Below are positions 1 to 64,000 of a stretch of 64,000 nucleotides of DNA, one piece after another. This DNA comes from Prevotella sp. GTDB lineage: Bacteria > Bacteroidota > Bacteroidia > Bacteroidales > Bacteroidaceae. Where the stretch lies: NCBI GenBank assembly GCA_017645645.1, contig JAGCOB010000028.1, positions 110,311-174,310 on the forward strand, in the 5' to 3' direction. The notes under the pieces are model-generated. The model was given only the letters and a program-made list of their open reading frames with translations, did not search any database and was not told the origin of the DNA. Numbering within the stretch: the first letter of the stretch is position 1; each line of letters begins with the position of its first letter. The position numbers and the translations under genes were made by a program.

Positions 1-92
1 TAATGACAAAGATAATATCCCGGTGATTGATATCCGATAATTCGGAATACCGGGATACCGTAATATCGTAATAACGAAAAAACATAATAACT

Positions 93-1544
93 ATGGCTCC
101 TGTACAAACTACTAAAATGTCCAACTTCCGTTGGGTCATCTGTGCGTTGCTGTTCCTGGCAACGACAATTAACTACATGGACCGTCAGGTCTTGTCACTT
201 ACATGGAAGGACTTTATCGCTCCTGAATTCCACTGGACGGACGGTGACTACGGTACCATCACGGGTATGTTCTCCCTGTTCTATGCGATCGCCAACCTCT
301 TCGCTGGTAAGTTCATCGACTGGATGGGTACCAAGAAGGGTTACCTCATCGCCATTTTCGTATGGTCGCTAGGTGCCGTACTGCATGCTGGTTGCGGCTG
401 GGTTGCCATGACCATCGAGGGCTATGACTCCGTGGCTCAGTTGGGACAGTTGACGGGTGATGCCGCCGTGGCCATTGCCACTATCTCCGTATGGCTGTTC
501 CTCTCCTGTCGTCTGATCCTTGCCGTTGGTGAGGCAGGTAACTTCCCTGCTGCCATCAAGGCTACGGCAGAGTATTTCCCCAAGAAAGACCGTGCTTTCT
601 CCACCTCTATCTTCAATAGTGGTGCGTCTGTTGGTGCCCTTGCCGCACCTGCCACCATTCCCCTCTTGGCTCGTGCCTGGGGGTGGGAGATGGCCTTCAT
701 CATCATCGGTTGCTTAGGTTTCGTTTGGATGGGCCTGTGGACGTGGCTCTATGACAAACCTGCCAAGAACAAGCGTGTCAATCAGGCAGAGTTGAACTAT
801 ATTGAGCAGGATAACGATCTCGCTGAGGCTCAGGATCGTGACAATATAAAGGAGGAGAAGACCATCCCGTTCCTGCAGTGTTTCACCTACAAGCAGACTT
901 GGTCGTTCCTTGTGGGTAAGTTCATGACGGATGGTGTATGGTGGTTCTTCCTGTTCTGGGCTCCTGCTTACTTCTCAGACCAGTACGGCTATACCTCCGA
1001 TTCTACCATGGGTATCTTGCTTATCTTTACCCTCTATGCTATTGTGACGATTCTGTCTATTGGTGGTGGTTACCTGCCTACCTATTTCGTCGACAAGAAG
1101 GGCATGAATCCTTATCTGGGTCGTATGCGTGCCATGTTCATCTTTGCCTGTTTCCCCGTGCTGGGACTTTTTGCGCAGCCCATGGGAGCCTACAGTGCTT
1201 GGTGGCCTGCCATCCTGATTGGTCTGCTAGGAGCCGGTCATCAGGCATGGTCAGCCAACCTGTTCTCCACCATTGGTGACATGTTCCCGAAGTCTACTAT
1301 TGGTACTATTGTCGGTTTAGGTACGATGGCTGGTGGTATCGGTTCGATGAGTATCAATCTCGGTAGCGGCAAGTTCTTCGACTGGGCTGCCGATCAGGGT
1401 GATGCCTTTACGTTCTTCGGCTTTGAAGGTAAGCCTGCCGCCTACATGGTAGTGTTCTGTATTTGTGCCGTTGCCTACCTTATCGGCTGGTGTATCATGA
1501 AGGCACTCGTACCGAAGTACAAGCCTATTGTCTTAGATGATTAA
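93..1544 (+). CDS. MFS transporter, hexuronate (ExuT-like, ACS family)
   Basis: A 483-residue inner-membrane protein with about 12 hydrophobic segments. It belongs to the major facilitator superfamily, anion:cation symporter branch, as in hexuronate transporters. The N-terminal segment NYMDRQVLS and the signature RLILAVGEAGNFPAAIKA in TM4-5 are typical of ExuT/GudP-like carriers. It probably imports galacturonate or glucuronate by proton symport. The Thr/Ala-rich stretch around residues 112-132 is longer than in the enterobacterial carriers. The ATG at 93 is preceded by an AT-rich leader with no clear Shine-Dalgarno. The upstream gene is cut off by the window edge; a uronate catabolism gene would be expected there. 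The substrate is inferred from the family; the MFS assignment is firm. Confidence 0.85.
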   Translation: MAPVQTTKMSNFRWVICALLFLATTINYMDRQVLSLTWKDFIAPEFHWTDGDYGTITGMFSLFYAIANLFAGKFIDWMGTKKGYLIAIFVWSLGAVLHAGCGWVAMTIEGYDSVAQLGQLTGDAAVAIATISVWLFLSCRLILAVGEAGNFPAAIKATAEYFPKKDRAFSTSIFNSGASVGALAAPATIPLLARAWGWEMAFIIIGCLGFVWMGLWTWLYDKPAKNKRVNQAELNYIEQDNDLAEAQDRDNIKEEKTIPFLQCFTYKQTWSFLVGKFMTDGVWWFFLFWAPAYFSDQYGYTSDSTMGILLIFTLYAIVTILSIGGGYLPTYFVDKKGMNPYLGRMRAMFIFACFPVLGLFAQPMGAYSAWWPAILIGLLGAGHQAWSANLFSTIGDMFPKSTIGTIVGLGTMAGGIGSMSINLGSGKFFDWAADQGDAFTFFGFEGKPAAYMVVFCICAVAYLIGWCIMKALVPKYKPIVLDD

Positions 1545-1550
1545 TCGAAG

Positions 1551-2174
1551 ATGAAACGTATTATATTCTTAATAGTCATGATTGCATCCTGTGTTCCCAC
1601 ATTGTGGGCGCAGGATGCGATTAGTACTATCCGTAAGCATTATGCAGAGGCACAGGAGATGGTGGCACAGTATGCGGAATGGGAGAAGGAGGGCGAATGG
1701 TCGATGCCCTGTCCGATGTACTACGAGGTGAACATCAAGCAGAACCTGCCTGGAACGGGTTATCACAAAGAGCGTATACGGTTGTACTTCTACGAGAAGG
1801 AAAACGAGGAGTGGGATGCCGACGAGCCGATGCTGTTCCGGAGTCTGCACTTCGTGACATGGAAATATAACTACGCGGCCCGTGAGTTCTACGAGGAGTA
1901 TCTCTACGACCAGAAGGGCAACATCGAGTTTGCCTACCTCCGCAATGCCGACATGGACCACTTCAAGGGTGGTGAGATGCGTTGCTACTTTCAGGACGGC
2001 AAGTTGTTCAAGGTGCTGGTGAGCATCCGCAATGAAGAAACGGATAAGTACGAACAGAAATACTCAGGCACCACGGTGCCGAAGGAGTATGCGAGTGTGT
2101 ACGAGGGTTGCCAGCATGAGATAGGACGTTTCAAGCAGCTGTTCAAGGAGATTGACGGCGAAACGTTCCACTAA
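1551..2174 (+). CDS. Secreted hypothetical protein, 207 aa
   Basis: The product starts with a clear signal peptide (MKRIIFLIVMIASCVPTLWA, cleavage after AQ near residue 21), so it is exported to the periplasm or outer membrane. The mature part is rich in Tyr, Glu and Lys, with alternating short beta-strand-like stretches (for example YYEVNIKQNLPGTGYH and FAYLRNADMDHF), and has no cysteine pair or catalytic motif I can name. It follows the MFS gene by 6 bp and is probably co-transcribed with it. Function unknown; I do not recognise the family. Confidence 0.7.
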   Translation: MKRIIFLIVMIASCVPTLWAQDAISTIRKHYAEAQEMVAQYAEWEKEGEWSMPCPMYYEVNIKQNLPGTGYHKERIRLYFYEKENEEWDADEPMLFRSLHFVTWKYNYAAREFYEEYLYDQKGNIEFAYLRNADMDHFKGGEMRCYFQDGKLFKVLVSIRNEETDKYEQKYSGTTVPKEYASVYEGCQHEIGRFKQLFKEIDGETFH

Positions 2175-2184
2175 ACTCTTCACT

Positions 2185-2934
2185 CTACACTTTTGCCGGG
2201 AGGAATCCCTGCCGCTTGAGAGTCTGAATCAGTTCTTCTGACATTGCCTCGTTGTCTTTGCGGGTATAGCGGACATCAGTGAATACCTGTGCGAGGGTCT
2301 CTTTGTGGTTCTCCCTGACGAACTGCAGGTTTTCAAGCAACTGTTCCTTATTATTATAATAGGTGTCGATATCTGTAGCGAGATAGTCGGTATAGGTCTC
2401 CTCGTGTATGAAACTCTCCAATGGCAGACGGTCTGAGAGAGGAGGATTCTCTGCAGGCCATCCCACCGTGAGGGTTGCCACGGGCATGACGAGTTTCGGC
2501 AACTCAAGGATATCGATGATCTGCTGGGGCTGGTAGACGGTAGTTCCGAGATAGCAATAGCCCAGTCCTTCCTCATCCATGAGGTTGCAGAGTGTCTGTG
2601 TGAAGAGCAGGGCATCGATGCTGGCATTGATAAACGACAAGAAGTTGTCATAACCTGGTTCTGCCTTCCGACAGCGAGCCCATGTGGAGGTACGGTTGAA
2701 ATCTGCGCAGATGGTGAGTATCACGGGAGCTCCTGTCACCATCGGCTGGTTGAAATGTGCAGGAGCCAGTTTCTGTTTCATTTCTGCTGAACGGGTGATG
2801 ACCACGCTATATAGTTGCAGGTTACCCATTGTCTGTGTACGACTCGCCTCCGTCATAAGATGGTTCAGCAGTTCCTGGCTCACTTCTTTGTCTGAATATT
2901 GGCGAATAGTTCGCCGTGTTGTCAAGTTTTTCAT
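2185..2934 (-). CDS. Nitroreductase family protein
   Basis: A 249-residue FMN-dependent oxidoreductase of the nitroreductase (NfsA/FRP-like) fold. The N-terminal TTRRTIRQYSD motif binds the FMN phosphate, and the central DALLFTQTLCNLMDEEGLGYCYLG region, with GxCYLG, is typical of the family. An open frame continues upstream to 3075, but the ATG at 2934 is preferred because it places the R-R-x-R motif at the normal N-terminal position. A minus-strand TACCTTTG (2939-2946) ends only 4 bp before this ATG, so the message may be leaderless. The gene is divergent from the NrdJ-like gene at 3048. The natural substrate cannot be inferred. Confidence 0.85.
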   Translation of the reverse strand: MKNLTTRRTIRQYSDKEVSQELLNHLMTEASRTQTMGNLQLYSVVITRSAEMKQKLAPAHFNQPMVTGAPVILTICADFNRTSTWARCRKAEPGYDNFLSFINASIDALLFTQTLCNLMDEEGLGYCYLGTTVYQPQQIIDILELPKLVMPVATLTVGWPAENPPLSDRLPLESFIHEETYTDYLATDIDTYYNNKEQLLENLQFVRENHKETLAQVFTDVRYTRKDNEAMSEELIQTLKRQGFLPAKV

Positions 2935-2938
2935 GCCC

Positions 2939-2946
2939 CAAAGGTA
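2939..2946 (-). promoter_or_regulatory. Promoter -7 element for the nitroreductase gene
   Basis: The minus strand reads TACCTTTG here, a match to the Bacteroidota -7 consensus TAnnTTTG. It ends 4 bp before the chosen ATG. Confidence 0.55.
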
Positions 2947-2996
2947 CGAATAATTTCCCCAAACGGATAACTTTTGAGTGGTTTTCTTTGAAAAAG

Positions 2997-3027
2997 TTGC
3001 CAAAATGGAAAACTTTATGTACCTTTG
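2997..3027 (+). promoter_or_regulatory. Promoter for the NrdJ-like/folB operon
   Basis: TTG (2997-2999) and TACCTTTG (3020-3027) are separated by 20 bp, fitting the Bacteroidota -33/-7 promoter pattern. The ATG at 3048 follows 20 bp later. Confidence 0.6.
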
Positions 3028-3047
3028 TGCCATTAAAACAACCCAGT

Positions 3048-3569
3048 ATGGAAGAAAATAGCAAAAAAGAATCATTACAGAATCAACGCCCCGAAGTGGT
3101 GGAGGTACGTCCTCAGGTCTTGGAGTGTGACGTAGTGCGTTTCCAGAACAACAAAGAGAAGTGGGTGGCTTTCGTCGGCTTGCTCGACGGTTATCCCTAC
3201 GAGATATTTACGGGCTTGCAGGATGACGAGGAGGGTATTGTGTTGCCCAAGACTGTCACCCATGGTAAGATTATCAAGCAGGTCAACCCGGACGGTACTA
3301 AGCGTTACGACTTCCAGTTTGAGAACAAGCGCGGTTACAAGACCACGGTGGAGGGACTTTCTGAGAAATTCAACCCGGAATATTGGAATTACGCCAAGTT
3401 GATAAGTGGTGTGTTGCGCTACCGCATGCCTTTGGAACATGTCATCCGTTTAGTAGCCTCCCTATCGTTGAAGGACGAGAGTATTAACACTTGGAAGGTG
3501 GGCGTAGAGCGTGCCTTGAAGAAATATCTGCCTGGTAATAACGACGACCAAGAGGAAACTCAAGAATAG
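3048..3569 (+). CDS. Orphan C-terminal domain of class II ribonucleotide reductase (NrdJ-like)
   Basis: A 173-residue cytoplasmic protein. From residue 25 onwards (VLECDVVRFQNNKEKW, PYEIFTGLQDDEEGI, KRYDFQFENKRGYKT, YWNYAKLISGVLRYRMP, INTWKVGVERALKKY) it closely resembles the last ~170 residues of Bacteroidota adenosylcobalamin-dependent ribonucleoside-diphosphate reductase. The catalytic barrel, the finger-loop cysteine and the cobalamin-binding part are all absent, and only one Cys remains. The start at 3048 follows a good promoter; upstream in-frame codons overlap the divergent gene and are rejected. It could be a split subunit like NrdJb, a regulator, or a stand-alone relic kept under selection. 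It precedes folB by 3 bp, so it is co-transcribed with a folate gene. Confidence 0.6.
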   Translation: MEENSKKESLQNQRPEVVEVRPQVLECDVVRFQNNKEKWVAFVGLLDGYPYEIFTGLQDDEEGIVLPKTVTHGKIIKQVNPDGTKRYDFQFENKRGYKTTVEGLSEKFNPEYWNYAKLISGVLRYRMPLEHVIRLVASLSLKDESINTWKVGVERALKKYLPGNNDDQEETQE

Positions 3570-3572
3570 GCA

Positions 3573-3959
3573 ATGATACAGATGGAGTTGGGATATATCT
3601 TTCTAAAGGAATTGCATTTCCATGCCTTCCACGGGGTGATGCCTCAAGAGCGCAAAGTGGGGGGTGACTTCCTCGTTTCCGTCCGTATCGGTTATGACTT
3701 CACGAAGGCGATGCAGACGGATGAGGTGGAGGATACCCTGAACTATGCGGAGGTCTATGCATTGATCGATGAAGAGATGAGACATCCTTCCGCCCTGTTG
3801 GAGCATGTGGCAGGCAGGATAGGCAAGACCCTCTTCGACTATAACTCGAAAATACAGACTATTGATCTCTGGCTGACGAAAGTCAATCCCCCCATGGGAG
3901 CCGATAGTACTGGTGCTGGCGTGGAATTACATTTAATAAATGATAAAACTCGCGGATAA
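3573..3959 (+). CDS. folB: Dihydroneopterin aldolase
   Basis: A 128-residue enzyme converting 7,8-dihydroneopterin to 6-hydroxymethyl-dihydropterin and glycolaldehyde in folate synthesis. Supporting motifs are the N-terminal FHAFHGVMPQERKVG (with the conserved GVxxQER and its substrate-binding Glu), the TLNYAEVYALI segment around residue 52, and the C-terminal KVNPPMGADS loop. Length is normal for FolB. The start may be the ATG at 3573 or the one at 3582 (MELGYIF). It follows the NrdJ-like gene by 3 bp. Confidence 0.9.
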   Translation: MIQMELGYIFLKELHFHAFHGVMPQERKVGGDFLVSVRIGYDFTKAMQTDEVEDTLNYAEVYALIDEEMRHPSALLEHVAGRIGKTLFDYNSKIQTIDLWLTKVNPPMGADSTGAGVELHLINDKTRG

Positions 3960-4011
3960 GTAAGGGTTTCTGTTGGAAAATGAGTAATTTTGCAACTTTG
4001 AAGACGTATTT

Positions 4012-5238
4012 ATGAAGAATAGAATAATAGTTCTCATATGGATAACAATAGGGTTTGCGGTGGTCACACTTGCTGCAAACAAGAAATTTACGCTGGTTAT
4101 TGATGCTGGTCATGGTGGGCATGATGCGGGGGCTTTGGGCGCTTTTTCCAAGGAGAAGAATATCAACCTGAATGTTGCCCTTGCCTTTGGACGTTATGTG
4201 CAGAACAATTGTCCTGACGTGAAAGTTATCTATACCCGTAAGACGGATGTGTTTATCCCTCTCCATACCCGTGCCGATATCGCTAACAAGAATAGAGCGG
4301 ATTTGTTTGTTTCTATCCATACCAATGCCCTGCCTCGGGGTAGGATAGCCAGGGGGCTGGAGACCTATACACTGGGTATGCACCGTGCCGGCTCTAATCT
4401 GGAGGTGGCGAAGCGTGAGAACTCCGTCATCCTGATTGAGAAGGATTATAAACAGCATTATGAGGGCTTCGACCCCAATTCGAGCGAGAGTTATATCATG
4501 TTTGAGTTCATGCAGGACAAGAACATGGAACAGAGTGTGGAACTGGCACGGTTTGTACAGAAACGGGTTTGTGCTTCTGCCAACCGTCCTGACAAAGGTG
4601 TGAAGCAGGCAGGGTTCTTGGTATTAAGAGAGACCTCCATGCCCAGTTGCTTGATAGAGTTGGGCTTTATCACTACCTCTGACGAGGAGCAGATGCTGAA
4701 CAGTTCAAATGGTATCGACCGCATGGGCTATGGTATCTATCAGGCTTTCCTGGACTATAAGCGGAAATATGATACTAATATCACCGTACCCTATCCGGCA
4801 GAACAGAGACAGGATGTGGAAATCCCGTCTATCGTCCCTGAGGAAGAGAAGGCACAGCCTGCTCCAGCCGCTCCTGCCACGGTGCAGAAGGAACCTGTAG
4901 TACCTAATCAGAAGACAGAAGTGAAGAAGGAGGATAAAGAACTCAAAGAGTCCAAGGATGTTCAGGATGCCCCTCTAATTTTCAAGGTCCAGATATTGGC
5001 TAGTGCCTCCCGTCAGAAAATCAGCAAATCGAAGTTGAACGGACAAACTGCCTATTGTTATGAGGAAGATGGCTTCTATAAGTACACGGTAGGTGAGTCG
5101 GAAGACTATGAAGAGATAGTGAATATACGGGAGGGTCTTGTAACACATTTCCCCGAGGCTTTCGTCATTGCCTTCAAGGGAGGGAAGAAGATAGATACCC
5201 GTTCCGCCATTCGTGAGTTTAGAGCAAAAAAGAAATAA
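4012..5238 (+). CDS. N-acetylmuramoyl-L-alanine amidase (Amidase_3) with C-terminal SPOR-like domain
   Basis: A 408-residue secreted peptidoglycan amidase that cuts the amide bond between MurNAc and the stem peptide, probably during daughter-cell separation. Signal sequence at 1-22. The Zn-amidase domain (about 27-245) shows DAGHGGHDAG (His34), Glu48, SIHTNA (His103) and the catalytic IELGF Glu216. A Pro/Glu/Lys-rich linker (265-320) leads to a C-terminal segment (about 325-400, FKVQILASAS...) that looks like a peptidoglycan-binding SPOR domain. The MCE gene starts 13 bp after its stop, so the two probably form an operon. Confidence 0.9.
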   Translation: MKNRIIVLIWITIGFAVVTLAANKKFTLVIDAGHGGHDAGALGAFSKEKNINLNVALAFGRYVQNNCPDVKVIYTRKTDVFIPLHTRADIANKNRADLFVSIHTNALPRGRIARGLETYTLGMHRAGSNLEVAKRENSVILIEKDYKQHYEGFDPNSSESYIMFEFMQDKNMEQSVELARFVQKRVCASANRPDKGVKQAGFLVLRETSMPSCLIELGFITTSDEEQMLNSSNGIDRMGYGIYQAFLDYKRKYDTNITVPYPAEQRQDVEIPSIVPEEEKAQPAPAAPATVQKEPVVPNQKTEVKKEDKELKESKDVQDAPLIFKVQILASASRQKISKSKLNGQTAYCYEEDGFYKYTVGESEDYEEIVNIREGLVTHFPEAFVIAFKGGKKIDTRSAIREFRAKKK

Positions 5239-5251
5239 AACGATAACAGAT

Positions 5252-6154
5252 ATGAAATTCTTTACGAAAGAAGTACAGATAGCCTTAGTAGCCATCATCG
5301 CATTGGTCGTGCTATACTTTGGCATGAATTTTCTGAAGGGGCTGAGTGCGTTTTCCAACACTAACAACTATTGTGTCGCCTTTGACGATGTCAGTGGATT
5401 AGCAGCTTCGTCACCCGTCTATGCCAACGGCTATAAGGTCGGTGTGGTAGAAAGTATCAATTACGACTTCCGGCATCCTGACAAGATTATTGCCGTTGTG
5501 GGACTTAACAAGGAGATGCGTGTCCCTGTGGGCTCCCGTGCCGAGATATCCAGCGATTTGTTGGGGAATATTAAGATTAATCTAGTGTTGGTTGGTAATC
5601 CTTTGGAGTTCGTCGCCGTGGGTGATACGATTCCTGGTAATGTTGAGCAGAGTGTGATGACCAAGGTGGCAGCAATGGTACCAGCCATTGAGGCGATGAT
5701 GCCCAAGTTGGATTCTATCATGACCAGTCTGAATGTTCTGCTGGCGGATCCTGCCCTTCAGAATACGTTGCATAACGTGGAAGGAATGACGGCCAACCTG
5801 CAACGTACCAGTGTACAGCTTAGTGCTTTGTCGGCCAGTCTGAACCATAATGTGCCTACGATGATGGTCAAGGCCGACAGTGTGTTGGGTAACACGCAAC
5901 GTCTGACGGCTAACCTGAGTACGATTGACGTAGCTTCGATGACTGCTAAGGTCAATCAGACCCTTGCCAATGTCGAGGAAATGACCCGTAAACTCAATAG
6001 TAACGAGGGAACGCTGGGTCTTCTGATGCGTGATGCTACCTTATATAATAATCTGGCGACCACAGTGGCTGATGCGGACTCTCTGGTAAGAGACTTGAAG
6101 GCACATCCAAAACGTTATGTACACTTCTCGGTTTTCGGTAAAAAAGACAAGTAA
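5252..6154 (+). CDS. MCE/MlaD family lipid transport substrate-binding protein
   Basis: A 300-residue protein with one N-terminal membrane anchor (about residues 8-27) followed by an MCE domain (about 35-115; FDDVSGLAASSPVYANGYKV is the characteristic start). A long helical C-terminal region has repeated hydrophobic heptads. MCE proteins form hexameric rings that shuttle phospholipids between inner and outer membrane, usually with an MlaE permease and MlaF ATPase, neither of which is adjacent here. The reading frame is open to 5213, but the ATG at 5252 gives a proper anchor start (MKFFTKEVQIALVAIIAL). It is followed by a strong terminator. Confidence 0.88.
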   Translation: MKFFTKEVQIALVAIIALVVLYFGMNFLKGLSAFSNTNNYCVAFDDVSGLAASSPVYANGYKVGVVESINYDFRHPDKIIAVVGLNKEMRVPVGSRAEISSDLLGNIKINLVLVGNPLEFVAVGDTIPGNVEQSVMTKVAAMVPAIEAMMPKLDSIMTSLNVLLADPALQNTLHNVEGMTANLQRTSVQLSALSASLNHNVPTMMVKADSVLGNTQRLTANLSTIDVASMTAKVNQTLANVEEMTRKLNSNEGTLGLLMRDATLYNNLATTVADADSLVRDLKAHPKRYVHFSVFGKKDK

Positions 6155-6261
6155 AAAAGTTGATAATTTTTAATTTGTCTAAATAGAATGGGGTTTCCAA
6201 TTAGTTTTAACAGGAACGTTCGGAACTCCTTGATATTAATAACTTTCGGAGATGTTGAGAA

Positions 6262-6303
6262 AACTAAAACCGCACACCATATACCTGATGTGCGGTTTTA
6301 GTT
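6262..6303. terminator. Terminator between the MCE gene and dnaA
   Basis: A perfect 15-bp inverted repeat, AACTAAAACCGCACA (6262-6276) with TGTGCGGTTTTAGTT (6289-6303), enclosing a 12-nt loop. A-rich before and T-containing after; it ends the amidase-MCE operon. Confidence 0.75.
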
Positions 6304-6432
6304 AAGTGACTGATAAACAGGATTATGTAAATTTGCAAGTACGAAAAGTCTTCCATTTTCCTTGTATTCTTCTAAATCCCGATAAAATAATAAGTTACGT
6401 ATTTCTGTATAATTTTCGTAAACAAAGGTGGA

Positions 6433-6464
6433 TTTGTATATTTCAAAAAAAAGTACGAACTTTG
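6433..6464 (+). promoter_or_regulatory. Probable dnaA promoter
   Basis: TTTG (6433-6436), a 20-bp spacer and GAACTTTG (6457-6464) resemble the -33/-7 pair, although the first two bases of the -7 element are not TA. Confidence 0.35.
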
Positions 6465-6533
6465 CAAACGAAAACGAAAACTATAATCTTTAACAGGGTT
6501 ATTTTAGTTAACAATAAAAAAGTATAACGCCGC

Positions 6534-7940
6534 ATGGGAAAAACTCCAAAGGCGCTTTGGGACGACTGCCTACATTTGATTAGGGAAAACGTCACGGAGC
6601 AGCAATACAAGACCTGGTTCGCGCCCATCGTATTCGAGAAATACGATGCGGAAAGCCAGACGCTTCTCATACAAGTACCGAGCAGGTATGTGTATGAGTA
6701 CTTGGAGCAGTACTATGTGACCTTATTAAGTAAGGTGTTGTGTCGCTGCTTTGGTACGAGTGTTCAGTTGAACTACCGTATCGTGGTCGACAAGGCACAT
6801 AAACTGACGGTAGAGGAAGAGGGTAGTGAACCAGTGAATATCGAGCGTCCCCAAGAAACGAAGCGTGCCAACAAGGCTCCCAATATCCTGGATGCTACTC
6901 CCAGCGACCTGAATCCGCAGTTGGATGTCCATAAGACGTTCCAGAGTTTTATCGAGGGCGACAGCAATAAACTGCCCCGTACCGTGGGACTCTCCATCGC
7001 AGAGCATCCAGGCAAGACAACATTCAATCCCTTCTTCGTCTTCGGACCTTCTGGTTGTGGTAAGACACACCTTATTAATGCCATCGGCGTGAAGTGCAAG
7101 GAGATGTATCCTCAGAAGCGTGTGCTCTATGTGTCGGCCCGTCTCTTCCAGGTGCAGTTTACGGATGCTACCCGTCAGAATACCGTCAACGACTTCATCC
7201 ATTTCTATCAGTCTATTGACGTGCTGATAGTCGATGATATCCAGGAGTGGGCAACGGCCACGAAGACGCTGGACACCTTCTTCCATATCTTCGACCATCT
7301 GTTCCGTCTGGGCAAGCAGATTATCCTTGCCAGTGACCGTCCTCCTGTGGACCTGCAAGGTGTGAAGGATCGTCTGCTGACGCGCTTTGCCTGTGGCTTG
7401 ATTGCGGAGTTGGAGAAGCCCAACGTGCAGTTGTGTATTGATATCCTGCATTCTAAGTGCAAGCGTGACGGTCTGAGGATTCCTGAGGACGTTATCCAGT
7501 TTATCGCTGAGACTGCCAATGGCTCCGTACGCGACTTGGAGGGTGTGGTCAACTCGCTGATGGCTTACTCCATTGTCTATAATGCCGCCATTGACATGCG
7601 TCTGGCAGAGCGTGTCATCAAGCGTGCTGTCAAGGTAGACAATCATCCATTGACGGTCGACGATATCCTCGAGAAGGTTTGCGGTCATTATAATGTCACT
7701 CAGCAGAACGTCTTCAGCAAGTCCCGCAAGCGTGACTACGTCATCGTCCGTCAAGTGTCGATGTATCTTGCACAGAAATACACGAAGATGCCAGCCTCCC
7801 GTATTGGTCAGTTGATTGGCGGCAGAGACCACTCGACGGTAATTCATAGTTGTTCCACCATTGAGCAGCGCCTAAAGGTCGATAAGTCGTTCTCCGCTGA
7901 ACTCAGCAGTATTGAGAATTCTTTTAAATTAAAGCAATAA
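6534..7940 (+). CDS. dnaA: Chromosomal replication initiator protein DnaA
   Basis: A 468-residue AAA+ ATPase that binds DnaA boxes and melts the replication origin. The N-terminal domain I (1-~85) starts LWDDCLHLIRENVTEQQYKTWF. Walker A, GPSGCGKTH, is at 171-179 and Walker B, IVDDIQ, has D234/D235. The C-terminal helix-turn-helix carries the DnaA signature around GGRDHSTVIHS. Length is normal. It stands alone, with a terminator on each side. Confidence 0.97.
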   Translation: MGKTPKALWDDCLHLIRENVTEQQYKTWFAPIVFEKYDAESQTLLIQVPSRYVYEYLEQYYVTLLSKVLCRCFGTSVQLNYRIVVDKAHKLTVEEEGSEPVNIERPQETKRANKAPNILDATPSDLNPQLDVHKTFQSFIEGDSNKLPRTVGLSIAEHPGKTTFNPFFVFGPSGCGKTHLINAIGVKCKEMYPQKRVLYVSARLFQVQFTDATRQNTVNDFIHFYQSIDVLIVDDIQEWATATKTLDTFFHIFDHLFRLGKQIILASDRPPVDLQGVKDRLLTRFACGLIAELEKPNVQLCIDILHSKCKRDGLRIPEDVIQFIAETANGSVRDLEGVVNSLMAYSIVYNAAIDMRLAERVIKRAVKVDNHPLTVDDILEKVCGHYNVTQQNVFSKSRKRDYVIVRQVSMYLAQKYTKMPASRIGQLIGGRDHSTVIHSCSTIEQRLKVDKSFSAELSSIENSFKLKQ

Positions 7941-7958
7941 GTGATAAAGTGAAAACCG

Positions 7959-7984
7959 AAGGACAGCGTGATGCTGCCCTTTTT
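7959..7984 (+). terminator. dnaA terminator
   Basis: GGACAGC (7961-7967) pairs with GCTGCCC (7973-7979, one G-U), 5-nt loop, followed by TTTTT. Confidence 0.6.
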
Positions 7985-8013
7985 CTAATTATTAAATCTG
8001 TAAACTATATAAT

Positions 8014-9954
8014 ATGAAAGTAAAATTGTTATTACTGCTGCTCTGCTGTTCGTTGATGATGATGGCAGAGAACAGGAGAGTGGTTTCACCAGATGGTCGG
8101 CTGTTTGTTGACGTGAAGGTGGAGAACGGGAAGGCGACGTATGCCGTCCAGTATGACGGTGCCGAGATGTTACAGTCGTCACGACTGGGTCTGGAGACGA
8201 ATATTGGTGACTTTACGGAGGAACTGACCTTCGTGGGAGCCACAGAGGGAGTGATGGAGAGTTCCTATGATCTCTCACGCTCGAAGGTTTCACATGTTGA
8301 CTTCAAGGCCAATCGCCTCGATGTAACGCTGGCAAATGCGAAAGGACAGCGGATAGTGGTGACTTTCCTCGTATCCGATAATGATGTTGCCTTCCAGTAT
8401 ACATTGTTGAAGCAAGAAGGCAGTGAGACCAGAAGTGTGGTTGTCAAGGAAGAAGAGACCTCTTTCCGTCTGCCAGAGGGGACGACGGCATTTATCTCAC
8501 CGCAGAGTGACCCTATGATCGGTTTCGCCCGTACGAAACCCAGTTATGAGGAATGGTATTCCGCTGACGCTCCCATGACGGAGAAGTCACAGTACGGACA
8601 CGGCTATGTGTTCCCAGCCCTCTTCCATTTGGGAGACAAAGGATGGGTGCTGATCAGCGAGACAGGAGTCACCTCTGGCTATGTGGGCAGCCATCTGAGC
8701 GACTATTCGGCAGAGAAAGGCTATACCATTGCCTATCCTATGGAGGGGGAGAATAACGGACTGGGTTCAAAATATGCCGGTATCTCTCTGCCGGGCAGTA
8801 CTCCTTGGCGTACCATCACGGTAGGAAAAGACCTCAAACCCATTGTCGAGACCACTATTCCCTTTGACCCCTTGGCTCCTTTATACCAACCCTCCCAAGA
8901 CTACAAGCCAGGCCGCTATACCTGGAGTTGGCTTATCTGGCAGGATCAGAGTTGTAACTACGACGACCAGGTGACCTTCATCAATCTGGCATCGGCAATG
9001 GGTTACGAGTACTGTCTGGTAGATGCCTGGTGGGACACGAATATCGGACGTGACAGGATTGCGGAGCTGTCGAAGTATGCCCAGTCGAAGGGTGTGAGTC
9101 TCCTGCTGTGGTATAACTCCAACGGTTATGAGAACGATGCCCCCCAAGGTCCCTTCAACTGCATGGGTACCAGTATTGCCCGTGAACGGGAAATGGCATG
9201 GATGAAGAGTATAGGTGTGAAGGGTATCAAAGTCGACTTCTTCGGTGGTGACAAGCAACAGACCATGCAGCTCTATGAGGACATTCTCAGCGATGCCAAC
9301 CGCTACGGTCTGCAATGTATCTTCCATGGTTGTACGTTGCCAAGAGGCTGGGAGAAGATGTATCCTAATTATGTCGCCAGCGAGGCCATCCTCGCCTCTG
9401 AGAACGTGTTCTTCAACGAGACAGCAGCCACGTGTCAGCCTTTCGACCTCACCCTGCATCCTTTCTGTCGTAATACGGTAGGCTCGATGGACTGGGGAGG
9501 TACGATCATGAACCGTTATATGAGTAAGGATAATAAAAGTCGTCATACCCGTAAGACGACGGATGTGTTTGAGATTGCCAGTGCCATCACCATCCAGACT
9601 TCCGTGCAGTGTATCGCCATCCAGCCCAATAACCTACAGGAACTGCCACAGGTGGAACTTGATCTGTTGAAGGCACTGCCCACCACATGGGATGAGACCC
9701 GTTATATCGATGGCTATCCTGGTAAGTTTGTTGTTCTGGCACGCCGTCACGGAATCCAATGGTATATCGCTGGACTGAATGCCGAGAAGGAGGCGAAGAA
9801 ACTCACCCTCAATCTGCCGATGCTGGCAGAACAGGAAGTCAGCTACTATACCGACAATGCCGAAGGCTATGCAGAACTCAAGACCTTGAAGGTCGACAAG
9901 AAGGGACAGGCGAAGGTCACCATCAAACCCAATGGTGGCATCATCCTGAAATAA
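8014..9954 (+). CDS. Glycoside hydrolase family 97 (probable retaining alpha-galactosidase type)
   Basis: A 646-residue secreted glycosidase with a signal peptide at 1-18. The N-terminal beta-sandwich (about 22-270) includes the GH97 motifs GFARTKPSYEEWY and FPALFHLGDKGWVLISETG. The catalytic TIM barrel (about 290-560) contains GYEYCLVDAWWD and GIKVDFFGGD, and a C-terminal beta domain follows. The Asp408 in KVDFF sits where retaining GH97 enzymes have their nucleophile; inverting SusB-type alpha-glucosidases lack it, so an alpha-galactosidase-like retaining enzyme is more likely. It stands alone without susCD genes and ends at a bidirectional terminator shared with nagB. Confidence 0.9.
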   Translation: MKVKLLLLLLCCSLMMMAENRRVVSPDGRLFVDVKVENGKATYAVQYDGAEMLQSSRLGLETNIGDFTEELTFVGATEGVMESSYDLSRSKVSHVDFKANRLDVTLANAKGQRIVVTFLVSDNDVAFQYTLLKQEGSETRSVVVKEEETSFRLPEGTTAFISPQSDPMIGFARTKPSYEEWYSADAPMTEKSQYGHGYVFPALFHLGDKGWVLISETGVTSGYVGSHLSDYSAEKGYTIAYPMEGENNGLGSKYAGISLPGSTPWRTITVGKDLKPIVETTIPFDPLAPLYQPSQDYKPGRYTWSWLIWQDQSCNYDDQVTFINLASAMGYEYCLVDAWWDTNIGRDRIAELSKYAQSKGVSLLLWYNSNGYENDAPQGPFNCMGTSIAREREMAWMKSIGVKGIKVDFFGGDKQQTMQLYEDILSDANRYGLQCIFHGCTLPRGWEKMYPNYVASEAILASENVFFNETAATCQPFDLTLHPFCRNTVGSMDWGGTIMNRYMSKDNKSRHTRKTTDVFEIASAITIQTSVQCIAIQPNNLQELPQVELDLLKALPTTWDETRYIDGYPGKFVVLARRHGIQWYIAGLNAEKEAKKLTLNLPMLAEQEVSYYTDNAEGYAELKTLKVDKKGQAKVTIKPNGGIILK

Positions 9955-9959
9955 AAAAG

Positions 9960-9993
9960 AAAAACTTCCAACCGCAACAGGCTGGAAGTTTTT
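9960..9993. terminator. Bidirectional terminator between GH97 and nagB
   Basis: AAAAACTTCCA (9960-9970) and TGGAAGTTTTT (9983-9993) form an 11-bp stem flanked by A and T runs, so it can end both convergent genes. Confidence 0.8.
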
Positions 9994-10013
9994 CTTATCT
10001 TACATCAGACATC

Positions 10014-10808
10014 TTAAAGCAGGTTGTTCTTTTCGATATCCTTGAAGTACTTGTAGGTAGCCACCTTCAACTCATCCGTAGCAGGCTCGTCAGCGACGAT
10101 GATACCATGCTGGTGCATCTGCAAAGCGGAAATCGTCCACTCATGCGTCACAGCACCCTCGATGGCAGCCTTCAAGGCACGTGCTTTGTGGTGTCCGTTC
10201 ACGAGAATCATCACCTCCTTGGCATCCATCACAGTACCTACACCAACGGTCAGGGCGAGTTTGGGCACCTTGTTCACGTCATTGTCGAAGAAACGAGAGT
10301 TGGCAATAATCGTATCAGTAGTCAGTGTCTTCACACGAGTACGACTGGTCAAAGAAGAATAAGGCTCGTTGAAAGCGATATGTCCGTCAGGACCGATACC
10401 TCCAATGAACAGGTCGATGCCGCCAGCCTCCTTAATCATCTCCTCGTAATGGGCACACTCGGCAGCGAGGTCTTTCGCATTGCCATTGAGGATATGGATA
10501 TTCTCCTTGGGGCAGTCGATATGGTCGAAGAGGTTGCGAGCCATGAAAGAGTGGTAACTCTCAGGATGGTCCTCAGGCAGGTTCACATATTCGTCCATGT
10601 TGAAGGTCAGGACATTTTTAAAGGACACACGACCCTCCTTGTTGGCTTTTACCAGACAGGCATACATACCCTCAGGGGATGAACCTGTAGGAAGACCTAA
10701 AACAAAGAGTTTCTCCTTGGTAGGCTGGAAGGCATTGATGCGCTCAATAACGTGCTCTGCAGCCCATTGTGACATTTTCTGATAGTCAGATTCAATAATT
10801 ACTCTCAT
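10014..10808 (-). CDS. nagB: Glucosamine-6-phosphate deaminase
   Basis: A 264-residue cytoplasmic enzyme converting glucosamine-6-phosphate to fructose-6-phosphate and ammonia, the last step of amino-sugar catabolism. Catalytic residues match the E. coli enzyme: Asp72 in FNMDEYVNL, and Asp141, His143 and Glu148 in [13 protein letters not shown]. The phosphate-binding [12 protein letters not shown] lies at 38-49. Length is standard. The gene is divergent from hflX, and each has its own -7 box. Confidence 0.96.
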
Positions 10809-10842
10809 AAGTTTATAAATTAAGTTGTGTCTGTTTACGCTG

Positions 10843-10850
10843 CAAAGATA
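10843..10850 (-). promoter_or_regulatory. nagB -7 element
   Basis: The minus strand reads TATCTTTG, 34 bp before the nagB ATG; it matches TAnnTTTG. Confidence 0.6.
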
Positions 10851-10892
10851 ATAAAATAATCAAAAATAAATATGTAATATTCATTTTTTTTG

Positions 10893-10900
10893 TATCTTTG
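10893..10900 (+). promoter_or_regulatory. hflX -7 element
   Basis: TATCTTTG at 10893-10900, 20 bp before the hflX ATG; it matches the Bacteroidota -7 consensus. Confidence 0.6.
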
Positions 10901-10920
10901 TACCCAATATATACATATCT

Positions 10921-12201
10921 ATGAAAGAATTTGTGATTTCCGAAGTCAAGGCTGAGACTGCTGTGCTGGTGGGACTGATTACCCAGGAGCAGGACGAGGC
11001 GAAGACAAAGGAATATCTCGACGAGTTGGAATTCCTTGCAGACACGGCTGGTGCTGTCACTGTGAAGCGATTCACGCAGAAGGTACAGGGACCGAGTCAG
11101 GTGACCTATGTGGGTAAGGGAAAACTCGAAGAGATCAGACAATATATTAAACAGCAGGAAGATGTTGAGGAGCCTGTTGGCATGGTTATCTTCGACGATG
11201 AACTGTCTGCTAAACAGATACGTAATATTGAGGCAGAACTGAAGGTGAAGATCCTCGACCGCACCTCCCTCATTCTCGACATCTTTGCCATGCGTGCCCA
11301 GACAGCCGAGGCGAAGACACAAGTGGAGTTGGCGCAGTATCGTTATATGCTGCCTCGTCTGCAACGCCTGTGGACCCACTTGGAACGTCAGGGCGGCGGC
11401 TCTGGTAGTGGTGGCGGAAAGGGTAGTGTAGGTCTGCGTGGTCCTGGTGAGACACAGTTGGAGATGGACCAGCGTATCATCCGCCAGCGCATCTCGCTGT
11501 TAAAAGAACGTTTGTTGGAGATTGACAAACAGAAGACGACGCAGCGTAAGAATCGTGGCAGACTGATTCGTGTGGCACTGGTGGGCTATACCAATGTGGG
11601 TAAGTCGACGATGATGAACCTGCTTGCTAAGAGTGATGTCTTTGCCGAGAACAAACTCTTTGCCACCCTCGACACGACTGTAAGAAAGATGGTCATTGAC
11701 AACCTGCCTTTCCTGTTGGCAGATACTGTCGGTTTCATCCGTAAACTACCCTCCGACTTGGTGGAGTCGTTTAAGTCAACCCTCGATGAGGTGCGTGAGG
11801 CAGACCTGTTGGTGCATGTGGTGGATATCTCGCATCCTGACTTCGAGGAACAGATCACTGTTGTGGAGAAGACATTAGCCGATTTAGGCTGTGCCGACAA
11901 GCCCTCGATGCTGGTGTTCAATAAGATTGATGCCTATACATGGACGCCTCAGGATGAGGACGACCTGACAGCACCTACCAAGGAGAATATCTCATTGGAG
12001 GAGTTGAAGAAGACATGGATGGCGAAAGTCGGAGGTACGGGGGTACGGGGGTACGATGGTACGAGTACAGACTGCCTTTTTATCTCCGCCAAGCAGAAAG
12101 AGAATATCGATGAGTTGCGTGAGGTGCTTTATCAGAAAGTAAGGGAACTCCACGTACAGAAATATCCGTATAACGACTTCCTGTATCAAATAGAGGAATA
12201 G
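10921..12201 (+). CDS. hflX: GTPase HflX
   Basis: A 426-residue ribosome-associated GTPase that splits stalled ribosomes under stress. The N-terminal HflX domain (about 5-130) leads into a Gly-rich linker before GLRGPGETQLEMDQR, a family signature. The GTPase domain has GYTNVGKST at about 222-230, then the DTVGF switch and NKID. The C-terminal part contains a short insertion (VGGTGVRGYDGTSTDC) encoded by an 8-bp tandem repeat at 12034-12065. It has its own promoter and may run on into the DUF4954 gene. Confidence 0.95.
   Translation: MKEFVISEVKAETAVLVGLITQEQDEAKTKEYLDELEFLADTAGAVTVKRFTQKVQGPSQVTYVGKGKLEEIRQYIKQQEDVEEPVGMVIFDDELSAKQIRNIEAELKVKILDRTSLILDIFAMRAQTAEAKTQVELAQYRYMLPRLQRLWTHLERQGGGSGSGGGKGSVGLRGPGETQLEMDQRIIRQRISLLKERLLEIDKQKTTQRKNRGRLIRVALVGYTNVGKSTMMNLLAKSDVFAENKLFATLDTTVRKMVIDNLPFLLADTVGFIRKLPSDLVESFKSTLDEVREADLLVHVVDISHPDFEEQITVVEKTLADLGCADKPSMLVFNKIDAYTWTPQDEDDLTAPTKENISLEELKKTWMAKVGGTGVRGYDGTSTDCLFISAKQKENIDELREVLYQKVRELHVQKYPYNDFLYQIEE
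12034..12065 (+). repeat. Four 8-bp tandem repeats inside hflX
   Basis: Units GGTACGGG, GGTACGGG, GGTACGAT, GGTACGAG follow each other exactly in the coding frame of hflX. Confidence 0.85.
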
Positions 12202-12223
12202 ATAGAAGAAAATAGGAGAATTT

Positions 12224-12241
12224 ATGAACCAAACACAATAG
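12224..12241 (+). CDS. Possible 5-codon leader minicistron
   Basis: ATG AAC CAA ACA CAA TAG, preceded by a good Shine-Dalgarno AGGAG (12214-12218) and ending 6 bp before the DUF4954 ATG. The DUF4954 start itself lacks a purine-rich site, so ribosomes may load here and re-initiate. Speculative. Confidence 0.25.
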   Translation: MNQTQ

Positions 12242-12247
12242 ATATTT

Positions 12248-14101
12248 ATGAGAGATTACAGATTTTTGACACAAGAGGAGATTGAGGTGCTTGAGCGTAA
12301 CAGTTGTTGGGCAGAGGACTGGAATCGTGTGATGGTGGCTGAGACTTTCAAACCTTATGGTTTCCACCGTGTATTGTTCTATGGCGACATCCGTCTGGGT
12401 TCCTTCGACAAACAGGTGGAGGTGACCAAGGGCTTTACCAAGCATGCAGGAATCAATGATGCCACATTGCGTAATGTGACAGTTGGAAATGACTGCTTGA
12501 TAGAGAAAATCGGAAACTTCATCAACAATTATACGATTGGTGACGACTGCTACATTTCCAATATCTGTACTTTGGAGACTACGGAGGGTGCCACCTATGG
12601 CGAGGGACACATGGTGTCTGTGCTGAACGAGATGGGTGACGGTAACGTGATGCTGTTTCATGACCTGAACTCGCAACTGGCTTCCTTCATGGTGAAGCAT
12701 TTCCAGGACAAGGTACTGAAAGACAATATCACAAGACTGATTAATGAGGAGATCCGTTTCACGCTTCCTGAACGAGGTACAATCGGCAATGGCGTGAAGA
12801 TTATCAATACCAAGGAGATTACCAATACCGTAGTGAAGGACGACTGTGAGATCAATGGTGCTGCCCGTCTGAGTGACTGTACCATCATGTCGTCAAATGA
12901 TGCCTCTGTATATATTGGAACGGGAGTCATCTGTGAGAACTCTATTATCTCGAATGGCTGTTCTATCACTAACTCCGTGAAGATGCAAGACTGCTTCGTT
13001 GGGGAGGCCTGTCAGATTACTAACGGTTTTACGGCAGAGGCGAGTGTGTTCTTTGCCAATTCCTTTATGGCGAATGGTGAGGCCTGTGCTGCTTTCTGCG
13101 GACCGTTCTCAGCCTCCCACCATAAGTCCAGTCTGTTGATTGGTGGTGAGTTCTCGTTCTATAACGCTGGCTCCAACACCAACTTCTCCAACCATGCCTA
13201 TAAGATGGGTCCGTTGCACTATGGTACTTTGGAGCGTGGTTCGAAGACGGCGAGTGGTGCCTATGTGCTGATGCCTGCGAAGATTGGTGCCTTCTCTGTC
13301 TGCTTCGGTAAACTGATGAACCATCCAGACATGCGCTGTCTGCCTTTCGCCTATCTGATGGCATACGGAGAGACCATGTATATCGTACCAGGACGTAACA
13401 TCACGACGGTAGGACTCTATCGTGACATCAAGAAATGGCCTAAGCGCGACAAACGTGCTGCTAGCAGTCGGAAGAGTATCATCAATTTTGACTGGCTCAG
13501 TCCCTTCACGGTGGGTGAGATCGTGCAGGGTAAGAAAATCCTCGAGGCCTTGCGTCAGGCTGGTGGTGACAATGTGTCCTCATACAACTATCATGAGTAT
13601 ATTATCAATGCGTCCTCCCTGCGGAAAGGTATTAAGTACTATGACATCGCCCTGCGTATCTACATGGGTGCCGTCCTGAAACGTGCCATGAAGGGCGGTT
13701 TTCTGGGTAAGCCGACCTCGGACATTGGCTTAGGCGACTGGAACGACCTTTCGGGACTCTTGCTGCCTGCCTCTGAGGAGCAGCGACTGATCAATGATAT
13801 CAAGAACGGGAATATTGAGAGTGTCCAGGATATCCTCAATCGTTTCAGAGATATCGACAAGCACTATCGGGAGTATCAGTGGACATGGACCTATCGTCTG
13901 ATCCTTGACTACTATGGTCTTGACGAGTTGACGGAGCCTGTCATGCAGCGTATCCGTGAGGACTACGTCCGTGCCCGTCGTGCCTGGATTGCCGAGATTC
14001 GCAAGGATGCGGAAAAGGAGTTCTCCATGGGCGATGTTGAACAGGAGGTCTTCGACGACTTTATATCAAAATTAGACCACGAAATAGATTATGAAGATTA
14101 A
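12248..14101 (+). CDS. DUF4954 family protein with left-handed beta-helix
   Basis: A 617-residue cytoplasmic protein of the Bacteroidota DUF4954 family. The central part (about 75-270) has many hexapeptide-like repeats (for example IGDDCYISNIC and GVKIINTKEIT) that predict a left-handed beta-helix as in acyl- and nucleotidyltransferases. The C-terminal ~200 residues are helical and charged. No catalytic function has been established that I know of; a sugar-nucleotide or acyl transferase role would be inference. Its last 11 bp overlap the start of the M16 gene, so the two are translationally coupled. Confidence 0.85.
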   Translation: MRDYRFLTQEEIEVLERNSCWAEDWNRVMVAETFKPYGFHRVLFYGDIRLGSFDKQVEVTKGFTKHAGINDATLRNVTVGNDCLIEKIGNFINNYTIGDDCYISNICTLETTEGATYGEGHMVSVLNEMGDGNVMLFHDLNSQLASFMVKHFQDKVLKDNITRLINEEIRFTLPERGTIGNGVKIINTKEITNTVVKDDCEINGAARLSDCTIMSSNDASVYIGTGVICENSIISNGCSITNSVKMQDCFVGEACQITNGFTAEASVFFANSFMANGEACAAFCGPFSASHHKSSLLIGGEFSFYNAGSNTNFSNHAYKMGPLHYGTLERGSKTASGAYVLMPAKIGAFSVCFGKLMNHPDMRCLPFAYLMAYGETMYIVPGRNITTVGLYRDIKKWPKRDKRAASSRKSIINFDWLSPFTVGEIVQGKKILEALRQAGGDNVSSYNYHEYIINASSLRKGIKYYDIALRIYMGAVLKRAMKGGFLGKPTSDIGLGDWNDLSGLLLPASEEQRLINDIKNGNIESVQDILNRFRDIDKHYREYQWTWTYRLILDYYGLDELTEPVMQRIREDYVRARRAWIAEIRKDAEKEFSMGDVEQEVFDDFISKLDHEIDYED

Positions 14102-17000
14102 ACTATCTTTGCTTTTGGCTGTTTGCTTTTGGCTGTTTGCTGGTAGCTCACAGGCGAAGGATTACAAGTACAAGACTGTTGAGGGTGACTTGATGAAAAC
14201 TCGTATTTATACCCTCGACAACGGACTGAAGGTATATCTCTCCGTTAATAAGGAGAAACCACGTATTCAGACCTATATTGCAGTACGTACGGGCTCAAAG
14301 AACGACCCTGCAGAGACGACAGGACTGGCGCACTATCTGGAGCACTTGATGTTCAAGGGTACGAAACAGTTTGGTACGAGTAATATGGCGGCGGAGGCTC
14401 CTCTGTTGGACGAGATAGAGCAGCGTTATGAAGTGTATCGTAAACTCACAGACCCAGCACAGCGCAAGCAGGCCTATCATGAGATTGACTCTGTATCTCA
14501 GTTGGCTGCCCAGTATTTTATCCCTAATGAGTATGATAAACTGATGGCTGCCATTGGTGCTGAGGGAACGAATGCCTATACCTCGAACGATGTAACCTGT
14601 TATACAGAGGATATCCCCTCCAATGAGATCGAGAACTGGGCGAAAATACAAAGTGACCGTTTCCAAAACATGGTGATTCGTGGTTTCCATACGGAATTGG
14701 AGGCAGTGTATGAGGAGTATAACATTGGTCTGTCAAATGACATGCGTAAACTCTTTGCCACAGGTAGTAAGATGCTCTGGCCGAATCATCCCTATGGACT
14801 CCAGACCACTATCGGAACACAGGAGCACCTGAAAAATCCGTCCATCACGAATATCAAGAACTACTTCAAAAAGTGGTATCGTCCCAATAATGTGGCTATC
14901 TGTATGGCTGGCGATCTTGACCCAGATAAGACTATTGCCATCATCGACCAATATTTCTCAGGTTGGCAACCTGGTGCTGATGTGACTCAGCCCACCTTCC
15001 CGGAACTACCACCATTGACATCTCCTAAGGATACGACTATTATTGGACAGGAGGCTGAGCAAATATGGATGGCTTGGCGCGCAGAGAAAGCCAACTCACA
15101 GCAGGCAGATACATTACAACTTCTTGAAGACGTGCTGAGCAATGGTCGTGCAGGTCTTTTCGACCTCGACTTGAACCAGACGATGAAGGTACAGCGAGCC
15201 AATGGCGGTGTAGAGTTGTTACACGACCATAGCGGTTTCCTGTTGATGGGAACACCCAAGCAAGGACAGAGCCTCGATGAGGTGAAGAGTCTGATGTTGG
15301 ACGAGATAGATAAACTGAAGAAGGGCGATTTCCCTGATAATCTGCTGCCCAGTATCATCAACAATAAGAAACGTAGCTATTATGAGTTGATAGAGAGCAA
15401 CCGAGGACGTGCCGACATGTTTGTGGATGCCTTTATCAATGAGGTAGACTGGAATCAGGAAGTAGGTAAGATCGATCGTATTTCTAAGATAACGAAACAG
15501 GAGATCGTAGACTTCGCCAACAAATTCTTTACTGATGGTTATATCGTGGTGTATAAGAAACAGGGTATTGACAGTCTGCAGAAGAAAATAGACAAGCCAG
15601 TCATCACGCCGATTCCTGCCAATCGTGATATGATGAGTCAGTTTGTGAAGGATATCCAGAACGCAAAAGTAGAGCCTATCCAGCCGAAGTTCGTGGACTT
15701 CAAGAAGGATATGACCATTGCGAAGACCAAGAAAGAGCTGCCTCTCTATTATGTGAAGAATGAAGAAAATGGACTCTTCCAATTGACTTTCCGCTATGAG
15801 TTCGGACAGAGTGCAGATAACCGTTATGATGTGGCCAGTCAGTACCTGAACTTCTTAGGCACAGATAAGATGAGTGCAGCCGAGTTGAAGCAGAAATTTT
15901 ATGAGTTGGCATGTAACTTCTCGGCTTACGTAGGCGATAATACCATTACTGTTAGTCTCAGAGGTTTGAATGAGAATATGCAGCCGGCACTCGCTCTGTT
16001 GGATGATGCATTGAATCATATTCAGGTGGACAAAGAGGCTTACGAGGCCCTAGTTAAGAAAATCCTGAAAGGTCGTGAGGATGCCAAGAAAAACCAGCGT
16101 TGGTACTATAGTACGCTCTGCGACTATGGTATCTATGGTCCTCGTAATTCGGAACGTGATATCGTCAGTGAACAGCAATTCAAGGAAACTAATCCTCAGG
16201 TATTTGTGGACTTGGTGAAAAATCTTAGAAATTATGAGCATAGCGTGAACTATTACGGTCCACTGAGTGTGAGTGAACTGACGGCTATCATTGACAAGAC
16301 ACATCAGACTGCCACAAAGTTACAGCCTGTTCCACAGAATAACTACTACGTGAGACAGGAAGCCAGAGAGAATGAGGTATGGATAGCGCCTTTCGATGCT
16401 AAGAATATCTATATGCGTGGTTACCATAACGAGAGTCGCGACTGGAATATTGATGAGGCTGCTGTCCAGGCTCTGTTCAACGAGTATTTCGGTGGTGGCA
16501 TGAATGGTATCGTCTTCCAGGAGATGCGTGAGGCTCGTGGTTTGGCATATAATGCCTCAGCTGGTTATAGTCGTCCCAACAGAAAGGGTGAGAAAGTGTG
16601 TTTCTTTACCCATATCATCACCCAGAACGACAAGATGATGGATTGTATCAACCACTTCAAGGAGATTACGGATGAGATGCCAGCCAGTGAGAATGCCTTT
16701 AAGATTGCGAAGGAAGGACTCACCAAGCAACTTGCCAGTTTGCGTACTACGAAGATGGGAATCATCAATCGTTGGCATGCGATGAAGCAGTTGGGGCTTG
16801 ACTATGATTTGAACCAGAAAATCTACGAGGGTCTGGGCAAGGTGACACTTCAGGATATCGTGAACTTTGAAAAGGCTAATATGGCTAACAAACCACTCCG
16901 CTATATGATTTTAGGTGATGAGAAGGAACTTGATATGAAGGCATTAGAGAAAATAGGCCCGATTAAACGTCTTACTACAGAAGAAGTCTTTGGATATTAA
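14091..17000 (+). CDS. M16 family zinc metalloprotease
   Basis: A 969-residue periplasmic peptidase with a signal peptide (1-22). It has two M16 units: the active N-terminal one carries the inverted zinc motif HYLEH (His81, Glu84, His85) and the distal Glu in ELEAVYEEYN, and the C-terminal one (about 560-960, GLAYNASAGYSRP) is the inactive clamshell half. Such proteins degrade small peptides after import. The signal peptide is encoded by an exact 14-bp tandem duplication (14111-14138). It is coupled to DUF4954 upstream and followed 22 bp later by fumarase. Confidence 0.93.
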   Translation: MKIKLSLLLAVCFWLFAGSSQAKDYKYKTVEGDLMKTRIYTLDNGLKVYLSVNKEKPRIQTYIAVRTGSKNDPAETTGLAHYLEHLMFKGTKQFGTSNMAAEAPLLDEIEQRYEVYRKLTDPAQRKQAYHEIDSVSQLAAQYFIPNEYDKLMAAIGAEGTNAYTSNDVTCYTEDIPSNEIENWAKIQSDRFQNMVIRGFHTELEAVYEEYNIGLSNDMRKLFATGSKMLWPNHPYGLQTTIGTQEHLKNPSITNIKNYFKKWYRPNNVAICMAGDLDPDKTIAIIDQYFSGWQPGADVTQPTFPELPPLTSPKDTTIIGQEAEQIWMAWRAEKANSQQADTLQLLEDVLSNGRAGLFDLDLNQTMKVQRANGGVELLHDHSGFLLMGTPKQGQSLDEVKSLMLDEIDKLKKGDFPDNLLPSIINNKKRSYYELIESNRGRADMFVDAFINEVDWNQEVGKIDRISKITKQEIVDFANKFFTDGYIVVYKKQGIDSLQKKIDKPVITPIPANRDMMSQFVKDIQNAKVEPIQPKFVDFKKDMTIAKTKKELPLYYVKNEENGLFQLTFRYEFGQSADNRYDVASQYLNFLGTDKMSAAELKQKFYELACNFSAYVGDNTITVSLRGLNENMQPALALLDDALNHIQVDKEAYEALVKKILKGREDAKKNQRWYYSTLCDYGIYGPRNSERDIVSEQQFKETNPQVFVDLVKNLRNYEHSVNYYGPLSVSELTAIIDKTHQTATKLQPVPQNNYYVRQEARENEVWIAPFDAKNIYMRGYHNESRDWNIDEAAVQALFNEYFGGGMNGIVFQEMREARGLAYNASAGYSRPNRKGEKVCFFTHIITQNDKMMDCINHFKEITDEMPASENAFKIAKEGLTKQLASLRTTKMGIINRWHAMKQLGLDYDLNQKIYEGLGKVTLQDIVNFEKANMANKPLRYMILGDEKELDMKALEKIGPIKRLTTEEVFGY
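14111..14138 (+). repeat. 14-bp tandem repeat in the M16 signal-peptide coding region
   Basis: GCTTTTGGCTGTTT occurs twice in direct succession. The unit length is not a multiple of three. Confidence 0.9.
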
Positions 17001-17022
17001 TAACTAAATAAATACGAAGAAT

Positions 17023-18672
17023 ATGGCACAACCAGTTGATTTTAAGTATGCCCCAATGTTTCAAGTGGGCGAGGACAAGACGGAATACCGTTTGTTGAGT
17101 AAGGAAGGCGTCACAACGTCAGAGTTTGAGGGTAAGGAAATCGTGAAGGTCTCGAAGGAGGCACTGACATTGTTGGCCCAGCAAGCTTTCCATGATGTGG
17201 AGTTCATGTTGCGTCGCGAACATAACGAGCAGGTCGCCAAGATTCTGACCGATCCGGAGGCTTCAGAGAACGACAAGTATGTAGCTTTGCAGTTTCTGCG
17301 TAATGCGGAGGTTGCTGCCAAGGGCATCCTGCCTTTCTGTCAGGATACGGGTACGGCGATTATCCACGGTGAGAAGGGACAACAGATATGGACGGGTTTC
17401 GAGGATGAAGAGGCACTGAGTCTGGGTGTGTTCAATACCTTCACCCAGGATAACCTGCGCTACTCGCAGAACGCACCGCTGAACATGTACGACGAGGTGA
17501 ATACCCGTTGTAACCTCCCTGCCCAGATTGATATCGAGGCTACGGAGGGTGCAGAGTATAAGTTCGTGATGGTCGCTAAGGGCGGCGGCTCTGCCAACAA
17601 GACCTATTTCTATCCGATGACCAAGGCAACGATCCAGAACGAGGGTACACTCATTCCGTTCCTCGTAGAGAAGATGAAATCACTGGGTACTGCTGCATGT
17701 CCGCCTTATCATATCGCCTTCGTGATTGGTGGTACTTCCGCTGAGAAGAACTTGCTGACCGTGAAGCTCGCCAGTATCAAGTTCTACGATAACCTGCCTA
17801 CCACAGGTGATGAGACAGGTCGCGCCTTCCGTGATATAGACCTGGAGCAGAAGTTGATCGTTGAGGCTCAGAAGATTGGACTGGGTGCCCAGTTCGGTGG
17901 TAAGTATCTGGCTCATGACATCCGTGTTATCCGTCTACCGCGCCATGGTGCCTCTTGTCCTATCGGTATGGGTGTCAGTTGTTCTGCCGACCGTAACATC
18001 AAGGCGAAGATCAACCGTGATGGTATCTGGCTGGAGAAGATGGATGCAAATCCGACGGAGTTGATTCCTGAAGAACTTCGTAAACCTGGTGAGGGCGGTA
18101 AGGGTATCGAAATCGACCTTAACGAGGGTATCGATGCCGTTCGCAAGGAACTTTCTAAATATCCTGTTTCCACGAGGGTCAACCTGCGTGGTACAATCAT
18201 AGTAGCTCGTGATATTGCCCACGCTAAACTGAAGGCTCGTCTGGATGCTGGTGAGGGTATGCCTGAGTACTTTAAGAAATATCCAGTGCTCTATGCAGGA
18301 CCTGCCAAGACCCCACAAGGTTATCCCTGTGGCTCGATGGGACCGACTACCGCCAATCGTATGGATCCCTATGTGGATGAGTTCCAGGACAATGGTGCTT
18401 CGCTCGTAATGATTGCCAAGGGTAACCGCTCCGACGTGGTGACAGAGGCTTGTAAGAAACATGGTGGTTTCTACCTCGGAACTATCGGAGGTGTGGCTGC
18501 CGTCCTCTCTCAGAGTTCAATTAAGAGTATCGAGTGTGTGGAATATCCTGAACTCGGTATGGAGGCTATCTGGAAGATTGAGGTGGAGGATTTCCCCGCC
18601 TTTATCCTCGTGGATGACAAGGGTAACGACTTCTTCAAGCAGTTGAAGCCGTGGTGCCCGAATGCAAAATGA
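17023..18672 (+). CDS. Fumarate hydratase class I
   Basis: A 549-residue iron-sulfur fumarase of the FumA/FumB type, interconverting fumarate and malate. The three cluster cysteines are visible: LPFCQDTG (Cys106), TAACPPYH and the [10 protein letters not shown] loop. The C-terminal beta domain has [22 protein letters not shown] and KGNRSD motifs. In Bacteroidota it works in the reductive branch leading to succinate. Class I enzymes are oxygen sensitive, fitting an anaerobe. The gene overlaps the M6 protease start by 4 bp (ATGA). Confidence 0.95.
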
Positions 18673-20255
18673 AATATATGAAGAAAGTTCTATTATACGG
18701 ACTGTTACTGATACTCCTGCCCTTGCGCTCTATGGCACAGGGGGAGGAGTTGACGATTGTCAAAGGTGACTGTACTCCCGGACTCTCCGTGGATACGGGT
18801 AATCCCCGTCGAGCCTCCCGTCGTTTGCCAGCACCCAGTACGTCGTGGGACAAAGACAGGACATACCATCAGTTGGTTATCTTATTCTATTTCTCCGATA
18901 CGGAGTTCAAAGCTGAACATTCGAAAGAGTATTATGAGAAGGTTTTCAACGAGGCAGGTTATAATGAAGGAAACGGGCCAGGCTGTATGGTGGACTATTA
19001 CCGTGTACAGTCAAATGGGCTGTTCAACCTCCAGTTTGATATCTATGGTCCCTATCAGGTGAGTAGTAAGGCCTGTCCTTATGATAGTCCTGATGAAAAT
19101 ACCAAGAACTATGGTAAAGATGTCATACGTGAGGCTACTGAAAAGTTTGTCGCAGACCATCCCGAAATTGATTTCTCGCAGTATGACTGGAACGGTAACG
19201 GTTATGTGAACCAGGTCGTCTATATTAATGCGGGAATATCAGGGAATATTAACAATACGTCTGCCTATGGACATATCTGGCCTAACACTTCCTCTTTCTC
19301 TACGATTACGACTTCTGACGGAAAGAAAATCAGCAACTATACCATCAGTGCGGAATACTTTAATGAGACCAGACCGTGTGGTATCGGCACCATCTGCCAT
19401 GAATTTTCACACAGCCTGGGTCTGCCTGATATCTATCCGACAGCCAAGGGTCAGGGCTACTCTGCCTGTGATGAGTGGGACTTGATGGATGGTGGCAATT
19501 TCACTAACTTTGGATGGTGTCCTCCCAACTTTACTGCTTTGGAGAAATACCTGTTGGGCTGGATAGAGTTTACGGAACTAGATGATGCTGCTTCCATTAC
19601 CGACCTGAAACCCACATCGGAGGGTGGGGAAGTCTATCGTATCAAACACTCCGATTCGGAGTGGCTGTTGTTGGAGAACCGTCAACAGAGAGGTTGGGAT
19701 GCAGGTGCTCCAGGCAAGGGACTGGTCATCTACCATGTGAACTACGACGGTTCTGTATGGAGTGGTAACTCCGTGAATAATGATAAGACGAAACGTCGCT
19801 TCCACCTCGTTCATGCCGACAATATGGATTATGATGCTTGGAAGAACTATATCTCTGTCAATCAATTGAGCACTTATGTAAACAGTCCCAGGATGAACAG
19901 TCGTTATCTCAGCACCTCTCCTTATCCTTATATCGTGGAGGATGTAGTACAGAATAATGAACTGACGGATGATTCTACGCCGCCAGCCACGATGTTCTAT
20001 CCTAATCTGGATGGCAACAAGCAACTAAGGAAGCCCATCACGAATATTCAGATGACCGATGAAGGCCTGATTTCTTTTGATTTCATGGGTGGTACGACAG
20101 ATATCAAGATGCCGGTACGACAGCTTATGTATGGCGAACGGAAGATATATGACTTGTCAGGTCGTATGGTGAAAACACCACAATCTGGAAAGGTCTATAT
20201 CTTAAGAACTCTGGACGGAACAACTCATAAACAAGTGCAACATCATGCGAAGTAA
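18669..20255 (+). CDS. M6 family secreted metalloprotease (first of a tandem pair)
   Basis: A 528-residue protein, counting from the ATG that overlaps the fumarase stop; an alternative start is the ATG at 18678 (MKKVLLYG). Signal peptide, then a propeptide, then an immune-inhibitor-A-like M6 catalytic domain with [11 protein letters not shown] (His244, Glu245, His248) and WDLMDGGNF, which provides the Met-turn. The C-terminus ([20 protein letters not shown]) resembles a type IX secretion sorting domain, which fits porQ at 53.6 kb. It overlaps the next M6 gene by 11 bp. Confidence 0.9.
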
Positions 20256-21726
20256 ATATAGTTTGTTGTTCCTGTTCTTGTTGTCGTTCTACATACCGAC
20301 TATGGCCCAAGACGAAGTCCGTCTGAGAGGCTGTCGACGTGGTATACCGCGACCACAAACGGAGTCCAGATGTATATCGCGAGTTGCCAGCTTGTCGGGA
20401 AAAGACTACTATAAGGGCAATCGTCATCAGTTACTGGTTTTGGTAGACTTCGCCGACAGGTCGTTCAAGGATGATGAGACGACAACGATGGCTGTGTGGG
20501 ATAAGATTTTCAATACAGAGAATCTTACGGAGGCACCTTATAAGGGTTCTGTACGTGACTATTTCTTTGCCCAAAGTTATTCCCAGCTCAATTTGACTTT
20601 TGATTTGCAGTTTGTACAACTCAGCGAGAATTGTGAGAAATATCGCAGTTGGGACAAGGGCTATGGGGATGCTGAGGATGATGACGAGAACTCCCAGTAT
20701 CTGGTACAGGATATCATGGAAGTGCTCAAGACGCGTGATATTGACTGGAGCCTGTATGACTGGAATGGTGACGGCTATGTCAACCAGTTGGTCATCGTCT
20801 ATGCAGGAAAGGGAATGAACGACGGTGGTGGGAAAAACAGTATCTGGCCACACCAGTGGTGGCTTAGCGAACATCTGAAAGACCACCAGCCAGACGTATA
20901 TTGTGACCCTGTGAAGGTCAACTATAGTGACAAAGACTATCTGGTTGATTGTTACTGTGCGATAGAGGAGTTAGGTGTCACTTACGCCTCCTTCGGTACT
21001 ATCTGTCATGAGTATAGTCATTGTTTCGGACTCCCGGACTTCTATTATGGTTCCACCAAAAATGTTGGATCTTGGGACTTGATGGACTATGGTAATTACA
21101 ACGGTGGCGGCTATTGTCCTTCAGGTTATTCCGCTCATGAGCGTATGTTGATGGGTTGGCTCGACATAACGGAGCTATCAGAGCCTTCCGTTATTAATGA
21201 CCTCGGTAGTCTTGAAGAGCAGTCACGGGCTTATCTGATACGTAATGACGGCTATGCCAACGAGTACTATATTGTGGAGAATCGTCAACAGACAGGATGG
21301 GATCAGTCTTTGCCTAGTAGTGGCATCGTCATCTTCCATATTGACTATGATGAGGATGTATGGAAGAACGGATTACCGAATACACCCTATCAAAAGAGGT
21401 ATACGATTTTTCCTGCTAATAATAAGACAAGTATTTCTTATGAATCGTACTGGGCTTATCCCTACAATGAGAATAATGCTTTGACAAACGAGAGTGCTCC
21501 TGCTTCAACGTTGTTACATGAAAATGTGGATGCCACGCTATTCATGTCGAAGCCACTGACCAATATGAGTATTACAAACGGACTTGCCTCGTTTGACTTC
21601 ATGGGAGGCTCCACTGGTATATTTGAAAAGAAAGTATGGGGACAGCCGAGAATTCTCTATGACTTTGGTCCTATATATATTATAAGGAACGCGCAAGGAG
21701 AAATAAAAAAAGTGATAAAGCATTGA
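20245..21726 (+). CDS. M6 family secreted metalloprotease (second of a tandem pair)
   Basis: A 493-residue paralogue of the preceding gene with the same architecture: signal peptide, M6 domain with HEYSHCFGLPD (His255, Glu256, His259) and SWDLMDYGNY, and a short C-terminal tail (ILYDFGPIYIIRNAQGE). The tail keeps only the end of a type IX-like sorting domain, so secretion through that route is uncertain. The frame overlaps the upstream stop, and the stop codon lies in the loop of the terminator. The pair probably arose by tandem duplication followed by strong divergence. Confidence 0.9.
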   Translation: MRSKYSLLFLFLLSFYIPTMAQDEVRLRGCRRGIPRPQTESRCISRVASLSGKDYYKGNRHQLLVLVDFADRSFKDDETTTMAVWDKIFNTENLTEAPYKGSVRDYFFAQSYSQLNLTFDLQFVQLSENCEKYRSWDKGYGDAEDDDENSQYLVQDIMEVLKTRDIDWSLYDWNGDGYVNQLVIVYAGKGMNDGGGKNSIWPHQWWLSEHLKDHQPDVYCDPVKVNYSDKDYLVDCYCAIEELGVTYASFGTICHEYSHCFGLPDFYYGSTKNVGSWDLMDYGNYNGGGYCPSGYSAHERMLMGWLDITELSEPSVINDLGSLEEQSRAYLIRNDGYANEYYIVENRQQTGWDQSLPSSGIVIFHIDYDEDVWKNGLPNTPYQKRYTIFPANNKTSISYESYWAYPYNENNALTNESAPASTLLHENVDATLFMSKPLTNMSITNGLASFDFMGGSTGIFEKKVWGQPRILYDFGPIYIIRNAQGEIKKVIKH

Positions 21727-21745
21727 CGCTTTATCACTTTTTTTA
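21712..21745. terminator. Bidirectional terminator between the M6 pair and clpB
   Basis: GTGATAAAGC (21712-21721) and GCTTTATCAC (21728-21737), preceded by a run of A and followed by a run of T. The M6 stop codon (21724-21726) is in the loop. Confidence 0.8.
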
Positions 21746-21748
21746 TTG

Positions 21749-24256
21749 TTAGTTCCTGAATATCAATCCCTCCCCGAACTCATCGATGATAATCGGTTTT
21801 GAACGGTCTACCTCATCGGCAAGAATCTTACGCGACAGGTCGTTGAGTACCAGATGCTGGATGGCGCGCTTGACGGGACGGGCACCGAAGTCGGGATCGT
21901 AACCTTCTTTGGCAAGGAATTTGACAGCAGCATCCGTAATCTGCAACAGGATTCCTTGAGGCTCTAGCATGTCCGTCACTTTCTTCATCTGCAAGCGTAC
22001 CACATCGGCTATCTGCTCCTGTGTTAGTTGCTGGAAGGTGATAATCTCGTCAATACGGTTGAGGAACTCCGGGCGCATCGTCATCTTCAACTGCTCACGC
22101 GTGGCGTTTGAAGTCATGATGATAATCGTGTTCTTGAAGTTCGCAGTCCTTCCTTTGTTATCTGTCAGACGTCCGTCATCCAGTACTTGCAGCAGGATGT
22201 TAAATACGTCGGGGTGTGCTTTCTCGATCTCGTCGAAAAGAACGACGGAATACGGCTTGCGACGTACTGCCTCCGTCAGTTGACCACCCTCGTCATAGCC
22301 TACGTAGCCTGGAGGCGCACCTACCAATCGGCTGACGGTATGTTTTTCCTGATACTCTGACATGTCGATACGGGTCATCATAGTCTCGTCGTTGAAAAGG
22401 TATTCAGCGAGAGCCTTGGCCAGTTCTGTCTTACCGACACCTGTGGTGCCGAGGAAGATAAACGAAGCGATAGGACGTTTCGGATCTTGCAGTCCTGCAC
22501 GGCTGCGGCGCACGGCATCACTGACGGCAACGATAGCTTCGTCTTGTCCGATGACACGTCTGTGCAGTTCTTCCTCTAGATGCAGCAGTTTCTCACGTTC
22601 GCTCTGCATCATACGGGTGACAGGAATGCCCGTCCAGCGTGATACGACTTCTGCTATATCATCAGCGGTAACCTCTTCGCGCACCATGGCATTACCGTCT
22701 TGTGCAGAGGCAAGTTGATGTTGAATGTTCTTGATATCATCCTCTAAAGCCTTGAGCTTGGAGTAGCGTATCTCGGCCACCTTGCCGTAATCACCCTCAC
22801 GTTCGGCACGTTCAGCCTCGTATTTCAGGTTTTCCATCTCCTGTTTGTCCTGTTGAATCTTGTTCACCAACTGGCGTTCGCCTTCCCACTTGGCGCGGTA
22901 CTGCTGTTCCTGCTCACGCAGCTCAGCGATGTCTTTGTCGAGTTGGGCGATCTTCGGCTCATCGCCTTCCCTTTTGATGGCTTCACGCTCTATCTCGAGT
23001 TGGGCGAGTCTACGCATGACTTCGTCGAGTTCCTCAGGTACACTGTCACGCTCCATGCGTAACTTAGCAGCCGCCTCATCCATCAGGTCGATCGCCTTGT
23101 CAGGAAGGAAACGCTCGGAGATATAACGCTCGGAGAGTTGTACGGCAGCGATACAGGCATCATCCTGGATACGTACCTTATGGTGGTTCTCGTAACGCTC
23201 CTTCAGACCACGCAGGATGGAGATGGCACTCAACTCATCCGGCTCATCTACCATCACCGTCTGGAAACGACGCTCCAGCGCTTTGTCTTTCTCGAAGTAT
23301 TTCTGATATTCGTTGAGGGTGGTGGCACCAATGGAACGCAGCTCACCACGTGCCAGTGCCGGCTTCAGGATATTGGCGGCATCCATCGCACCCTCCCCAC
23401 CACCGGCACCTACCAGTGTGTGGATCTCATCGATGAAGAGGATGATACGTCCCTCACTCTTCGTCACCTCGTTGATGACGGATTTCAGTCGCTCCTCGAA
23501 CTCCCCTTTATATTTCGCCCCAGCAACCAGAGCTCCCATGTCAAGGGAGTAGAGCTGTTTGTCTTTCAGGTTCTCCGGTACGTCACCACGGACAATACGC
23601 TGGGCGAGTCCCTCGACGATAGCCGTCTTACCCGTACCTGGCTCACCTATTAATATAGGGTTGTTCTTCGTACGACGGGAGAGAATCTGTAGTACACGGC
23701 GGATCTCATCATCTCGTCCGATGACAGGGTCAAGCTTACCCTGACGGGCAAGGTCTACGAGGTTCTTGGCATATTTCTCCAACGACTGGTAGTTGTCGTC
23801 AGCCGACTGTGACTGTATCTTTTGTCCCTGTCGTAACTCGTTGATGGCGGCACGGAGGTCTTTCTCCGTGATACCAGCATCCTTCAGGATGCGTCCTGCC
23901 GTAGCACCGTCTGTGAGCAGAGCCAATACGATTGGTTCACACGAAACGAACTCGTCACCCATCTTTTGCGCATAGTCTTGTGCTTTCAGCAATACCTTGT
24001 TGGCATCACTCGACAGATAGGGTTCTCCACCTTGTACACGGGGCAGGTGTTGCAGCTCCTGCTGAATGAGCATCTCTATTTGCTGACCATTGATGCCGAG
24101 TTTCTGAAACAGAAAGTTCACAACATCCTTCGCTTTCGCCATCACACCGGCCAGCAGGTGTGTCGGCTCTATGGTCTGTTGACCATTACGCTGCGCAGTA
24201 TTCACAGCCTCTTGTACTGCTTCCTGCGCCTTGATAGTGAATTTGTCAAATGTCAT
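21749..24256 (-). CDS. clpB: ATP-dependent chaperone ClpB
   Basis: An 835-residue AAA+ disaggregase that extracts polypeptides from aggregates with DnaK. Order: Clp N-terminal repeats (5-145), first nucleotide-binding domain with [15 protein letters not shown], the coiled-coil middle domain (about 405-525, very rich in Glu, Arg and Lys), then the second domain with [15 protein letters not shown] and [11 protein letters not shown]. It is slightly shorter than the usual ~860. A strong Shine-Dalgarno (AGGAGGAC on the minus strand) precedes the ATG. It is convergent with the M6 pair. Confidence 0.97.
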
Positions 24257-24448
24257 AGTTTTGTCCTCCTTATATATTATTTTTAATTTTTCACCTTTTC
24301 ACTTTTTTACCTTCAATTCCTGTGCCTAATACCAAAAAGCAGACAAAACGTCAGCTCCTAATGTCAATTTGGCAAATTGATCAGTATGAAAAGAGAATAC
24401 TAATTCGATATAATGGTGAGAATCGTAGGTTATGTAAAATAAAAGGCG

Positions 24449-24456
24449 TATATTTG
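24449..24456 (+). promoter_or_regulatory. Subtilase gene -7 element
   Basis: TATATTTG 21 bp before the subtilase ATG; matches TAnnTTTG. Confidence 0.55.
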
Positions 24457-24477
24457 CAGCAGAAAACTATATGGTAG

Positions 24478-26661
24478 ATGTCTAAACGTATTGTCTTGAC
24501 CATGCTATGGATGATGGTGGCGGTATCCCTCTATGCTCAGCGTACAGAAGATTATCGCAAGGTGTCATCATGGCTTCGTGAGCGAATGGAGACTCACCGT
24601 AGTACGCTCAGGAGGGCTGACGAGGCAGAGAAGCTGACGGTTGTCTTCGTGCAGTTTAAAGGGGAGGTGACTGATGAGTTGCTGGCAACCTATCAGTGTC
24701 GCCGTTATGCACAACTCGACGATATAGCCATTGTCATGCTACCGCTCAGTCAGGTTGACAATCTCTCCCACCTTTCTACCGTTCTTCGTATTGAGGCGAA
24801 TGAACAGGCACATGCTACCTCGGATACGATTCCGAAGATTGTCAACACACTTCCTATGTACGAGGCGACAGTACAGCATCCAGCCTTTACAGGAGAGGGT
24901 GTCGTGATAGGTGTCATGGATGTCGGCTTCGACCTGACCCATCCCAACTTCTATACCGATAACCAGTATCGGATCAGTGCCTATTGGGACCAGTTGGCAA
25001 CTTCTGTCGATGACACTCGACTTCCTGTCGGCCGTGAGTTTGTCACCCCTTCTGACATCCTTGCCCAAGGCTGTTCGACAGATGGCAGAAAGCAGAATCA
25101 TGGTACACATACTTTGGGTATTGCGGCAGGAAGCGGTCATGACACCAAGTATCGTGGTGTAGCCTTTCAAAGCGACCTCTGCCTTGTCAGCAATGCTGTC
25201 ACCGATGATACCATCTTTATCGAGAAGTCAGACTATGACAAATATACCTCTGCCACTGATGCGTTGGGGTTTAAGTACCTTTTTGACTATGCGGAACAGC
25301 AGAACAAGCCCTGTGTGGTGTCGTTCAGTGAGGGTTATACTCCATATATCGACAGGGAGGATAGCCTGTTTGCTGCCTTCCTAGGAAAACTGACAGGTCC
25401 CGGTCGTATCCTGGTATCGTCGGCTGGCAACGAGTGTACGTCCTTGACCTATGCTGAGAAGCCAAGGGACATGGAGATGGCAGGTGCTTTCGTCCGGAGC
25501 TACCGTAAAAACGCGTCTTACCGGATAAAGACAGACGGTCTCATCACCATCTGCTTGTATATATATGATAAGGTGACGCATGAGTTGCTTCAAGTCAAGG
25601 AACTGACAATGACAGGAGAGGAACCGGATGGTGTGTTGGAGGAGGTTATCACTGTCAACGCGAAGGAGTGTAAGGTACGTCTCAGTTGTCATACTTCCAG
25701 TGCTCAACCCGATAAGCGTATCTATGTACTGAAGATGACTGCCGGTATCGAATTGAACACATTTGCCGATATTGCCATTGTCCCCAAAGGCGAGGGGGTG
25801 TATGCCGAATTGTTCGGGTCGTCGTCAAATGCTTTGCGCAATCTCGCGGTAGACAATCGTTGGAATGCGGCCAGGGAGGGTCATAATATCCTGGCACCCG
25901 GATGTTTTGTCGCTCCCGTCTGTGTGGGTGCCACCGTTCACCGACTGGGATATACCAATGCGGCAGGTGAATATATGAAAACGGATGATGCCAAAGGCTT
26001 GTTGGCTTTCTATTCCTCTACTGGTCCGGCTGTCAATGGACTGGACAAACCCGATGTCACTGCCCCAGGCACCAATGTCATGTCCTCCTATAGCAGTTAT
26101 TACTATGAGGAGAATCCCGCCATCACGGCAAGCAATGTTGCCTATAGTGAGGTTAACGGCCGTCAATATCCGTGGGGTGCCAATACCGGTACGTCGATGT
26201 CTACCCCTGTCGTGGCAGGTATTATTGCCCTTTGGCTACAGGCGAATCCTCATCTGACCCGTGAGGATATCATGGGTGTCTTCAACCGTACTTGTCGTCA
26301 TCCGGATGAAAGTCTGACCTATCCCAATAACCGGTATGGCTATGGAGAGATTGACGGTTACCGTGGATTATTGGATATTCTGGGACTGACAGGTATTAAG
26401 ACGATCAGTCAGCATCAGCCGCAGCATGTTTCGCTTTCTGTCAAGGGAGATCATCTGTACCTCCAGTTCACGGAGATACCCCATAGTCCCGTCCATGTCA
26501 GTATCTATTCCGTATCAGGTACCCTGCTCTGGCAGCAACAGTTCCAACCTGTTCAGTTAGAAACAACAATACCGCTGACCATGTTGACCAGCGGTATCTA
26601 TGTTGTCCAACTGACAAGTGTGGAACAGGGGGTAACTGGTTCACAACTTGTCAGGAAATAG
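24478..26661 (+). CDS. Secreted S8 subtilisin-like serine protease with type IX sorting domain
   Basis: A 727-residue protein with a signal peptide (1-20), a propeptide and a subtilase domain. The triad is Asp148 (VMDVGFDLTHP), His208 (NHGTHTLGIAAGS) and Ser573 (GTSMSTPVVAG), with a long insertion between His and Ser as in other Bacteroidota subtilases. The last ~75 residues (VHVSIYSVSGTLLWQQ ... SGIYVVQL) form a classic type A sorting domain, so it should leave the cell through the type IX system and attach to the surface. The start at 24478 lies 21 bp after a -7 box. Confidence 0.93.
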   Translation: MSKRIVLTMLWMMVAVSLYAQRTEDYRKVSSWLRERMETHRSTLRRADEAEKLTVVFVQFKGEVTDELLATYQCRRYAQLDDIAIVMLPLSQVDNLSHLSTVLRIEANEQAHATSDTIPKIVNTLPMYEATVQHPAFTGEGVVIGVMDVGFDLTHPNFYTDNQYRISAYWDQLATSVDDTRLPVGREFVTPSDILAQGCSTDGRKQNHGTHTLGIAAGSGHDTKYRGVAFQSDLCLVSNAVTDDTIFIEKSDYDKYTSATDALGFKYLFDYAEQQNKPCVVSFSEGYTPYIDREDSLFAAFLGKLTGPGRILVSSAGNECTSLTYAEKPRDMEMAGAFVRSYRKNASYRIKTDGLITICLYIYDKVTHELLQVKELTMTGEEPDGVLEEVITVNAKECKVRLSCHTSSAQPDKRIYVLKMTAGIELNTFADIAIVPKGEGVYAELFGSSSNALRNLAVDNRWNAAREGHNILAPGCFVAPVCVGATVHRLGYTNAAGEYMKTDDAKGLLAFYSSTGPAVNGLDKPDVTAPGTNVMSSYSSYYYEENPAITASNVAYSEVNGRQYPWGANTGTSMSTPVVAGIIALWLQANPHLTREDIMGVFNRTCRHPDESLTYPNNRYGYGEIDGYRGLLDILGLTGIKTISQHQPQHVSLSVKGDHLYLQFTEIPHSPVHVSIYSVSGTLLWQQQFQPVQLETTIPLTMLTSGIYVVQLTSVEQGVTGSQLVRK

Positions 26662-26666
26662 ATTTA

Positions 26667-29111
26667 TCACATTACGACATCAACGGTATGTTTACCGGCG
26701 GAATAGGGGATGATGGTGCCATCAATGGGTTTTCCGTCTACTACGACCTGCTTGACACCGCTCTCTTTGCCGTCAGGATTCTTGACCGTGATGGTATACT
26801 CTGCCTCGCGGAACTTACGTTGAATAGTGTACTCCTTTGCTGTTGTCGGCAGACAGGGGTCTATCTGCAAGCCGTCATACTGAGGTTTCACACCAAGAAT
26901 ATACTGTGAGACGGTCAGCCACATCCAAGCCGCCGTACCTGTCAGCCAAGAGTTCTTGCCTTCACCGGGCTTGGCGGCATCCTTACCAGCCACCATCTGA
27001 CAGTTGACATACGGCTCTACCTTATGCAGTGTCTGGTATTTCTCCTCGACATAAGAGGGGAGTATCTTGGCATAGTGGCTCCAGGCATCGTTGCCGCGTC
27101 CTGCTATTGCCTCACCGATGATGACCCACGGATTATTGTGGCAGAAGATACCGGCATTCTCCTTATAGCCCTCGGGGTAGGATGATATCTCACCATACTC
27201 GTAGATATACTTTGTGAAGGCAGGGTTGTTGAGCACCATACCATGTTCGCACTCCAAGTATTTCTTGCAGGAGTCGAGACTCTTGGCTACCATGCCGTCC
27301 TCGGCACCGATCTGCGCCATTGTACACCAGCCCTGTGACTCAATAAAGATTTTCGCTTCCTCACACTCATGAGAGCCGATCTTGTTGCCGAAGAAGTCGT
27401 AGGCACGGAGGTACCATTCACCGTCCCAGCCGTCCTTCTTCACAGCAGCAACCATCGCGTCGACAGCCTGTTGCATACGAGCAGCTTCGTCGTCCTTACC
27501 AATCTTCTTGCAAAGAGCCACATACTCCTTTGCCGTTACCACAAAGAGACCTGCAATCATCAAGCTTTCGGCCTTGGTACCCTCGCTTACATTTTCTGTG
27601 GTCTGGAAACTCTCATTGGGATCCCACGAGAAACAGTTCAGGTTCAGACAGTCGTTCCAGTCAGCACGACCGATGAGCGGCAGGTTGTGGGGACCGAGGT
27701 TCTTGATGACGTGGTCCATCGACACTTTCAGATGCTCGAAGAGTGTCACCTCCGTACCAGGCTGGTTGTCGAAGGGAACCATCTCATCGAGGATGGAGAA
27801 GTCACCCGTCTCCTTGATATATGCCACGGTACCGAAGATGAGCCAGCAGGGGTCGTCGTTAAAGCCGCCGCCAATATCGTTGTTGCCGCGCTTGGTGAGG
27901 GGTTGGTACTGGTGATAGCAGCCTCCGTCGGGGAACTGCGTCGAGGCGATATCGATGATACGCTGACGGGCACGTGGTGGTATCTGGTGGACGAAGCCCA
28001 CGAGGTCTTGATTGGAGTCGCGGAAGCCCATGCCGCGTCCTACACCGCTCTCGAAGAAAGAAGCACTTCGTGAGAAGTTAAATGTTACCATACACTGGTA
28101 CTGGTTCCAGATGTTCACCATGCGGTCGAGCTTGTCGTTGCCTGTCTTCACCTTATATATATTAAGGAGGGCATCCCAGTACTCGCAGAGTTCGGCAAAA
28201 GCCTTGTCCACCTTCGCTGTGGTGTCGAGTTTGTTGATGATGGCGTGCGCCTTCTCCTTGTTAATAACCTGCAGCGCAGCAAACTTCTTGTCCTGGTCGT
28301 TTTCCACATAGCCCAGCAGGAAGACGAAGTCCTTCGACTCACCTGGTTTCAGCTCCACTTCGATATAGTGAGAGGCGATGGGACTCCAACCGTGTGCATG
28401 ACTGTTACGGGGTTTCCCTTCCATGACGGCATCGGGGTTGGCAAACTCGTTATATAGTCCCACGAAGGTCTCGCGGTCGGTATCGAAACCCTGTATCTCC
28501 GTGTTCACATGGTAGAACGCATAGTGGTTGCGGCGCTCACGGTATTCTGTCTTATGGTAGATGGTGCTTCCTTCAATCTCCACCTCACCTGTTGAGAAGT
28601 TACGTTGGAAGTTCTCCATGTCCGTAGCAGCATTCCACAGACACCACTCCTCGAAGCTGAACAGTTTCAGTTTCTTTGTCTCGTTGCTCTGGTTCGTGAG
28701 TGTCAGTTTCTGTACCTCTGCCCACGTCTTCAGTGGTACGAAGAACAGAACGCTAGCCTCCACGCCGTTCTTGCGACCGGTGATACGTGTGTAGCTCATG
28801 CCGTGACGGCATTCATAGAAATCGAGCGGTGTCTTGCACGGTTTCCATCCTGGATTCCAGACGGTGCCGCCGTCATTGATATAGAAATACCTTCCCCCAT
28901 TGTCCATCGGCACGTTATTATAGCGATAGCGAGTGATGCGACGGAACTTCGCATCCTTGTAGAAGGAATAGCCGCCTGCGGTGTTCGAAATCAGTGAGAA
29001 GAAATCTTCGTTACCCAGATAGTTGATCCAGGGCCAAGGAGTCTGCGGGTCTGTGATGACATACTCACGGTGTTGGTCGTCAAAATGACCATAACGTTTT
29101 TGTTGTTCCAT
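26667..29111 (-). CDS. GH94 cellobiose phosphorylase
   Basis: An 814-residue cytoplasmic enzyme that splits cellobiose with phosphate into glucose-1-phosphate and glucose, saving ATP during growth on cellulose or beta-glucan breakdown products. N-terminal beta-sandwich ([30 protein letters not shown]), then an (alpha/alpha)6 barrel with [10 protein letters not shown], in which Asp484/Asp487 hold the catalytic position, and the phosphate-site region around TGTAAWMWL. No signal peptide. Length matches characterised cellobiose phosphorylases (~810-820) rather than the longer cellodextrin enzymes. Confidence 0.92.
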
Positions 29112-29137
29112 ATTATTAAATATTTAATGTTTATTGT

Positions 29138-31201
29138 TTAATCTTTCTTTATGAGTATTCGGGCGTCTACTGCCACTACCTCATTTGCATCTGCCAGGAG
29201 TGGATTGATGTCCATCTCCTTAATCTCTGTAGCGAAGCGGAGGAGGGTAGAGAGGCGCACGATGATCTCAGCGTATTTCTGTTCGTTGATGCCAGTCTGT
29301 CCTCGCGTTCCTTTTAATATCTTATAGCCGCGTAGTGAATGGATCATCGAATAAGCCTCTGCATAACTGAGAGGTGCAAGACCGCTCTGCACGTCCTTCA
29401 GTACCTCGATGAAGATACCGCCTAAGCCACAGAGGACGACATGTCCGAAACGCTCCTCGTACTTCGCACCGATGAAAAGCTCGGTGCCTTTCAGCATCTT
29501 CTGTACCATGATACCCTTCGCATCCTCAATCTTCATCATCCGTTCGTACTCCAACGCAAGATGCTCCGGGGTACGGATGTTAAGGGCGACACCACCCACG
29601 TCACTTTTATGGACAGGTCCTACTACCTTTGCCACGACGGGATACCCCACTTTCTGGGCAAAGGCAATGAGTTCGTCCTTGTCAGCGCTGACCTGCTCGG
29701 GTACCATGGGAATACCGGCACATGAGAGAATCTCACGAACGGTATCGGGGGGCAGATAGCCGTTGTTGTCGATACCAAGGATAATTTTGTTCAGGCGTGG
29801 AATGTCAATACCATAGAGTTGTACCTCAGGTGGAGCCGGCGGTGGTGTCTGCATGATCTGCGACAAAGCCGTGGCAAGTGTCACCTCGTCCGAGAAGTTG
29901 ACATGTCCTTTCTCCAGGAATTCCGCTACCTCCGGACCTGCTGTATGAAGACTGGGCAGGATGGGGAAGATCGGTTTTTTGCATTCCTGAATCTTCTGGT
30001 GCAATACATCGTATGCCTGATAGAGGGTGGTTAGTCCTGGGGTACCGTAGATGACGGCGATGGCATCGATATTCTCAAAATGTTTCTCACAATAGTCGAT
30101 AGTCAATCCTAACTGCTCTGGTGTTCCAGTAGCCAGGATATCGATAGGATTTGCCACGCTGGAGCCAGGGAATAATCGTGTCTTGAGTTCTTCTGCAGCA
30201 TCCCCCTCCAACTTAGGTACCTCCAGTCCACCTTTCGACAACGCATCCGTCAGCATCACGCCAGGCCCACCGGCATGGGTGACGATCGCAAAGCGTTTTC
30301 CTGTCAATGGCGGTAAGGTAAAGATACACCCCACCGTCGTCAGTTCTTCTCTGGAATGACAGCGTACAATGCCCGCCTTACGGAACAGCGCCTCTACGGC
30401 AGAGTCGCTGGAGGCGATGGCACCTGTATGGCTTGATGCCGCACGACTGCCGCTCTCACTGCTTCCTGCCTTGATGGCAGCGATGCGGCAACCCTTCTTG
30501 ATGAGGGAACTGGCATGGAACAGCAGTTTGTCGGGGTTGGAGATATTCTCGATATAAAGTAGTTTGACGTGCGAGTCTGTTTCTGGATTGAAGTGCTCGT
30601 CCATATATTGCAGCACATCCTCGATGCCGATCTGTTTGCCGTTGCCAATAGACCATACCGAGTTAAACTGTAATCCCTTGATGACGGCACTCTCCAGGAT
30701 GAAGACAGCAGTGGCTCCTGAGCCGCTGATGAAGTCGACACCCTTGGCATTGAGTGATGGTACCGGTTTGGTGAACACACTATGGTGGTTGCGGGTCAAC
30801 AGTCCGATACAGTTTGGACCAATCAGTGCCGCCCCGTATTGCTCACAGGTATCAAGGATACGCTGTTCCATCTCTGCACCCGCCTTCGTCTCTTCTCCGA
30901 AACCAGCAGAGATAATGATGAATGCCTTGGTCTGCTTCTCCCGTGCCAACAGCTCTACCGTATCAGGACAGAACCTGGCAGGGATGACAAGGACGGCCAG
31001 TTCCGTGGGAGGCAGTTCCTGAATATCATGAAAAACCTTAATACCCTGTACCTCATCCTCTTTGGGGTTAACGATACGCAGCGTACCTTGGTAGTCGCCT
31101 TGCAGGATGTTGCGTACAATAGCGCCACCAGGCTTGTGGATGTTATTCGAGCCACCGATAATGGCGATAGACTTAGGGTCTAACAGTTCTCGATTGATCA
31201 T
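29138..31201 (-). CDS. ADP-forming acyl-CoA synthetase, alpha-beta fusion (acetate-CoA ligase family)
   Basis: A 687-residue cytoplasmic enzyme fusing the CoA-binding alpha part (1-~460; IAIIGGSNNIHKPGGAIVRN at the N-terminus; the phosphorylated-His region AASSHTGAIASSDSAVEAL near 260) with an ATP-grasp beta part (~465-687; GYPVVAKVVGPVHKSDVGGV). It makes ATP from ADP while converting acyl-CoA to the acid, probably acetate in fermentation. It is coupled to the upstream 199-residue gene by an ATGA overlap at 31198-31201. Confidence 0.9.
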   Translation of the reverse strand: MINRELLDPKSIAIIGGSNNIHKPGGAIVRNILQGDYQGTLRIVNPKEDEVQGIKVFHDIQELPPTELAVLVIPARFCPDTVELLAREKQTKAFIIISAGFGEETKAGAEMEQRILDTCEQYGAALIGPNCIGLLTRNHHSVFTKPVPSLNAKGVDFISGSGATAVFILESAVIKGLQFNSVWSIGNGKQIGIEDVLQYMDEHFNPETDSHVKLLYIENISNPDKLLFHASSLIKKGCRIAAIKAGSSESGSRAASSHTGAIASSDSAVEALFRKAGIVRCHSREELTTVGCIFTLPPLTGKRFAIVTHAGGPGVMLTDALSKGGLEVPKLEGDAAEELKTRLFPGSSVANPIDILATGTPEQLGLTIDYCEKHFENIDAIAVIYGTPGLTTLYQAYDVLHQKIQECKKPIFPILPSLHTAGPEVAEFLEKGHVNFSDEVTLATALSQIMQTPPPAPPEVQLYGIDIPRLNKIILGIDNNGYLPPDTVREILSCAGIPMVPEQVSADKDELIAFAQKVGYPVVAKVVGPVHKSDVGGVALNIRTPEHLALEYERMMKIEDAKGIMVQKMLKGTELFIGAKYEERFGHVVLCGLGGIFIEVLKDVQSGLAPLSYAEAYSMIHSLRGYKILKGTRGQTGINEQKYAEIIVRLSTLLRFATEIKEMDINPLLADANEVVAVDARILIKKD

Positions 31202-31797
31202 ACAATGACAATGGATTTGACAGGATAGGTCACAATGGTAGACTCTGGGAAGAAATAGCCAAGTTTCAATACATGCTTGATGGGAGTACCGTCGGCGATA
31301 TCGGCTCCGTCCTCCTCCTGATCCAGTTCTTTGTCGAACTTGCCGCCAATAGGGCCGTGTACAAAACTCTCGTAGCCGTCACCTTCGCTGATGATGCTCA
31401 CACAGGTATTGATGAACGGCAATTGCTTGATGACAAACTGACGGATGTCATGGCAGAGCAGGTCAACCTCCTCAATGCCTGTCAGCAAGTCCTCGTCAAC
31501 GGGTTTGCCAGTGGCTAGCATCTTAATAAGCGGCTGTAACTCCTTCTGGTAATGGCGAAGCTCATAGAGACGGCTGTTGAGTGTAATGAATTTTCTCACA
31601 GCTTCATTGTATACTGCCATCTGCTCGGGAGTTAGCTTGAGGGTTGTCGTCTCTTTTGCCTTCTTCTTTTCTGCGGCAATCCTACGTTTCTGCCTTTCCT
31701 TTTGGATTTTCATAAAGGCAGTGGTACCAGCGGCTATTGCCGTGACTCCTAAGGTGGCGAGTGTAGCCCAAGTAGACTTTTTGTTTTTCAGTTCCAT
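31198..31797 (-). CDS. Membrane-anchored hypothetical protein, 199 aa
   Basis: A short N-terminal hydrophobic segment (about 9-27, TWATLATLGVTAIAAGTTAF) followed by a very basic helix (KIQKERQKRRIAAEKKKAKE) and a soluble C-terminal domain of about 150 residues. The basic run suggests the domain stays in the cytoplasm. The open frame extends to 31878, but the ATG at 31797 lies 25 bp after a minus-strand TATCTTTG. It overlaps the acyl-CoA synthetase by 4 bp, so it may belong to the same process, but I do not recognise the family. Confidence 0.7.
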   Translation of the reverse strand: MELKNKKSTWATLATLGVTAIAAGTTAFMKIQKERQKRRIAAEKKKAKETTTLKLTPEQMAVYNEAVRKFITLNSRLYELRHYQKELQPLIKMLATGKPVDEDLLTGIEEVDLLCHDIRQFVIKQLPFINTCVSIISEGDGYESFVHGPIGGKFDKELDQEEDGADIADGTPIKHVLKLGYFFPESTIVTYPVKSIVIV

Positions 31798-31821
31798 AGG
31801 TCCTTCATTTATATTCTGCCA

Positions 31822-31829
31822 CAAAGATA
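31822..31829 (-). promoter_or_regulatory. -7 element for the 199-aa protein / acyl-CoA synthetase operon
   Basis: TATCTTTG on the minus strand, 25 bp before the ATG at 31797; it faces the MATE promoter back to back. Confidence 0.6.
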
Positions 31830-31851
31830 ATGATTTTTCTGGAAAAAACAT

Positions 31852-31859
31852 TAACTTTG
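31852..31859 (+). promoter_or_regulatory. MATE gene -7 element
   Basis: TAACTTTG, only 9 bp before the ATG at 31869, leaving almost no 5' leader. Confidence 0.55.
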
Positions 31860-31868
31860 CAAAAGAAA

Positions 31869-33182
31869 ATGAATCCAAAAGACCATCAAATACTACGAAT
31901 CGCCCTTCCGGCTATCGTGACAAACCTTACCGTTCCCCTGTTGGGACTGGTCGATACGGCCATTGTGGGACACATGGGTGATGCCGCCTATATCGGAGCT
32001 ATCGCTGTGGGCTCGATGATCTTCAGCCTGGTCTACTGGGTGTTTGGATTCTTGCGGATGGGTACCAGTGGGATGACGGCACAGGCACGGGGTAAGCGTG
32101 ACATGGAGGAGGTCATGCGGTTGCTGGTGCGCTCGTTATTGGGATCAATGGTTATCGCCCTGACGATTATCGTTTCCCAATATCCCCTGCGTGAGATGAT
32201 GCTATGGTTGATAGCACCGACAGCGGATGTACGTTCCTTGTCCGTCACCTATTTCAATATCGTGGTGTGGGGAGCTCCTGCTGTCTTAGGCCTCTATTCC
32301 CTTAGTGGCTGGTTTATCGGGATGCAAAACTCCAGAACACCGATGCTTATCTCCATCATGCAGAATGTGGTGAATATCCTTGCCTCTTTGTCGTTGGTCT
32401 ATGGCTTGGGAATGAAGGTTGAAGGTGTTGCCCTGGGAACCGTCATAGCCCAGTATGCTGGATTGTTTGCTGCTGTTGGGTTGTGGTGGCGGTATTATCG
32501 CCGTCTGTCACATGGAAAGGTGTTACTGATGAAGGAGAAATTCGTTGACTGGCTGGTCTTCTTTCGTGTTAATCGTGACATCTTCCTACGCACCCTTTTC
32601 CTGGTTGCAGTCAACCTCTACTTTACTTCGGCAGGAGCACGGCAGGGAGCTGTTATCCTTGCGGTGAATACCTTGTTGATGCAACTTTATCTCTTCTTCT
32701 CCTATTTCATGGATGGTTTTGCCTATGCCGGTGAAGCTTGGGGTGGCCGATACTGGGGAGCTCAAGACATGGTGGCTTTCCGAGAGGTCGTCAGACGGCT
32801 GTTTGTCTGGGGAACTGCAATGGTATTGTTGTTTACGCTTGTCTATGTGGCAGGCGGTATGCCTTTTTTGCGACTATTGACAGATGAGCCGAATGTGGTG
32901 GAAGCCTCCCGTGACTATGTATGGTGGGCTTATCTGATTCCTATCGTAGGTGTTGCTCCTTTTATCTGGGACGGTATCTTCATAGGTATCACTGCCACTC
33001 GTGAAATGCTGGTGTCATCATGCATTGCGGCAATGGTGTTCTTTATCGGTGTAACAGGATTGATGGGACAAATGGGGAATCATGGGTTATGGTTTTCAAT
33101 GATACTTTATCTTGCTACTCGTGGTATCGTTCAGACATATCTGTATCACGAACAGATTCTACGAAAACCTAAATCTCGTTAA
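31869..33182 (+). CDS. MATE family efflux transporter (DinF-like)
   Basis: A 437-residue inner-membrane protein with about 12 hydrophobic segments. It belongs to the multi-antimicrobial extrusion family, DinF branch: RIALPAIVTNLTVPLLGLVDTAIVGHMG at the start and GFLRMGTSGMTAQARG in TM2-3 are typical. Probably a cation-coupled drug or metabolite exporter; the substrate cannot be told. The start at 31869 is preferred to 31830 because the longer frame begins upstream of the promoter box. Confidence 0.9.
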   Translation: MNPKDHQILRIALPAIVTNLTVPLLGLVDTAIVGHMGDAAYIGAIAVGSMIFSLVYWVFGFLRMGTSGMTAQARGKRDMEEVMRLLVRSLLGSMVIALTIIVSQYPLREMMLWLIAPTADVRSLSVTYFNIVVWGAPAVLGLYSLSGWFIGMQNSRTPMLISIMQNVVNILASLSLVYGLGMKVEGVALGTVIAQYAGLFAAVGLWWRYYRRLSHGKVLLMKEKFVDWLVFFRVNRDIFLRTLFLVAVNLYFTSAGARQGAVILAVNTLLMQLYLFFSYFMDGFAYAGEAWGGRYWGAQDMVAFREVVRRLFVWGTAMVLLFTLVYVAGGMPFLRLLTDEPNVVEASRDYVWWAYLIPIVGVAPFIWDGIFIGITATREMLVSSCIAAMVFFIGVTGLMGQMGNHGLWFSMILYLATRGIVQTYLYHEQILRKPKSR

Positions 33183-33210
33183 AGGACTTGGTTGTTCTAT
33201 ATATTTCTGT

Positions 33211-33218
33211 TATCTTTG
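33211..33218 (+). promoter_or_regulatory. -7 element for the alpha-2-macroglobulin operon
   Basis: TATCTTTG, with TTG at 33188-33190 or 33192-33194 at the expected -33 distance; the ATG at 33246 follows 27 bp later. Confidence 0.6.
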
Positions 33219-33245
33219 CGTAGTAAAACTAAAAACAGATGCGAT

Positions 33246-36200
33246 ATGAACAAGAAAATTCTGACCATTATTGCAATAATTATGTTGGTGCCTATGTGGA
33301 TATTCGGACAAGACTATCGTTCTTTGTGGAAACAAGTGAAGGATGCTGAGGATAAAGACCTTCCCCAGACTGCGATTACCCATTTGACAACCATAGAAAA
33401 GAAAGCCCGGAAAGAGGGCGTGTACGGACAGTTGTTAAAAGCCTCGCTATACCGTGCCCAGATGCAGGCGGAGGTGGCTCCTGATTCCTTGAAACCTTCC
33501 GTAGAACGATTGGTTCAGGAGGCTAAGAAGGAGAAGAATGTGGCGTTGCGTGCAGTCTATGCCACAGTCCTCTATCGGGTATATAAGGAAAATCAGTCAC
33601 TTGTTGACGATGCTGATGCCAAGGAAAGGATTTGTGAGGAGTATCGCACCATCGCACTCTCGTCTCCAGAGGTGTTGGGAAAGGTGAAGAATGCCCTTTA
33701 CGAACCTTTTGTGGAGAAAGAGAAAGACAGCTATATCTATAATGACGACCTGCTTCATCTCATCGGAATGGAGTTCGGTGCCTGGCAGTGGATGCATGAT
33801 TATTACGAGAAGGTTGGCAATCGTCGTGCTGCCTGTCTGACCGCTCTTGCCGTTCTGGAAGAGGGGAAGGGTGATCATTTGGAGAAACTCCGTGAGAGTA
33901 ACTATATCCGTCAGTTGGACTCCCTCATCAATAAATACGGTGATCTGGATGAGGCTGGTGAGATAGCTTTGGAGCGTTATGCCTATATGCGTGACAATAC
34001 GACTGCCACTGCCGCAGAGGAAGTGGCTTGGCTGGACCAGGCGATAGCCAGGTGGGGCAACTGGAAGAGAATCAGTCAGTTGAAAAATAATCGCAAGAAC
34101 CTGATAACCTCCAAGTTCTATGCGAGCATTCCTCACCGTGTCCAGATGACAAACAGGGAACAGATGATCAAACTGAGTGGGCTGCGCCATCTGTCGTCAC
34201 TCACCATGCGTGTCTATCGTACGAAACTACAGGGCGACCACAAGATGAGTGTTGGCAACAAGAAAGACTTGGATAAGATAATGGCGGATGCCGTAGAGGT
34301 GAAAGAGGCTTTCCAGAAACGTACCTTCTCTCCTTATGAGGAGTATGAGGTGTTTGAGGACTCTATCCCGCTGGTGGGACTGCCCAACGGCATCTATTTG
34401 TTGGAGTTCTCCACAGAGCCGAAGACTGCCGTTTCCCGTGTCCTGTACAATGTGACCAACCTGCGTGTTCTTGCCACAGGCAGACAAAAGGCGGATATGC
34501 GCTATGTGGTCGTCGATGCCATCACGGGTCAGCCTGTGAATGGTGCGAAGGTACAGGTAGATATTTCCCGTTATAACAAGGATGAACGGAAGATGCTGAC
34601 GACGAATGCCGCTGGTGAGGCGAATCATGTTTTTACCACGGGAACGTGGCATAGTATCTATGTCTATACAGACGATGACAAGGCTTGTCCTTCCGTCAAT
34701 TCCGGTGATAACTTCAATTTCAATGATGATAATGACAGGCGGGAGTATACGAAGATCTATACCGACCGTGCCATCTATCGTCCGGGACAGCAGGTACACA
34801 TGGCAGCCATCATTTTTGCGAGGGAGAACTATATCGAGCATTCCGTCGTAGCCGACAAGAAAGTGACGGCACAGTTGCGTGATGCCAATTATAAAGTGGT
34901 GGCAGAGGAAAAGCTGACCACCGACGAGTTTGGTAAGTGCTCGACGACATTCACGTTGCCGACAGGATTGCGGAACGGGAATTTCAGTATCCGTCTGAAT
35001 GGTGAGTCAGAATCTTTCCGGGTGGAAGAATACAAACGTCCTACCTTCGAACTGTCTTTCTCGGAGTATAAGGAGTCCTATAAGGCAGGAGATACCGTTA
35101 CCGTTCAAGGCAAGGCGGTGACTTATGCCGGTGTTCCCGTCCAGGAGGCCAAGGTGAAGTATACCGTCCGTCGCCGTGTTGCCTACTGGTGGCTGAGCTA
35201 TTCCTGGTATTGGGGAGCAGGCTATTATGGTCGTGGTACTCAGACGGAGGATGTCTATGAAGATGAGACGATGACCAAGGATGATGGTACTTTCGAGGTG
35301 AAGATGCCGATGGTACTGCCGGATGACGGTGGTCGTACCCCGATGTTCTATAATTTCGAGGTTGAGGCTAACGTGACCGATCAGGCTGGTGAGACACATA
35401 CCGGCACGAAGAGTCTGCCATTAGGCACGAAGCTGACATCACTCTCTTGTAACCTTTCCCAGCGCATCCGTATTGACCAGATGAGGCCTGTTACGTTCTA
35501 TCGTCGTAATGCCGCAGGCAGTGAGATAGCCGGAACGGTTCGCTATCGTATCGATGGAGGTGCATGGAAAGAGTGTGCTGCGAATTCTCAAGTCTCAATT
35601 CCCAATTCTCAATTAAAGTCAGGGGAGCATCGTCTGGAGGCTGCTTGTGAAGACGACTCTATTGATATGAAGTTCGTGCTGTTCAGTCTGGATGACAAGA
35701 AACCGGCTATAGAGACCAAGGACTGGTTCTATATCAGTGACAGCCAGTTCAAGGATGACAAACAGCCAGTTACCGTACAGGTAGGCTCTTCTGATCCTGA
35801 TCTGTATATTGCCTATGAGATCATCTCTGGTACGAAGGTACTGGAAGAGGGCTTCATCCGTGAGAACCGCTCTTTGTGGAACAGGAAGTTCACTTATAAG
35901 GAGGAGTATGGCAACGGTATACTCTTGGCCTTTGCCTGGGTGAAGGACGGTATTGCCTATAAGCATACTGCCACCATTACCCGTCCTGTTCCTGACAAGC
36001 ACCTGAAGGTACAGTGGGAGACCTTCCGTGACCGTCTGAAGCCTGGTCAGCAGGAGGAGTGGAAACTGAGCATCAAGGATAAGAACGGAAAACCGGCTCA
36101 GTCACAATTGTTGGCAGTCCTCTATGACAAGAGCCTTGACCAGCTGGCCTCCCATTACTGGGGACTCTATCCCAGTATGTGGATACCATTGCCTTCTACC

Positions 36201-38783
36201 TCATGGACTACAATGAGTTTTGGCGGTACATCGGCAAGCGGTCAGCAGTATGCCAGCATGCTCACTGTTCCTGATCTGGAGTACAGCCATTTCGACCATA
36301 GCGTCTATCCAATCCGATATATTGCCTATGGAATGGGAATGTATGCAGGAGGACGACGGCTGATGCGGGCGAGTGCCAGGGGAGATGAAATGGTGTTGGA
36401 GGAGGCTCCGATGATGATGGAGGTTGCTGCTCCCATGGAGAAGTCTGCCAATATGAAGGAGGTAGAAGTAGCCGATAATAGTAAGAAGGATACAGAAGAG
36501 GAAACAGAGAAGGATAATCAGAAAGATGAGGAAACCGTACAGTTGCGTGAGAACCTGCAGGAGACAGCTTTCTTCTATCCAGCTCTGATGGCGGATAAGG
36601 ACGGTAACGTGATATTGAAGTTCACCCTGCCGGAGAGTCTGACGACCTGGAAGTTTATGGGTATTGCCCACACGAAAGAACTGTTGTATGGCTCCTTGAC
36701 TGGTGAGACGGTAGCACAGAAAGACATGATGATCCAGCCGAACATGCCTCGCTTCGTCCGGATGGGTGATAAGGCACAGTTCTCCGCTCGTCTCTTTAAT
36801 ATCAGCGAACAGCCCCAGCAGGGTACGGCGCGTTTCGAACTCCTTGACCCTGAGACGGAGAAGGTGGTTTATACTGACGAGAAGTCTTTCTCTGTAGAGG
36901 CAGGAAAGACGGGACATGTCACCTTCGACTATCAGCCGGGTGACGATTACTCCCTGTTGATATGCAGGATGACGGCAAAGGGGAATGACTTCTCTGACGG
37001 AGAACAGCATTATCTGCCTATCCTGCCTGATAAGGAGCGTGTGACGAAGTCCGTTCCATTTACACAGCACGAGCCGGGGGTGAAGGCGATAGACCTCACA
37101 AGTCTGTTCCCGACAGGAACGTCACAGCAGAAACTGACGATAGAATATACGAACAATCCCGCATGGCTGATGGTACAGTCACTGGCCACTTTGGGACAGC
37201 CGTATGAGACCAGTGCCATCGACCAGGCAGCGTCTTACTATTCCAACCTGTTGGCTGCCACCATCCTCAAACAGACACCGACTGCAAAGCATGTCTTTGA
37301 GCAGTGGAAGAGAGAGTCGGGTAGTGAGACCTCGCTGCAAAGCAGTCTGGAAAAGAATCAGGAACTGAAGGATATCATCCTCGCTGAGACACCTTGGGTG
37401 AATGATGCCGACCGTGAGGCAGAGCAGAAACAGCGCCTTGCCGACTTCTTCGATGAGAATAAGATCAACAATCGTCTGGAGACAGCATTAGAGAAACTCG
37501 AGAAACTGCAACAGGGTGACGGCGGCTTCACTTGGTATCCTGGCATGCCGACCAGTCCGTATATCACCATGAGTGTTGCTGAGATGCTGGCCCGCCTGTA
37601 TGTCATGACAGGAACCTATGATGATGCGGAGAATATCCAGAGAAGGGCGATGAACTATATGGACCGTGAGATCATTGAACTGGTCAACGAGATGAAGAAA
37701 TGGGAGAAGAAGGGGTCTAAGCCGTCCTTCCCGTCGTTCATGGCACTACGCTGGCTCTATGTCAATGCCATTGCCAAACGGGAACTGTCATCGAAGGCTG
37801 CAGAGGCGAAGGCCTACTTGATGCCGTTGCTGAAGAAGGATATCAAGCGTCAGTCCATCTACGAGAAGGCGATGACGACTATCATCCTCCAGCAGAACGG
37901 AGATGTCCAGAAGGCCAGGGAGTATGTGCAGAGCCTGAAGGAATATACCGTCTTTACCGAGGAGATGGGACGTTACTACGACACCCCTCGTGCAGGCTAT
38001 TCCTGGTATAGCTATAAGATACCGACAGAGGTGGCTGCCATTGAGGCTATCAAATATACGGCTCCTGACGATACCAAGACCATTGACGAGATGCGCCGCT
38101 GGCTGTTGCAGGAGAAACGTACCCAGATGTGGGACACACCAGTCAGCAGTGTGAATGCCATCTATGCCTTCCTCTTCGACCATGCCGACTTGCTTGCCAA
38201 ACAGGAACCGACCGTTCTTGCCATCGACCAGCAGCCTATAGAGTCGTCGAAGGAAACGGCAGGCATTGGTTATGTGAAGACTGCCATCCAGAATCCGAAA
38301 GGTAAGGAGTTTACGGCAACGAAGACCTCTACGGGTACTTCCTGGGGTGCCGTCTATGCCCAGTTTATGCAGAAGACTGCTGAGGTGGAGGATGCCCAAA
38401 GCGGTGTCACCGTGAAGCGTGAACTGCTGACAGCTAACGGCAAACAGCTAACAGGCCTGAAGGTCGGTGACCGTATCAAGGTACGCATCACCATCGAGGT
38501 GGCTCGTGACCTCGACTTCGTACAGGTATTCGACCGTCGTGCCGCCTGTATGGAACCCGTCCGTCAGTTGTCAGGCTACCACTATGGTGCCTATATCTCG
38601 CCCAAGGACTTCTCGACCAATTATTTCTATCATGGTCTTGCCAAGGGTAAGCATGTGGTGGAGACGGAATACTATATCGACCGTGCCGGTACTTACGAGA
38701 CAGGAACGTGTACCGTGCAGTGCGCCTACTCACCAGAGTATCGTGCTACGGCAAAGTCGCAGACGTTGGTAGTAACAGAATGA
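33246..38783 (+). CDS. Alpha-2-macroglobulin family protein
   Basis: An 1845-residue periplasmic protein. Signal peptide at 1-22 (ends FGQ), an N-terminal helical region, then MG domains (YTDRAIYRPGQQVHMAAIIF marks MG2/MG3), a bait-like charged stretch (about 1050-1110, rich in Glu, Lys, Asp and Met), the A2M domain (TAFFYPALMADKDGNVIL, LPESLTTWKFMGIAHT) and a helical toroid (GDGGFTWYPGMPTSPYIT). The toroid has no CxEQ thioester motif, so it belongs to the thioester-less bacterial class, thought to trap or guard against proteases. It is followed by a DUF1573 protein with an ATGA overlap. A short repeat-derived insertion lies at 35583-35614. Confidence 0.92.
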   Translation: MNKKILTIIAIIMLVPMWIFGQDYRSLWKQVKDAEDKDLPQTAITHLTTIEKKARKEGVYGQLLKASLYRAQMQAEVAPDSLKPSVERLVQEAKKEKNVALRAVYATVLYRVYKENQSLVDDADAKERICEEYRTIALSSPEVLGKVKNALYEPFVEKEKDSYIYNDDLLHLIGMEFGAWQWMHDYYEKVGNRRAACLTALAVLEEGKGDHLEKLRESNYIRQLDSLINKYGDLDEAGEIALERYAYMRDNTTATAAEEVAWLDQAIARWGNWKRISQLKNNRKNLITSKFYASIPHRVQMTNREQMIKLSGLRHLSSLTMRVYRTKLQGDHKMSVGNKKDLDKIMADAVEVKEAFQKRTFSPYEEYEVFEDSIPLVGLPNGIYLLEFSTEPKTAVSRVLYNVTNLRVLATGRQKADMRYVVVDAITGQPVNGAKVQVDISRYNKDERKMLTTNAAGEANHVFTTGTWHSIYVYTDDDKACPSVNSGDNFNFNDDNDRREYTKIYTDRAIYRPGQQVHMAAIIFARENYIEHSVVADKKVTAQLRDANYKVVAEEKLTTDEFGKCSTTFTLPTGLRNGNFSIRLNGESESFRVEEYKRPTFELSFSEYKESYKAGDTVTVQGKAVTYAGVPVQEAKVKYTVRRRVAYWWLSYSWYWGAGYYGRGTQTEDVYEDETMTKDDGTFEVKMPMVLPDDGGRTPMFYNFEVEANVTDQAGETHTGTKSLPLGTKLTSLSCNLSQRIRIDQMRPVTFYRRNAAGSEIAGTVRYRIDGGAWKECAANSQVSIPNSQLKSGEHRLEAACEDDSIDMKFVLFSLDDKKPAIETKDWFYISDSQFKDDKQPVTVQVGSSDPDLYIAYEIISGTKVLEEGFIRENRSLWNRKFTYKEEYGNGILLAFAWVKDGIAYKHTATITRPVPDKHLKVQWETFRDRLKPGQQEEWKLSIKDKNGKPAQSQLLAVLYDKSLDQLASHYWGLYPSMWIPLPSTSWTTMSFGGTSASGQQYASMLTVPDLEYSHFDHSVYPIRYIAYGMGMYAGGRRLMRASARGDEMVLEEAPMMMEVAAPMEKSANMKEVEVADNSKKDTEEETEKDNQKDEETVQLRENLQETAFFYPALMADKDGNVILKFTLPESLTTWKFMGIAHTKELLYGSLTGETVAQKDMMIQPNMPRFVRMGDKAQFSARLFNISEQPQQGTARFELLDPETEKVVYTDEKSFSVEAGKTGHVTFDYQPGDDYSLLICRMTAKGNDFSDGEQHYLPILPDKERVTKSVPFTQHEPGVKAIDLTSLFPTGTSQQKLTIEYTNNPAWLMVQSLATLGQPYETSAIDQAASYYSNLLAATILKQTPTAKHVFEQWKRESGSETSLQSSLEKNQELKDIILAETPWVNDADREAEQKQRLADFFDENKINNRLETALEKLEKLQQGDGGFTWYPGMPTSPYITMSVAEMLARLYVMTGTYDDAENIQRRAMNYMDREIIELVNEMKKWEKKGSKPSFPSFMALRWLYVNAIAKRELSSKAAEAKAYLMPLLKKDIKRQSIYEKAMTTIILQQNGDVQKAREYVQSLKEYTVFTEEMGRYYDTPRAGYSWYSYKIPTEVAAIEAIKYTAPDDTKTIDEMRRWLLQEKRTQMWDTPVSSVNAIYAFLFDHADLLAKQEPTVLAIDQQPIESSKETAGIGYVKTAIQNPKGKEFTATKTSTGTSWGAVYAQFMQKTAEVEDAQSGVTVKRELLTANGKQLTGLKVGDRIKVRITIEVARDLDFVQVFDRRAACMEPVRQLSGYHYGAYISPKDFSTNYFYHGLAKGKHVVETEYYIDRAGTYETGTCTVQCAYSPEYRATAKSQTLVVTE

Positions 38784-39850
38784 TTATGAACAAGAAAAAG
38801 ATATTAATGATGATGATGCTGATGCTGGCGGTGCTGTCGGCATCAGCACAGAAACTGATTGCGGAGAAAACCGTAATTGATGTGGGTAAGACGGGCTTCC
38901 AACAGCCTGTCACCGCTGTGTTTGAATTCCAGAACAAGGGTGTTCACCGCTTGAAGATAGAGTCGGTACAACCTGACTGTAACTGTACAGCCGTCGAGTA
39001 TCCGAAGACCGTAATCGGCAAGGGTGAGAAGTTTCAGGTCAAGATGATCTATGATGCCAGAATGCTGGGACATTTCGACAAGCAGGCTGCCATCATGACG
39101 AATGCCACCAAGACCCCTGTATATATCCGAATGAAGGGTGTCGTGTCTGCCGACTATCAGGATTACTCAGGTGACTATCCGATAGAGATGGGAAATATGC
39201 GTGTCGACAAGAACGAACTGGAGTTTGACAATGTCAATAAGGGAGAGCAACCCATCGAACAGATCCATGTCTATAACAATGGTAGTAGTTTGATGCGCCC
39301 CTACATCATGCACCTGCCGTCGTGGCTCTCCGCCACGGTGGCTCCTGAGGAGATACGTCCCGGACGTACTGCCACGATTAGTGTAACGCTTAATTCCCAG
39401 AATGTCAGTGACTACGGACTGACACAGTCGTCTATCTATTTGGCAGCTAATCCTGGCGACAAGGCAACGAAGGAGAATCTCATCGGTGTGTCTGCCGTCC
39501 TGTTGCCTTCCTTCCAGCAGATGTCGTCCCAACAGAAGCAGTATGCCCCCAAGATGTATCTGTCGAAGGAACAGGTGGATATCGTCTTTGACGGGAAGGC
39601 AAAGCGAAAGGCGGAGATACAGATTTCCAATATCGGACGTACGCCATTGAACATATCCTCGCTCCAGATGTTTACGGAGGGCTTGCAGATCTCTTTGGGC
39701 AAGAGGACCCTTCAGACTGGTGAATCGACTAAGTTGAAGATTACGGCGGAGCGTGACGAACTGAAGAAGGCACGTACCAAACCCCGTATCCTGATGATTA
39801 CCAACGACCCCGATAAGTCGAAGGTTGTTATAACGATTAATGCAAAATAA
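38780..39850 (+). CDS. DUF1573 domain protein, secreted
   Basis: A 356-residue exported protein; the signal peptide begins MNKKKILMMM (ATG at 38786 also possible) and ends near SASAQ. The first domain (about 28-125) is DUF1573, an immunoglobulin-like fold, with the typical VQPDCNCTAVEYPK cysteine pair and GHFDKQAAIMTNA. A second and third similar beta-sandwich follow (NPGDKATKENLIGV, ISNIGRTPLNISSL). Translationally coupled to the alpha-2-macroglobulin upstream, and it overlaps meaB downstream by 11 bp. Probably an accessory or structural periplasmic protein; exact role unknown. Confidence 0.85.
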   Translation: MIMNKKKILMMMMLMLAVLSASAQKLIAEKTVIDVGKTGFQQPVTAVFEFQNKGVHRLKIESVQPDCNCTAVEYPKTVIGKGEKFQVKMIYDARMLGHFDKQAAIMTNATKTPVYIRMKGVVSADYQDYSGDYPIEMGNMRVDKNELEFDNVNKGEQPIEQIHVYNNGSSLMRPYIMHLPSWLSATVAPEEIRPGRTATISVTLNSQNVSDYGLTQSSIYLAANPGDKATKENLIGVSAVLLPSFQQMSSQQKQYAPKMYLSKEQVDIVFDGKAKRKAEIQISNIGRTPLNISSLQMFTEGLQISLGKRTLQTGESTKLKITAERDELKKARTKPRILMITNDPDKSKVVITINAK

Positions 39851-40949
39851 TGCCATGGACCATCCCGAGAATAGTGCAGAATATGCAGGACTGCAAGTCA
39901 ACAGCGGTGTAGAACAGCCGTCGATCATCAATCCTTATCTGAAGCGCAACCGTTTCAAGCGTCGTGAACTGACGGCGGCAGAGATGGTGGAGGGCATCGT
40001 CAAGGGCGATGTCACCATCCTCTCGCAGGCAGTCACCTTGGTGGAGAGTGTCAATCCCGATCATCAGGCGAAGGCGCAGGAGGTGATTAACAAGTGCTTG
40101 CCGTATAGTGGCAACTCTATCCGCGTGGGTATCAGTGGCGTACCTGGTGCCGGTAAGTCGACCTCCATCGACGAGTTCGGCATCCATGTGCTGAAAGAGA
40201 AAGGCGGTCGCCTTGCCGTTCTTGCCATCGACCCCAGCTCGGAGCGTTCGAAGGGTAGTATCTTAGGTGATAAGACGCGTATGGAGAAACTCTCCACGCA
40301 TCCTGATTCTTTCATCCGTCCTAGTCCGACGGCTGGTTCTTTGGGTGGTGTTGCCCGTAAGACACGTGAGACGATTATCCTCTGTGAGGCGGCTGGCTTC
40401 GACAAGATCTTCGTGGAGACGGTGGGAGTAGGGCAGAGTGAGACGGCTTGTCATTCGATGGTCGATTTCTTCCTGCTCATCCAACTCGCTGGTACTGGCG
40501 ACGACCTGCAGGGTATCAAGCGCGGCATCATGGAGATCTGCGATGCCATCGTCATCAATAAGTGTGATGGTGATAATGTCGACAAGTGTCACATGGCAGC
40601 GACGAATTTCCGCAACGCCCTTCATTTCTTCCCGATGCCTGAGAGTGGCTGGTTGCCGAAGGTGTTGTGCTATAGCGGTTTCTACGGCTATGGTATCAAG
40701 GAGGTATGGGATATGATTTACGAGTATATGGATTTCGTGAAGGCGAACGGCTATTTCGACTATCGTCGCAACGAACAGTCAAAATACTGGATGTACGAGA
40801 GCATCAACGAACACCTGCGCCTGAACTTCTACAATAATCCGGTTATCCGTCAGCGGTTGCAGGAGGCAGAACAGTCGGTATTGGCAGGTCAGCAGACCTC
40901 CTTCATGGCAGCGCATGGTCTCCTCGACCTCTATTATAATTCCCTATAG
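39840..40949 (+). CDS. meaB: Methylmalonyl-CoA mutase-associated GTPase MeaB
   Basis: A 369-residue G3E-family P-loop GTPase that protects and loads adenosylcobalamin into methylmalonyl-CoA mutase, used by Bacteroidota for propionate formation. Walker A GVPGAGKST at about 99-107, AIDPSSERSKGSILGDKTRM, VETVGVGQSE (switch) and NKCDGDN for guanine recognition. The N-terminal ~45 residues are a divergent extension; a start at 39855 is also possible. It overlaps the DUF1573 gene by 11 bp, and a perfect palindrome covers its stop codon. Confidence 0.93.
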   Translation: MQNNAMDHPENSAEYAGLQVNSGVEQPSIINPYLKRNRFKRRELTAAEMVEGIVKGDVTILSQAVTLVESVNPDHQAKAQEVINKCLPYSGNSIRVGISGVPGAGKSTSIDEFGIHVLKEKGGRLAVLAIDPSSERSKGSILGDKTRMEKLSTHPDSFIRPSPTAGSLGGVARKTRETIILCEAAGFDKIFVETVGVGQSETACHSMVDFFLLIQLAGTGDDLQGIKRGIMEICDAIVINKCDGDNVDKCHMAATNFRNALHFFPMPESGWLPKVLCYSGFYGYGIKEVWDMIYEYMDFVKANGYFDYRRNEQSKYWMYESINEHLRLNFYNNPVIRQRLQEAEQSVLAGQQTSFMAAHGLLDLYYNSL

Positions 40950-40966
40950 TCCCTATAGGGACTATA
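40945..40966. repeat. Perfect 22-bp palindrome over the meaB stop
   Basis: The arm TATAGTCCCTA (40945-40955) is followed directly by its reverse complement TAGGGACTATA (40956-40966). It covers the meaB stop codon (40947-40949) and ends 17 bp before ispH. No T-run follows, so it is not an ordinary terminator. Confidence 0.85.
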
Positions 40967-40983
40967 GTAACTATATAAAAATT

Positions 40984-41859
40984 ATGCTCAAAGTTGAGAT
41001 AGACAACGGCAGTGGTTTCTGCTTCGGTGTGACAACGGCGATCCAGAAAGCCGAAGAGGAACTGGCAAAAGGTAACACACTCTATTGCTTGGGCGATATT
41101 GTGCATAACGGGATGGAGTGTGATCGCTTGCGCCAGATGGGACTTGTCACCATCAACCACGAGGAGATGCAGAAGCTGCACGACGTGAAGGTGCTGTTAC
41201 GTGCACATGGCGAGCCTCCTGCCACCTACGAGCTTGCCCGTCGAAACAATATCGAGATCATTGATGCCACCTGCCCTGTGGTGCTCCAACTCCAGAAACG
41301 TATCAAAAAACAATACCTTAATCCGCTAACCGATAACCCATCATCGCTAACCGCTCAAATTGTCATTTTCGGCAAGAACGGTCATGCGGAAGTGTTGGGA
41401 CTGGTAGGTCAGACGGAGGGTAAGGCGATTGTCATCGAACAGTTCGAGGATGTCAAACAACTCGACTTCTCGCGTGATATCTATCTCTATAGCCAGACCA
41501 CGAAGTCGTTGGATGAGTTCCATCGTATCATCGAATACATCCAGCAGCATATCTCGCCAGAGGCTACCTTCAAGAGCTTCGATACCATCTGCCGCAGTGT
41601 GGCGAACCGTATGCCGAATATCTCGTCGTTTGCCACCAAACATGACCTTATCCTTTTTGTCTGCGGACGGAAGAGCAGTAATGGAAAGGTACTCTTCAAC
41701 GAGTGCCTGCGTGTCAATCCCAATACCCATCTCATCGAAGGACCGGAAGAGATTGATTCCGCCTGGCTGCAAGACATAGAGACCGTTGGCATCTGTGGAG
41801 CCACCAGTACGCCCAAGTGGCTCATGGAACAGTGCCGCGATGCCTTGCAGCAGATGTAA
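40984..41859 (+). CDS. ispH: 4-hydroxy-3-methylbut-2-enyl diphosphate reductase
   Basis: A 291-residue iron-sulfur enzyme for the last step of the MEP pathway, giving IPP and DMAPP. Cluster cysteines are visible in SGFCFGV (N-terminus), DATCPVV and FDTICRSVANR. The frame is open from 40915, but MLKVEIDNGSGFCFGV at 40984 is the natural start. A ~12-residue insertion (KKQYLNPLTDNPSSLTAQIV) after the second cysteine comes from a short DNA repeat (CGCTAACCG at 41324 and 41345). The active protein is expected, since the insertion lies in a surface loop region. Confidence 0.95.
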   Translation: MLKVEIDNGSGFCFGVTTAIQKAEEELAKGNTLYCLGDIVHNGMECDRLRQMGLVTINHEEMQKLHDVKVLLRAHGEPPATYELARRNNIEIIDATCPVVLQLQKRIKKQYLNPLTDNPSSLTAQIVIFGKNGHAEVLGLVGQTEGKAIVIEQFEDVKQLDFSRDIYLYSQTTKSLDEFHRIIEYIQQHISPEATFKSFDTICRSVANRMPNISSFATKHDLILFVCGRKSSNGKVLFNECLRVNPNTHLIEGPEEIDSAWLQDIETVGICGATSTPKWLMEQCRDALQQM

Positions 41860-41860
41860 C

Positions 41861-41868
41861 TATCTTTG
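41861..41868 (+). promoter_or_regulatory. -7 element before the beta-helix gene
   Basis: TATCTTTG two bp after the ispH stop. Transcription from it would start after the only upstream TTG start candidate. Confidence 0.55.
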
Positions 41869-43011
41869 CCATATAAAACGACTAAAAACTATAATTTAAC
41901 AAAGAAACACAAACTATTCACCTTGCTGGCAGCACTGCTATGCACTACAGCTACTTGGGCGACAGATTACAATGTCGGCACAGATAGTGAGTTGCGTGCA
42001 GCGATACAGAACGACGGTGCGAATATCACTGTTACGGCAGACATCGACCTCAGCAATAGTACACTGAGTATCGCCAGCGGCAAGATGGTGACTATCAATC
42101 TGAATAATCATACGCTGGACCGCAAACTGACGAAACGCGGAGAAGGCGGCGGTCAAGTCATTACCGTGCGCAGCAGTGCCACACTAAATCTCAGCAACGG
42201 AACACTGAAAGGCGGCTGGGGAGGTGCTGGCGGTGCCCTCGTCAATGAAGGCGGTACGGTGACGCTCACCGATGTCACCATCACCAACAATGTCGCTGAT
42301 GACCGAGGCGGTGGTATCTGCAACATTTATAGAAACAACTTTAAGATGCAGGGGGCGAACATCATCACTGACAACATCGCTGGCGGTGTCCCCAGCAATG
42401 TCTTCTTGATGGCGCGTTGTTTGATTACCCTCACCGGCAGCATCGCAGACAGCCAAATAGGTGTCACCCTGGAGAGGGTGCCTGAGACGTTTACCAAAGG
42501 ATATAATACCTATCACCACGGTGTTCCCTATACGTTCTTTACGTGCGACAGACCCGAATTCAATATTATTTATTACACCAGTTCCGACGAGGAGGTGAAT
42601 ATCAGTACTATCTATATCAAAGGCCCCAATGTGCATATCATCCTCTGTGATAATGCCAAACTCCATGTTGAGAATGAAATAGACGTCTGGGAAGGTCACA
42701 CGGTCTATTTCCATGCCCAGTCTGCCGGTTCGTCTATGGGAAAACTGACAGCGGCTGGCATCGGTGGTAATATGAGTGGTTATGCTGGGGGAAACATAGA
42801 GATACACGGCGGATACTTCGATTTGCAGGGAACTTATAACTGCGCCGCGATTGGCGGCAAGTATAACACCGGCAGTAACATCACCATCTTTGACGGTCAG
42901 ATTAATGCGACAGGAAGAGACTGCGCTGCCGGCATCGGCGGTGGGTATGGGTGCGAGAATTACGGAAACATCATGATTTACGACGGCACCATTGAGGCAA
43001 CTTGTTATTAA
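41866..43011 (+). CDS. Parallel beta-helix surface protein, probably a decayed or truncated form
   Basis: The frame encodes a signal-peptide-like stretch (KKHKLFTLLAALLCTTATWA) and then beta-helix repeats (VTLTDVTITNNVADDRGGGIC, NIEIHGGYFD, NITIFDGQINATGRDCAAGIGGG) as in Prevotella surface adhesins and pectin-lyase folds. There is no ATG: the frame's first start codon, TTG at 41866-41868, sits inside the -7 box and cannot be in the mRNA; the next is TTG at 41923, inside the signal peptide. The C-terminus stops abruptly after one GAGIGGGYG-type unit, with no sorting domain, although relatives usually carry many. I read it as a pseudogene-like remnant; use of a non-canonical start is the alternative. 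Confidence 0.55.
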   Translation: MPYKTTKNYNLTKKHKLFTLLAALLCTTATWATDYNVGTDSELRAAIQNDGANITVTADIDLSNSTLSIASGKMVTINLNNHTLDRKLTKRGEGGGQVITVRSSATLNLSNGTLKGGWGGAGGALVNEGGTVTLTDVTITNNVADDRGGGICNIYRNNFKMQGANIITDNIAGGVPSNVFLMARCLITLTGSIADSQIGVTLERVPETFTKGYNTYHHGVPYTFFTCDRPEFNIIYYTSSDEEVNISTIYIKGPNVHIILCDNAKLHVENEIDVWEGHTVYFHAQSAGSSMGKLTAAGIGGNMSGYAGGNIEIHGGYFDLQGTYNCAAIGGKYNTGSNITIFDGQINATGRDCAAGIGGGYGCENYGNIMIYDGTIEATCY

Positions 43012-43027
43012 GTAAAATATAGAAGTT

Positions 43028-43219
43028 ATGCAAAAGAAGATATACGATAAGCCGACGGTGGAGGTAGTGATTATTAAAACCACCCAACAGTTGTTGATAG
43101 GTAGTGTGACAGATATCAATAATAACGTAGACATCGATTTCGGTGGTGGCGGAAACGTTCCCGCCCTCGCACCTGGTTTTGACTTTGACATGGACTTTGA
43201 CAAGTTGGAATTCATATAA
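43028..43219 (+). CDS. Small protein, 63 aa, Gly/Asp-rich tail
   Basis: A 63-residue product starting MQKKIYDKPTVEVVIIKTTQ and ending in a Gly, Asp and Phe-rich tail (DIDFGGGGNVPALAP, then FDFDMDF). The basic N-terminus with a Pro-Val-Glu-Val-Val core resembles a class of very short Bacteroidota proteins found near surface proteins; their function is unknown to me. It follows the beta-helix frame by 16 bp, so the two may share a transcript, and is followed by a terminator-like hairpin. Confidence 0.6.
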   Translation: MQKKIYDKPTVEVVIIKTTQQLLIGSVTDINNNVDIDFGGGGNVPALAPGFDFDMDFDKLEFI

Positions 43220-43293
43220 GCCCCTTTTATGTATCTCCATCATTTATACCAGTCCTTTCTCAACGGTCAATTCCGTAAAAAAAGTTAAATTAT

Positions 43294-43331
43294 CATAGGG
43301 TGTCCTGACTTATGGGACACCCTATGCTTTT
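43294..43331. terminator. Hairpin after the 63-aa gene
   Basis: CATAGGGTGTCC (43294-43305) and GGACACCCTATG (43315-43326) form a 12-bp perfect stem with a 9-nt loop, followed by CTTTTCTTT. Confidence 0.7.
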
Positions 43332-43368
43332 CTTTGCACATGAATTTAATGTTGAACTAAAAATTCGA

Positions 43369-43581
43369 ATGATGATGACAGCAAAGAAAATGAATCTGGA
43401 TATGTTGATTGACCTCACGATGACTCGCCTCTTTCAATTGGCAGAGTATGTGTGCAACAGGTTCTCGTCAAATACGGACGAGCCCATAGCCCCGGTCCCC
43501 CCAACTTCCCCATCGGAAGAAGTTCCTCCCATCCGCTTCTCTCACGAGGACAGGATGGTGGAAGGGGAGTTGTTTAAGTAA
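43369..43581 (+). CDS. Small hypothetical protein, 70 aa, whose 3' end is duplicated
   Basis: The frame opens at 43312, but that start lies inside the preceding hairpin, so I prefer the ATG at 43369 (MMMTAKKMNLDMLIDL...). The first half is helical with a hydrophobic face (LTMTRLFQLAEYVCNRF) and the second half is Pro-rich. The last 57 bp, from PPIRFSHED to the stop, recur at 44383-44439 with a single base change. I do not recognise it; it might be a short DNA-associated or structural peptide. Confidence 0.45.
   Translation: MMMTAKKMNLDMLIDLTMTRLFQLAEYVCNRFSSNTDEPIAPVPPTSPSEEVPPIRFSHEDRMVEGELFK
43525..43581 (+). repeat. 57-bp direct repeat, copy 1
   Basis: Identical to 44383-44439 except for one base (G in caGgatgg, A in copy 2). 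It forms the 3' end of the 70-aa gene. Confidence 0.9.
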
Positions 43582-43632
43582 GTGAGGAGTAAATACGGGT
43601 GATGCATTTTTTATAAAAATAATACAAAAAGA

Positions 43633-43664
43633 TTTGGATTGTAACTAAATTATAGTTACATTTG
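43633..43664 (+). promoter_or_regulatory. hicAB promoter with internal operator
   Basis: TTTG (43633-43636), 20 bp, TACATTTG (43657-43664). Between and overlapping them an inverted repeat TGTAACTA (43640-43647) / TAGTTACA (43653-43660) would let a HicB dimer block RNA polymerase. Confidence 0.65.
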
Positions 43665-43688
43665 CAGTTAAAAAGAAGAACTTACGAT

Positions 43689-43949
43689 ATGGGAACAAAG
43701 GAAAAGCTACGTGAAAGGTTTATGAAAATGCCTTCAGACTTTACGTTTGACGAGATGCAACGTCTGTTAGAGGGCTATGGCTATGAACGTGGCAACAAAG
43801 GCAAAACTTCTGGATCTCGACTGATTTTTAAGAATGGTGATAAACGACCTATCATGTTACATAAGCCACACCCAGGCAACATAGTTAAAGAATATGCCAT
43901 GAAGCAGGTGATGGATGATTTACGCGAAGCAGGATTTATAAAAAAATAG
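43689..43949 (+). CDS. hicA: HicA family mRNA interferase toxin
   Basis: An 86-residue toxin of the HicA type, a small double-stranded-RNA-binding-like fold that cuts mRNA. The conserved pattern is present: GYGYERGNKGKTSGSRLIF, then the active-site histidine in MLHKPHPGN, and VKEYAMKQVMDDLREAGF at the end. The open frame starts at 43662, but the ATG at 43689 is the right one. hicB starts 12 bp after the stop. The order toxin then antitoxin is the usual HicAB arrangement. Confidence 0.88.
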   Translation: MGTKEKLRERFMKMPSDFTFDEMQRLLEGYGYERGNKGKTSGSRLIFKNGDKRPIMLHKPHPGNIVKEYAMKQVMDDLREAGFIKK

Positions 43950-43961
43950 GAGGAATGTATT

Positions 43962-44306
43962 ATGAATACAATGACGTACAAGGGTTATTTAGGATCGGTG
44001 TCCTATAGCGATAAAGACCAAGTGTTCTTCGGAAAGATAGAAGGTATCAATGGTCTTGTAAACTTTGAAGGCGAGAGCGTCAAAGAATTAACGGCTGCAT
44101 TCCACGAAGCAGTGGACGACTATCTGGCATATTGTAAAGAAGAAGGGATAGAGCCTGATAAGAGTTATACAGGTGTTCTGAATGTCAGGCTTACCCCTGC
44201 TATTCATCGTCAGATAGCCAAACTTGCACTTAAAGCAGGACTTACCATCAATGCGTACATCAAAGATGCTTTGGAAGAAAAGGTAGAAGCGTCTTTAGCG
44301 GTGTAA
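43962..44306 (+). CDS. hicB: HicB family antitoxin
   Basis: A 114-residue antitoxin that neutralises HicA and represses its own promoter. The degenerate RNase-H-like N-terminal domain (KGYLGSVSYSDKDQVFFGKI, then SVKELTAAFHEAVDDYLAYC) is followed by a C-terminal ribbon-helix-helix (SYTGVLNVRLTPAIHRQIAKLALKAG...). A strong Shine-Dalgarno (AGGAGG) precedes the ATG. Confidence 0.88.
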   Translation: MNTMTYKGYLGSVSYSDKDQVFFGKIEGINGLVNFEGESVKELTAAFHEAVDDYLAYCKEEGIEPDKSYTGVLNVRLTPAIHRQIAKLALKAGLTINAYIKDALEEKVEASLAV

Positions 44307-44329
44307 TCTCCGTAAACTCTGGAATAGTT

Positions 44330-44376
44330 CTGAAGTGAACCCAGAAAGTTGGACACAACTTAATGGCTCACTTCAG
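44330..44376. repeat. Insertion-sequence end remnant
   Basis: Between inverted CTGAAGTGA (44330-44338) and TCACTTCAG (44368-44376) lies tgaacccagaaagttggaca, which resembles the termini of IS3-group elements. No transposase is left. Confidence 0.4.
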
Positions 44377-44382
44377 CATTTC

Positions 44383-44439
44383 CCTCCCATCCGCTTCTCT
44401 CACGAGGACAAGATGGTGGAAGGGGAGTTGTTTAAGTAA
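44383..44439 (+). repeat. 57-bp direct repeat, copy 2
   Basis: Second copy, 858 bp downstream of copy 1. Here it is not preceded by the rest of the 70-aa gene, so it is a duplicated fragment. Confidence 0.9.
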
Positions 44440-44459
44440 AGGTATAATAAACATAGAAA

Positions 44460-45335
44460 ATGGATACATTATACATTGTTGGCAACGGTTTTGACATTCA
44501 TCATGGAATAAAGTCAAGTTATCGCGACTTTCACCAATGGATAAAACATGAGAGTGTCAATAATGTGCGATTTGCTTTCACTGTTTTTCAACTTGAGAAA
44601 TTTTTCAATGACAATTGCATATTGTGGTCTGACTTTGAGCATAATATGGGAGAGTATGATGTTGAGACTGTTGCTAACCAACGATTTGGATTATTCCCCG
44701 AGGCATTGGTTATAGAGGATATTGAAGGAATGAATGACATCGTTATCTCAAGTGGACTTTCATATCTGGATTCTCTTTCAGAAACACTGACTTCAGTATT
44801 TCGAAAGTGGATAAAAACCATAGAAACGGATAAAGAACCAGATATGTCCCTGTCAGATTCAGCGTTGTATCTGACATTCAACTATACAGACACGCTAGAA
44901 AAACTATACGGTATTCCTTTCAGTAACATCCTTCACATTCATGGTTCTATCTTGAGTGAAGAAACCCCTCTTATCGTTGGTCACAACCATAAGGTTGATC
45001 CTCTGTCTGTTGCCATAAAAGGGAACGACTTCCGAGACAATAACGAGCGTATTGACAGGATTTGTGAGATGAACAGCCTTGTTAAGCCATGTTATGAAAT
45101 CATAGAAAGAAATAGTTTCTTTTTTGAAAAGCTGAATACTATTTCCCAAATTGTTGTACTTGGAGTATCTTATAATGACATTGACCTTCCATATTTCAGG
45201 AAGGTAAAGGCATCTGTTTTGCCAGATGCTGTGTGGAAAATGGGGTGGCATACGAAAAAGGACAAAGACAAGATAGACAATTACCAACATGTTCTTAGAC
45301 TTGCTGGAGAAAAGACACTTCAATTTCAGTTTTAG
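44460..45335 (+). CDS. AbiH family abortive infection protein
   Basis: A 291-residue cytoplasmic protein. The N-terminal YIVGNGFDIHHGIKSSYRDF, central LTFNYTDTLEKLYG with the following HIHG, GHN, and C-terminal VVLGVSYNDIDLPYF are the hallmarks of AbiH, a family first found as a phage-abortive-infection factor in lactococci. The mechanism is not known. It sits between the HicAB pair and the restriction operon, fitting a defence island. Base composition is clearly AT-richer than the flanking core genes. Confidence 0.85.
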   Translation: MDTLYIVGNGFDIHHGIKSSYRDFHQWIKHESVNNVRFAFTVFQLEKFFNDNCILWSDFEHNMGEYDVETVANQRFGLFPEALVIEDIEGMNDIVISSGLSYLDSLSETLTSVFRKWIKTIETDKEPDMSLSDSALYLTFNYTDTLEKLYGIPFSNILHIHGSILSEETPLIVGHNHKVDPLSVAIKGNDFRDNNERIDRICEMNSLVKPCYEIIERNSFFFEKLNTISQIVVLGVSYNDIDLPYFRKVKASVLPDAVWKMGWHTKKDKDKIDNYQHVLRLAGEKTLQFQF

Positions 45336-45406
45336 CAAAACTCACATCATTTTATTAATAATGTGTAAAAATATAACTGGTTGTAAATAATCTCAAAGAT
45401 TATTTG

Positions 45407-45414
45407 TATTTTTG
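45407..45414 (+). promoter_or_regulatory. -7 element for the restriction-modification operon
   Basis: TATTTTTG, 25 bp before the ATG at 45440; matches TAnnTTTG. Confidence 0.5.
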
Positions 45415-45439
45415 CAAGTTAGAATAGAGTCGAAGAGAT

Positions 45440-46891
45440 ATGCAAGAGAAGTGGAACCAATTCGTATATTATCTGTGCGAAGCGCAGAAAAACGGTGTGG
45501 AGGAGCCTGAATATCATTCAACGATAGAGGCTCAGTTACAATTGTTGGGCTGGATGAGATATAAGAATGAGATATGCCATAAACCGAACTTGTCAATCGG
45601 CAACAATGGTCATATCCAGCCAGATATCCTTATTCAGAAGGATGAAAAGAAGCAGTTCGTTATCGAAGTAAAGCGTCCCTTGCATACGCAGATTGCGAAA
45701 GACAGAGACCAGTTGGTTTCTTACATGCGTCAGTTGAAACTGAAAGCTGGCATCTACATCGGAGAGCATATCGAGATATTCTATGACCAGCCTGACAGCG
45801 AAAATGCAGTATCTGTTCTCTCGATTCCTTTGGAATTGGATAACAAACGGGGTGCCCGTTTCGTTGAACTGTTCTCGAAAGACCGCTTTAGCAAAGAGGC
45901 TATTGTTCAGTTCTGTGAGGATCGCATCAAGGAAATGCGCCATCAGGAGAGTCTGAACAAAATCAAAGACCATCTGATTACTGATGCCCAAGGGCAGATA
46001 TCGGAAGGTATGAAGATGTACCTGATGGAGAAATACGGTAACACGTTCTCTGAAAGCGACATCGTAGGTATGCTTGCATCGCTGAACTTCACGGCAACGC
46101 CAAAGGACGGACAACAGTCCGTAGTAGTTGCCACTTCTGTTGCCACCTCTCAGAAAAAGGATTCAGATGCCACGCAATCCAAGCAATCTCACGACAAGAC
46201 ACAGTATTCGATAAATGGCGGCTCGTTCCAAAATAAACGTCGTTTTGTACATCAACTTGTCAAAATGTATGTCGAAGAGCATCCATCTGCAACATTCGCA
46301 GATTTGGAACAAACATTCCCTTCAATGTTGCAGGGTTCATATGGAGTAATCCGCACCGCAGACTACATTCGCGAAAAAGGAATTGAGGAATACAGGTATC
46401 TGATGAAGGACAGTGAACTGCTGCATAGCTCAGATGGTGTCACTTTCGCTGTTAGCTCCCAATGGGGAATTGGAAATACCCCCAGAGTTGTGGAATTAGC
46501 CAAGAAATTAGGCTATGTGATTACAACATCAGGAGAGGCACCTGTATCTGCACCTGTAGAGCCTAAGAAAGATGGAATGATAGCATGTGTTCTTACACGC
46601 AATGCTGATGCCAAGGGACTGTTTGATGCCGCCACACAAGCTCTGGTAGTACTGAAGGGAAGCAAAATCAATCCTCGCCATCTGGATAAGATCAAGCCAG
46701 AAACGAAGCAGAAACGTGATGCGCTGATAGCAGAATTTGCAGAACGCAAGGATGACAAACTGGTGGTAATAAAAGATGCCTCTTTCAATACGCCAAGTGG
46801 TGCTGCTGTATTCTGTGTTGGAGGCTCCGCTAATGGTTGGAAGGAATGGAGAGACGAAAACAATAATGAACTTGATATTTACAGTAAATAA
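45440..46891 (+). CDS. Type I R-like PD-(D/E)XK nuclease with DUF4357-like C-terminus
   Basis: A 483-residue protein. The N-terminal ~100 residues resemble the HsdR N-terminal nuclease domain: IQPDILIQKDEKKQFVIEVK gives Asp62, Glu76 and Lys78, the PD-(D/E)XK core. There is no helicase motor. A Ser/Gln/Lys-rich linker at about 225-260 leads to a C-terminal segment ending FNTPSGAAVFCVGGSANGWKEW, typical of DUF4357, a domain seen on restriction-associated proteins. The methyltransferase gene starts 3 bp after its stop. It may be a nuclease subunit, or a modification-dependent checkpoint of the system. Confidence 0.75.
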   Translation: MQEKWNQFVYYLCEAQKNGVEEPEYHSTIEAQLQLLGWMRYKNEICHKPNLSIGNNGHIQPDILIQKDEKKQFVIEVKRPLHTQIAKDRDQLVSYMRQLKLKAGIYIGEHIEIFYDQPDSENAVSVLSIPLELDNKRGARFVELFSKDRFSKEAIVQFCEDRIKEMRHQESLNKIKDHLITDAQGQISEGMKMYLMEKYGNTFSESDIVGMLASLNFTATPKDGQQSVVVATSVATSQKKDSDATQSKQSHDKTQYSINGGSFQNKRRFVHQLVKMYVEEHPSATFADLEQTFPSMLQGSYGVIRTADYIREKGIEEYRYLMKDSELLHSSDGVTFAVSSQWGIGNTPRVVELAKKLGYVITTSGEAPVSAPVEPKKDGMIACVLTRNADAKGLFDAATQALVVLKGSKINPRHLDKIKPETKQKRDALIAEFAERKDDKLVVIKDASFNTPSGAAVFCVGGSANGWKEWRDENNNELDIYSK

Positions 46892-46894
46892 TAT

Positions 46895-49468
46895 ATGCCC
46901 AATATACTCCAAGATAAGAACCCATTAACTTACATCAGCCTATTCAGTTGTGCTGGTGTAGGCTGTTATGGCTTCAAGATGGAGGGATTCTCTTGTATCG
47001 CTTCTGTTGAACTGAACCAGCGCAGACTGAATGTGCAGAAGTTCAACCAGAAGTGTAAGTACAGTTCTGGCTACATCTGTGGCGATATGACTGCCGACTC
47101 GACAAAGAATCTTGTTTTTGCGGAAATTGACAGATGGAAGCGAAAAGAGAAACTTAAGAAGTTGGATGTTCTGATTGCTACGCCTCCTTGTCAAGGCATC
47201 AGCGTGCAGAACCATAAGAAGAAGGATGAGATAAATCGCAACAGTCTCGTTGTTGAGTCTGTGGAAATGGTTGACAAAATTCGTCCTAAGGTGTTTGTCT
47301 TTGAGAATGTGATGGCGTTTGAAAAGACGCTTTGCATCACTAAGGATGAACGCATCATGCCAATTGGCGAATATATCCGTGAGGCTCTTGGTGAGAATTA
47401 CGTCATTTCCAGTCGTATTCTCAACTTCATGAACTACGGTTCCAATTCATCACGTACTCGTACTTTGGTGATTGGTGTTGATAAGGCTTATCGCGAGACA
47501 ATCACTCCATACGACTTATTCCCTGCATACCAGAAAGAAAAGACCCTTCGTGAAGTCGTTGGCGATTTCCCCGTTTTGGAATGGGGCGAGATTTCAAAGG
47601 ATGATTTCTATCACGCTTTCCGCACATACGATATTAGAATGCGTGATTGGATTCACGACTTGAAGGAAGGAGAATCTGCCTTTGATAATGCAGACCCTCT
47701 GAAACGTCCTCATAAGTTAGTGGACGGTGAAGTTGTAGAAAACATCAGAAAGAACAGGGATAAATATACCCGTCAGAAGTGGGACAGATTTATTCAGTGT
47801 GTTCATACACGAAATGACCAGTTGGCTGCACAGAACACAGTTCACCCAGAACAGGATAGAGTATTCAGTATTCGTGAGTTGATGACGATGATGAATATCC
47901 CTAAGACTTTCAATTGGGTAGACAAACCACTGGAGGTATTGAACACGATGTCTGATGCAGAGAAACGTAAGGTTTACAAGGAACACGAAACAAATATTCG
48001 TCAGTGTCTTGGCGAAGCTGTTCCTACTATTATCATGCAGCAGATAGCCCATAACATCAAGACGCTATTTGGCAGGAAATTGGTAGGCTCTGCTGAAATA
48101 AATAAAATTATTGAGAGCCAAAACTTGGTAGAAAGACAAAACCTGCTGGACTTCTTGGACGCTAATCCATTGGACTTAGATGTACCATCATTGATGCGAA
48201 TCACAGAACTCTGTAATGCAGAGAGAGAGAAGAACGCAGCTTTCTATACCAATAAGTTTTTGGTGAATGACACCGTTGACAAACTCCCTGATTTCACTCA
48301 GCCTGAAATCAGGATTATTGAACCGTCAGGCGGAGCAGGAAGTTTTGTTCCTTTCCTCATAAAGAAGTACGCTTATGTGCCTCATGTGATTCTTGATATC
48401 ATTGATATTGATCCCAACAGCATAGCCAACTTGAAACTGCTGCTGAAATACATCGATATTCCTGAGAACTTCACCATCAACTTGATCTGTAGCGATTTCT
48501 TATATTATGATTCGCCTTACAAGTATGACTTGGCCGTTGGTAATCCTCCCTTCTCAAAACTGAAGCAAAAGGCAAGAGATATTTCTTTCTGGTTCTTCCA
48601 GAATGTGAATCAGAACACCAACGACCTGGCAGAAATGTTCTTGGAGAAGTGCATGTTTATAGCTGACTGCGTAGCATTAATTCTGAATAAGAACATTCTC
48701 AGCGGTGAAGAATTCTTCCCAACTCACAACCTCCTGCGAAAGGTAAAGATTGATAGCATCATTGACTTTGGCAGACATGGATTTACTGGTGTTTCTATTG
48801 AAACAATCTGTATGATAGTATATCCCAAGCAGAAGCCGGGTGAAACGACGGTGTACAATATGAAGTACAACAAAATCTACCATCAGAAGCAGAGCTACAT
48901 CACAGACAAGAAGTACCCATACTTCATCATCTATCGTGATGTGGACTTTGATAGGGTGGCAGACAAACTGGACTTCAATGTTTTCACCGTATTCAGAGAC
49001 CGTCAGATAACGAAGCAGAACTCCACTAAGGAGGATGGCGACAGCAGGATGTGGGTTATAAAGGGACGCAATATCGATGATGATGCCAAAGGCATTACTC
49101 ATATTCCTGAGTATGATACCTTCATTGATATCAGTGTCGCAAAGGAACTCAATTCCTATATCTATGTGAATGATAGTAACGTCTATCTGACACCCAACAT
49201 GACTTATAACACTCGTGTTATCAAGAATATTCCCAATGTCATTGCTGATGGTTCTGTAGCGGTGTTGATTCCCAGACAGAAAGGAATGGCACTGACAGAT
49301 GCTCAGATGGCATACTTCTCTTCAGACGAGTACAGAAAATTCTATATCACAGCAAGGAACCTTTCTACTCAATCTATCAATGTTGACAAATGTAGTGTTT
49401 ACTTTTACGGCATATTAAAGAATGACAGCAAATCTATTGGAGCAGTTCCTGGATGCTCACGACTATGA
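46895..49468 (+). CDS. Fused cytosine-C5 and adenine-N6 DNA methyltransferase
   Basis: An 857-residue protein with two modification enzymes in one chain. Residues 10-400: C5-cytosine methyltransferase, with LFSCAGVGCYGF (motif I), TPPCQG (catalytic Cys99) and FENV (motif VI), and motifs IX/X near QDRVFSIRELM and GEAVPTIIMQQIAH. Residues ~420-857: class I N6-adenine methyltransferase, with EPSGGAGSF (Glu476, SAM binding) and NPPF (550-553, catalytic). Such pairs protect the two strands of an asymmetric recognition site. The HNH nuclease gene starts inside its last 47 bp, so both are translated together. Confidence 0.9.
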   Translation: MPNILQDKNPLTYISLFSCAGVGCYGFKMEGFSCIASVELNQRRLNVQKFNQKCKYSSGYICGDMTADSTKNLVFAEIDRWKRKEKLKKLDVLIATPPCQGISVQNHKKKDEINRNSLVVESVEMVDKIRPKVFVFENVMAFEKTLCITKDERIMPIGEYIREALGENYVISSRILNFMNYGSNSSRTRTLVIGVDKAYRETITPYDLFPAYQKEKTLREVVGDFPVLEWGEISKDDFYHAFRTYDIRMRDWIHDLKEGESAFDNADPLKRPHKLVDGEVVENIRKNRDKYTRQKWDRFIQCVHTRNDQLAAQNTVHPEQDRVFSIRELMTMMNIPKTFNWVDKPLEVLNTMSDAEKRKVYKEHETNIRQCLGEAVPTIIMQQIAHNIKTLFGRKLVGSAEINKIIESQNLVERQNLLDFLDANPLDLDVPSLMRITELCNAEREKNAAFYTNKFLVNDTVDKLPDFTQPEIRIIEPSGGAGSFVPFLIKKYAYVPHVILDIIDIDPNSIANLKLLLKYIDIPENFTINLICSDFLYYDSPYKYDLAVGNPPFSKLKQKARDISFWFFQNVNQNTNDLAEMFLEKCMFIADCVALILNKNILSGEEFFPTHNLLRKVKIDSIIDFGRHGFTGVSIETICMIVYPKQKPGETTVYNMKYNKIYHQKQSYITDKKYPYFIIYRDVDFDRVADKLDFNVFTVFRDRQITKQNSTKEDGDSRMWVIKGRNIDDDAKGITHIPEYDTFIDISVAKELNSYIYVNDSNVYLTPNMTYNTRVIKNIPNVIADGSVAVLIPRQKGMALTDAQMAYFSSDEYRKFYITARNLSTQSINVDKCSVYFYGILKNDSKSIGAVPGCSRL

Positions 49469-50636
49469 TATAAGAAAGAGCCGCAATGGCAGGTGGATAG
49501 ACCAGAAATGTACAATGGATGAATTGTGCTTCGTGGCAGACTGTGTTGTAGTTTATCTGCAAGAAGGAGGGCAACAACCATTCCAGTCACCAGACATCTG
49601 GCACACTCCGTATGCGATAGAGAATGTTCAGAAGCTCTTTAGCAAGCCTGACCCTACGGATAAATCCACAATTGACGAATACAACAAGTTCTTCCGTCAG
49701 CCCTTGAAGATGCTGGCTGCAGCAGGTGTGCTTCGCGAGGATGGCAAGAAGAACAACACTATTCAGTTTAGCGTAGAAAATGAGGCAGTTTTGGATTACC
49801 TTTCACTCAGAGAAAGGAACTGCTTTGATTTTCTCTGCTCATACATCACCAAGACATTGAAAGACAGTGGTCTTTGGGATGCCTTTGAGTCATTCTTCGA
49901 TGAACAAACCAAAGAGCAATACAACAACGTGAAAGAAAAGTTCCGCCAGTTCTGTTGGGATTATACCCCCATCAATAATCAGGCTGAGCCAAACCGTATT
50001 TTCACAAAGGTGTTAAACCCTTTGGCTGTACTCTACAAAAAGAAGGGAACTGTTGGTGGTGCTCTCTCCAAAAAGATCATCACGTTGGAAGACATCAAAT
50101 ATAACCGCACTAACTTCCGCGATAAAGACAAAGACAAGAACGTGTCGCGTCAGCAGGCTCTGGTTGCAGACAAAGTTCAAGAGGATATCTACGACTACAA
50201 TGTTGAGAAAGCAAAGCGCCGTCTTCGCAAATTCAACGATAAGTTCAACGGTGCTCGTTCTGAAATATTGGATTCTATGGCAATAGGCCAACAGGCAACC
50301 CACATGCACCACATATTCCCCAAGCATGAGTTCCCTGTTATCGCAGACTATGTAGAAAATCTGATTGCATTGACAGCGGGCCAGCATTTGCAAAAAGCGC
50401 ATCCTGCTGGCAATACTCAGGTAATAGACAGAGACTATCAATACATCTGCCTTATCAGTAAGACAGAAAGCATCCGTAAGAATCTCGTTGATGGTATTGG
50501 TGAACCGCTTTATGATTTTTTCCTTTTCATGTTTGTTCTTGATACAGGTCTTCGTACTGATTATTTCGAGGCATTACCTGAGAATGATTTTGCACAAGTG
50601 GCATCAGGAATAGACATTAATTTCCCTAACAAGTAG
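49422..50636 (+). CDS. HNH restriction endonuclease candidate
   Basis: A 404-residue protein with a beta-beta-alpha-metal (HNH) active site in its C-terminal third: THMHHIFPK (His296, His297), then ENLIAL (Asn313) and GQHLQKAH (His322, His327). The N-terminal ~250 residues are helical, charged, and probably recognise DNA (YCxD-like segment near 30-40). HNH type IIS enzymes of the Eco31I/Esp3I kind accompany a C5 plus N6 methyltransferase pair, as here, but I did not align it to them. It starts within the methyltransferase frame (47-bp overlap). Confidence 0.8.
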   Translation: MTANLLEQFLDAHDYDIRKSRNGRWIDQKCTMDELCFVADCVVVYLQEGGQQPFQSPDIWHTPYAIENVQKLFSKPDPTDKSTIDEYNKFFRQPLKMLAAAGVLREDGKKNNTIQFSVENEAVLDYLSLRERNCFDFLCSYITKTLKDSGLWDAFESFFDEQTKEQYNNVKEKFRQFCWDYTPINNQAEPNRIFTKVLNPLAVLYKKKGTVGGALSKKIITLEDIKYNRTNFRDKDKDKNVSRQQALVADKVQEDIYDYNVEKAKRRLRKFNDKFNGARSEILDSMAIGQQATHMHHIFPKHEFPVIADYVENLIALTAGQHLQKAHPAGNTQVIDRDYQYICLISKTESIRKNLVDGIGEPLYDFFLFMFVLDTGLRTDYFEALPENDFAQVASGIDINFPNK

Positions 50637-50754
50637 AACTCATAGGTCTAATGCTCCAAGTGAAAAAGCCTGAGTGCGCAAGAAAGTCTAATCTATGAGA
50701 TACCACCTTGTGGTTGAGGTATTATCAATAACGATAAAATGAATAACGGACAAA

Positions 50755-50877
50755 ATGGGAGAGTATTTCTTATCTAAAGAGCGGTTAGAATATGTGTGTA
50801 AAGACTATAATACTACGACTGTTTTGAATGAAGCAAAGGAAATATGGGACAATATGCTCACGACTTGGATAATTTAG
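50755..50877 (+). CDS. Possible small ORF, 40 codons
   Basis: ATG at 50755 to TAG at 50877 (starts MGEYFLSKERLEYVCKDY). It overlaps the start of the 275-aa gene in another frame. It could be a small cistron, or the N-terminal part of the next gene detached by a frameshift. Confidence 0.3.
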   Translation: MGEYFLSKERLEYVCKDYNTTTVLNEAKEIWDNMLTTWII

Positions 50878-51671
50878 AGGAAGATATCTTTGAGATTATT
50901 CCTATGGAGTTTCTGTCCTCACCTGTTTTTGAGAAAGAAATCCTAAAGAGCCAATATGGATTACAATGGAGTCTTCTTGTAGGTCTTGAATTAACTCTCA
51001 AAGAATCTCTTGAAGGGAAAGATGCTGTAACAAAGGTGAAGATAAAAAGCATGTTCCGCTCACTAATTCAAGATGGAGTACCTTCAATTTATATGTTTAT
51101 TTCATTTTTGGTTAAGTGTTACTGTGAGAATAATAATAAAAAGATAAATTTAAAAAAGATAAGAGCAACTTTATTTTCTATTGGAGTCCTCAATACCCCA
51201 GAAATAGACATGTATTCAGAAGATGCTCCTTTCACAAATAATCTCACAACAGAAATAATAAAATGGAATGAAATAAAGGATGCTATTTGTCGACTTGAAA
51301 ATGAGTGCCGATATGCAGAAACCACAATGGATTTTCAGAATTTGGGGAATTCTTGTCGCCATTTGCTTATAAAAGTTGCTCAAATGGTTTATGATTCTCA
51401 AAAGCATAATAATGTAACAGAAACAGGAGTGGAAATAGGAAAAAACGATACTGAGGAGATGTTATCAAGCTATTTTGATTATTCATTAAAAGGGAAGCAT
51501 AATAAATATCTCAAAGCATATGCAAAAGCAACAAACGATCTTGCAAATAAACTCACACATGATACGAGCGCAACAAAGAAAGATATGTTATTAGCCGTAT
51601 CTGCAACTATTAATCTTATCTATATAGTAGGAACTATAGGAGACAAATTTAATCAAGAGAGTTTTGTGTAA
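50844..51671 (+). CDS. Hypothetical protein, 275 aa, in the defence island
   Basis: A mostly helical cytoplasmic protein. The C-terminal part (about 180-265: HLLIKVAQMVYDSQKHNN ... LKAYAKATNDLANKLTH ... LLAVSATINLI) looks like a helical domain with a conserved N-x-x-x-x-L-T-H pattern, somewhat HEPN-like, but I cannot assign it. The start ATG has an AAAGGA Shine-Dalgarno. It follows the restriction operon by about 200 bp that contain small hairpins, and is strongly AT-rich. A defence or regulatory function is inferred only from the neighbours. Confidence 0.65.
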   Translation: MGQYAHDLDNLEEDIFEIIPMEFLSSPVFEKEILKSQYGLQWSLLVGLELTLKESLEGKDAVTKVKIKSMFRSLIQDGVPSIYMFISFLVKCYCENNNKKINLKKIRATLFSIGVLNTPEIDMYSEDAPFTNNLTTEIIKWNEIKDAICRLENECRYAETTMDFQNLGNSCRHLLIKVAQMVYDSQKHNNVTETGVEIGKNDTEEMLSSYFDYSLKGKHNKYLKAYAKATNDLANKLTHDTSATKKDMLLAVSATINLIYIVGTIGDKFNQESFV

Positions 51672-51851
51672 TTTATCGTTATATAATTTTTCTGATTTTG
51701 TCCTCCATAAACAAAAGATGACGCAGGGACTGGTACAATTGAAGATGTCAGATGTAAGAAGGATGATGTAAGAGGTTATAATGCGTTTTCCTGATACAAC
51801 TAAAAACAAAAAAGAATTAAACTTGCTATCCTGCTACCTTCCACGAGTTAG

Positions 51852-51929
51852 ACGGCACCTATCCATGCGTTATGTGCCGCCTATCTATGCGTTAGGTGCC
51901 GCCTATCGGGTCGATATGTGCCGCCTAAC
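51852..51929 (+). repeat. 22-bp tandem repeats, about 3.5 units
   Basis: GTGCCGCCTA recurs at 51874, 51896 and 51918 with a constant 22-bp period (TATCTATGCGTT-type remainder), plus a partial first copy. There are no unique spacers, so this is not a CRISPR. Confidence 0.85.
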
Positions 51930-52016
51930 TCAATTAAGATAGTATATTTTGTTCTCCAAAAACAAAGGGATGCCTTCTTTGCTTCATGCCGATGCCTGTT
52001 ATGGGGGTAAAGGAAT

Positions 52017-52040
52017 GCCTCCTATGGGGGTATAGGAGGC
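52017..52040. repeat. Hairpin in the island spacer
   Basis: GCCTCCTAT (52017-52025) pairs with ATAGGAGGC (52032-52040) around a 6-nt loop. Confidence 0.7.
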
Positions 52041-52188
52041 TTTAGTATGAAGTGTGGGAGGCATTGGCGCAAGTGATAGAAGGCATTCCCGTGTTTTCAC
52101 CATGCAATTTTAAAGTTGACAGTTATGACAGATGACAGTTAATTGAAATTGAAAATCCGATGAATCGCGAAGTTTATTTGAAATTCGC

Positions 52189-52264
52189 AAAAACACCTAA
52201 CATCCTAACCCAATAAGCCGCAATCACCCTTGTACAAAGGAATTGAAGCGGGTTAGGTGTTTTT
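52189..52264. repeat. Long-loop inverted repeat
   Basis: AAAAACACCTAAC (52189-52201) and GTTAGGTGTTTTT (52252-52264), 13 bp exact, 50-nt loop. Could act as a terminator or as an element end. Confidence 0.6.
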
Positions 52265-52426
52265 GGAGACCTAACCCACACCTACCTTCACTCGTCAACT
52301 GCTTTCAGGGATAAGAAGGCATTGGAGTGAATGATGAAAGAAGTTAATCATATTAAAAATGGGGGTGTTGTTCGATAGAATCATCGGAGTCATAGAATAG
52401 CGTTTGAGAGATTCAGATTTTTATTG

Positions 52427-52434
52427 TACCTTTG
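52427..52434 (+). promoter_or_regulatory. -7 element joined to the ORF6N remnant
   Basis: TACCTTTG. The frame's first possible start codon (TTG 52432-52434) overlaps it. Confidence 0.5.
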
Positions 52435-52869
52435 CACTTAATATTGATAATCAACGTAAAATTGTTTGAACCAACTCGTGATGAACTTTCAAGATGCCAA
52501 TTTGGCACCTTGAACATCAAACGGGGACAAAATATAAAATATCTACCTTTTGCTTTCACTGAATTAGGCGTTGCAATGCTAAGTAGTGTCCTCAAATCGA
52601 AAGTTGCTATTAAGGTTAATCGAGATATTATGCGCGCATTCGTCTCATTTCGCCATATTGTTTATCAAACTAATTCTGATTCAAATAAAGAGTGGCAAAA
52701 AGAGTTACAGGCTTTACGTGATGAGATGAACGAGATTCTTGCTGACCAGAATGATATTAATGAGATGACGAGGGCACAACTTGATGCTATCAGTACGGCT
52801 CTTGCAGAATTACAGCCGAAAGAGTCCAAACCTCGAAAGAAGATTGGATTTATACAAGAGGAAGAATAA
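52432..52869 (+). pseudogene. ORF6N-domain protein remnant (N-terminus lost)
   Basis: The frame encodes the second half of an ORF6N (phage and mobile-element DNA-binding) domain: [53 protein letters not shown], and then a coiled-coil tail. Intact family members have some 45-60 more residues before this, starting with a MSREIQxxI-like segment. Here only a few codons separate the truncated domain from a promoter box, and no ATG is available. I regard it as a truncated pseudogene joined to a promoter by a deletion. Confidence 0.65.
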
Positions 52870-52892
52870 ATAAGTATTTTTGCAAATTAAGT

Positions 52893-53582
52893 CTATCCCT
52901 TGACTCTTTCATTGAAGCGGTCGAGGAGCCATTGCTTCTGTTCGGGGATGGTCATGTGGGAGTTGTCGAGTTCGATGGCATCGTCGGCTTTACGCAAGGG
53001 TGAGACCTCGCGGTGGGAGTCGATATAGTCGCGCTCCTGTACGTTCTTGAGGATGTCGTCATAGTCGGCTTTCATGCCCTTTGCCTTCAACTCGTCAAAG
53101 CGACGCTGGGCACGTACCTCTGCAGAGGCAGTGACGAAGATCTTCAGTTCGGCATCGGGGAAGACAGTGGTGCCGATGTCGCGACCATCCATCACGACCC
53201 CTTTGCCCTTACCCATCTGTTGCTGTTGGGCTACCATCGCCTCACGGACGAAGCCGAGGGTGGCGATAGGACTGACCTTGTTGGAGACCTCCATCGTGCG
53301 GATGTCCTGTTCTACGAGTTCTCCATTTAGATAGGTGTCCGGGCGACCAGTCTCAGGATTGAACTTAAAGGATATCTGTATCTCTGGCATGCGGCGGCGC
53401 AGTTCCTCCTCGTTGATGCCGTCGTCCGTAAACAATCCATTGCGGAGGGCGAACAAGGTAACACTGCGGTACATCGCACCAGTATCTACATAGACATAAC
53501 CCACCTCACGGGCTAAGTCCTTTGCCATCGTGCTTTTTCCGCACGAGGAATGGCCGTCAATAGCTATTGTAATCTTTTTCAT
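52893..53582 (-). CDS. cmk: Cytidylate kinase
   Basis: A 229-residue cytoplasmic enzyme phosphorylating CMP and dCMP. The P-loop GHSSCGKST is at 10-18, followed by [29 protein letters not shown] and RxxRRFDEL complete the signature. Length is standard. It overlaps porQ by 4 bp (ATGA at 53579-53582), so the two are co-transcribed on the minus strand. Confidence 0.96.
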
Positions 53583-54523
53583 AATGAGTAAGTTGCATTA
53601 ATCAATATCGACGAGGCCGACACATGGTATTTGGCATACGCCAGGTTGAGTTTGAAGCGCTTGAGTGTCAAACCGGCTCCTGCGGAGATTCCAGCACCGT
53701 GATTGCTGCTGCTGTCGCCGTCGCTGATCTTCATCTCCTTGCTGCGACGGAAGTTATAGCCTGCGGCAAGATAGACACTTTCACCGATGAACACATCGAG
53801 ACCCAAGGAGACATGCTGGATGAAACTCGTATCCCAACGGTTGAGGCGCGCCAAGGTAGCAGAGAAACGTATGGGTGCTGCCGACAGTCGTTTGGAAACA
53901 CCAACCAACAGGTCGAGGGGAATCTTCTCATGCTCGTCCTGGTATGCCTTCACCTGTCCACCGAGGTTCTTGGCAACGGCAGAGATTGACCAGCCCCGTT
54001 CCTCATCGAAGTAGTTGAGACCGAGGTCGGTGGCAATACCGATGGAGTTATAGCCAGCTATGGATGACGAGATGAAGCGCAGGGTGATACCACCGCTCCA
54101 GCGGTCGCTGAGCAGATAGGTAAAGGTACCTGCAAGGGCGATATCCTTGGCGGAGAAAGTGCCCACCTCGATATTTTCGACGGTAGTCTCCTTGATGCTT
54201 CCATAGTCCATATACTGGGCACTGACACCCCAGGTGGCCCTTTCCTTCCATGCCTTGATAAACGAGGCGGAAGCCGACTTGGATCCCTTCATATAGGTCA
54301 TGAAATTGAGGTTGATACTCTTGTCGGCGGTATTGCAGATCAGGGCAGGGTTGTGAAAGATGACTGTCGGGTCATCGTCGTCTATAGTGATGTTGTCACC
54401 TCCCAATGCTGCCACATGTGCACTGACGGGCACTCGCAGGAAGCTAAAGACTTCCTGACTCTCCTGCGCATTCGTCATGAGCGTGAAAAGGATACCGAAA
54501 AGGACAAAAACGACTTTTTTCAT
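53579..54523 (-). CDS. porQ: Type IX secretion system protein PorQ
   Basis: A 314-residue outer-membrane beta-barrel protein of the PorV/PorQ group. A signal peptide (1-19) is followed by [43 protein letters not shown] and [14 protein letters not shown], typical of PorQ. It helps to load sorting-domain cargo on the surface by the type IX system. The subtilase, and less certainly the first M6 protease, of this window are likely clients. Overlaps cmk downstream and shares a divergent promoter region with tonB. Confidence 0.9.
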
Positions 54524-54545
54524 CTAATAATTCCTAAATTCAGCG

Positions 54546-54553
54546 CAAAGATA
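54546..54553 (-). promoter_or_regulatory. porQ -7 element
   Basis: TATCTTTG on the minus strand, 22 bp before the porQ ATG. Confidence 0.55.
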
Positions 54554-54566
54554 CTGTTTTTTTTCG

Positions 54567-54574
54567 TAACTTTG
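54567..54574 (+). promoter_or_regulatory. tonB -7 element
   Basis: TAACTTTG, followed by a short hairpin GCCATC/GATGGC (54574-54588). A second similar CGTAACTTT lies at 54599-54607. Confidence 0.5.
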
Positions 54575-54649
54575 CCATCCAAGATGGCGAAAGTACTTCG
54601 TAACTTTACAAATTAATAACGCACGATAATTGTTTTTATTGCCGACGAC

Positions 54650-55369
54650 ATGGAACAAAAGAAAACACCACAGGCTGATTTGGAACAGCAGCGCACCACG
54701 GGATTCCTCCTGGGGCTGGTATTGGTGTTGGCCTTGTTCTTTGTCGCTTTGGAGTGGAACAGTGTTCCGTCGTCCGACGACATGGCCACCCTCGACTTGG
54801 ATGAGTTGGTACATGAGGACGAGATGATACCGATGTCAATAGAAGAGCAATTCGCTCAACTAGAGCCCGAAAAGCCACAGGCTAAGGAAGCCGAACAACT
54901 GCGTATCGTAGATGATAACGTGGAGATAGCCCCTCAGGAGGAACAGGTGGCGGAAGAGGAAGGTGAGGGCGAGGACGAAGCCCTTTTGAAAGAACTGCAG
55001 GAAGAGGAAGACCCCAAGGCACTGATGCCGATGGGTATTGACCCCGATGACAATCCCCTGATGTTCCGTTTGGTGGAAGACCTCCCCCAGTATCCTGGCG
55101 GTGCCGTGGAGTTTATGAAGTGGTTGACGAAGAACCTGCAATACCCCAAGCTGGCACAGGTGAGGAAGACGCAAGGAAAGGTCATCGCCCATTTCTATGT
55201 GGAGAAAGACGGTAGCATCACAGGTCTGAAGATTGCCCAGTCGTTATCCAGGGAGTGTGACCAGGAGGCGTTGCGTGTACTGGGTATGATGCCGAAGTGG
55301 CAGCCTGGTGTGCAGAACGGCAAGCCCTGTCGGACAAAAGTAAGTATTCCTATTGTATTTAAGTTATAA
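54650..55369 (+). CDS. TonB-like energy transducer
   Basis: A 239-residue protein with one N-terminal membrane segment (about 17-37, TTGFLLGLVLVLALFFVALEW), an acidic Glu/Pro periplasmic spacer (residues 45-135, Glu-rich), and a C-terminal TonB domain (QYPGGAVEFMKWLTKNLQYP ... QGKVIAHFYVEKDGSI ... GKPCRTKVSIPIVF). It couples the proton motive force of an ExbBD complex to outer-membrane receptors. The long acidic spacer is unusual compared with the proline-lysine spacer of E. coli TonB. Confidence 0.88.
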   Translation: MEQKKTPQADLEQQRTTGFLLGLVLVLALFFVALEWNSVPSSDDMATLDLDELVHEDEMIPMSIEEQFAQLEPEKPQAKEAEQLRIVDDNVEIAPQEEQVAEEEGEGEDEALLKELQEEEDPKALMPMGIDPDDNPLMFRLVEDLPQYPGGAVEFMKWLTKNLQYPKLAQVRKTQGKVIAHFYVEKDGSITGLKIAQSLSRECDQEALRVLGMMPKWQPGVQNGKPCRTKVSIPIVFKL

Positions 55370-55375
55370 AAAGAT

Positions 55376-56350
55376 ATGAAGACATCCCAAGAAATCCTGA
55401 AGTCAGTCAATGACTTCCTAGATCAGCTTCCATACGAAAGGAAGCCCCAGTCGTTGTATGACCCTATCCGTTATGTATTGTCGATAGGCGGCAAACGTAT
55501 CCGTCCTGTACTGATGCTGATGGCGTATAATCTCTTCAAGGACCAGCCCCAGGATATCCTGATGCCTGCCTGTGGACTGGAGACCTATCATAACTATACG
55601 TTGTTGCATGACGACCTGATGGATCAGGCGGACCTGCGTCGTGGACACGAGACGGTACATAAGCGTTGGAATGCCAATACTGCCATTCTTTCCGGTGACT
55701 CGATGCTGGTACTTGCCTATCAGCGTATCGCCCAGGTTCCTGCGGAGAAACTTGCCGACGTGTTGGACTGTTTTACGCAGACAGCCCTGGAGATAGGGGA
55801 GGGACAGGAATATGATATGGCTTTCGAGACCCGTAATGATGTGACGGAAGATGAATATATCGAGATGATCCGCTTGAAGACCTCTGTATTGCTTGCCTGT
55901 GCCACCAAGATTGGTGCCATTCTTGCCGATGCTCCGGAAGAGGACGTGACGAATCTGTATAAGTTCGGAGAACAGTTAGGACTTGCCTTCCAGTTGCAGG
56001 ACGACCTGTTGGATGTCTATGGCGACCCGAAAGTATTTGGCAAGGCTGTCGGAGGAGATATCGTATCGAACAAGAAGACCTACATGCTCATCAATGCCTA
56101 TAACCGTGCGAATGAGAAGCAACGGGCAGAACTGACGCGGTGGGTGGAGGCTCCTACTTTCAATCGGGAGGTGAAGGTGGCTGCCGTCACTCGTCTCTAT
56201 GATGAGATAGGTATCCGCCAACTCTGCGAGGAGAAGATCAACTACTATTTCGAGCAGGCGGCACACTATTTGTCGAAAGTGAATGTCGCAGAGGATCGTA
56301 AACAGGCTCTCCGTCTCTATATGGACGAGTTATTGCATAGGGATAAGTAA
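55376..56350 (+). CDS. Polyprenyl diphosphate synthase
   Basis: A 324-residue isoprenoid chain-elongating enzyme. GGKRIRPVLM, the first Asp-rich motif HDDLMDQADLRRG and the second QLQDDLLDVYG are present. Either a farnesyl/geranylgeranyl or a longer all-trans polyprenyl synthase; residues upstream of the first Asp-rich motif (TYHNYTLLHDD) do not settle the chain length. It follows tonB by 6 bp. ispH at 41 kb supplies its substrates. Confidence 0.92.
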   Translation: MKTSQEILKSVNDFLDQLPYERKPQSLYDPIRYVLSIGGKRIRPVLMLMAYNLFKDQPQDILMPACGLETYHNYTLLHDDLMDQADLRRGHETVHKRWNANTAILSGDSMLVLAYQRIAQVPAEKLADVLDCFTQTALEIGEGQEYDMAFETRNDVTEDEYIEMIRLKTSVLLACATKIGAILADAPEEDVTNLYKFGEQLGLAFQLQDDLLDVYGDPKVFGKAVGGDIVSNKKTYMLINAYNRANEKQRAELTRWVEAPTFNREVKVAAVTRLYDEIGIRQLCEEKINYYFEQAAHYLSKVNVAEDRKQALRLYMDELLHRDK

Positions 56351-56366
56351 CTCTACACTTTCCACT

Positions 56367-57158
56367 ATGAACTATATTGACACCCATTGCCATTTGGACG
56401 GCGAGGAGTTCCGCGAAGACCTTGATGCCGTCGTACAGCGAGCCCGTGAGGCTGGTTGTACGAAAATATTGGTGCCTGCCATCGACCTCCCCTCGTGCCA
56501 GTCGGTGATGGAGGTCTGTAACCGATATCCTGACTATGCCTATCCCATGCTCGGCCTCCATCCCGAAGAGGTAAAGGCGGATTGGCGTGAAGTCCTTTCT
56601 CGGATAAAAGAAACTCTCAACTCTCAACTCTTAACTTTCAACTGTATAGCCATCGGCGAGGTCGGCCTGGACTTCTATTGGAGCCGCGAGTTCGAACAGG
56701 AACAGTTGGAAGCTTTCGAGGAACAGGTACGCTGGTCGGTGGAGACGCGTCTGCCATTGATGATTCATTGTCGGAAGGCACAGAACGAGATGGTCAGTAT
56801 TATAAAAAGGTACGCGAAGGACTTGCCTGGTGGTGTGTTCCATTGTTTTACGGGGAATGAGACAGAGGCCCGTCAACTCTTGGAGTTCGACAACTTCGTA
56901 TTGGGTATCGGGGGCGTCCTTACCTTTAAGAAGAGTCATCTGCCAAAGGTGTTGCCTGCCGTTGTACCCTTAGACCGCATCGTCTTGGAGACAGATGCCC
57001 CTTATATGGCTCCTGTCCCGATGCGTGGCAAACGCAACGAGTCCGCTTTCATCCGTCATATCATCACCCGTCTTGCTGAGGCGTATGGAGTGAGTGAGGA
57101 AAAGATTTGCAGGCAAACAAATGAAAATGTGCAAAAAGTTTTTGGAATTCAGATTTAA
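56367..57158 (+). CDS. TatD family deoxyribonuclease
   Basis: A 263-residue metal-dependent hydrolase with the TatD fold: DTHCHLD (His7, His9), IGEVGLDFYW, MIHCRKA and ETDAPYMAPV, giving a two-metal site. Probably a 3'-5' exonuclease in DNA repair. The frame is open to 56283, but MNYIDTHCHLD at 56367 is the natural start, 16 bp after the synthase stop. A four-unit 7-bp repeat at 56614-56641 adds residues to a loop. Confidence 0.93.
   Translation: MNYIDTHCHLDGEEFREDLDAVVQRAREAGCTKILVPAIDLPSCQSVMEVCNRYPDYAYPMLGLHPEEVKADWREVLSRIKETLNSQLLTFNCIAIGEVGLDFYWSREFEQEQLEAFEEQVRWSVETRLPLMIHCRKAQNEMVSIIKRYAKDLPGGVFHCFTGNETEARQLLEFDNFVLGIGGVLTFKKSHLPKVLPAVVPLDRIVLETDAPYMAPVPMRGKRNESAFIRHIITRLAEAYGVSEEKICRQTNENVQKVFGIQI
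56614..56641 (+). repeat. Four 7-bp tandem repeats inside tatD
   Basis: Units CTCTCAA, CTCTCAA, CTCTTAA, CTTTCAA in direct succession. Confidence 0.85.
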
Positions 57159-57162
57159 TTCG

Positions 57163-57170
57163 TACCTTTG
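57163..57170 (+). promoter_or_regulatory. tRNA-Ser promoter -7 element
   Basis: TACCTTTG, with TTTG at 57141-57144 as -33 (18-bp spacer); 18 bp before the tRNA. Confidence 0.6.
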
Positions 57171-57188
57171 CATCCGCAATTCAACAAG

Positions 57189-57276
57189 GAGAGGTGCTCG
57201 AGTGGTTGAAGAGGCACGCCTGGAAAGCGTGTAACCGGCAAAACCGGTTCGCAGGTTCGAATCCTGTTCTCTCCGC
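57189..57276 (+). tRNA. tRNA-Ser (anticodon GGA)
   Basis: An 88-nt class II tRNA. The acceptor stem GGAGAGG pairs with TCTCTCC; the anticodon stem CACGC/GCGTG holds the loop CTGGAAA with anticodon GGA; there is a long variable arm (AACCGGCAAAACCGGTT) and T-arm CAGGTTCGAATCCTG. The 3' CCA is not encoded. A mobile element begins downstream; its 3' end is a plausible attachment site. Confidence 0.97.
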
Positions 57277-57309
57277 AATAAATATTGAAAATCAATAATT
57301 TACAAAGAT

Positions 57310-57357
57310 TACGCACATAAATACGCACAATTTTTGCGATTATGTGCGTATTTTTTT
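57310..57357 (+). terminator. Terminator after tRNA-Ser with two alternative stems
   Basis: AAATACGCACA (57319-57329) pairs with TGTGCGTATTT (57343-57353), then a T-run. An overlapping alternative pairs TACGCACATAA (57310-57320) with TTATGTGCGTA (57340-57350). Confidence 0.75.
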
Positions 57358-57417
57358 AATCAGGGAGTGGGTGCTACACACCTCCTGCTGACTGGCAAGG
57401 CGATGACCGTGCAGACT

Positions 57418-57628
57418 GTTGCAAGTCCTAAAGTAAGTCTGTCTAAACGCAACAAGCCTATGTGCTATATGGACTTCGCACTATATCACATTACGCCGAG
57501 GGATTCCAGGAAACCTGCCACCGCACAGCGTTTTTCATCGGCTTCACTGATGAAAGCCATGTGAACACTTCAAAGTCCATGTAACTCATGAACGGCACTG
57601 CTAACAGATTATCTGTAGGACTTGCAAC
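57418..57628. repeat. Inverted repeat pair bounding 211 bp
   Basis: GTTGCAAGTCCTA (57418-57430) and its exact reverse complement TAGGACTTGCAAC (57616-57628). A nested pair, ATGGACTT (57469-57476) and AAGTCCAT (57573-57580), extends the fold. Confidence 0.8.
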
Positions 57629-58184
57629 ACTCTAACACCTCTGGTCAACACTCTTGGCAGTCCTCTACGCATCGATACCGATGCTGTTCCCTGACTATCC
57701 TCGCCAAACTCGCAATAACCCTCACATCCTGCGCTATTACAACACCAGTGACAACCTTCTACGGCTGCTGTGGAATATCACCGCATAGGGCCTACTCTGA
57801 AGGGTGTCAGAGCTGAAAGAGCCGCTGAGTATCACCGGTGAGGATGAATGATGCCTGACTTGACCTGGAGAGTATAGTCATACACACCAGCTCATGCCGC
57901 AGACAGGTGACCGCCACATAGGGCGAGTATTCACTTGTCTGCAGCACCATCATGCAATATTCGTCCTCCCTGATCGGCAGTACACAGCTTGCTCTTAGCA
58001 ACCGACACGCTCCTGTTCCAGCCCTTTTTATACGGTGATGTTCTCCATTGCCAGGACTGCCACAAATGACTGTTGAATGGCTCTCGGATGTTCGGGGAAG
58101 CTTCGCCAATAAACACTTTTCGTATTAATTAAAATCTGACATATAGTAACTATTTGTCATCTGAATATCGGCAGCGGTATGAGA

Positions 58185-58489
58185 ACCGCAGTCCGCTATG
58201 GACGGCGCACAATCAATCTGAAATACCCCTAACAAAGAGCAGATTGTGACTCTTCCACCCAAAGTAACACTATTCTTCAAACAACAAACGGCTTCAGAGC
58301 CTTTCATCCTGGTATCTTCTCACTCCTGTTTTCTCTACCGATGCCGGCTTCCGGACAAGAGTGTCCCCATCCTTTGTAACTCTCCTCTCCCTGTCCAGCT
58401 CATCCAGTGAAGTTCCTGATGACCTTTCTTCTTTCTATGTCAAGTCCAACGCTGTCAGACTTGATGACCTCTCTATAGCGGACTGCGGT
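58185..58489. repeat. 15-bp inverted repeat pair
   Basis: ACCGCAGTCCGCTAT (58185-58199) and ATAGCGGACTGCGGT (58475-58489), exact. Confidence 0.8.
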
Positions 58490-58585
58490 CTTCTTTGCTT
58501 CTGTTGCTGTTTCGTCCTTATCAGTCATAGTGCTGTCATGGTGGAAAACCACCAAAGGCGATGCCTGTTGTTCTACATAGCCCAT
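58400..58585 (-). CDS. Possible small ORF, 61 aa
   Basis: Downstream of the minus-strand promoter at 58675-58682. The frame reads MGYVEQQASPLVVFHHDSTM, then a Lys/Arg-rich C-terminus, without a recognised domain. It could instead be part of a non-coding RNA. Confidence 0.25.
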   Translation of the reverse strand: MGYVEQQASPLVVFHHDSTMTDKDETATEAKKTAVRYREVIKSDSVGLDIERRKVIRNFTG

Positions 58586-58666
58586 GCACCTACCATGCTT
58601 TGACCGGTCACCGATTGCCGTTATGGTTGCCTCTTTCCTTTTTGATGCGGGTCAGCACTCATATTT

Positions 58667-58835
58667 TTCCTTTGCAAATTTAGCCCAAGCGTCATCCGTC
58701 AAGTACCAGTCGCACGGCTCCTTATTCCTACACAAATTGTACGGCAGCCTTCCAGATTTTCTTCTTAACGCCAGGTGGTGGCTAAAGAAAATCGGGTATT
58801 CCGTAAAATTTGCTTGTTATTCCTTGTCTTTGCAT
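58667..58835 (-). promoter_or_regulatory. Conserved non-coding module, copy 1, with minus-strand promoter
   Basis: Read on the minus strand it runs from GGAATACCC through GGAAGGCTGCCG to TAAATTTG (58675-58682) and then GCAAAGGAAAAA. A hairpin, GATTTTCTT/AAGAAAATC, sits between the first two motifs. The same order of motifs occurs at 60245-60400. Confidence 0.6.
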
Positions 58836-58903
58836 GACTGTTTCTTGTTGGCTCTGTATTGCACGTAAAAATTATAAGTTAAACCCTTTAAAATTAAAGA
58901 ATT

Positions 58904-59244
<341 letters not shown>

Positions 59245-59254
<10 letters not shown>

Positions 59255-59269
59255 CGAAGCCTCCTTTTT
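59245..59269 (+). terminator. ssb terminator
   Basis: GGAGGCTT (59245-59252), AGCG loop, AAGCCTCC (59257-59264), TTTTT. The stop codon lies in the hairpin. Confidence 0.85.
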
Positions 59270-59312
59270 CTCCTTTTAGGGATGCAAAATCAATGCAAAT
59301 TTTTTTTTAAAC

Positions 59313-59354
59313 TATCTTTGCACGAAGGGCCAGATGCGAATCTCGCCCTTTTTT
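59313..59354 (+). promoter_or_regulatory. Promoter followed immediately by an intrinsic terminator
   Basis: TATCTTTG (59313-59320) is followed by AAGGGC (59325-59330), AGAT-GCGA-ATCT, GCCCTT (59345-59350) and a T-run to 59354. The predicted transcript would be only about 30 nt. Confidence 0.55.
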
Positions 59355-59357
59355 CAT

Positions 59358-60611
59358 GCTCCTGAATTTGTCAGGATTTCTTCGAAAACGGGCATTTTCA
59401 GGGCATCCACCCCGAAAACGACCTCATAGGAAGCCCGTAGGGAGCATATCTCACTACCGGCGATATAATTATACCTCCGAAAATCGGGCAAAACGAAATA
59501 TCCTTACATCGTAAAATAGGGCGCAGTTCGATGTACTTGCACCCTACTATGAACATCAGCTGCAGGAACTCACTCGCGGCGTGACCTCATTGGCGGACAA
59601 GTACCACTCTGGGCGACTGCCAATGTGCTATCCTTGCTCATTCCTGGCAGCTCATGGAGCTTTGGGAACCATCCCGGATGGCACGTCGGCTGTCTTGGTC
59701 GCCGTCCATTGTCTGCCAGTGTGGCCTCTGTCTCGCCAGTACCTTCATCTGATGGGACTTGAACAGGGCGCATGCGTCTGACACCACCAAAGCCTCTTAA
59801 TCCTCCTGAAAGTGAACGGGTATCTCCCTTCAAGGGTCCCTGCACGACGGGCGAGGTTCCCCAAAGGGGCAGCAGAGTCCGGCGGTGTCCTATATCGTCA
59901 TCGTCGTACTGTTCGCTGGATAGAGTATGCACGGCATACCGCACATACACAATCCACCGTCTCACAAACACATGTGTCTGCAAGACCTCAGTACCATGAT
60001 GACGGGACACGGCCTGACACTACCACCTTCCTTTGTTGAATCTCAGCCCTGCTTGTAACCTTCTCTTGTGAGATGCCCATCCGCTTTCCTGGAGGGAGTC
60101 TGTGGTGACAGCCGGACGCAGCTTACTGAAGCAACCCGTCAATGCTTGACGGCACCCGAAACGGGGTGGGTGTCTTTTCTGGCTTATCTTCGTCCTGTCC
60201 ATGTGTTATTTCCACCTCATGGGGTTCATGTCGCTTTCTGACGAGTCCTTTTCCCTTGCAAAGGTAGGGCAGACCGTTGCCACACCAATAAACAAGCCGA
60301 TGGTTCAGGGATAAATTTTCCGGCAGCCTTCCGCAGATTGTACCAATCTGGGTATTCCAAAAAATTTCTCGCTGAATTTCTTGGCTTAGGCCCCTATTAG
60401 TCAGCTCCTTTGTACCAGCAAGGAAAAAGACTCAAAGCGATATGAAGTCGATGACGACTGGAAATCTTGAAACACACGGCTGACTTGATAAGAAAAGACA
60501 CTTAAAAGGAAAAGATCTTAAGCTCCATTCAGCCGATAACTTCAAAAAACAGCGTCACAAACAATAACCCCTAAAACCGAAGCCGACGGGATAGAAACAG
60601 GCAGCAAAGAT
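59358..60611. other. Second long stretch without confident genes
   Basis: About 1.25 kb. Frames of 60-146 codons on the minus strand (59570-60010, 60020-60202) show no recognised domain and have unusual composition (Arg, Pro, His, Gln). The conserved module copy 2 with a minus-strand promoter lies at 60245-60400. Nothing else is recognised to the right of it up to 60611. Confidence 0.5.
60245..60400 (-). promoter_or_regulatory. Conserved non-coding module, copy 2, with minus-strand promoter
   Basis: On the minus strand: GGAATACCC (60349-60357), hairpin CAGATT/AATCTG, GGAAGGCTGCCG (60321-60332), then TACCTTTG (60259-60266) and GCAAGGGAAAAGG. Same order and similar spacing as copy 1. Confidence 0.6.
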
Positions 60612-60986
60612 ATGATGACAATTGGCAAGCATTACCTCTGGGTTAACGTCTATCGTGATAACCTCGGTGATTGTACTGGTGGAGGGCTGACCTCTCGTGT
60701 TAATGATCCTACACTCTTCTTTAACTGTACAAGGGAAGAAGCCATAGAATATTGCAAGGAAAACGGCATCAACCCTGAAAACCAACTGTTCCTCGTAGAG
60801 CGCCAGTTGTGGGGTGAGGATCACTTCTATGCAGAACCTCTGGTGAAGCCTGCTAATGCCGGAAGGTGCAATCAGATGTTTGGTGGTAACTATATCATGA
60901 CTTCTGACGGTCGTTTCCCACATCAGAATGGATTGAAAACCGCTTATCCAATCCCGGTACATGATAGATTTGAAGTTTGCTCATAA
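60612..60986 (+). CDS. Hypothetical mobile-element protein, 124 aa
   Basis: Two start choices (60612 and 60615). A soluble protein with aromatic and charged residues (GKHYLWVNVYRDNLGDCTGGG, then REEAIEYCKENGINPENQLFLVE) and several Cys, His and Asp. I do not recognise the family. Position between ssb and the mobilisation genes suggests an element accessory function. Confidence 0.6.
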   Translation: MMTIGKHYLWVNVYRDNLGDCTGGGLTSRVNDPTLFFNCTREEAIEYCKENGINPENQLFLVERQLWGEDHFYAEPLVKPANAGRCNQMFGGNYIMTSDGRFPHQNGLKTAYPIPVHDRFEVCS

Positions 60987-61017
60987 CAAGGTAACGGGAG
61001 CCTAACCAACTCCCATT

Positions 61018-61049
61018 AGTATATAACGAGTATATAATCAGTATATAAT
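61018..61049 (+). repeat. Three AGTATATAA repeats before the 41-aa ORF
   Basis: AGTATATAAC, AGTATATAATC and AGTATATAATATG follow each other with ~11-bp spacing; the last reaches the start codon at 61050. Confidence 0.7.
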
Positions 61050-61175
61050 ATGGAACATCTGACTAATTTTGAACTGATGCTCGTAGGAGCAAGTATCGCC
61101 ACATTCTGTTTCGGCTTCAATGCCTTCATTAAGAATATCTATCTGAGGAACTTCAACAGAACAAAACAATGCTAA
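61050..61175 (+). CDS. Small membrane protein, 41 aa
   Basis: MEHLTNFELMLVGASIATFC is a hydrophobic segment, followed by a basic tail (YLRNFNRTKQC). One transmembrane helix is predicted. It overlaps the next gene by 7 bp. Too short for usual gene calling. Confidence 0.5.
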   Translation: MEHLTNFELMLVGASIATFCFGFNAFIKNIYLRNFNRTKQC

Positions 61176-61462
61176 CATGTTATGGAACTGAAAGAAAAAT
61201 TGGTGAGATCTGGATTGACTCCATCGATGGTGCCAAGGTTATCACCGTCAATGACACTGATAAAGTGGGCTGTAAGGTTTGTGCATTCTCCACCTTTGCC
61301 GGTGGTGCCTGCCCTGGTGTTATTTATGACCGTCACCCATGCTGTGCCTCTGACCGCTCGGACGGGCGTGAGGTATATTTCAAACTAATCCACTACGTGC
61401 CGGAAGCCAAGGCCAAGCCTTTGAGGATGGTAGCCTTCGGTTCTGTGCCGTTCAAACATTGA
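61169..61462 (+). CDS. Hypothetical Cys-rich protein, 97 aa
   Basis: Contains six cysteines (VGCKVCAF, GGACPGV, HPCCASD) that suggest metal binding or disulfides; no signal peptide. Overlaps the 41-aa ORF upstream. I do not recognise it. Confidence 0.55.
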   Translation: MLTCYGTERKIGEIWIDSIDGAKVITVNDTDKVGCKVCAFSTFAGGACPGVIYDRHPCCASDRSDGREVYFKLIHYVPEAKAKPLRMVAFGSVPFKH

Positions 61463-61465
61463 GCC

Positions 61466-61567
61466 ATGAGTGAGAAACTGAACAAAACCCTGCTCTGGGT
61501 CACATCGATGGCCTTGATGGCTGACCTGATGGCCGTCATGTATATGATGGTGGCCTTCAAGTGGTAG
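61466..61567 (+). CDS. Small membrane protein, 33 aa
   Basis: MSEKLNKTLLWVTSMALMAD and a hydrophobic remainder (LMAVMYMMVAFKW), rich in Met. Probably a single transmembrane helix. It starts 3 bp after the Cys-rich gene stop. Confidence 0.45.
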   Translation: MSEKLNKTLLWVTSMALMADLMAVMYMMVAFKW

Positions 61568-61602
61568 GTTGACCGCCGTCCGCTATGTCGCGGGCAGCTT
61601 CC

Positions 61603-62901
61603 CTATGGTCGCTGCCTCCTGAACACTCCAGCCTTATACTTGCTATCGATGGTCGGATTCTCAAATGTGCCTGGTGCGTAGTACTGACAGTCACATGATA
61701 CGTACTTTCTGCCTATCTGACTGGTGTGCTCTGACAGCTGGTGGCCACACGAAGGACATTCATGCTTCACTCTGATTAAATAGAGCTGGTCTGATTCGTT
61801 CAGTGACTCACCTCTCATAATCTTTTTCTGGATGGCGACGTATGTCATTCCTGATGACTGCATCGTCATACCTTCTCTCACTGGTTCCGGTGTCACAGGC
61901 TGCTCTTCTTTCTTGGGGCTATCCTTCTTAGACCTGAAGGTGTCGATGGATATGTCGCGAGTCTTGAGCCGACGGACAAAGTCGTTGTAGATATTCTGAT
62001 ACTCAGTGGTGAGATCCAGACTACCGGATGACTGGTACCAGGCAATGTATTCATCGAGAACCTTGATGTCATTCTGAACGTCTGCGAGAAGATTCTTATC
62101 CGTCTTGGCAGTCACTATCGACGGACAGGAATAGGGTATCTCAATATGACTGGCAGCATCGGCAGCTTTCCAGTTGCTCTTCTTATCAATCCGGATGCTG
62201 TAATTGACAGCCTCCATCTTGACGGGCAGATATTCCCATGCCGTTCCGTTGTAGTCGATGATGAACTGTGCAATCACGGAAGGCTCCATCTTCGGCGTGA
62301 GATCCTCGACCTTCATCCCATCCTTATACTGTAGATGGAGATACTTGGCGAGGATTAACGGAGTGCAGACATACTGGCTCCTGATGTCGCGGATCTGCTG
62401 ACGGGAAGCATCCAGTCTCTCCTTCTGGTTATCAGTGAGCGGCTGCTTGGAAGCCTGTGCCTCAGTGATGTCCTTAATGCTGTCCTTCACCGTGTCAATC
62501 TGACGTGCCGATCTCTCACGGAGAATCTTGTTGACTTCATCAATCAGATACACAGGCCTGGCATCCTTGCCAACAAATTCTGCAATCTTCATCAGCCTAC
62601 CCTTCCATGCCTGGTTACGGTTACGGTATGGGGTTGCATCTTTACCGGACCAGAGAACCATCGGACGGAACTGGTCTATCCGCTGTATAAGTTCATGAAT
62701 GGCAGCACTGATATTACTGTCACTCTTACTCGGTACTCCCTTGCCGCGTGACAGTCTCGTTGCCGCCTCGCTGGTAGTGATCGCTGCGAGACGGTTCCAG
62801 GCATAGTCAACATACTGCTTGACAAGGCGTGTACTCTCTACCTTAATGGTCTTCGTCTTATCGTCAGACTTGACCCTGATATTTTTCTTCTCGTGCGCCA
62901 T
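61603..62901 (-). CDS. Hypothetical element protein with C-terminal zinc ribbon, 432 aa
   Basis: Starts MAHEKKNIRVKSDDKTK (the ATG at 62901 is chosen because the minus-strand TACCTTTG at 62927-62934 precedes it). The middle is helical and charged; residues about 380-432 hold CPSCGHQLSEHTSQ and CDC, a likely zinc ribbon. It faces the small-gene cluster on the opposite strand and may take part in the element's replication or regulation. Not recognised. Confidence 0.65.
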   Translation of the reverse strand: MAHEKKNIRVKSDDKTKTIKVESTRLVKQYVDYAWNRLAAITTSEAATRLSRGKGVPSKSDSNISAAIHELIQRIDQFRPMVLWSGKDATPYRNRNQAWKGRLMKIAEFVGKDARPVYLIDEVNKILRERSARQIDTVKDSIKDITEAQASKQPLTDNQKERLDASRQQIRDIRSQYVCTPLILAKYLHLQYKDGMKVEDLTPKMEPSVIAQFIIDYNGTAWEYLPVKMEAVNYSIRIDKKSNWKAADAASHIEIPYSCPSIVTAKTDKNLLADVQNDIKVLDEYIAWYQSSGSLDLTTEYQNIYNDFVRRLKTRDISIDTFRSKKDSPKKEEQPVTPEPVREGMTMQSSGMTYVAIQKKIMRGESLNESDQLYLIRVKHECPSCGHQLSEHTSQIGRKYVSCDCQYYAPGTFENPTIDSKYKAGVFRRQRP

Positions 62902-62926
62902 ATTATATATACTATTATTATGGGCA

Positions 62927-62934
62927 CAAAGGTA
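62927..62934 (-). promoter_or_regulatory. -7 element of the zinc-ribbon protein gene
   Basis: TACCTTTG on the minus strand, 25 bp before the ATG. Confidence 0.55.
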
Positions 62935-63149
62935 CGAAGAATTTCCGATAGATATTCCAGTGACATACACTAATTAACATGATATCACAATCGTTAGCAA
63001 TTACGCCGTGTGTTTCCTCGCCATGTGGGCACTCAGAAACGACGGGATTATTACGTCGAATATTCCCGATATCCAGCCCACTATGTTAAGAATATCTAAG
63101 AATGACTAAGAATCCCGTGCAATCCCTTGCAAATATCCCCGAATCTCCG

Positions 63150-63157
63150 TATATTTG
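63150..63157 (+). promoter_or_regulatory. Promoter -7 element for the mob genes
   Basis: TATATTTG, part of the inverted repeat TGCAAATAT (63128-63136) / ATATTTGCA (63151-63159), so it may be repressed by a dimeric protein. Confidence 0.5.
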
Positions 63158-63260
63158 CAGGCAGTTCCGGACATCCCAGAAAGAAGCCTGAACGACACGG
63201 GCAGAAACCGCAACGATACGGAAGGGCAAGACTTTATTTCGTGTACACAAAATAGTCTTG

Positions 63261-63288
63261 AAAATTGAACTCGTTGAGTCTCAATTTT
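63261..63288. repeat. Hairpin upstream of the mob genes
   Basis: AAAATTGA (63261-63268), ACTC, loop GTT, GAGT, TCAATTTT (63281-63288), with one bulged C. Confidence 0.7.
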
Positions 63289-63355
63289 GGTTGAGTACTC
63301 GCAGGCTCGCACCTCTTTTCGAATAGATATAAATGATAGTTGATTGCATGTAGAT

Positions 63356-63757
63356 ATGACATACAAAAGAAAGTATATTAGCAAGAAAAATAAACTCGTT
63401 CCGGGGAGGCCGTTGATAACGGAGAAAAACCCATCCAAGGAGCGAAAAATCCGTCATATAAGAATGTCGGATGAAGAGTGGAATTTCGCCACCGAAAATG
63501 CACGTAAATGCCATAAATTTACAAGCACATATATACGCGATCTTGCGGCAGGATACAGGCCGATGGTTCCAGACCCGGAACTGAAACATCAGCTATCGAA
63601 AATCAGGATTGATATAGTCAATTTTGCAAAGCATCTGAACGGTCTTTCAGACGGTGACAGAAGCATACTTTTAAGAGACCCGAACACCCATTCCATATGG
63701 GCTAAATCGGTAAAGGATGAACTGGATTTTATAGATGATTTAATGCGGAGGATTTGA
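63356..63757 (+). CDS. MobC-like relaxosome accessory protein
   Basis: A 133-residue basic protein with the ribbon-helix-helix-like core RHIRMSDEEWNFATENARKC, followed by STYIRDLAAGYRP, a pattern typical of MobC/MobB plasmid mobilisation proteins that bind oriT and help the relaxase. The start is ATG 63356; the longer frame begins with TTG. The relaxase gene starts 1 bp after its stop. Confidence 0.72.
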   Translation: MTYKRKYISKKNKLVPGRPLITEKNPSKERKIRHIRMSDEEWNFATENARKCHKFTSTYIRDLAAGYRPMVPDPELKHQLSKIRIDIVNFAKHLNGLSDGDRSILLRDPNTHSIWAKSVKDELDFIDDLMRRI

Positions 63758-63758
63758 T

Positions 63759-64000
63759 ATGGTTTTGAAAGGAAGACAAATATCCCATGGGGCTGCTTAC
63801 TCCGATTATTCAGCCATGAAAGAGAAGGCTATTTATATCGGCGGTGAGCATCTTGACGATAACACTTTTGTCAATCGTTCAACACCCGATTTGGAGGAAA
63901 TCTGGCTTGAGTTTGAACGTGAAGGATCGATGTATTCCAAGGGCGGCAAGGATATTAAAAATACTATCATTGCACTCGAAGGTTCACCGACTCCTGAAGA
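63759..64000 (+). CDS. Probable relaxase/mobilisation protein, N-terminal part (cut by window end)
   Basis: The 80 residues visible begin MVLKGRQISHGAAYSDYSAM, then a Glu-rich stretch. The position directly after MobC and the HGAAYSDY-like opening resemble Bacteroidota mobilisation relaxases, but the catalytic Tyr and HUH motif are outside the window, so this rests on context. Confidence 0.45.
   Translation, partial: MVLKGRQISHGAAYSDYSAMKEKAIYIGGEHLDDNTFVNRSTPDLEEIWLEFEREGSMYSKGGKDIKNTIIALEGSPTPE

Follow-up and report, generated by a model that had tools for sequence, protein, structure and literature searches.

HNH-type nucleases are known from the Esp3I/BsmBI family. FokI, another reference for the locus described here, has two methyltransferases that are both adenine-specific, and the Eco57I, BcgI and MmeI types use a PD-(D/E)XK nuclease and are not known to carry an m5C domain. 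The arrangement of the modification activities varies among the closest described systems. Table 3 of PMC3874165 lists M.Esp3I of Esp3I/BsmBI as a gamma-MTase~m5C-MTase fusion and the Eco31I/BsaI methyltransferases as separate proteins. In the section of PMC5944983 that deals with them, M.Esp3I, M.Alw26I, M2.Eco31I and M2.BsaI are described as circularly permuted. According to the part of PMC4081073 on joined methyltransferases, an arrangement like that of FokI permits a 1:1 ratio of the two activities.

Here we examine a window of 64,000 nucleotides (the whole stretch of DNA analysed) from a Prevotella sp. genome rated 64% complete. It holds a gene for a fused C5/N6 methyltransferase (M) and an overlapping gene for an HNH protein (R). 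We consider it quite likely that M and R form a Type II restriction–modification system for an asymmetric site, in which M marks both strands and R cuts the unmodified site.

Organization of the locus

ORF calling finds three intact reading frames on the forward strand, at 45440-46891 (483 amino acids), 46895-49468 (M, 857 amino acids) and 49422-50636 (R, 404 amino acids). These positions and the 47-bp overlap of the M and R frames (49422..49468) reproduce exactly those of the preliminary description made from the letters of the window. The overlap suggests translational coupling more than a fixed ratio of the two products.

The same three-gene block is carried by another Prevotella MAG (locus L013). 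With blastn, the common block spans 45350..50636 of the window, also on the forward strand, with 93.6% DNA identity over 5288 columns, and its end coincides with the stop codon of R. In locus L016, the DNA in common with the window is limited to 46925-50638 (blastn), and the C5, N6 and HNH parts are 94, 93 and 98% identical to those of the window.

The fused methyltransferase

The N-terminal part of M is a C5-cytosine methyltransferase domain (residues 1-395; 46895..48079, forward strand) and its C-terminal part an N6-adenine methyltransferase domain with the motifs EPSGGAGSF and NPPF (residues 396-857, stop included; 48080..49468, same strand); the limits of both are our own placement. Pfam recognizes the first as PF00145 (1.8e-32, residues 12-387) and the second as PF07669 Eco57I (1.6e-7, residues 535-627), which bears out the earlier recognition of TPPCQG and of EPSGGAGSF/NPPF as C5 and N6 signatures of a single chain. 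The C5 motifs, under the names that we take to apply, follow the canonical order FSCAGVG, PPCQG (residues 97-101), ENV, SRTR, RE and GEAVPT. They are invariant or almost so in all 29 aligned fused proteins, each of which keeps the canonical order from I to X. From the order of its motifs we presume the N6 domain to be of the gamma class. The PADLOC MTase_II model PDLC03277 (823 positions) covers residues 10-843 of M with 815 bits and is likewise matched by 29/29 fused proteins. The PDB matches of M are C5 enzymes, and in NCBIfam all matches of the window proteins lie below the family cut-offs.

Both methyltransferase domains appear intact, which would imply an asymmetric site if the two share one. 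We compared the conservation of their recognition and catalytic parts, given that recognition regions usually diverge faster where sites differ. The putative C5 recognition region lies at about residues 196-322, between SRTR and RE. By clade, its identity to the window against that of the catalytic region (8-195) is 77/65, 65/64, 60/63, 55/58 and 56/55%. The corresponding values for the C-terminal half of the N6 domain against its catalytic part are 62/61, 53/45, 48/44, 41/42 and 40/37%. Because recognition regions are thus conserved across the family about as much as catalytic ones, we infer that its methyltransferases share one recognition site. As a C5 control, nine enzymes of other families gave 14-27% in the recognition and 21-32% in the catalytic region, and are too distant to discriminate well.

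The HNH nuclease

R (49422..50636, forward strand) is a putative HNH restriction endonuclease. Its motif run HMHHIFPK...ENLIAL...GQHLQKAH belongs to an HNH core at residues ~263-345 (50208-50456, forward strand), and H296, H297, E312, N313, H322 and H327 are each conserved in at least 50 of 51 HNH sequences, in agreement with the first description of this overlapping gene. The catalytic residues are presumably among these histidines and the asparagine. The PADLOC REase_II model PDLC03488 (430 positions) covers R residues 1-400 with 428 bits and is matched by all 30 HNH relatives searched. A Pfam search of R gave no HNH match at E<=1, and 5/30 of its relatives reach PF01844 HNH, the best at 0.034. 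PDB searches with R and with an R profile returned weak, unrelated matches, and a structural relative was not found among them. In distant clades, conservation is lower in the N-terminal and middle parts of R than in the HNH core (e.g. 40 and 37 vs 54%).

The HNH core sits in the C-terminal third of R, behind about 260 residues which, by analogy, could be the recognition part. This resembles the Type IIS layout of N-terminal recognition and C-terminal cleavage outlined in PMC4081073, where systems with two different methyltransferases are also said to be mostly Type IIS. Type IIS cleavage is plausible, and it is the least certain step of the proposed mechanism. The same system could operate with R cutting inside its asymmetric site or at its border, in which case only the Type IIS label would be wrong, since the cut position is not fixed by sequence and the PDB offered no relative of this HNH family; given the domain layout and the paired methyltransferases, we regard this variant as rather unlikely.

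Linkage of M and R

Loci were counted with one view per place and scored in all frames, and C5 and N6 domains were counted within 6 kb. A full-length HNH gene is present in 47 loci (49 genes, as L043 and L054 carry two each). C5 and N6 domains accompany it in 46 of them, and the remaining locus, L056, is on a contig that has 7 bases left upstream of R. M is partly cut by the contig start in L014, L029 and L033 and by the start of a circular record in L050; in L052, from Psychrobacter, it lies on the strand opposite R. The count excludes L003 and L007 (M at contig ends, R absent from the stretch), L008-L012 (other C5 enzymes), repeat views of one place, the first-gene loci from the window's genus and the phage record MT839041 (H4). 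Also outside the 47 is L089 (genome G268), with a fused 799-aa M and a 449-aa neighbour below the HNH threshold.

Six further loci hold partial HNH genes. In L040 and L046 the gene is cut by the contig end and M is present, and the contig of L030 starts inside the HNH gene. The remaining three, L015, L042 and L088, have no M, and their R is N-terminally truncated: by profile or ORF, the match begins at about position 41 in L015, at 228 or 257 in L042 and at 111 or 155 in L088. In L015, two other ORFs stand in place of M and the beginning of R. These three truncated-R loci, partly on MAG contigs, fit the view that R is tolerated only alongside its methyltransferase.

The co-occurrence of M and R, the truncation of R in loci without M and the PADLOC Type II models together speak for a restriction–modification pair, in support of the earlier proposal of a Type II system that joins a bifunctional C5/N6 methyltransferase to an HNH nuclease. 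In a different reading, C5 and N6 methylation would serve unrelated sites, one or both of them in a regulatory role, and the HNH protein would be a separate element, e.g. a homing-type or modification-dependent nuclease. Such a reading would suit the lack of Pfam recognition of R and its PHROGs matches, which are weak both for HNH (0.0082) and for homing endonucleases (0.021). We judge it very unlikely in view of the M-R linkage in 46/47 loci, the three loci in which all three domains are fused and the place of the HNH family among the Type II REases of PADLOC. The preliminary description had itself named a homing or non-restriction HNH family as the case that would speak against it, and both the match to PDLC03488 and the linkage to M place R elsewhere.

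In the preferred reading, that of a restriction–modification pair, the C5 domain of M would methylate a cytosine on one strand of the asymmetric site and the N6 domain an adenine on the other. The HNH protein would cleave the same site when it is unmodified, so that incoming phage or plasmid DNA would be destroyed. This scheme supposes active enzymes, one common sequence read by both methyltransferases and the nuclease, and cleavage outside the site, as in Type IIS. Judged from its sequence, the system of the window is intact and probably working. That a single frame holds all three domains in L025, L031 and L066 also speaks for the scheme.

Several observations weigh against the scheme: the divergence of the N-terminal and middle parts of R, which makes a site common to R and M less certain, the distance of the C5 controls, the small number of truncated-R loci and the lack of a structural relative among the PDB matches.

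Distribution of the family

The family has been observed in Bacteroidota, Bacillota, Spirochaetota, Acinetobacter/Psychrobacter plasmids and viral contigs. When genome contigs were scanned for the HNH protein, 34 loci were recovered, in Prevotella, other Bacteroidota, Spirochaetota, Oscillospiraceae, Lachnospiraceae and others. The HNH gene occurs in 3 of 72,556 plasmid records (two from Acinetobacter, one from Psychrobacter), in 2 of 50,697 phage records and in four loci of IMG/VR. With the HNH profile A1 (30 rows), it is found in 8/393 genomes of the host's order, a count that includes the genome of the window and a weak, partial match in G268, and in 4/392 genomes of the order of Blautia schinkii, including the Blautia schinkii genome and one truncated copy. 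The fused C5/N6 and HNH system is sparsely distributed.

Trees were built from 51 HNH rows and 38 M rows, with rows of cut domains and some near duplicates omitted. The window falls into a nine-row clade with Spirochaetota and Bacillota records in both the HNH tree (100/99) and the M tree (100/100). Other R copies in the window's genus (L004/L069 and L005) lie outside this clade and are about 41-42% identical in R. Since the window's clade mixes phyla, apart from copies of its own genus, the sequences point to transfer of the system between phyla.

The upstream gene

The first gene (45440..46891, forward strand) encodes a 483-aa protein with a C-terminal DUF4357 domain (PF14267, 1.6e-14, Pfam). 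Its N-terminus is PD-(D/E)XK-like, with a sub-threshold PD-(D/E)XK/HSDR_N match (0.018-0.072; HSDR_N_2 at 0.018) around PDILIQKDEKKQFVIEVKRP. The protein matches PDC-S14 of PADLOC (1.5e-21), and proteins like it are listed in the PADLOC candidate systems PDC-S14 and PDC-S57. A PDB search with it returned weak, unrelated matches.

One could imagine that the three genes cooperate and that this PD-(D/E)XK-like protein is a second nuclease or an accessory subunit: the gene ends three bases before M, and in the window and L013 it moves with M and R as a single block. Its behaviour elsewhere makes such cooperation highly improbable. The gene is absent from L016 despite near-identical M and R, and it is retained in L015 although M is lost there. 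Some part of it is matched in 39 of 150 genomes of the window's genus; in the 12 genus loci examined besides the window and G018, neither M nor R lies within ~1.5 kb in any case. In the loci of other clades it does not adjoin M. The conserved core consists of M and R and leaves the first gene outside. The initial idea that all three genes make one system thus fails on its absence from L016 and its presence without M or R elsewhere, and the optional first gene is, as far as these comparisons go, probably a passenger and not a subunit.

Separate, fused and single-chain forms

Among the 46 loci with M, three have three separate genes (L050, L051, L057), 40 have a fused M with a separate R, and three encode a single chain. 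The single-chain proteins carry C5, N6 and HNH parts in one uninterrupted frame of 1,247 (L025), 1,243 (L031) and 1,270 (L066) amino acids. The genome of L066 is rated 99% complete; L025 and L031 are MAG contigs. The gap between the N6 and HNH matches amounts to ~26 residues in L066 and to almost none in L025 and L031. In the latter two an in-frame ATG is kept at the former start of R, so a free R could still be made.

Starred branches of the M tree force three changes of the single-chain label, among which losses are possible. In the HNH tree L025 and L031 are paired without a star (83/95), and L066 belongs to another, starred clade. From these trees, the single-chain form likely arose at least twice. 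Searches for further cases covered 150 genomes of the family to which G418 belongs, 29 from the genus of G457 and 6 from that of G456, and found none. A limited literature search by title and the start of the abstract likewise retrieved no single-chain m5C-m6A-HNH enzyme.

A small gene beside R

A small domain of ~100-135 amino acids adjoins R in 15/47 loci (L023, L024, L027, L029, L032, L043, L044, L050, L052, L054, L055, L056, L066, L101, L104), with weak matches in L043 (31 bits) and L104 (33 bits). In most of these loci the gene follows R; in L043 it is placed between M and R, in L054 it is flanked by two R genes, and L023, L024 and L027 have two copies of it. It accompanies systems with separate genes (L050), with a fused M and in a single chain (L066). 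It is absent from L025, L031 and L057, and from all nine window-clade loci with more than 1 kb downstream (the window, L013 and L016-L022). Fewer than 500 bases are available downstream in three of the 47 loci (L014, L034, L051).

In L023, L024, L027 and L044 the small domain is joined to a C-terminal HNH region, which in L023 matches PF01844 (8.3e-6); some such residues differ in L027. The small domain itself gave no significant named match in Pfam, PADLOC, NCBIfam or PHROGs. A plasmid search with the copy from L066 found two records, both of which also have the HNH gene R. Profile A3 was built from copies beside R, and distant uses elsewhere could escape it. In the host's order it matched 2/324 genomes, one (G272) beside R and one (G150) weakly and with in-frame stops. 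In the Blautia order it matched 2/325, one (G455) beside R and one (G605; L098/L100) at the start of a contig on which R is not in view. In the collections searched, the small gene thus occurs almost only next to the fused C5/N6-HNH family.

These arrangements may form a condensation series. Three overlapping genes would be followed by a fused M with R and then by a single chain of ~1,250 amino acids, reached at least twice; a small partner, sometimes joined to a second HNH nuclease, would accompany all stages, and the window would represent the middle stage without the partner. We give this series about an even chance. If it is true, marking of both strands by two chemistries and restriction are combined in one polypeptide, and a third component of the system has gone unrecognised. 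The stages from separate genes to one chain coexist, perhaps with one site, so what fusion costs and what it gains could be compared directly between them. The small gene turns the existence of dedicated small accessory proteins of Type II systems into a testable question, and a new HNH enzyme with its own site might find practical use. Within this catalogued family the system of the window is well supported but ordinary, and further study is best directed at the single-chain relatives and the small third gene.

Comparison with known systems

PDLC03277 and PDLC03488, which we take to be of REBASE origin, cover M and R of the window over their whole length, so this architecture is already catalogued. 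PADLOC names no characterised enzyme behind the two models, and neither a site nor a cut position is transferable from them.

The fused methyltransferase had been presented as new, on the premise that both Eco31I and Esp3I use separate enzymes. According to the table in PMC3874165, the premise holds for Eco31I and not for Esp3I, where the two are fused. Fusion in M was therefore rejected as a novelty in itself, given Esp3I/BsmBI and a PADLOC model that spans the full length. By analogy, M of the window may work like the modification enzyme of Esp3I/BsmBI, which is likewise one fused chain. The order of the domains differs: the gamma methyltransferase precedes the m5C part in the tabulated Esp3I/BsmBI enzyme, whereas C5 comes first and N6 after in M. 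Furthermore, the C5 enzymes of Esp3I, Alw26I, Eco31I and BsaI are reported as circularly permuted, in contrast to the canonical motif order in the window (and in 29/29 aligned proteins).

Eco31I/BsaI resembles the window in that an m6A and an m5C methyltransferase each serve one strand of an asymmetric site, as described in parts of PMC4659465 and PMC3874165. It differs in that the methyltransferases are separate and M2 is permuted (PMC3874165, PMC5944983, in the sections cited), and in that the E. coli EC958 copy reported in PMC4659465 has R on the opposite strand; a search of three stretches of E. coli EC958 did not find the Eco31I genes. FokI, as outlined in PMC4081073, shares with the window two methyltransferases in one chain and an adjoining, separate Type IIS nuclease, which in FokI is of the PD-D/EXK type. 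Lastly, the Type IIG/IIC enzymes (Eco57I, BcgI, MmeI) are presented in the same source as building restriction and modification around a gamma methyltransferase, within one chain or complex. They are comparable to the single-chain proteins of L025, L031 and L066, whereas M and R of the window are separate.

Genomic neighbourhood of the system

The fused C5/N6 methyltransferase (M) and the HNH restriction endonuclease (R) of the window are located in a defence island, since an AbiH gene (window 44460-45335; PF14253, E-value 1.1e-52) and a HicA/HicB pair (window 43662-44306; E-values 1.1e-8 and 1.5e-16) lie closely upstream. Downstream of R, a 275-amino-acid protein is encoded (window 50844-51671). 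Searches of Pfam, NCBIfam and PADLOC returned nothing significant for this protein, and its sole match, a short one, was found in PHROGs (2.2e-4).

Architectural variation among relatives

Among the 47 loci with at least one full-length HNH gene, 15 carry a small unnamed protein domain adjoining R (for example L023:9620-10015, L050:3250-3606, L066:960-1325 on the minus strand and L101:6075-6446), to which a second HNH region is fused in some loci. Within the collections searched, nearly all matches to this domain lie next to members of the family.

Two systems contain two full-length HNH genes (L043:8001-10458 and L054:3151-6257). Their second copies cluster on one long branch of the HNH tree, and a nuclease composed of two subunits is conceivable. 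In L067 (7155-9911), a C-terminal extension accounts for an HNH frame of 919 amino acids. Another locus (L015:4585-9092) retains the first gene, which encodes a DUF4357 protein; two other ORFs have taken the place of M and of residues 1-40 of R, and the remainder of R is almost identical to the window R. A divergent relative occurs in genome G268 (L089:2138-5864), where a fused M of 799 amino acids (identity 49% in the C5 and 30% in the N6 part) is followed by an ORF of 449 amino acids that resembles R only remotely.

Finally, C5, N6 and HNH share one uninterrupted frame in L025 (5487-9227, plus strand; 1,247 amino acids), L031 (287-4015, plus strand; 1,243) and L066 (1340-5149, minus strand; 1,270). 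Judged from the HNH and M trees, this single-chain form is likely to have had at least two origins.
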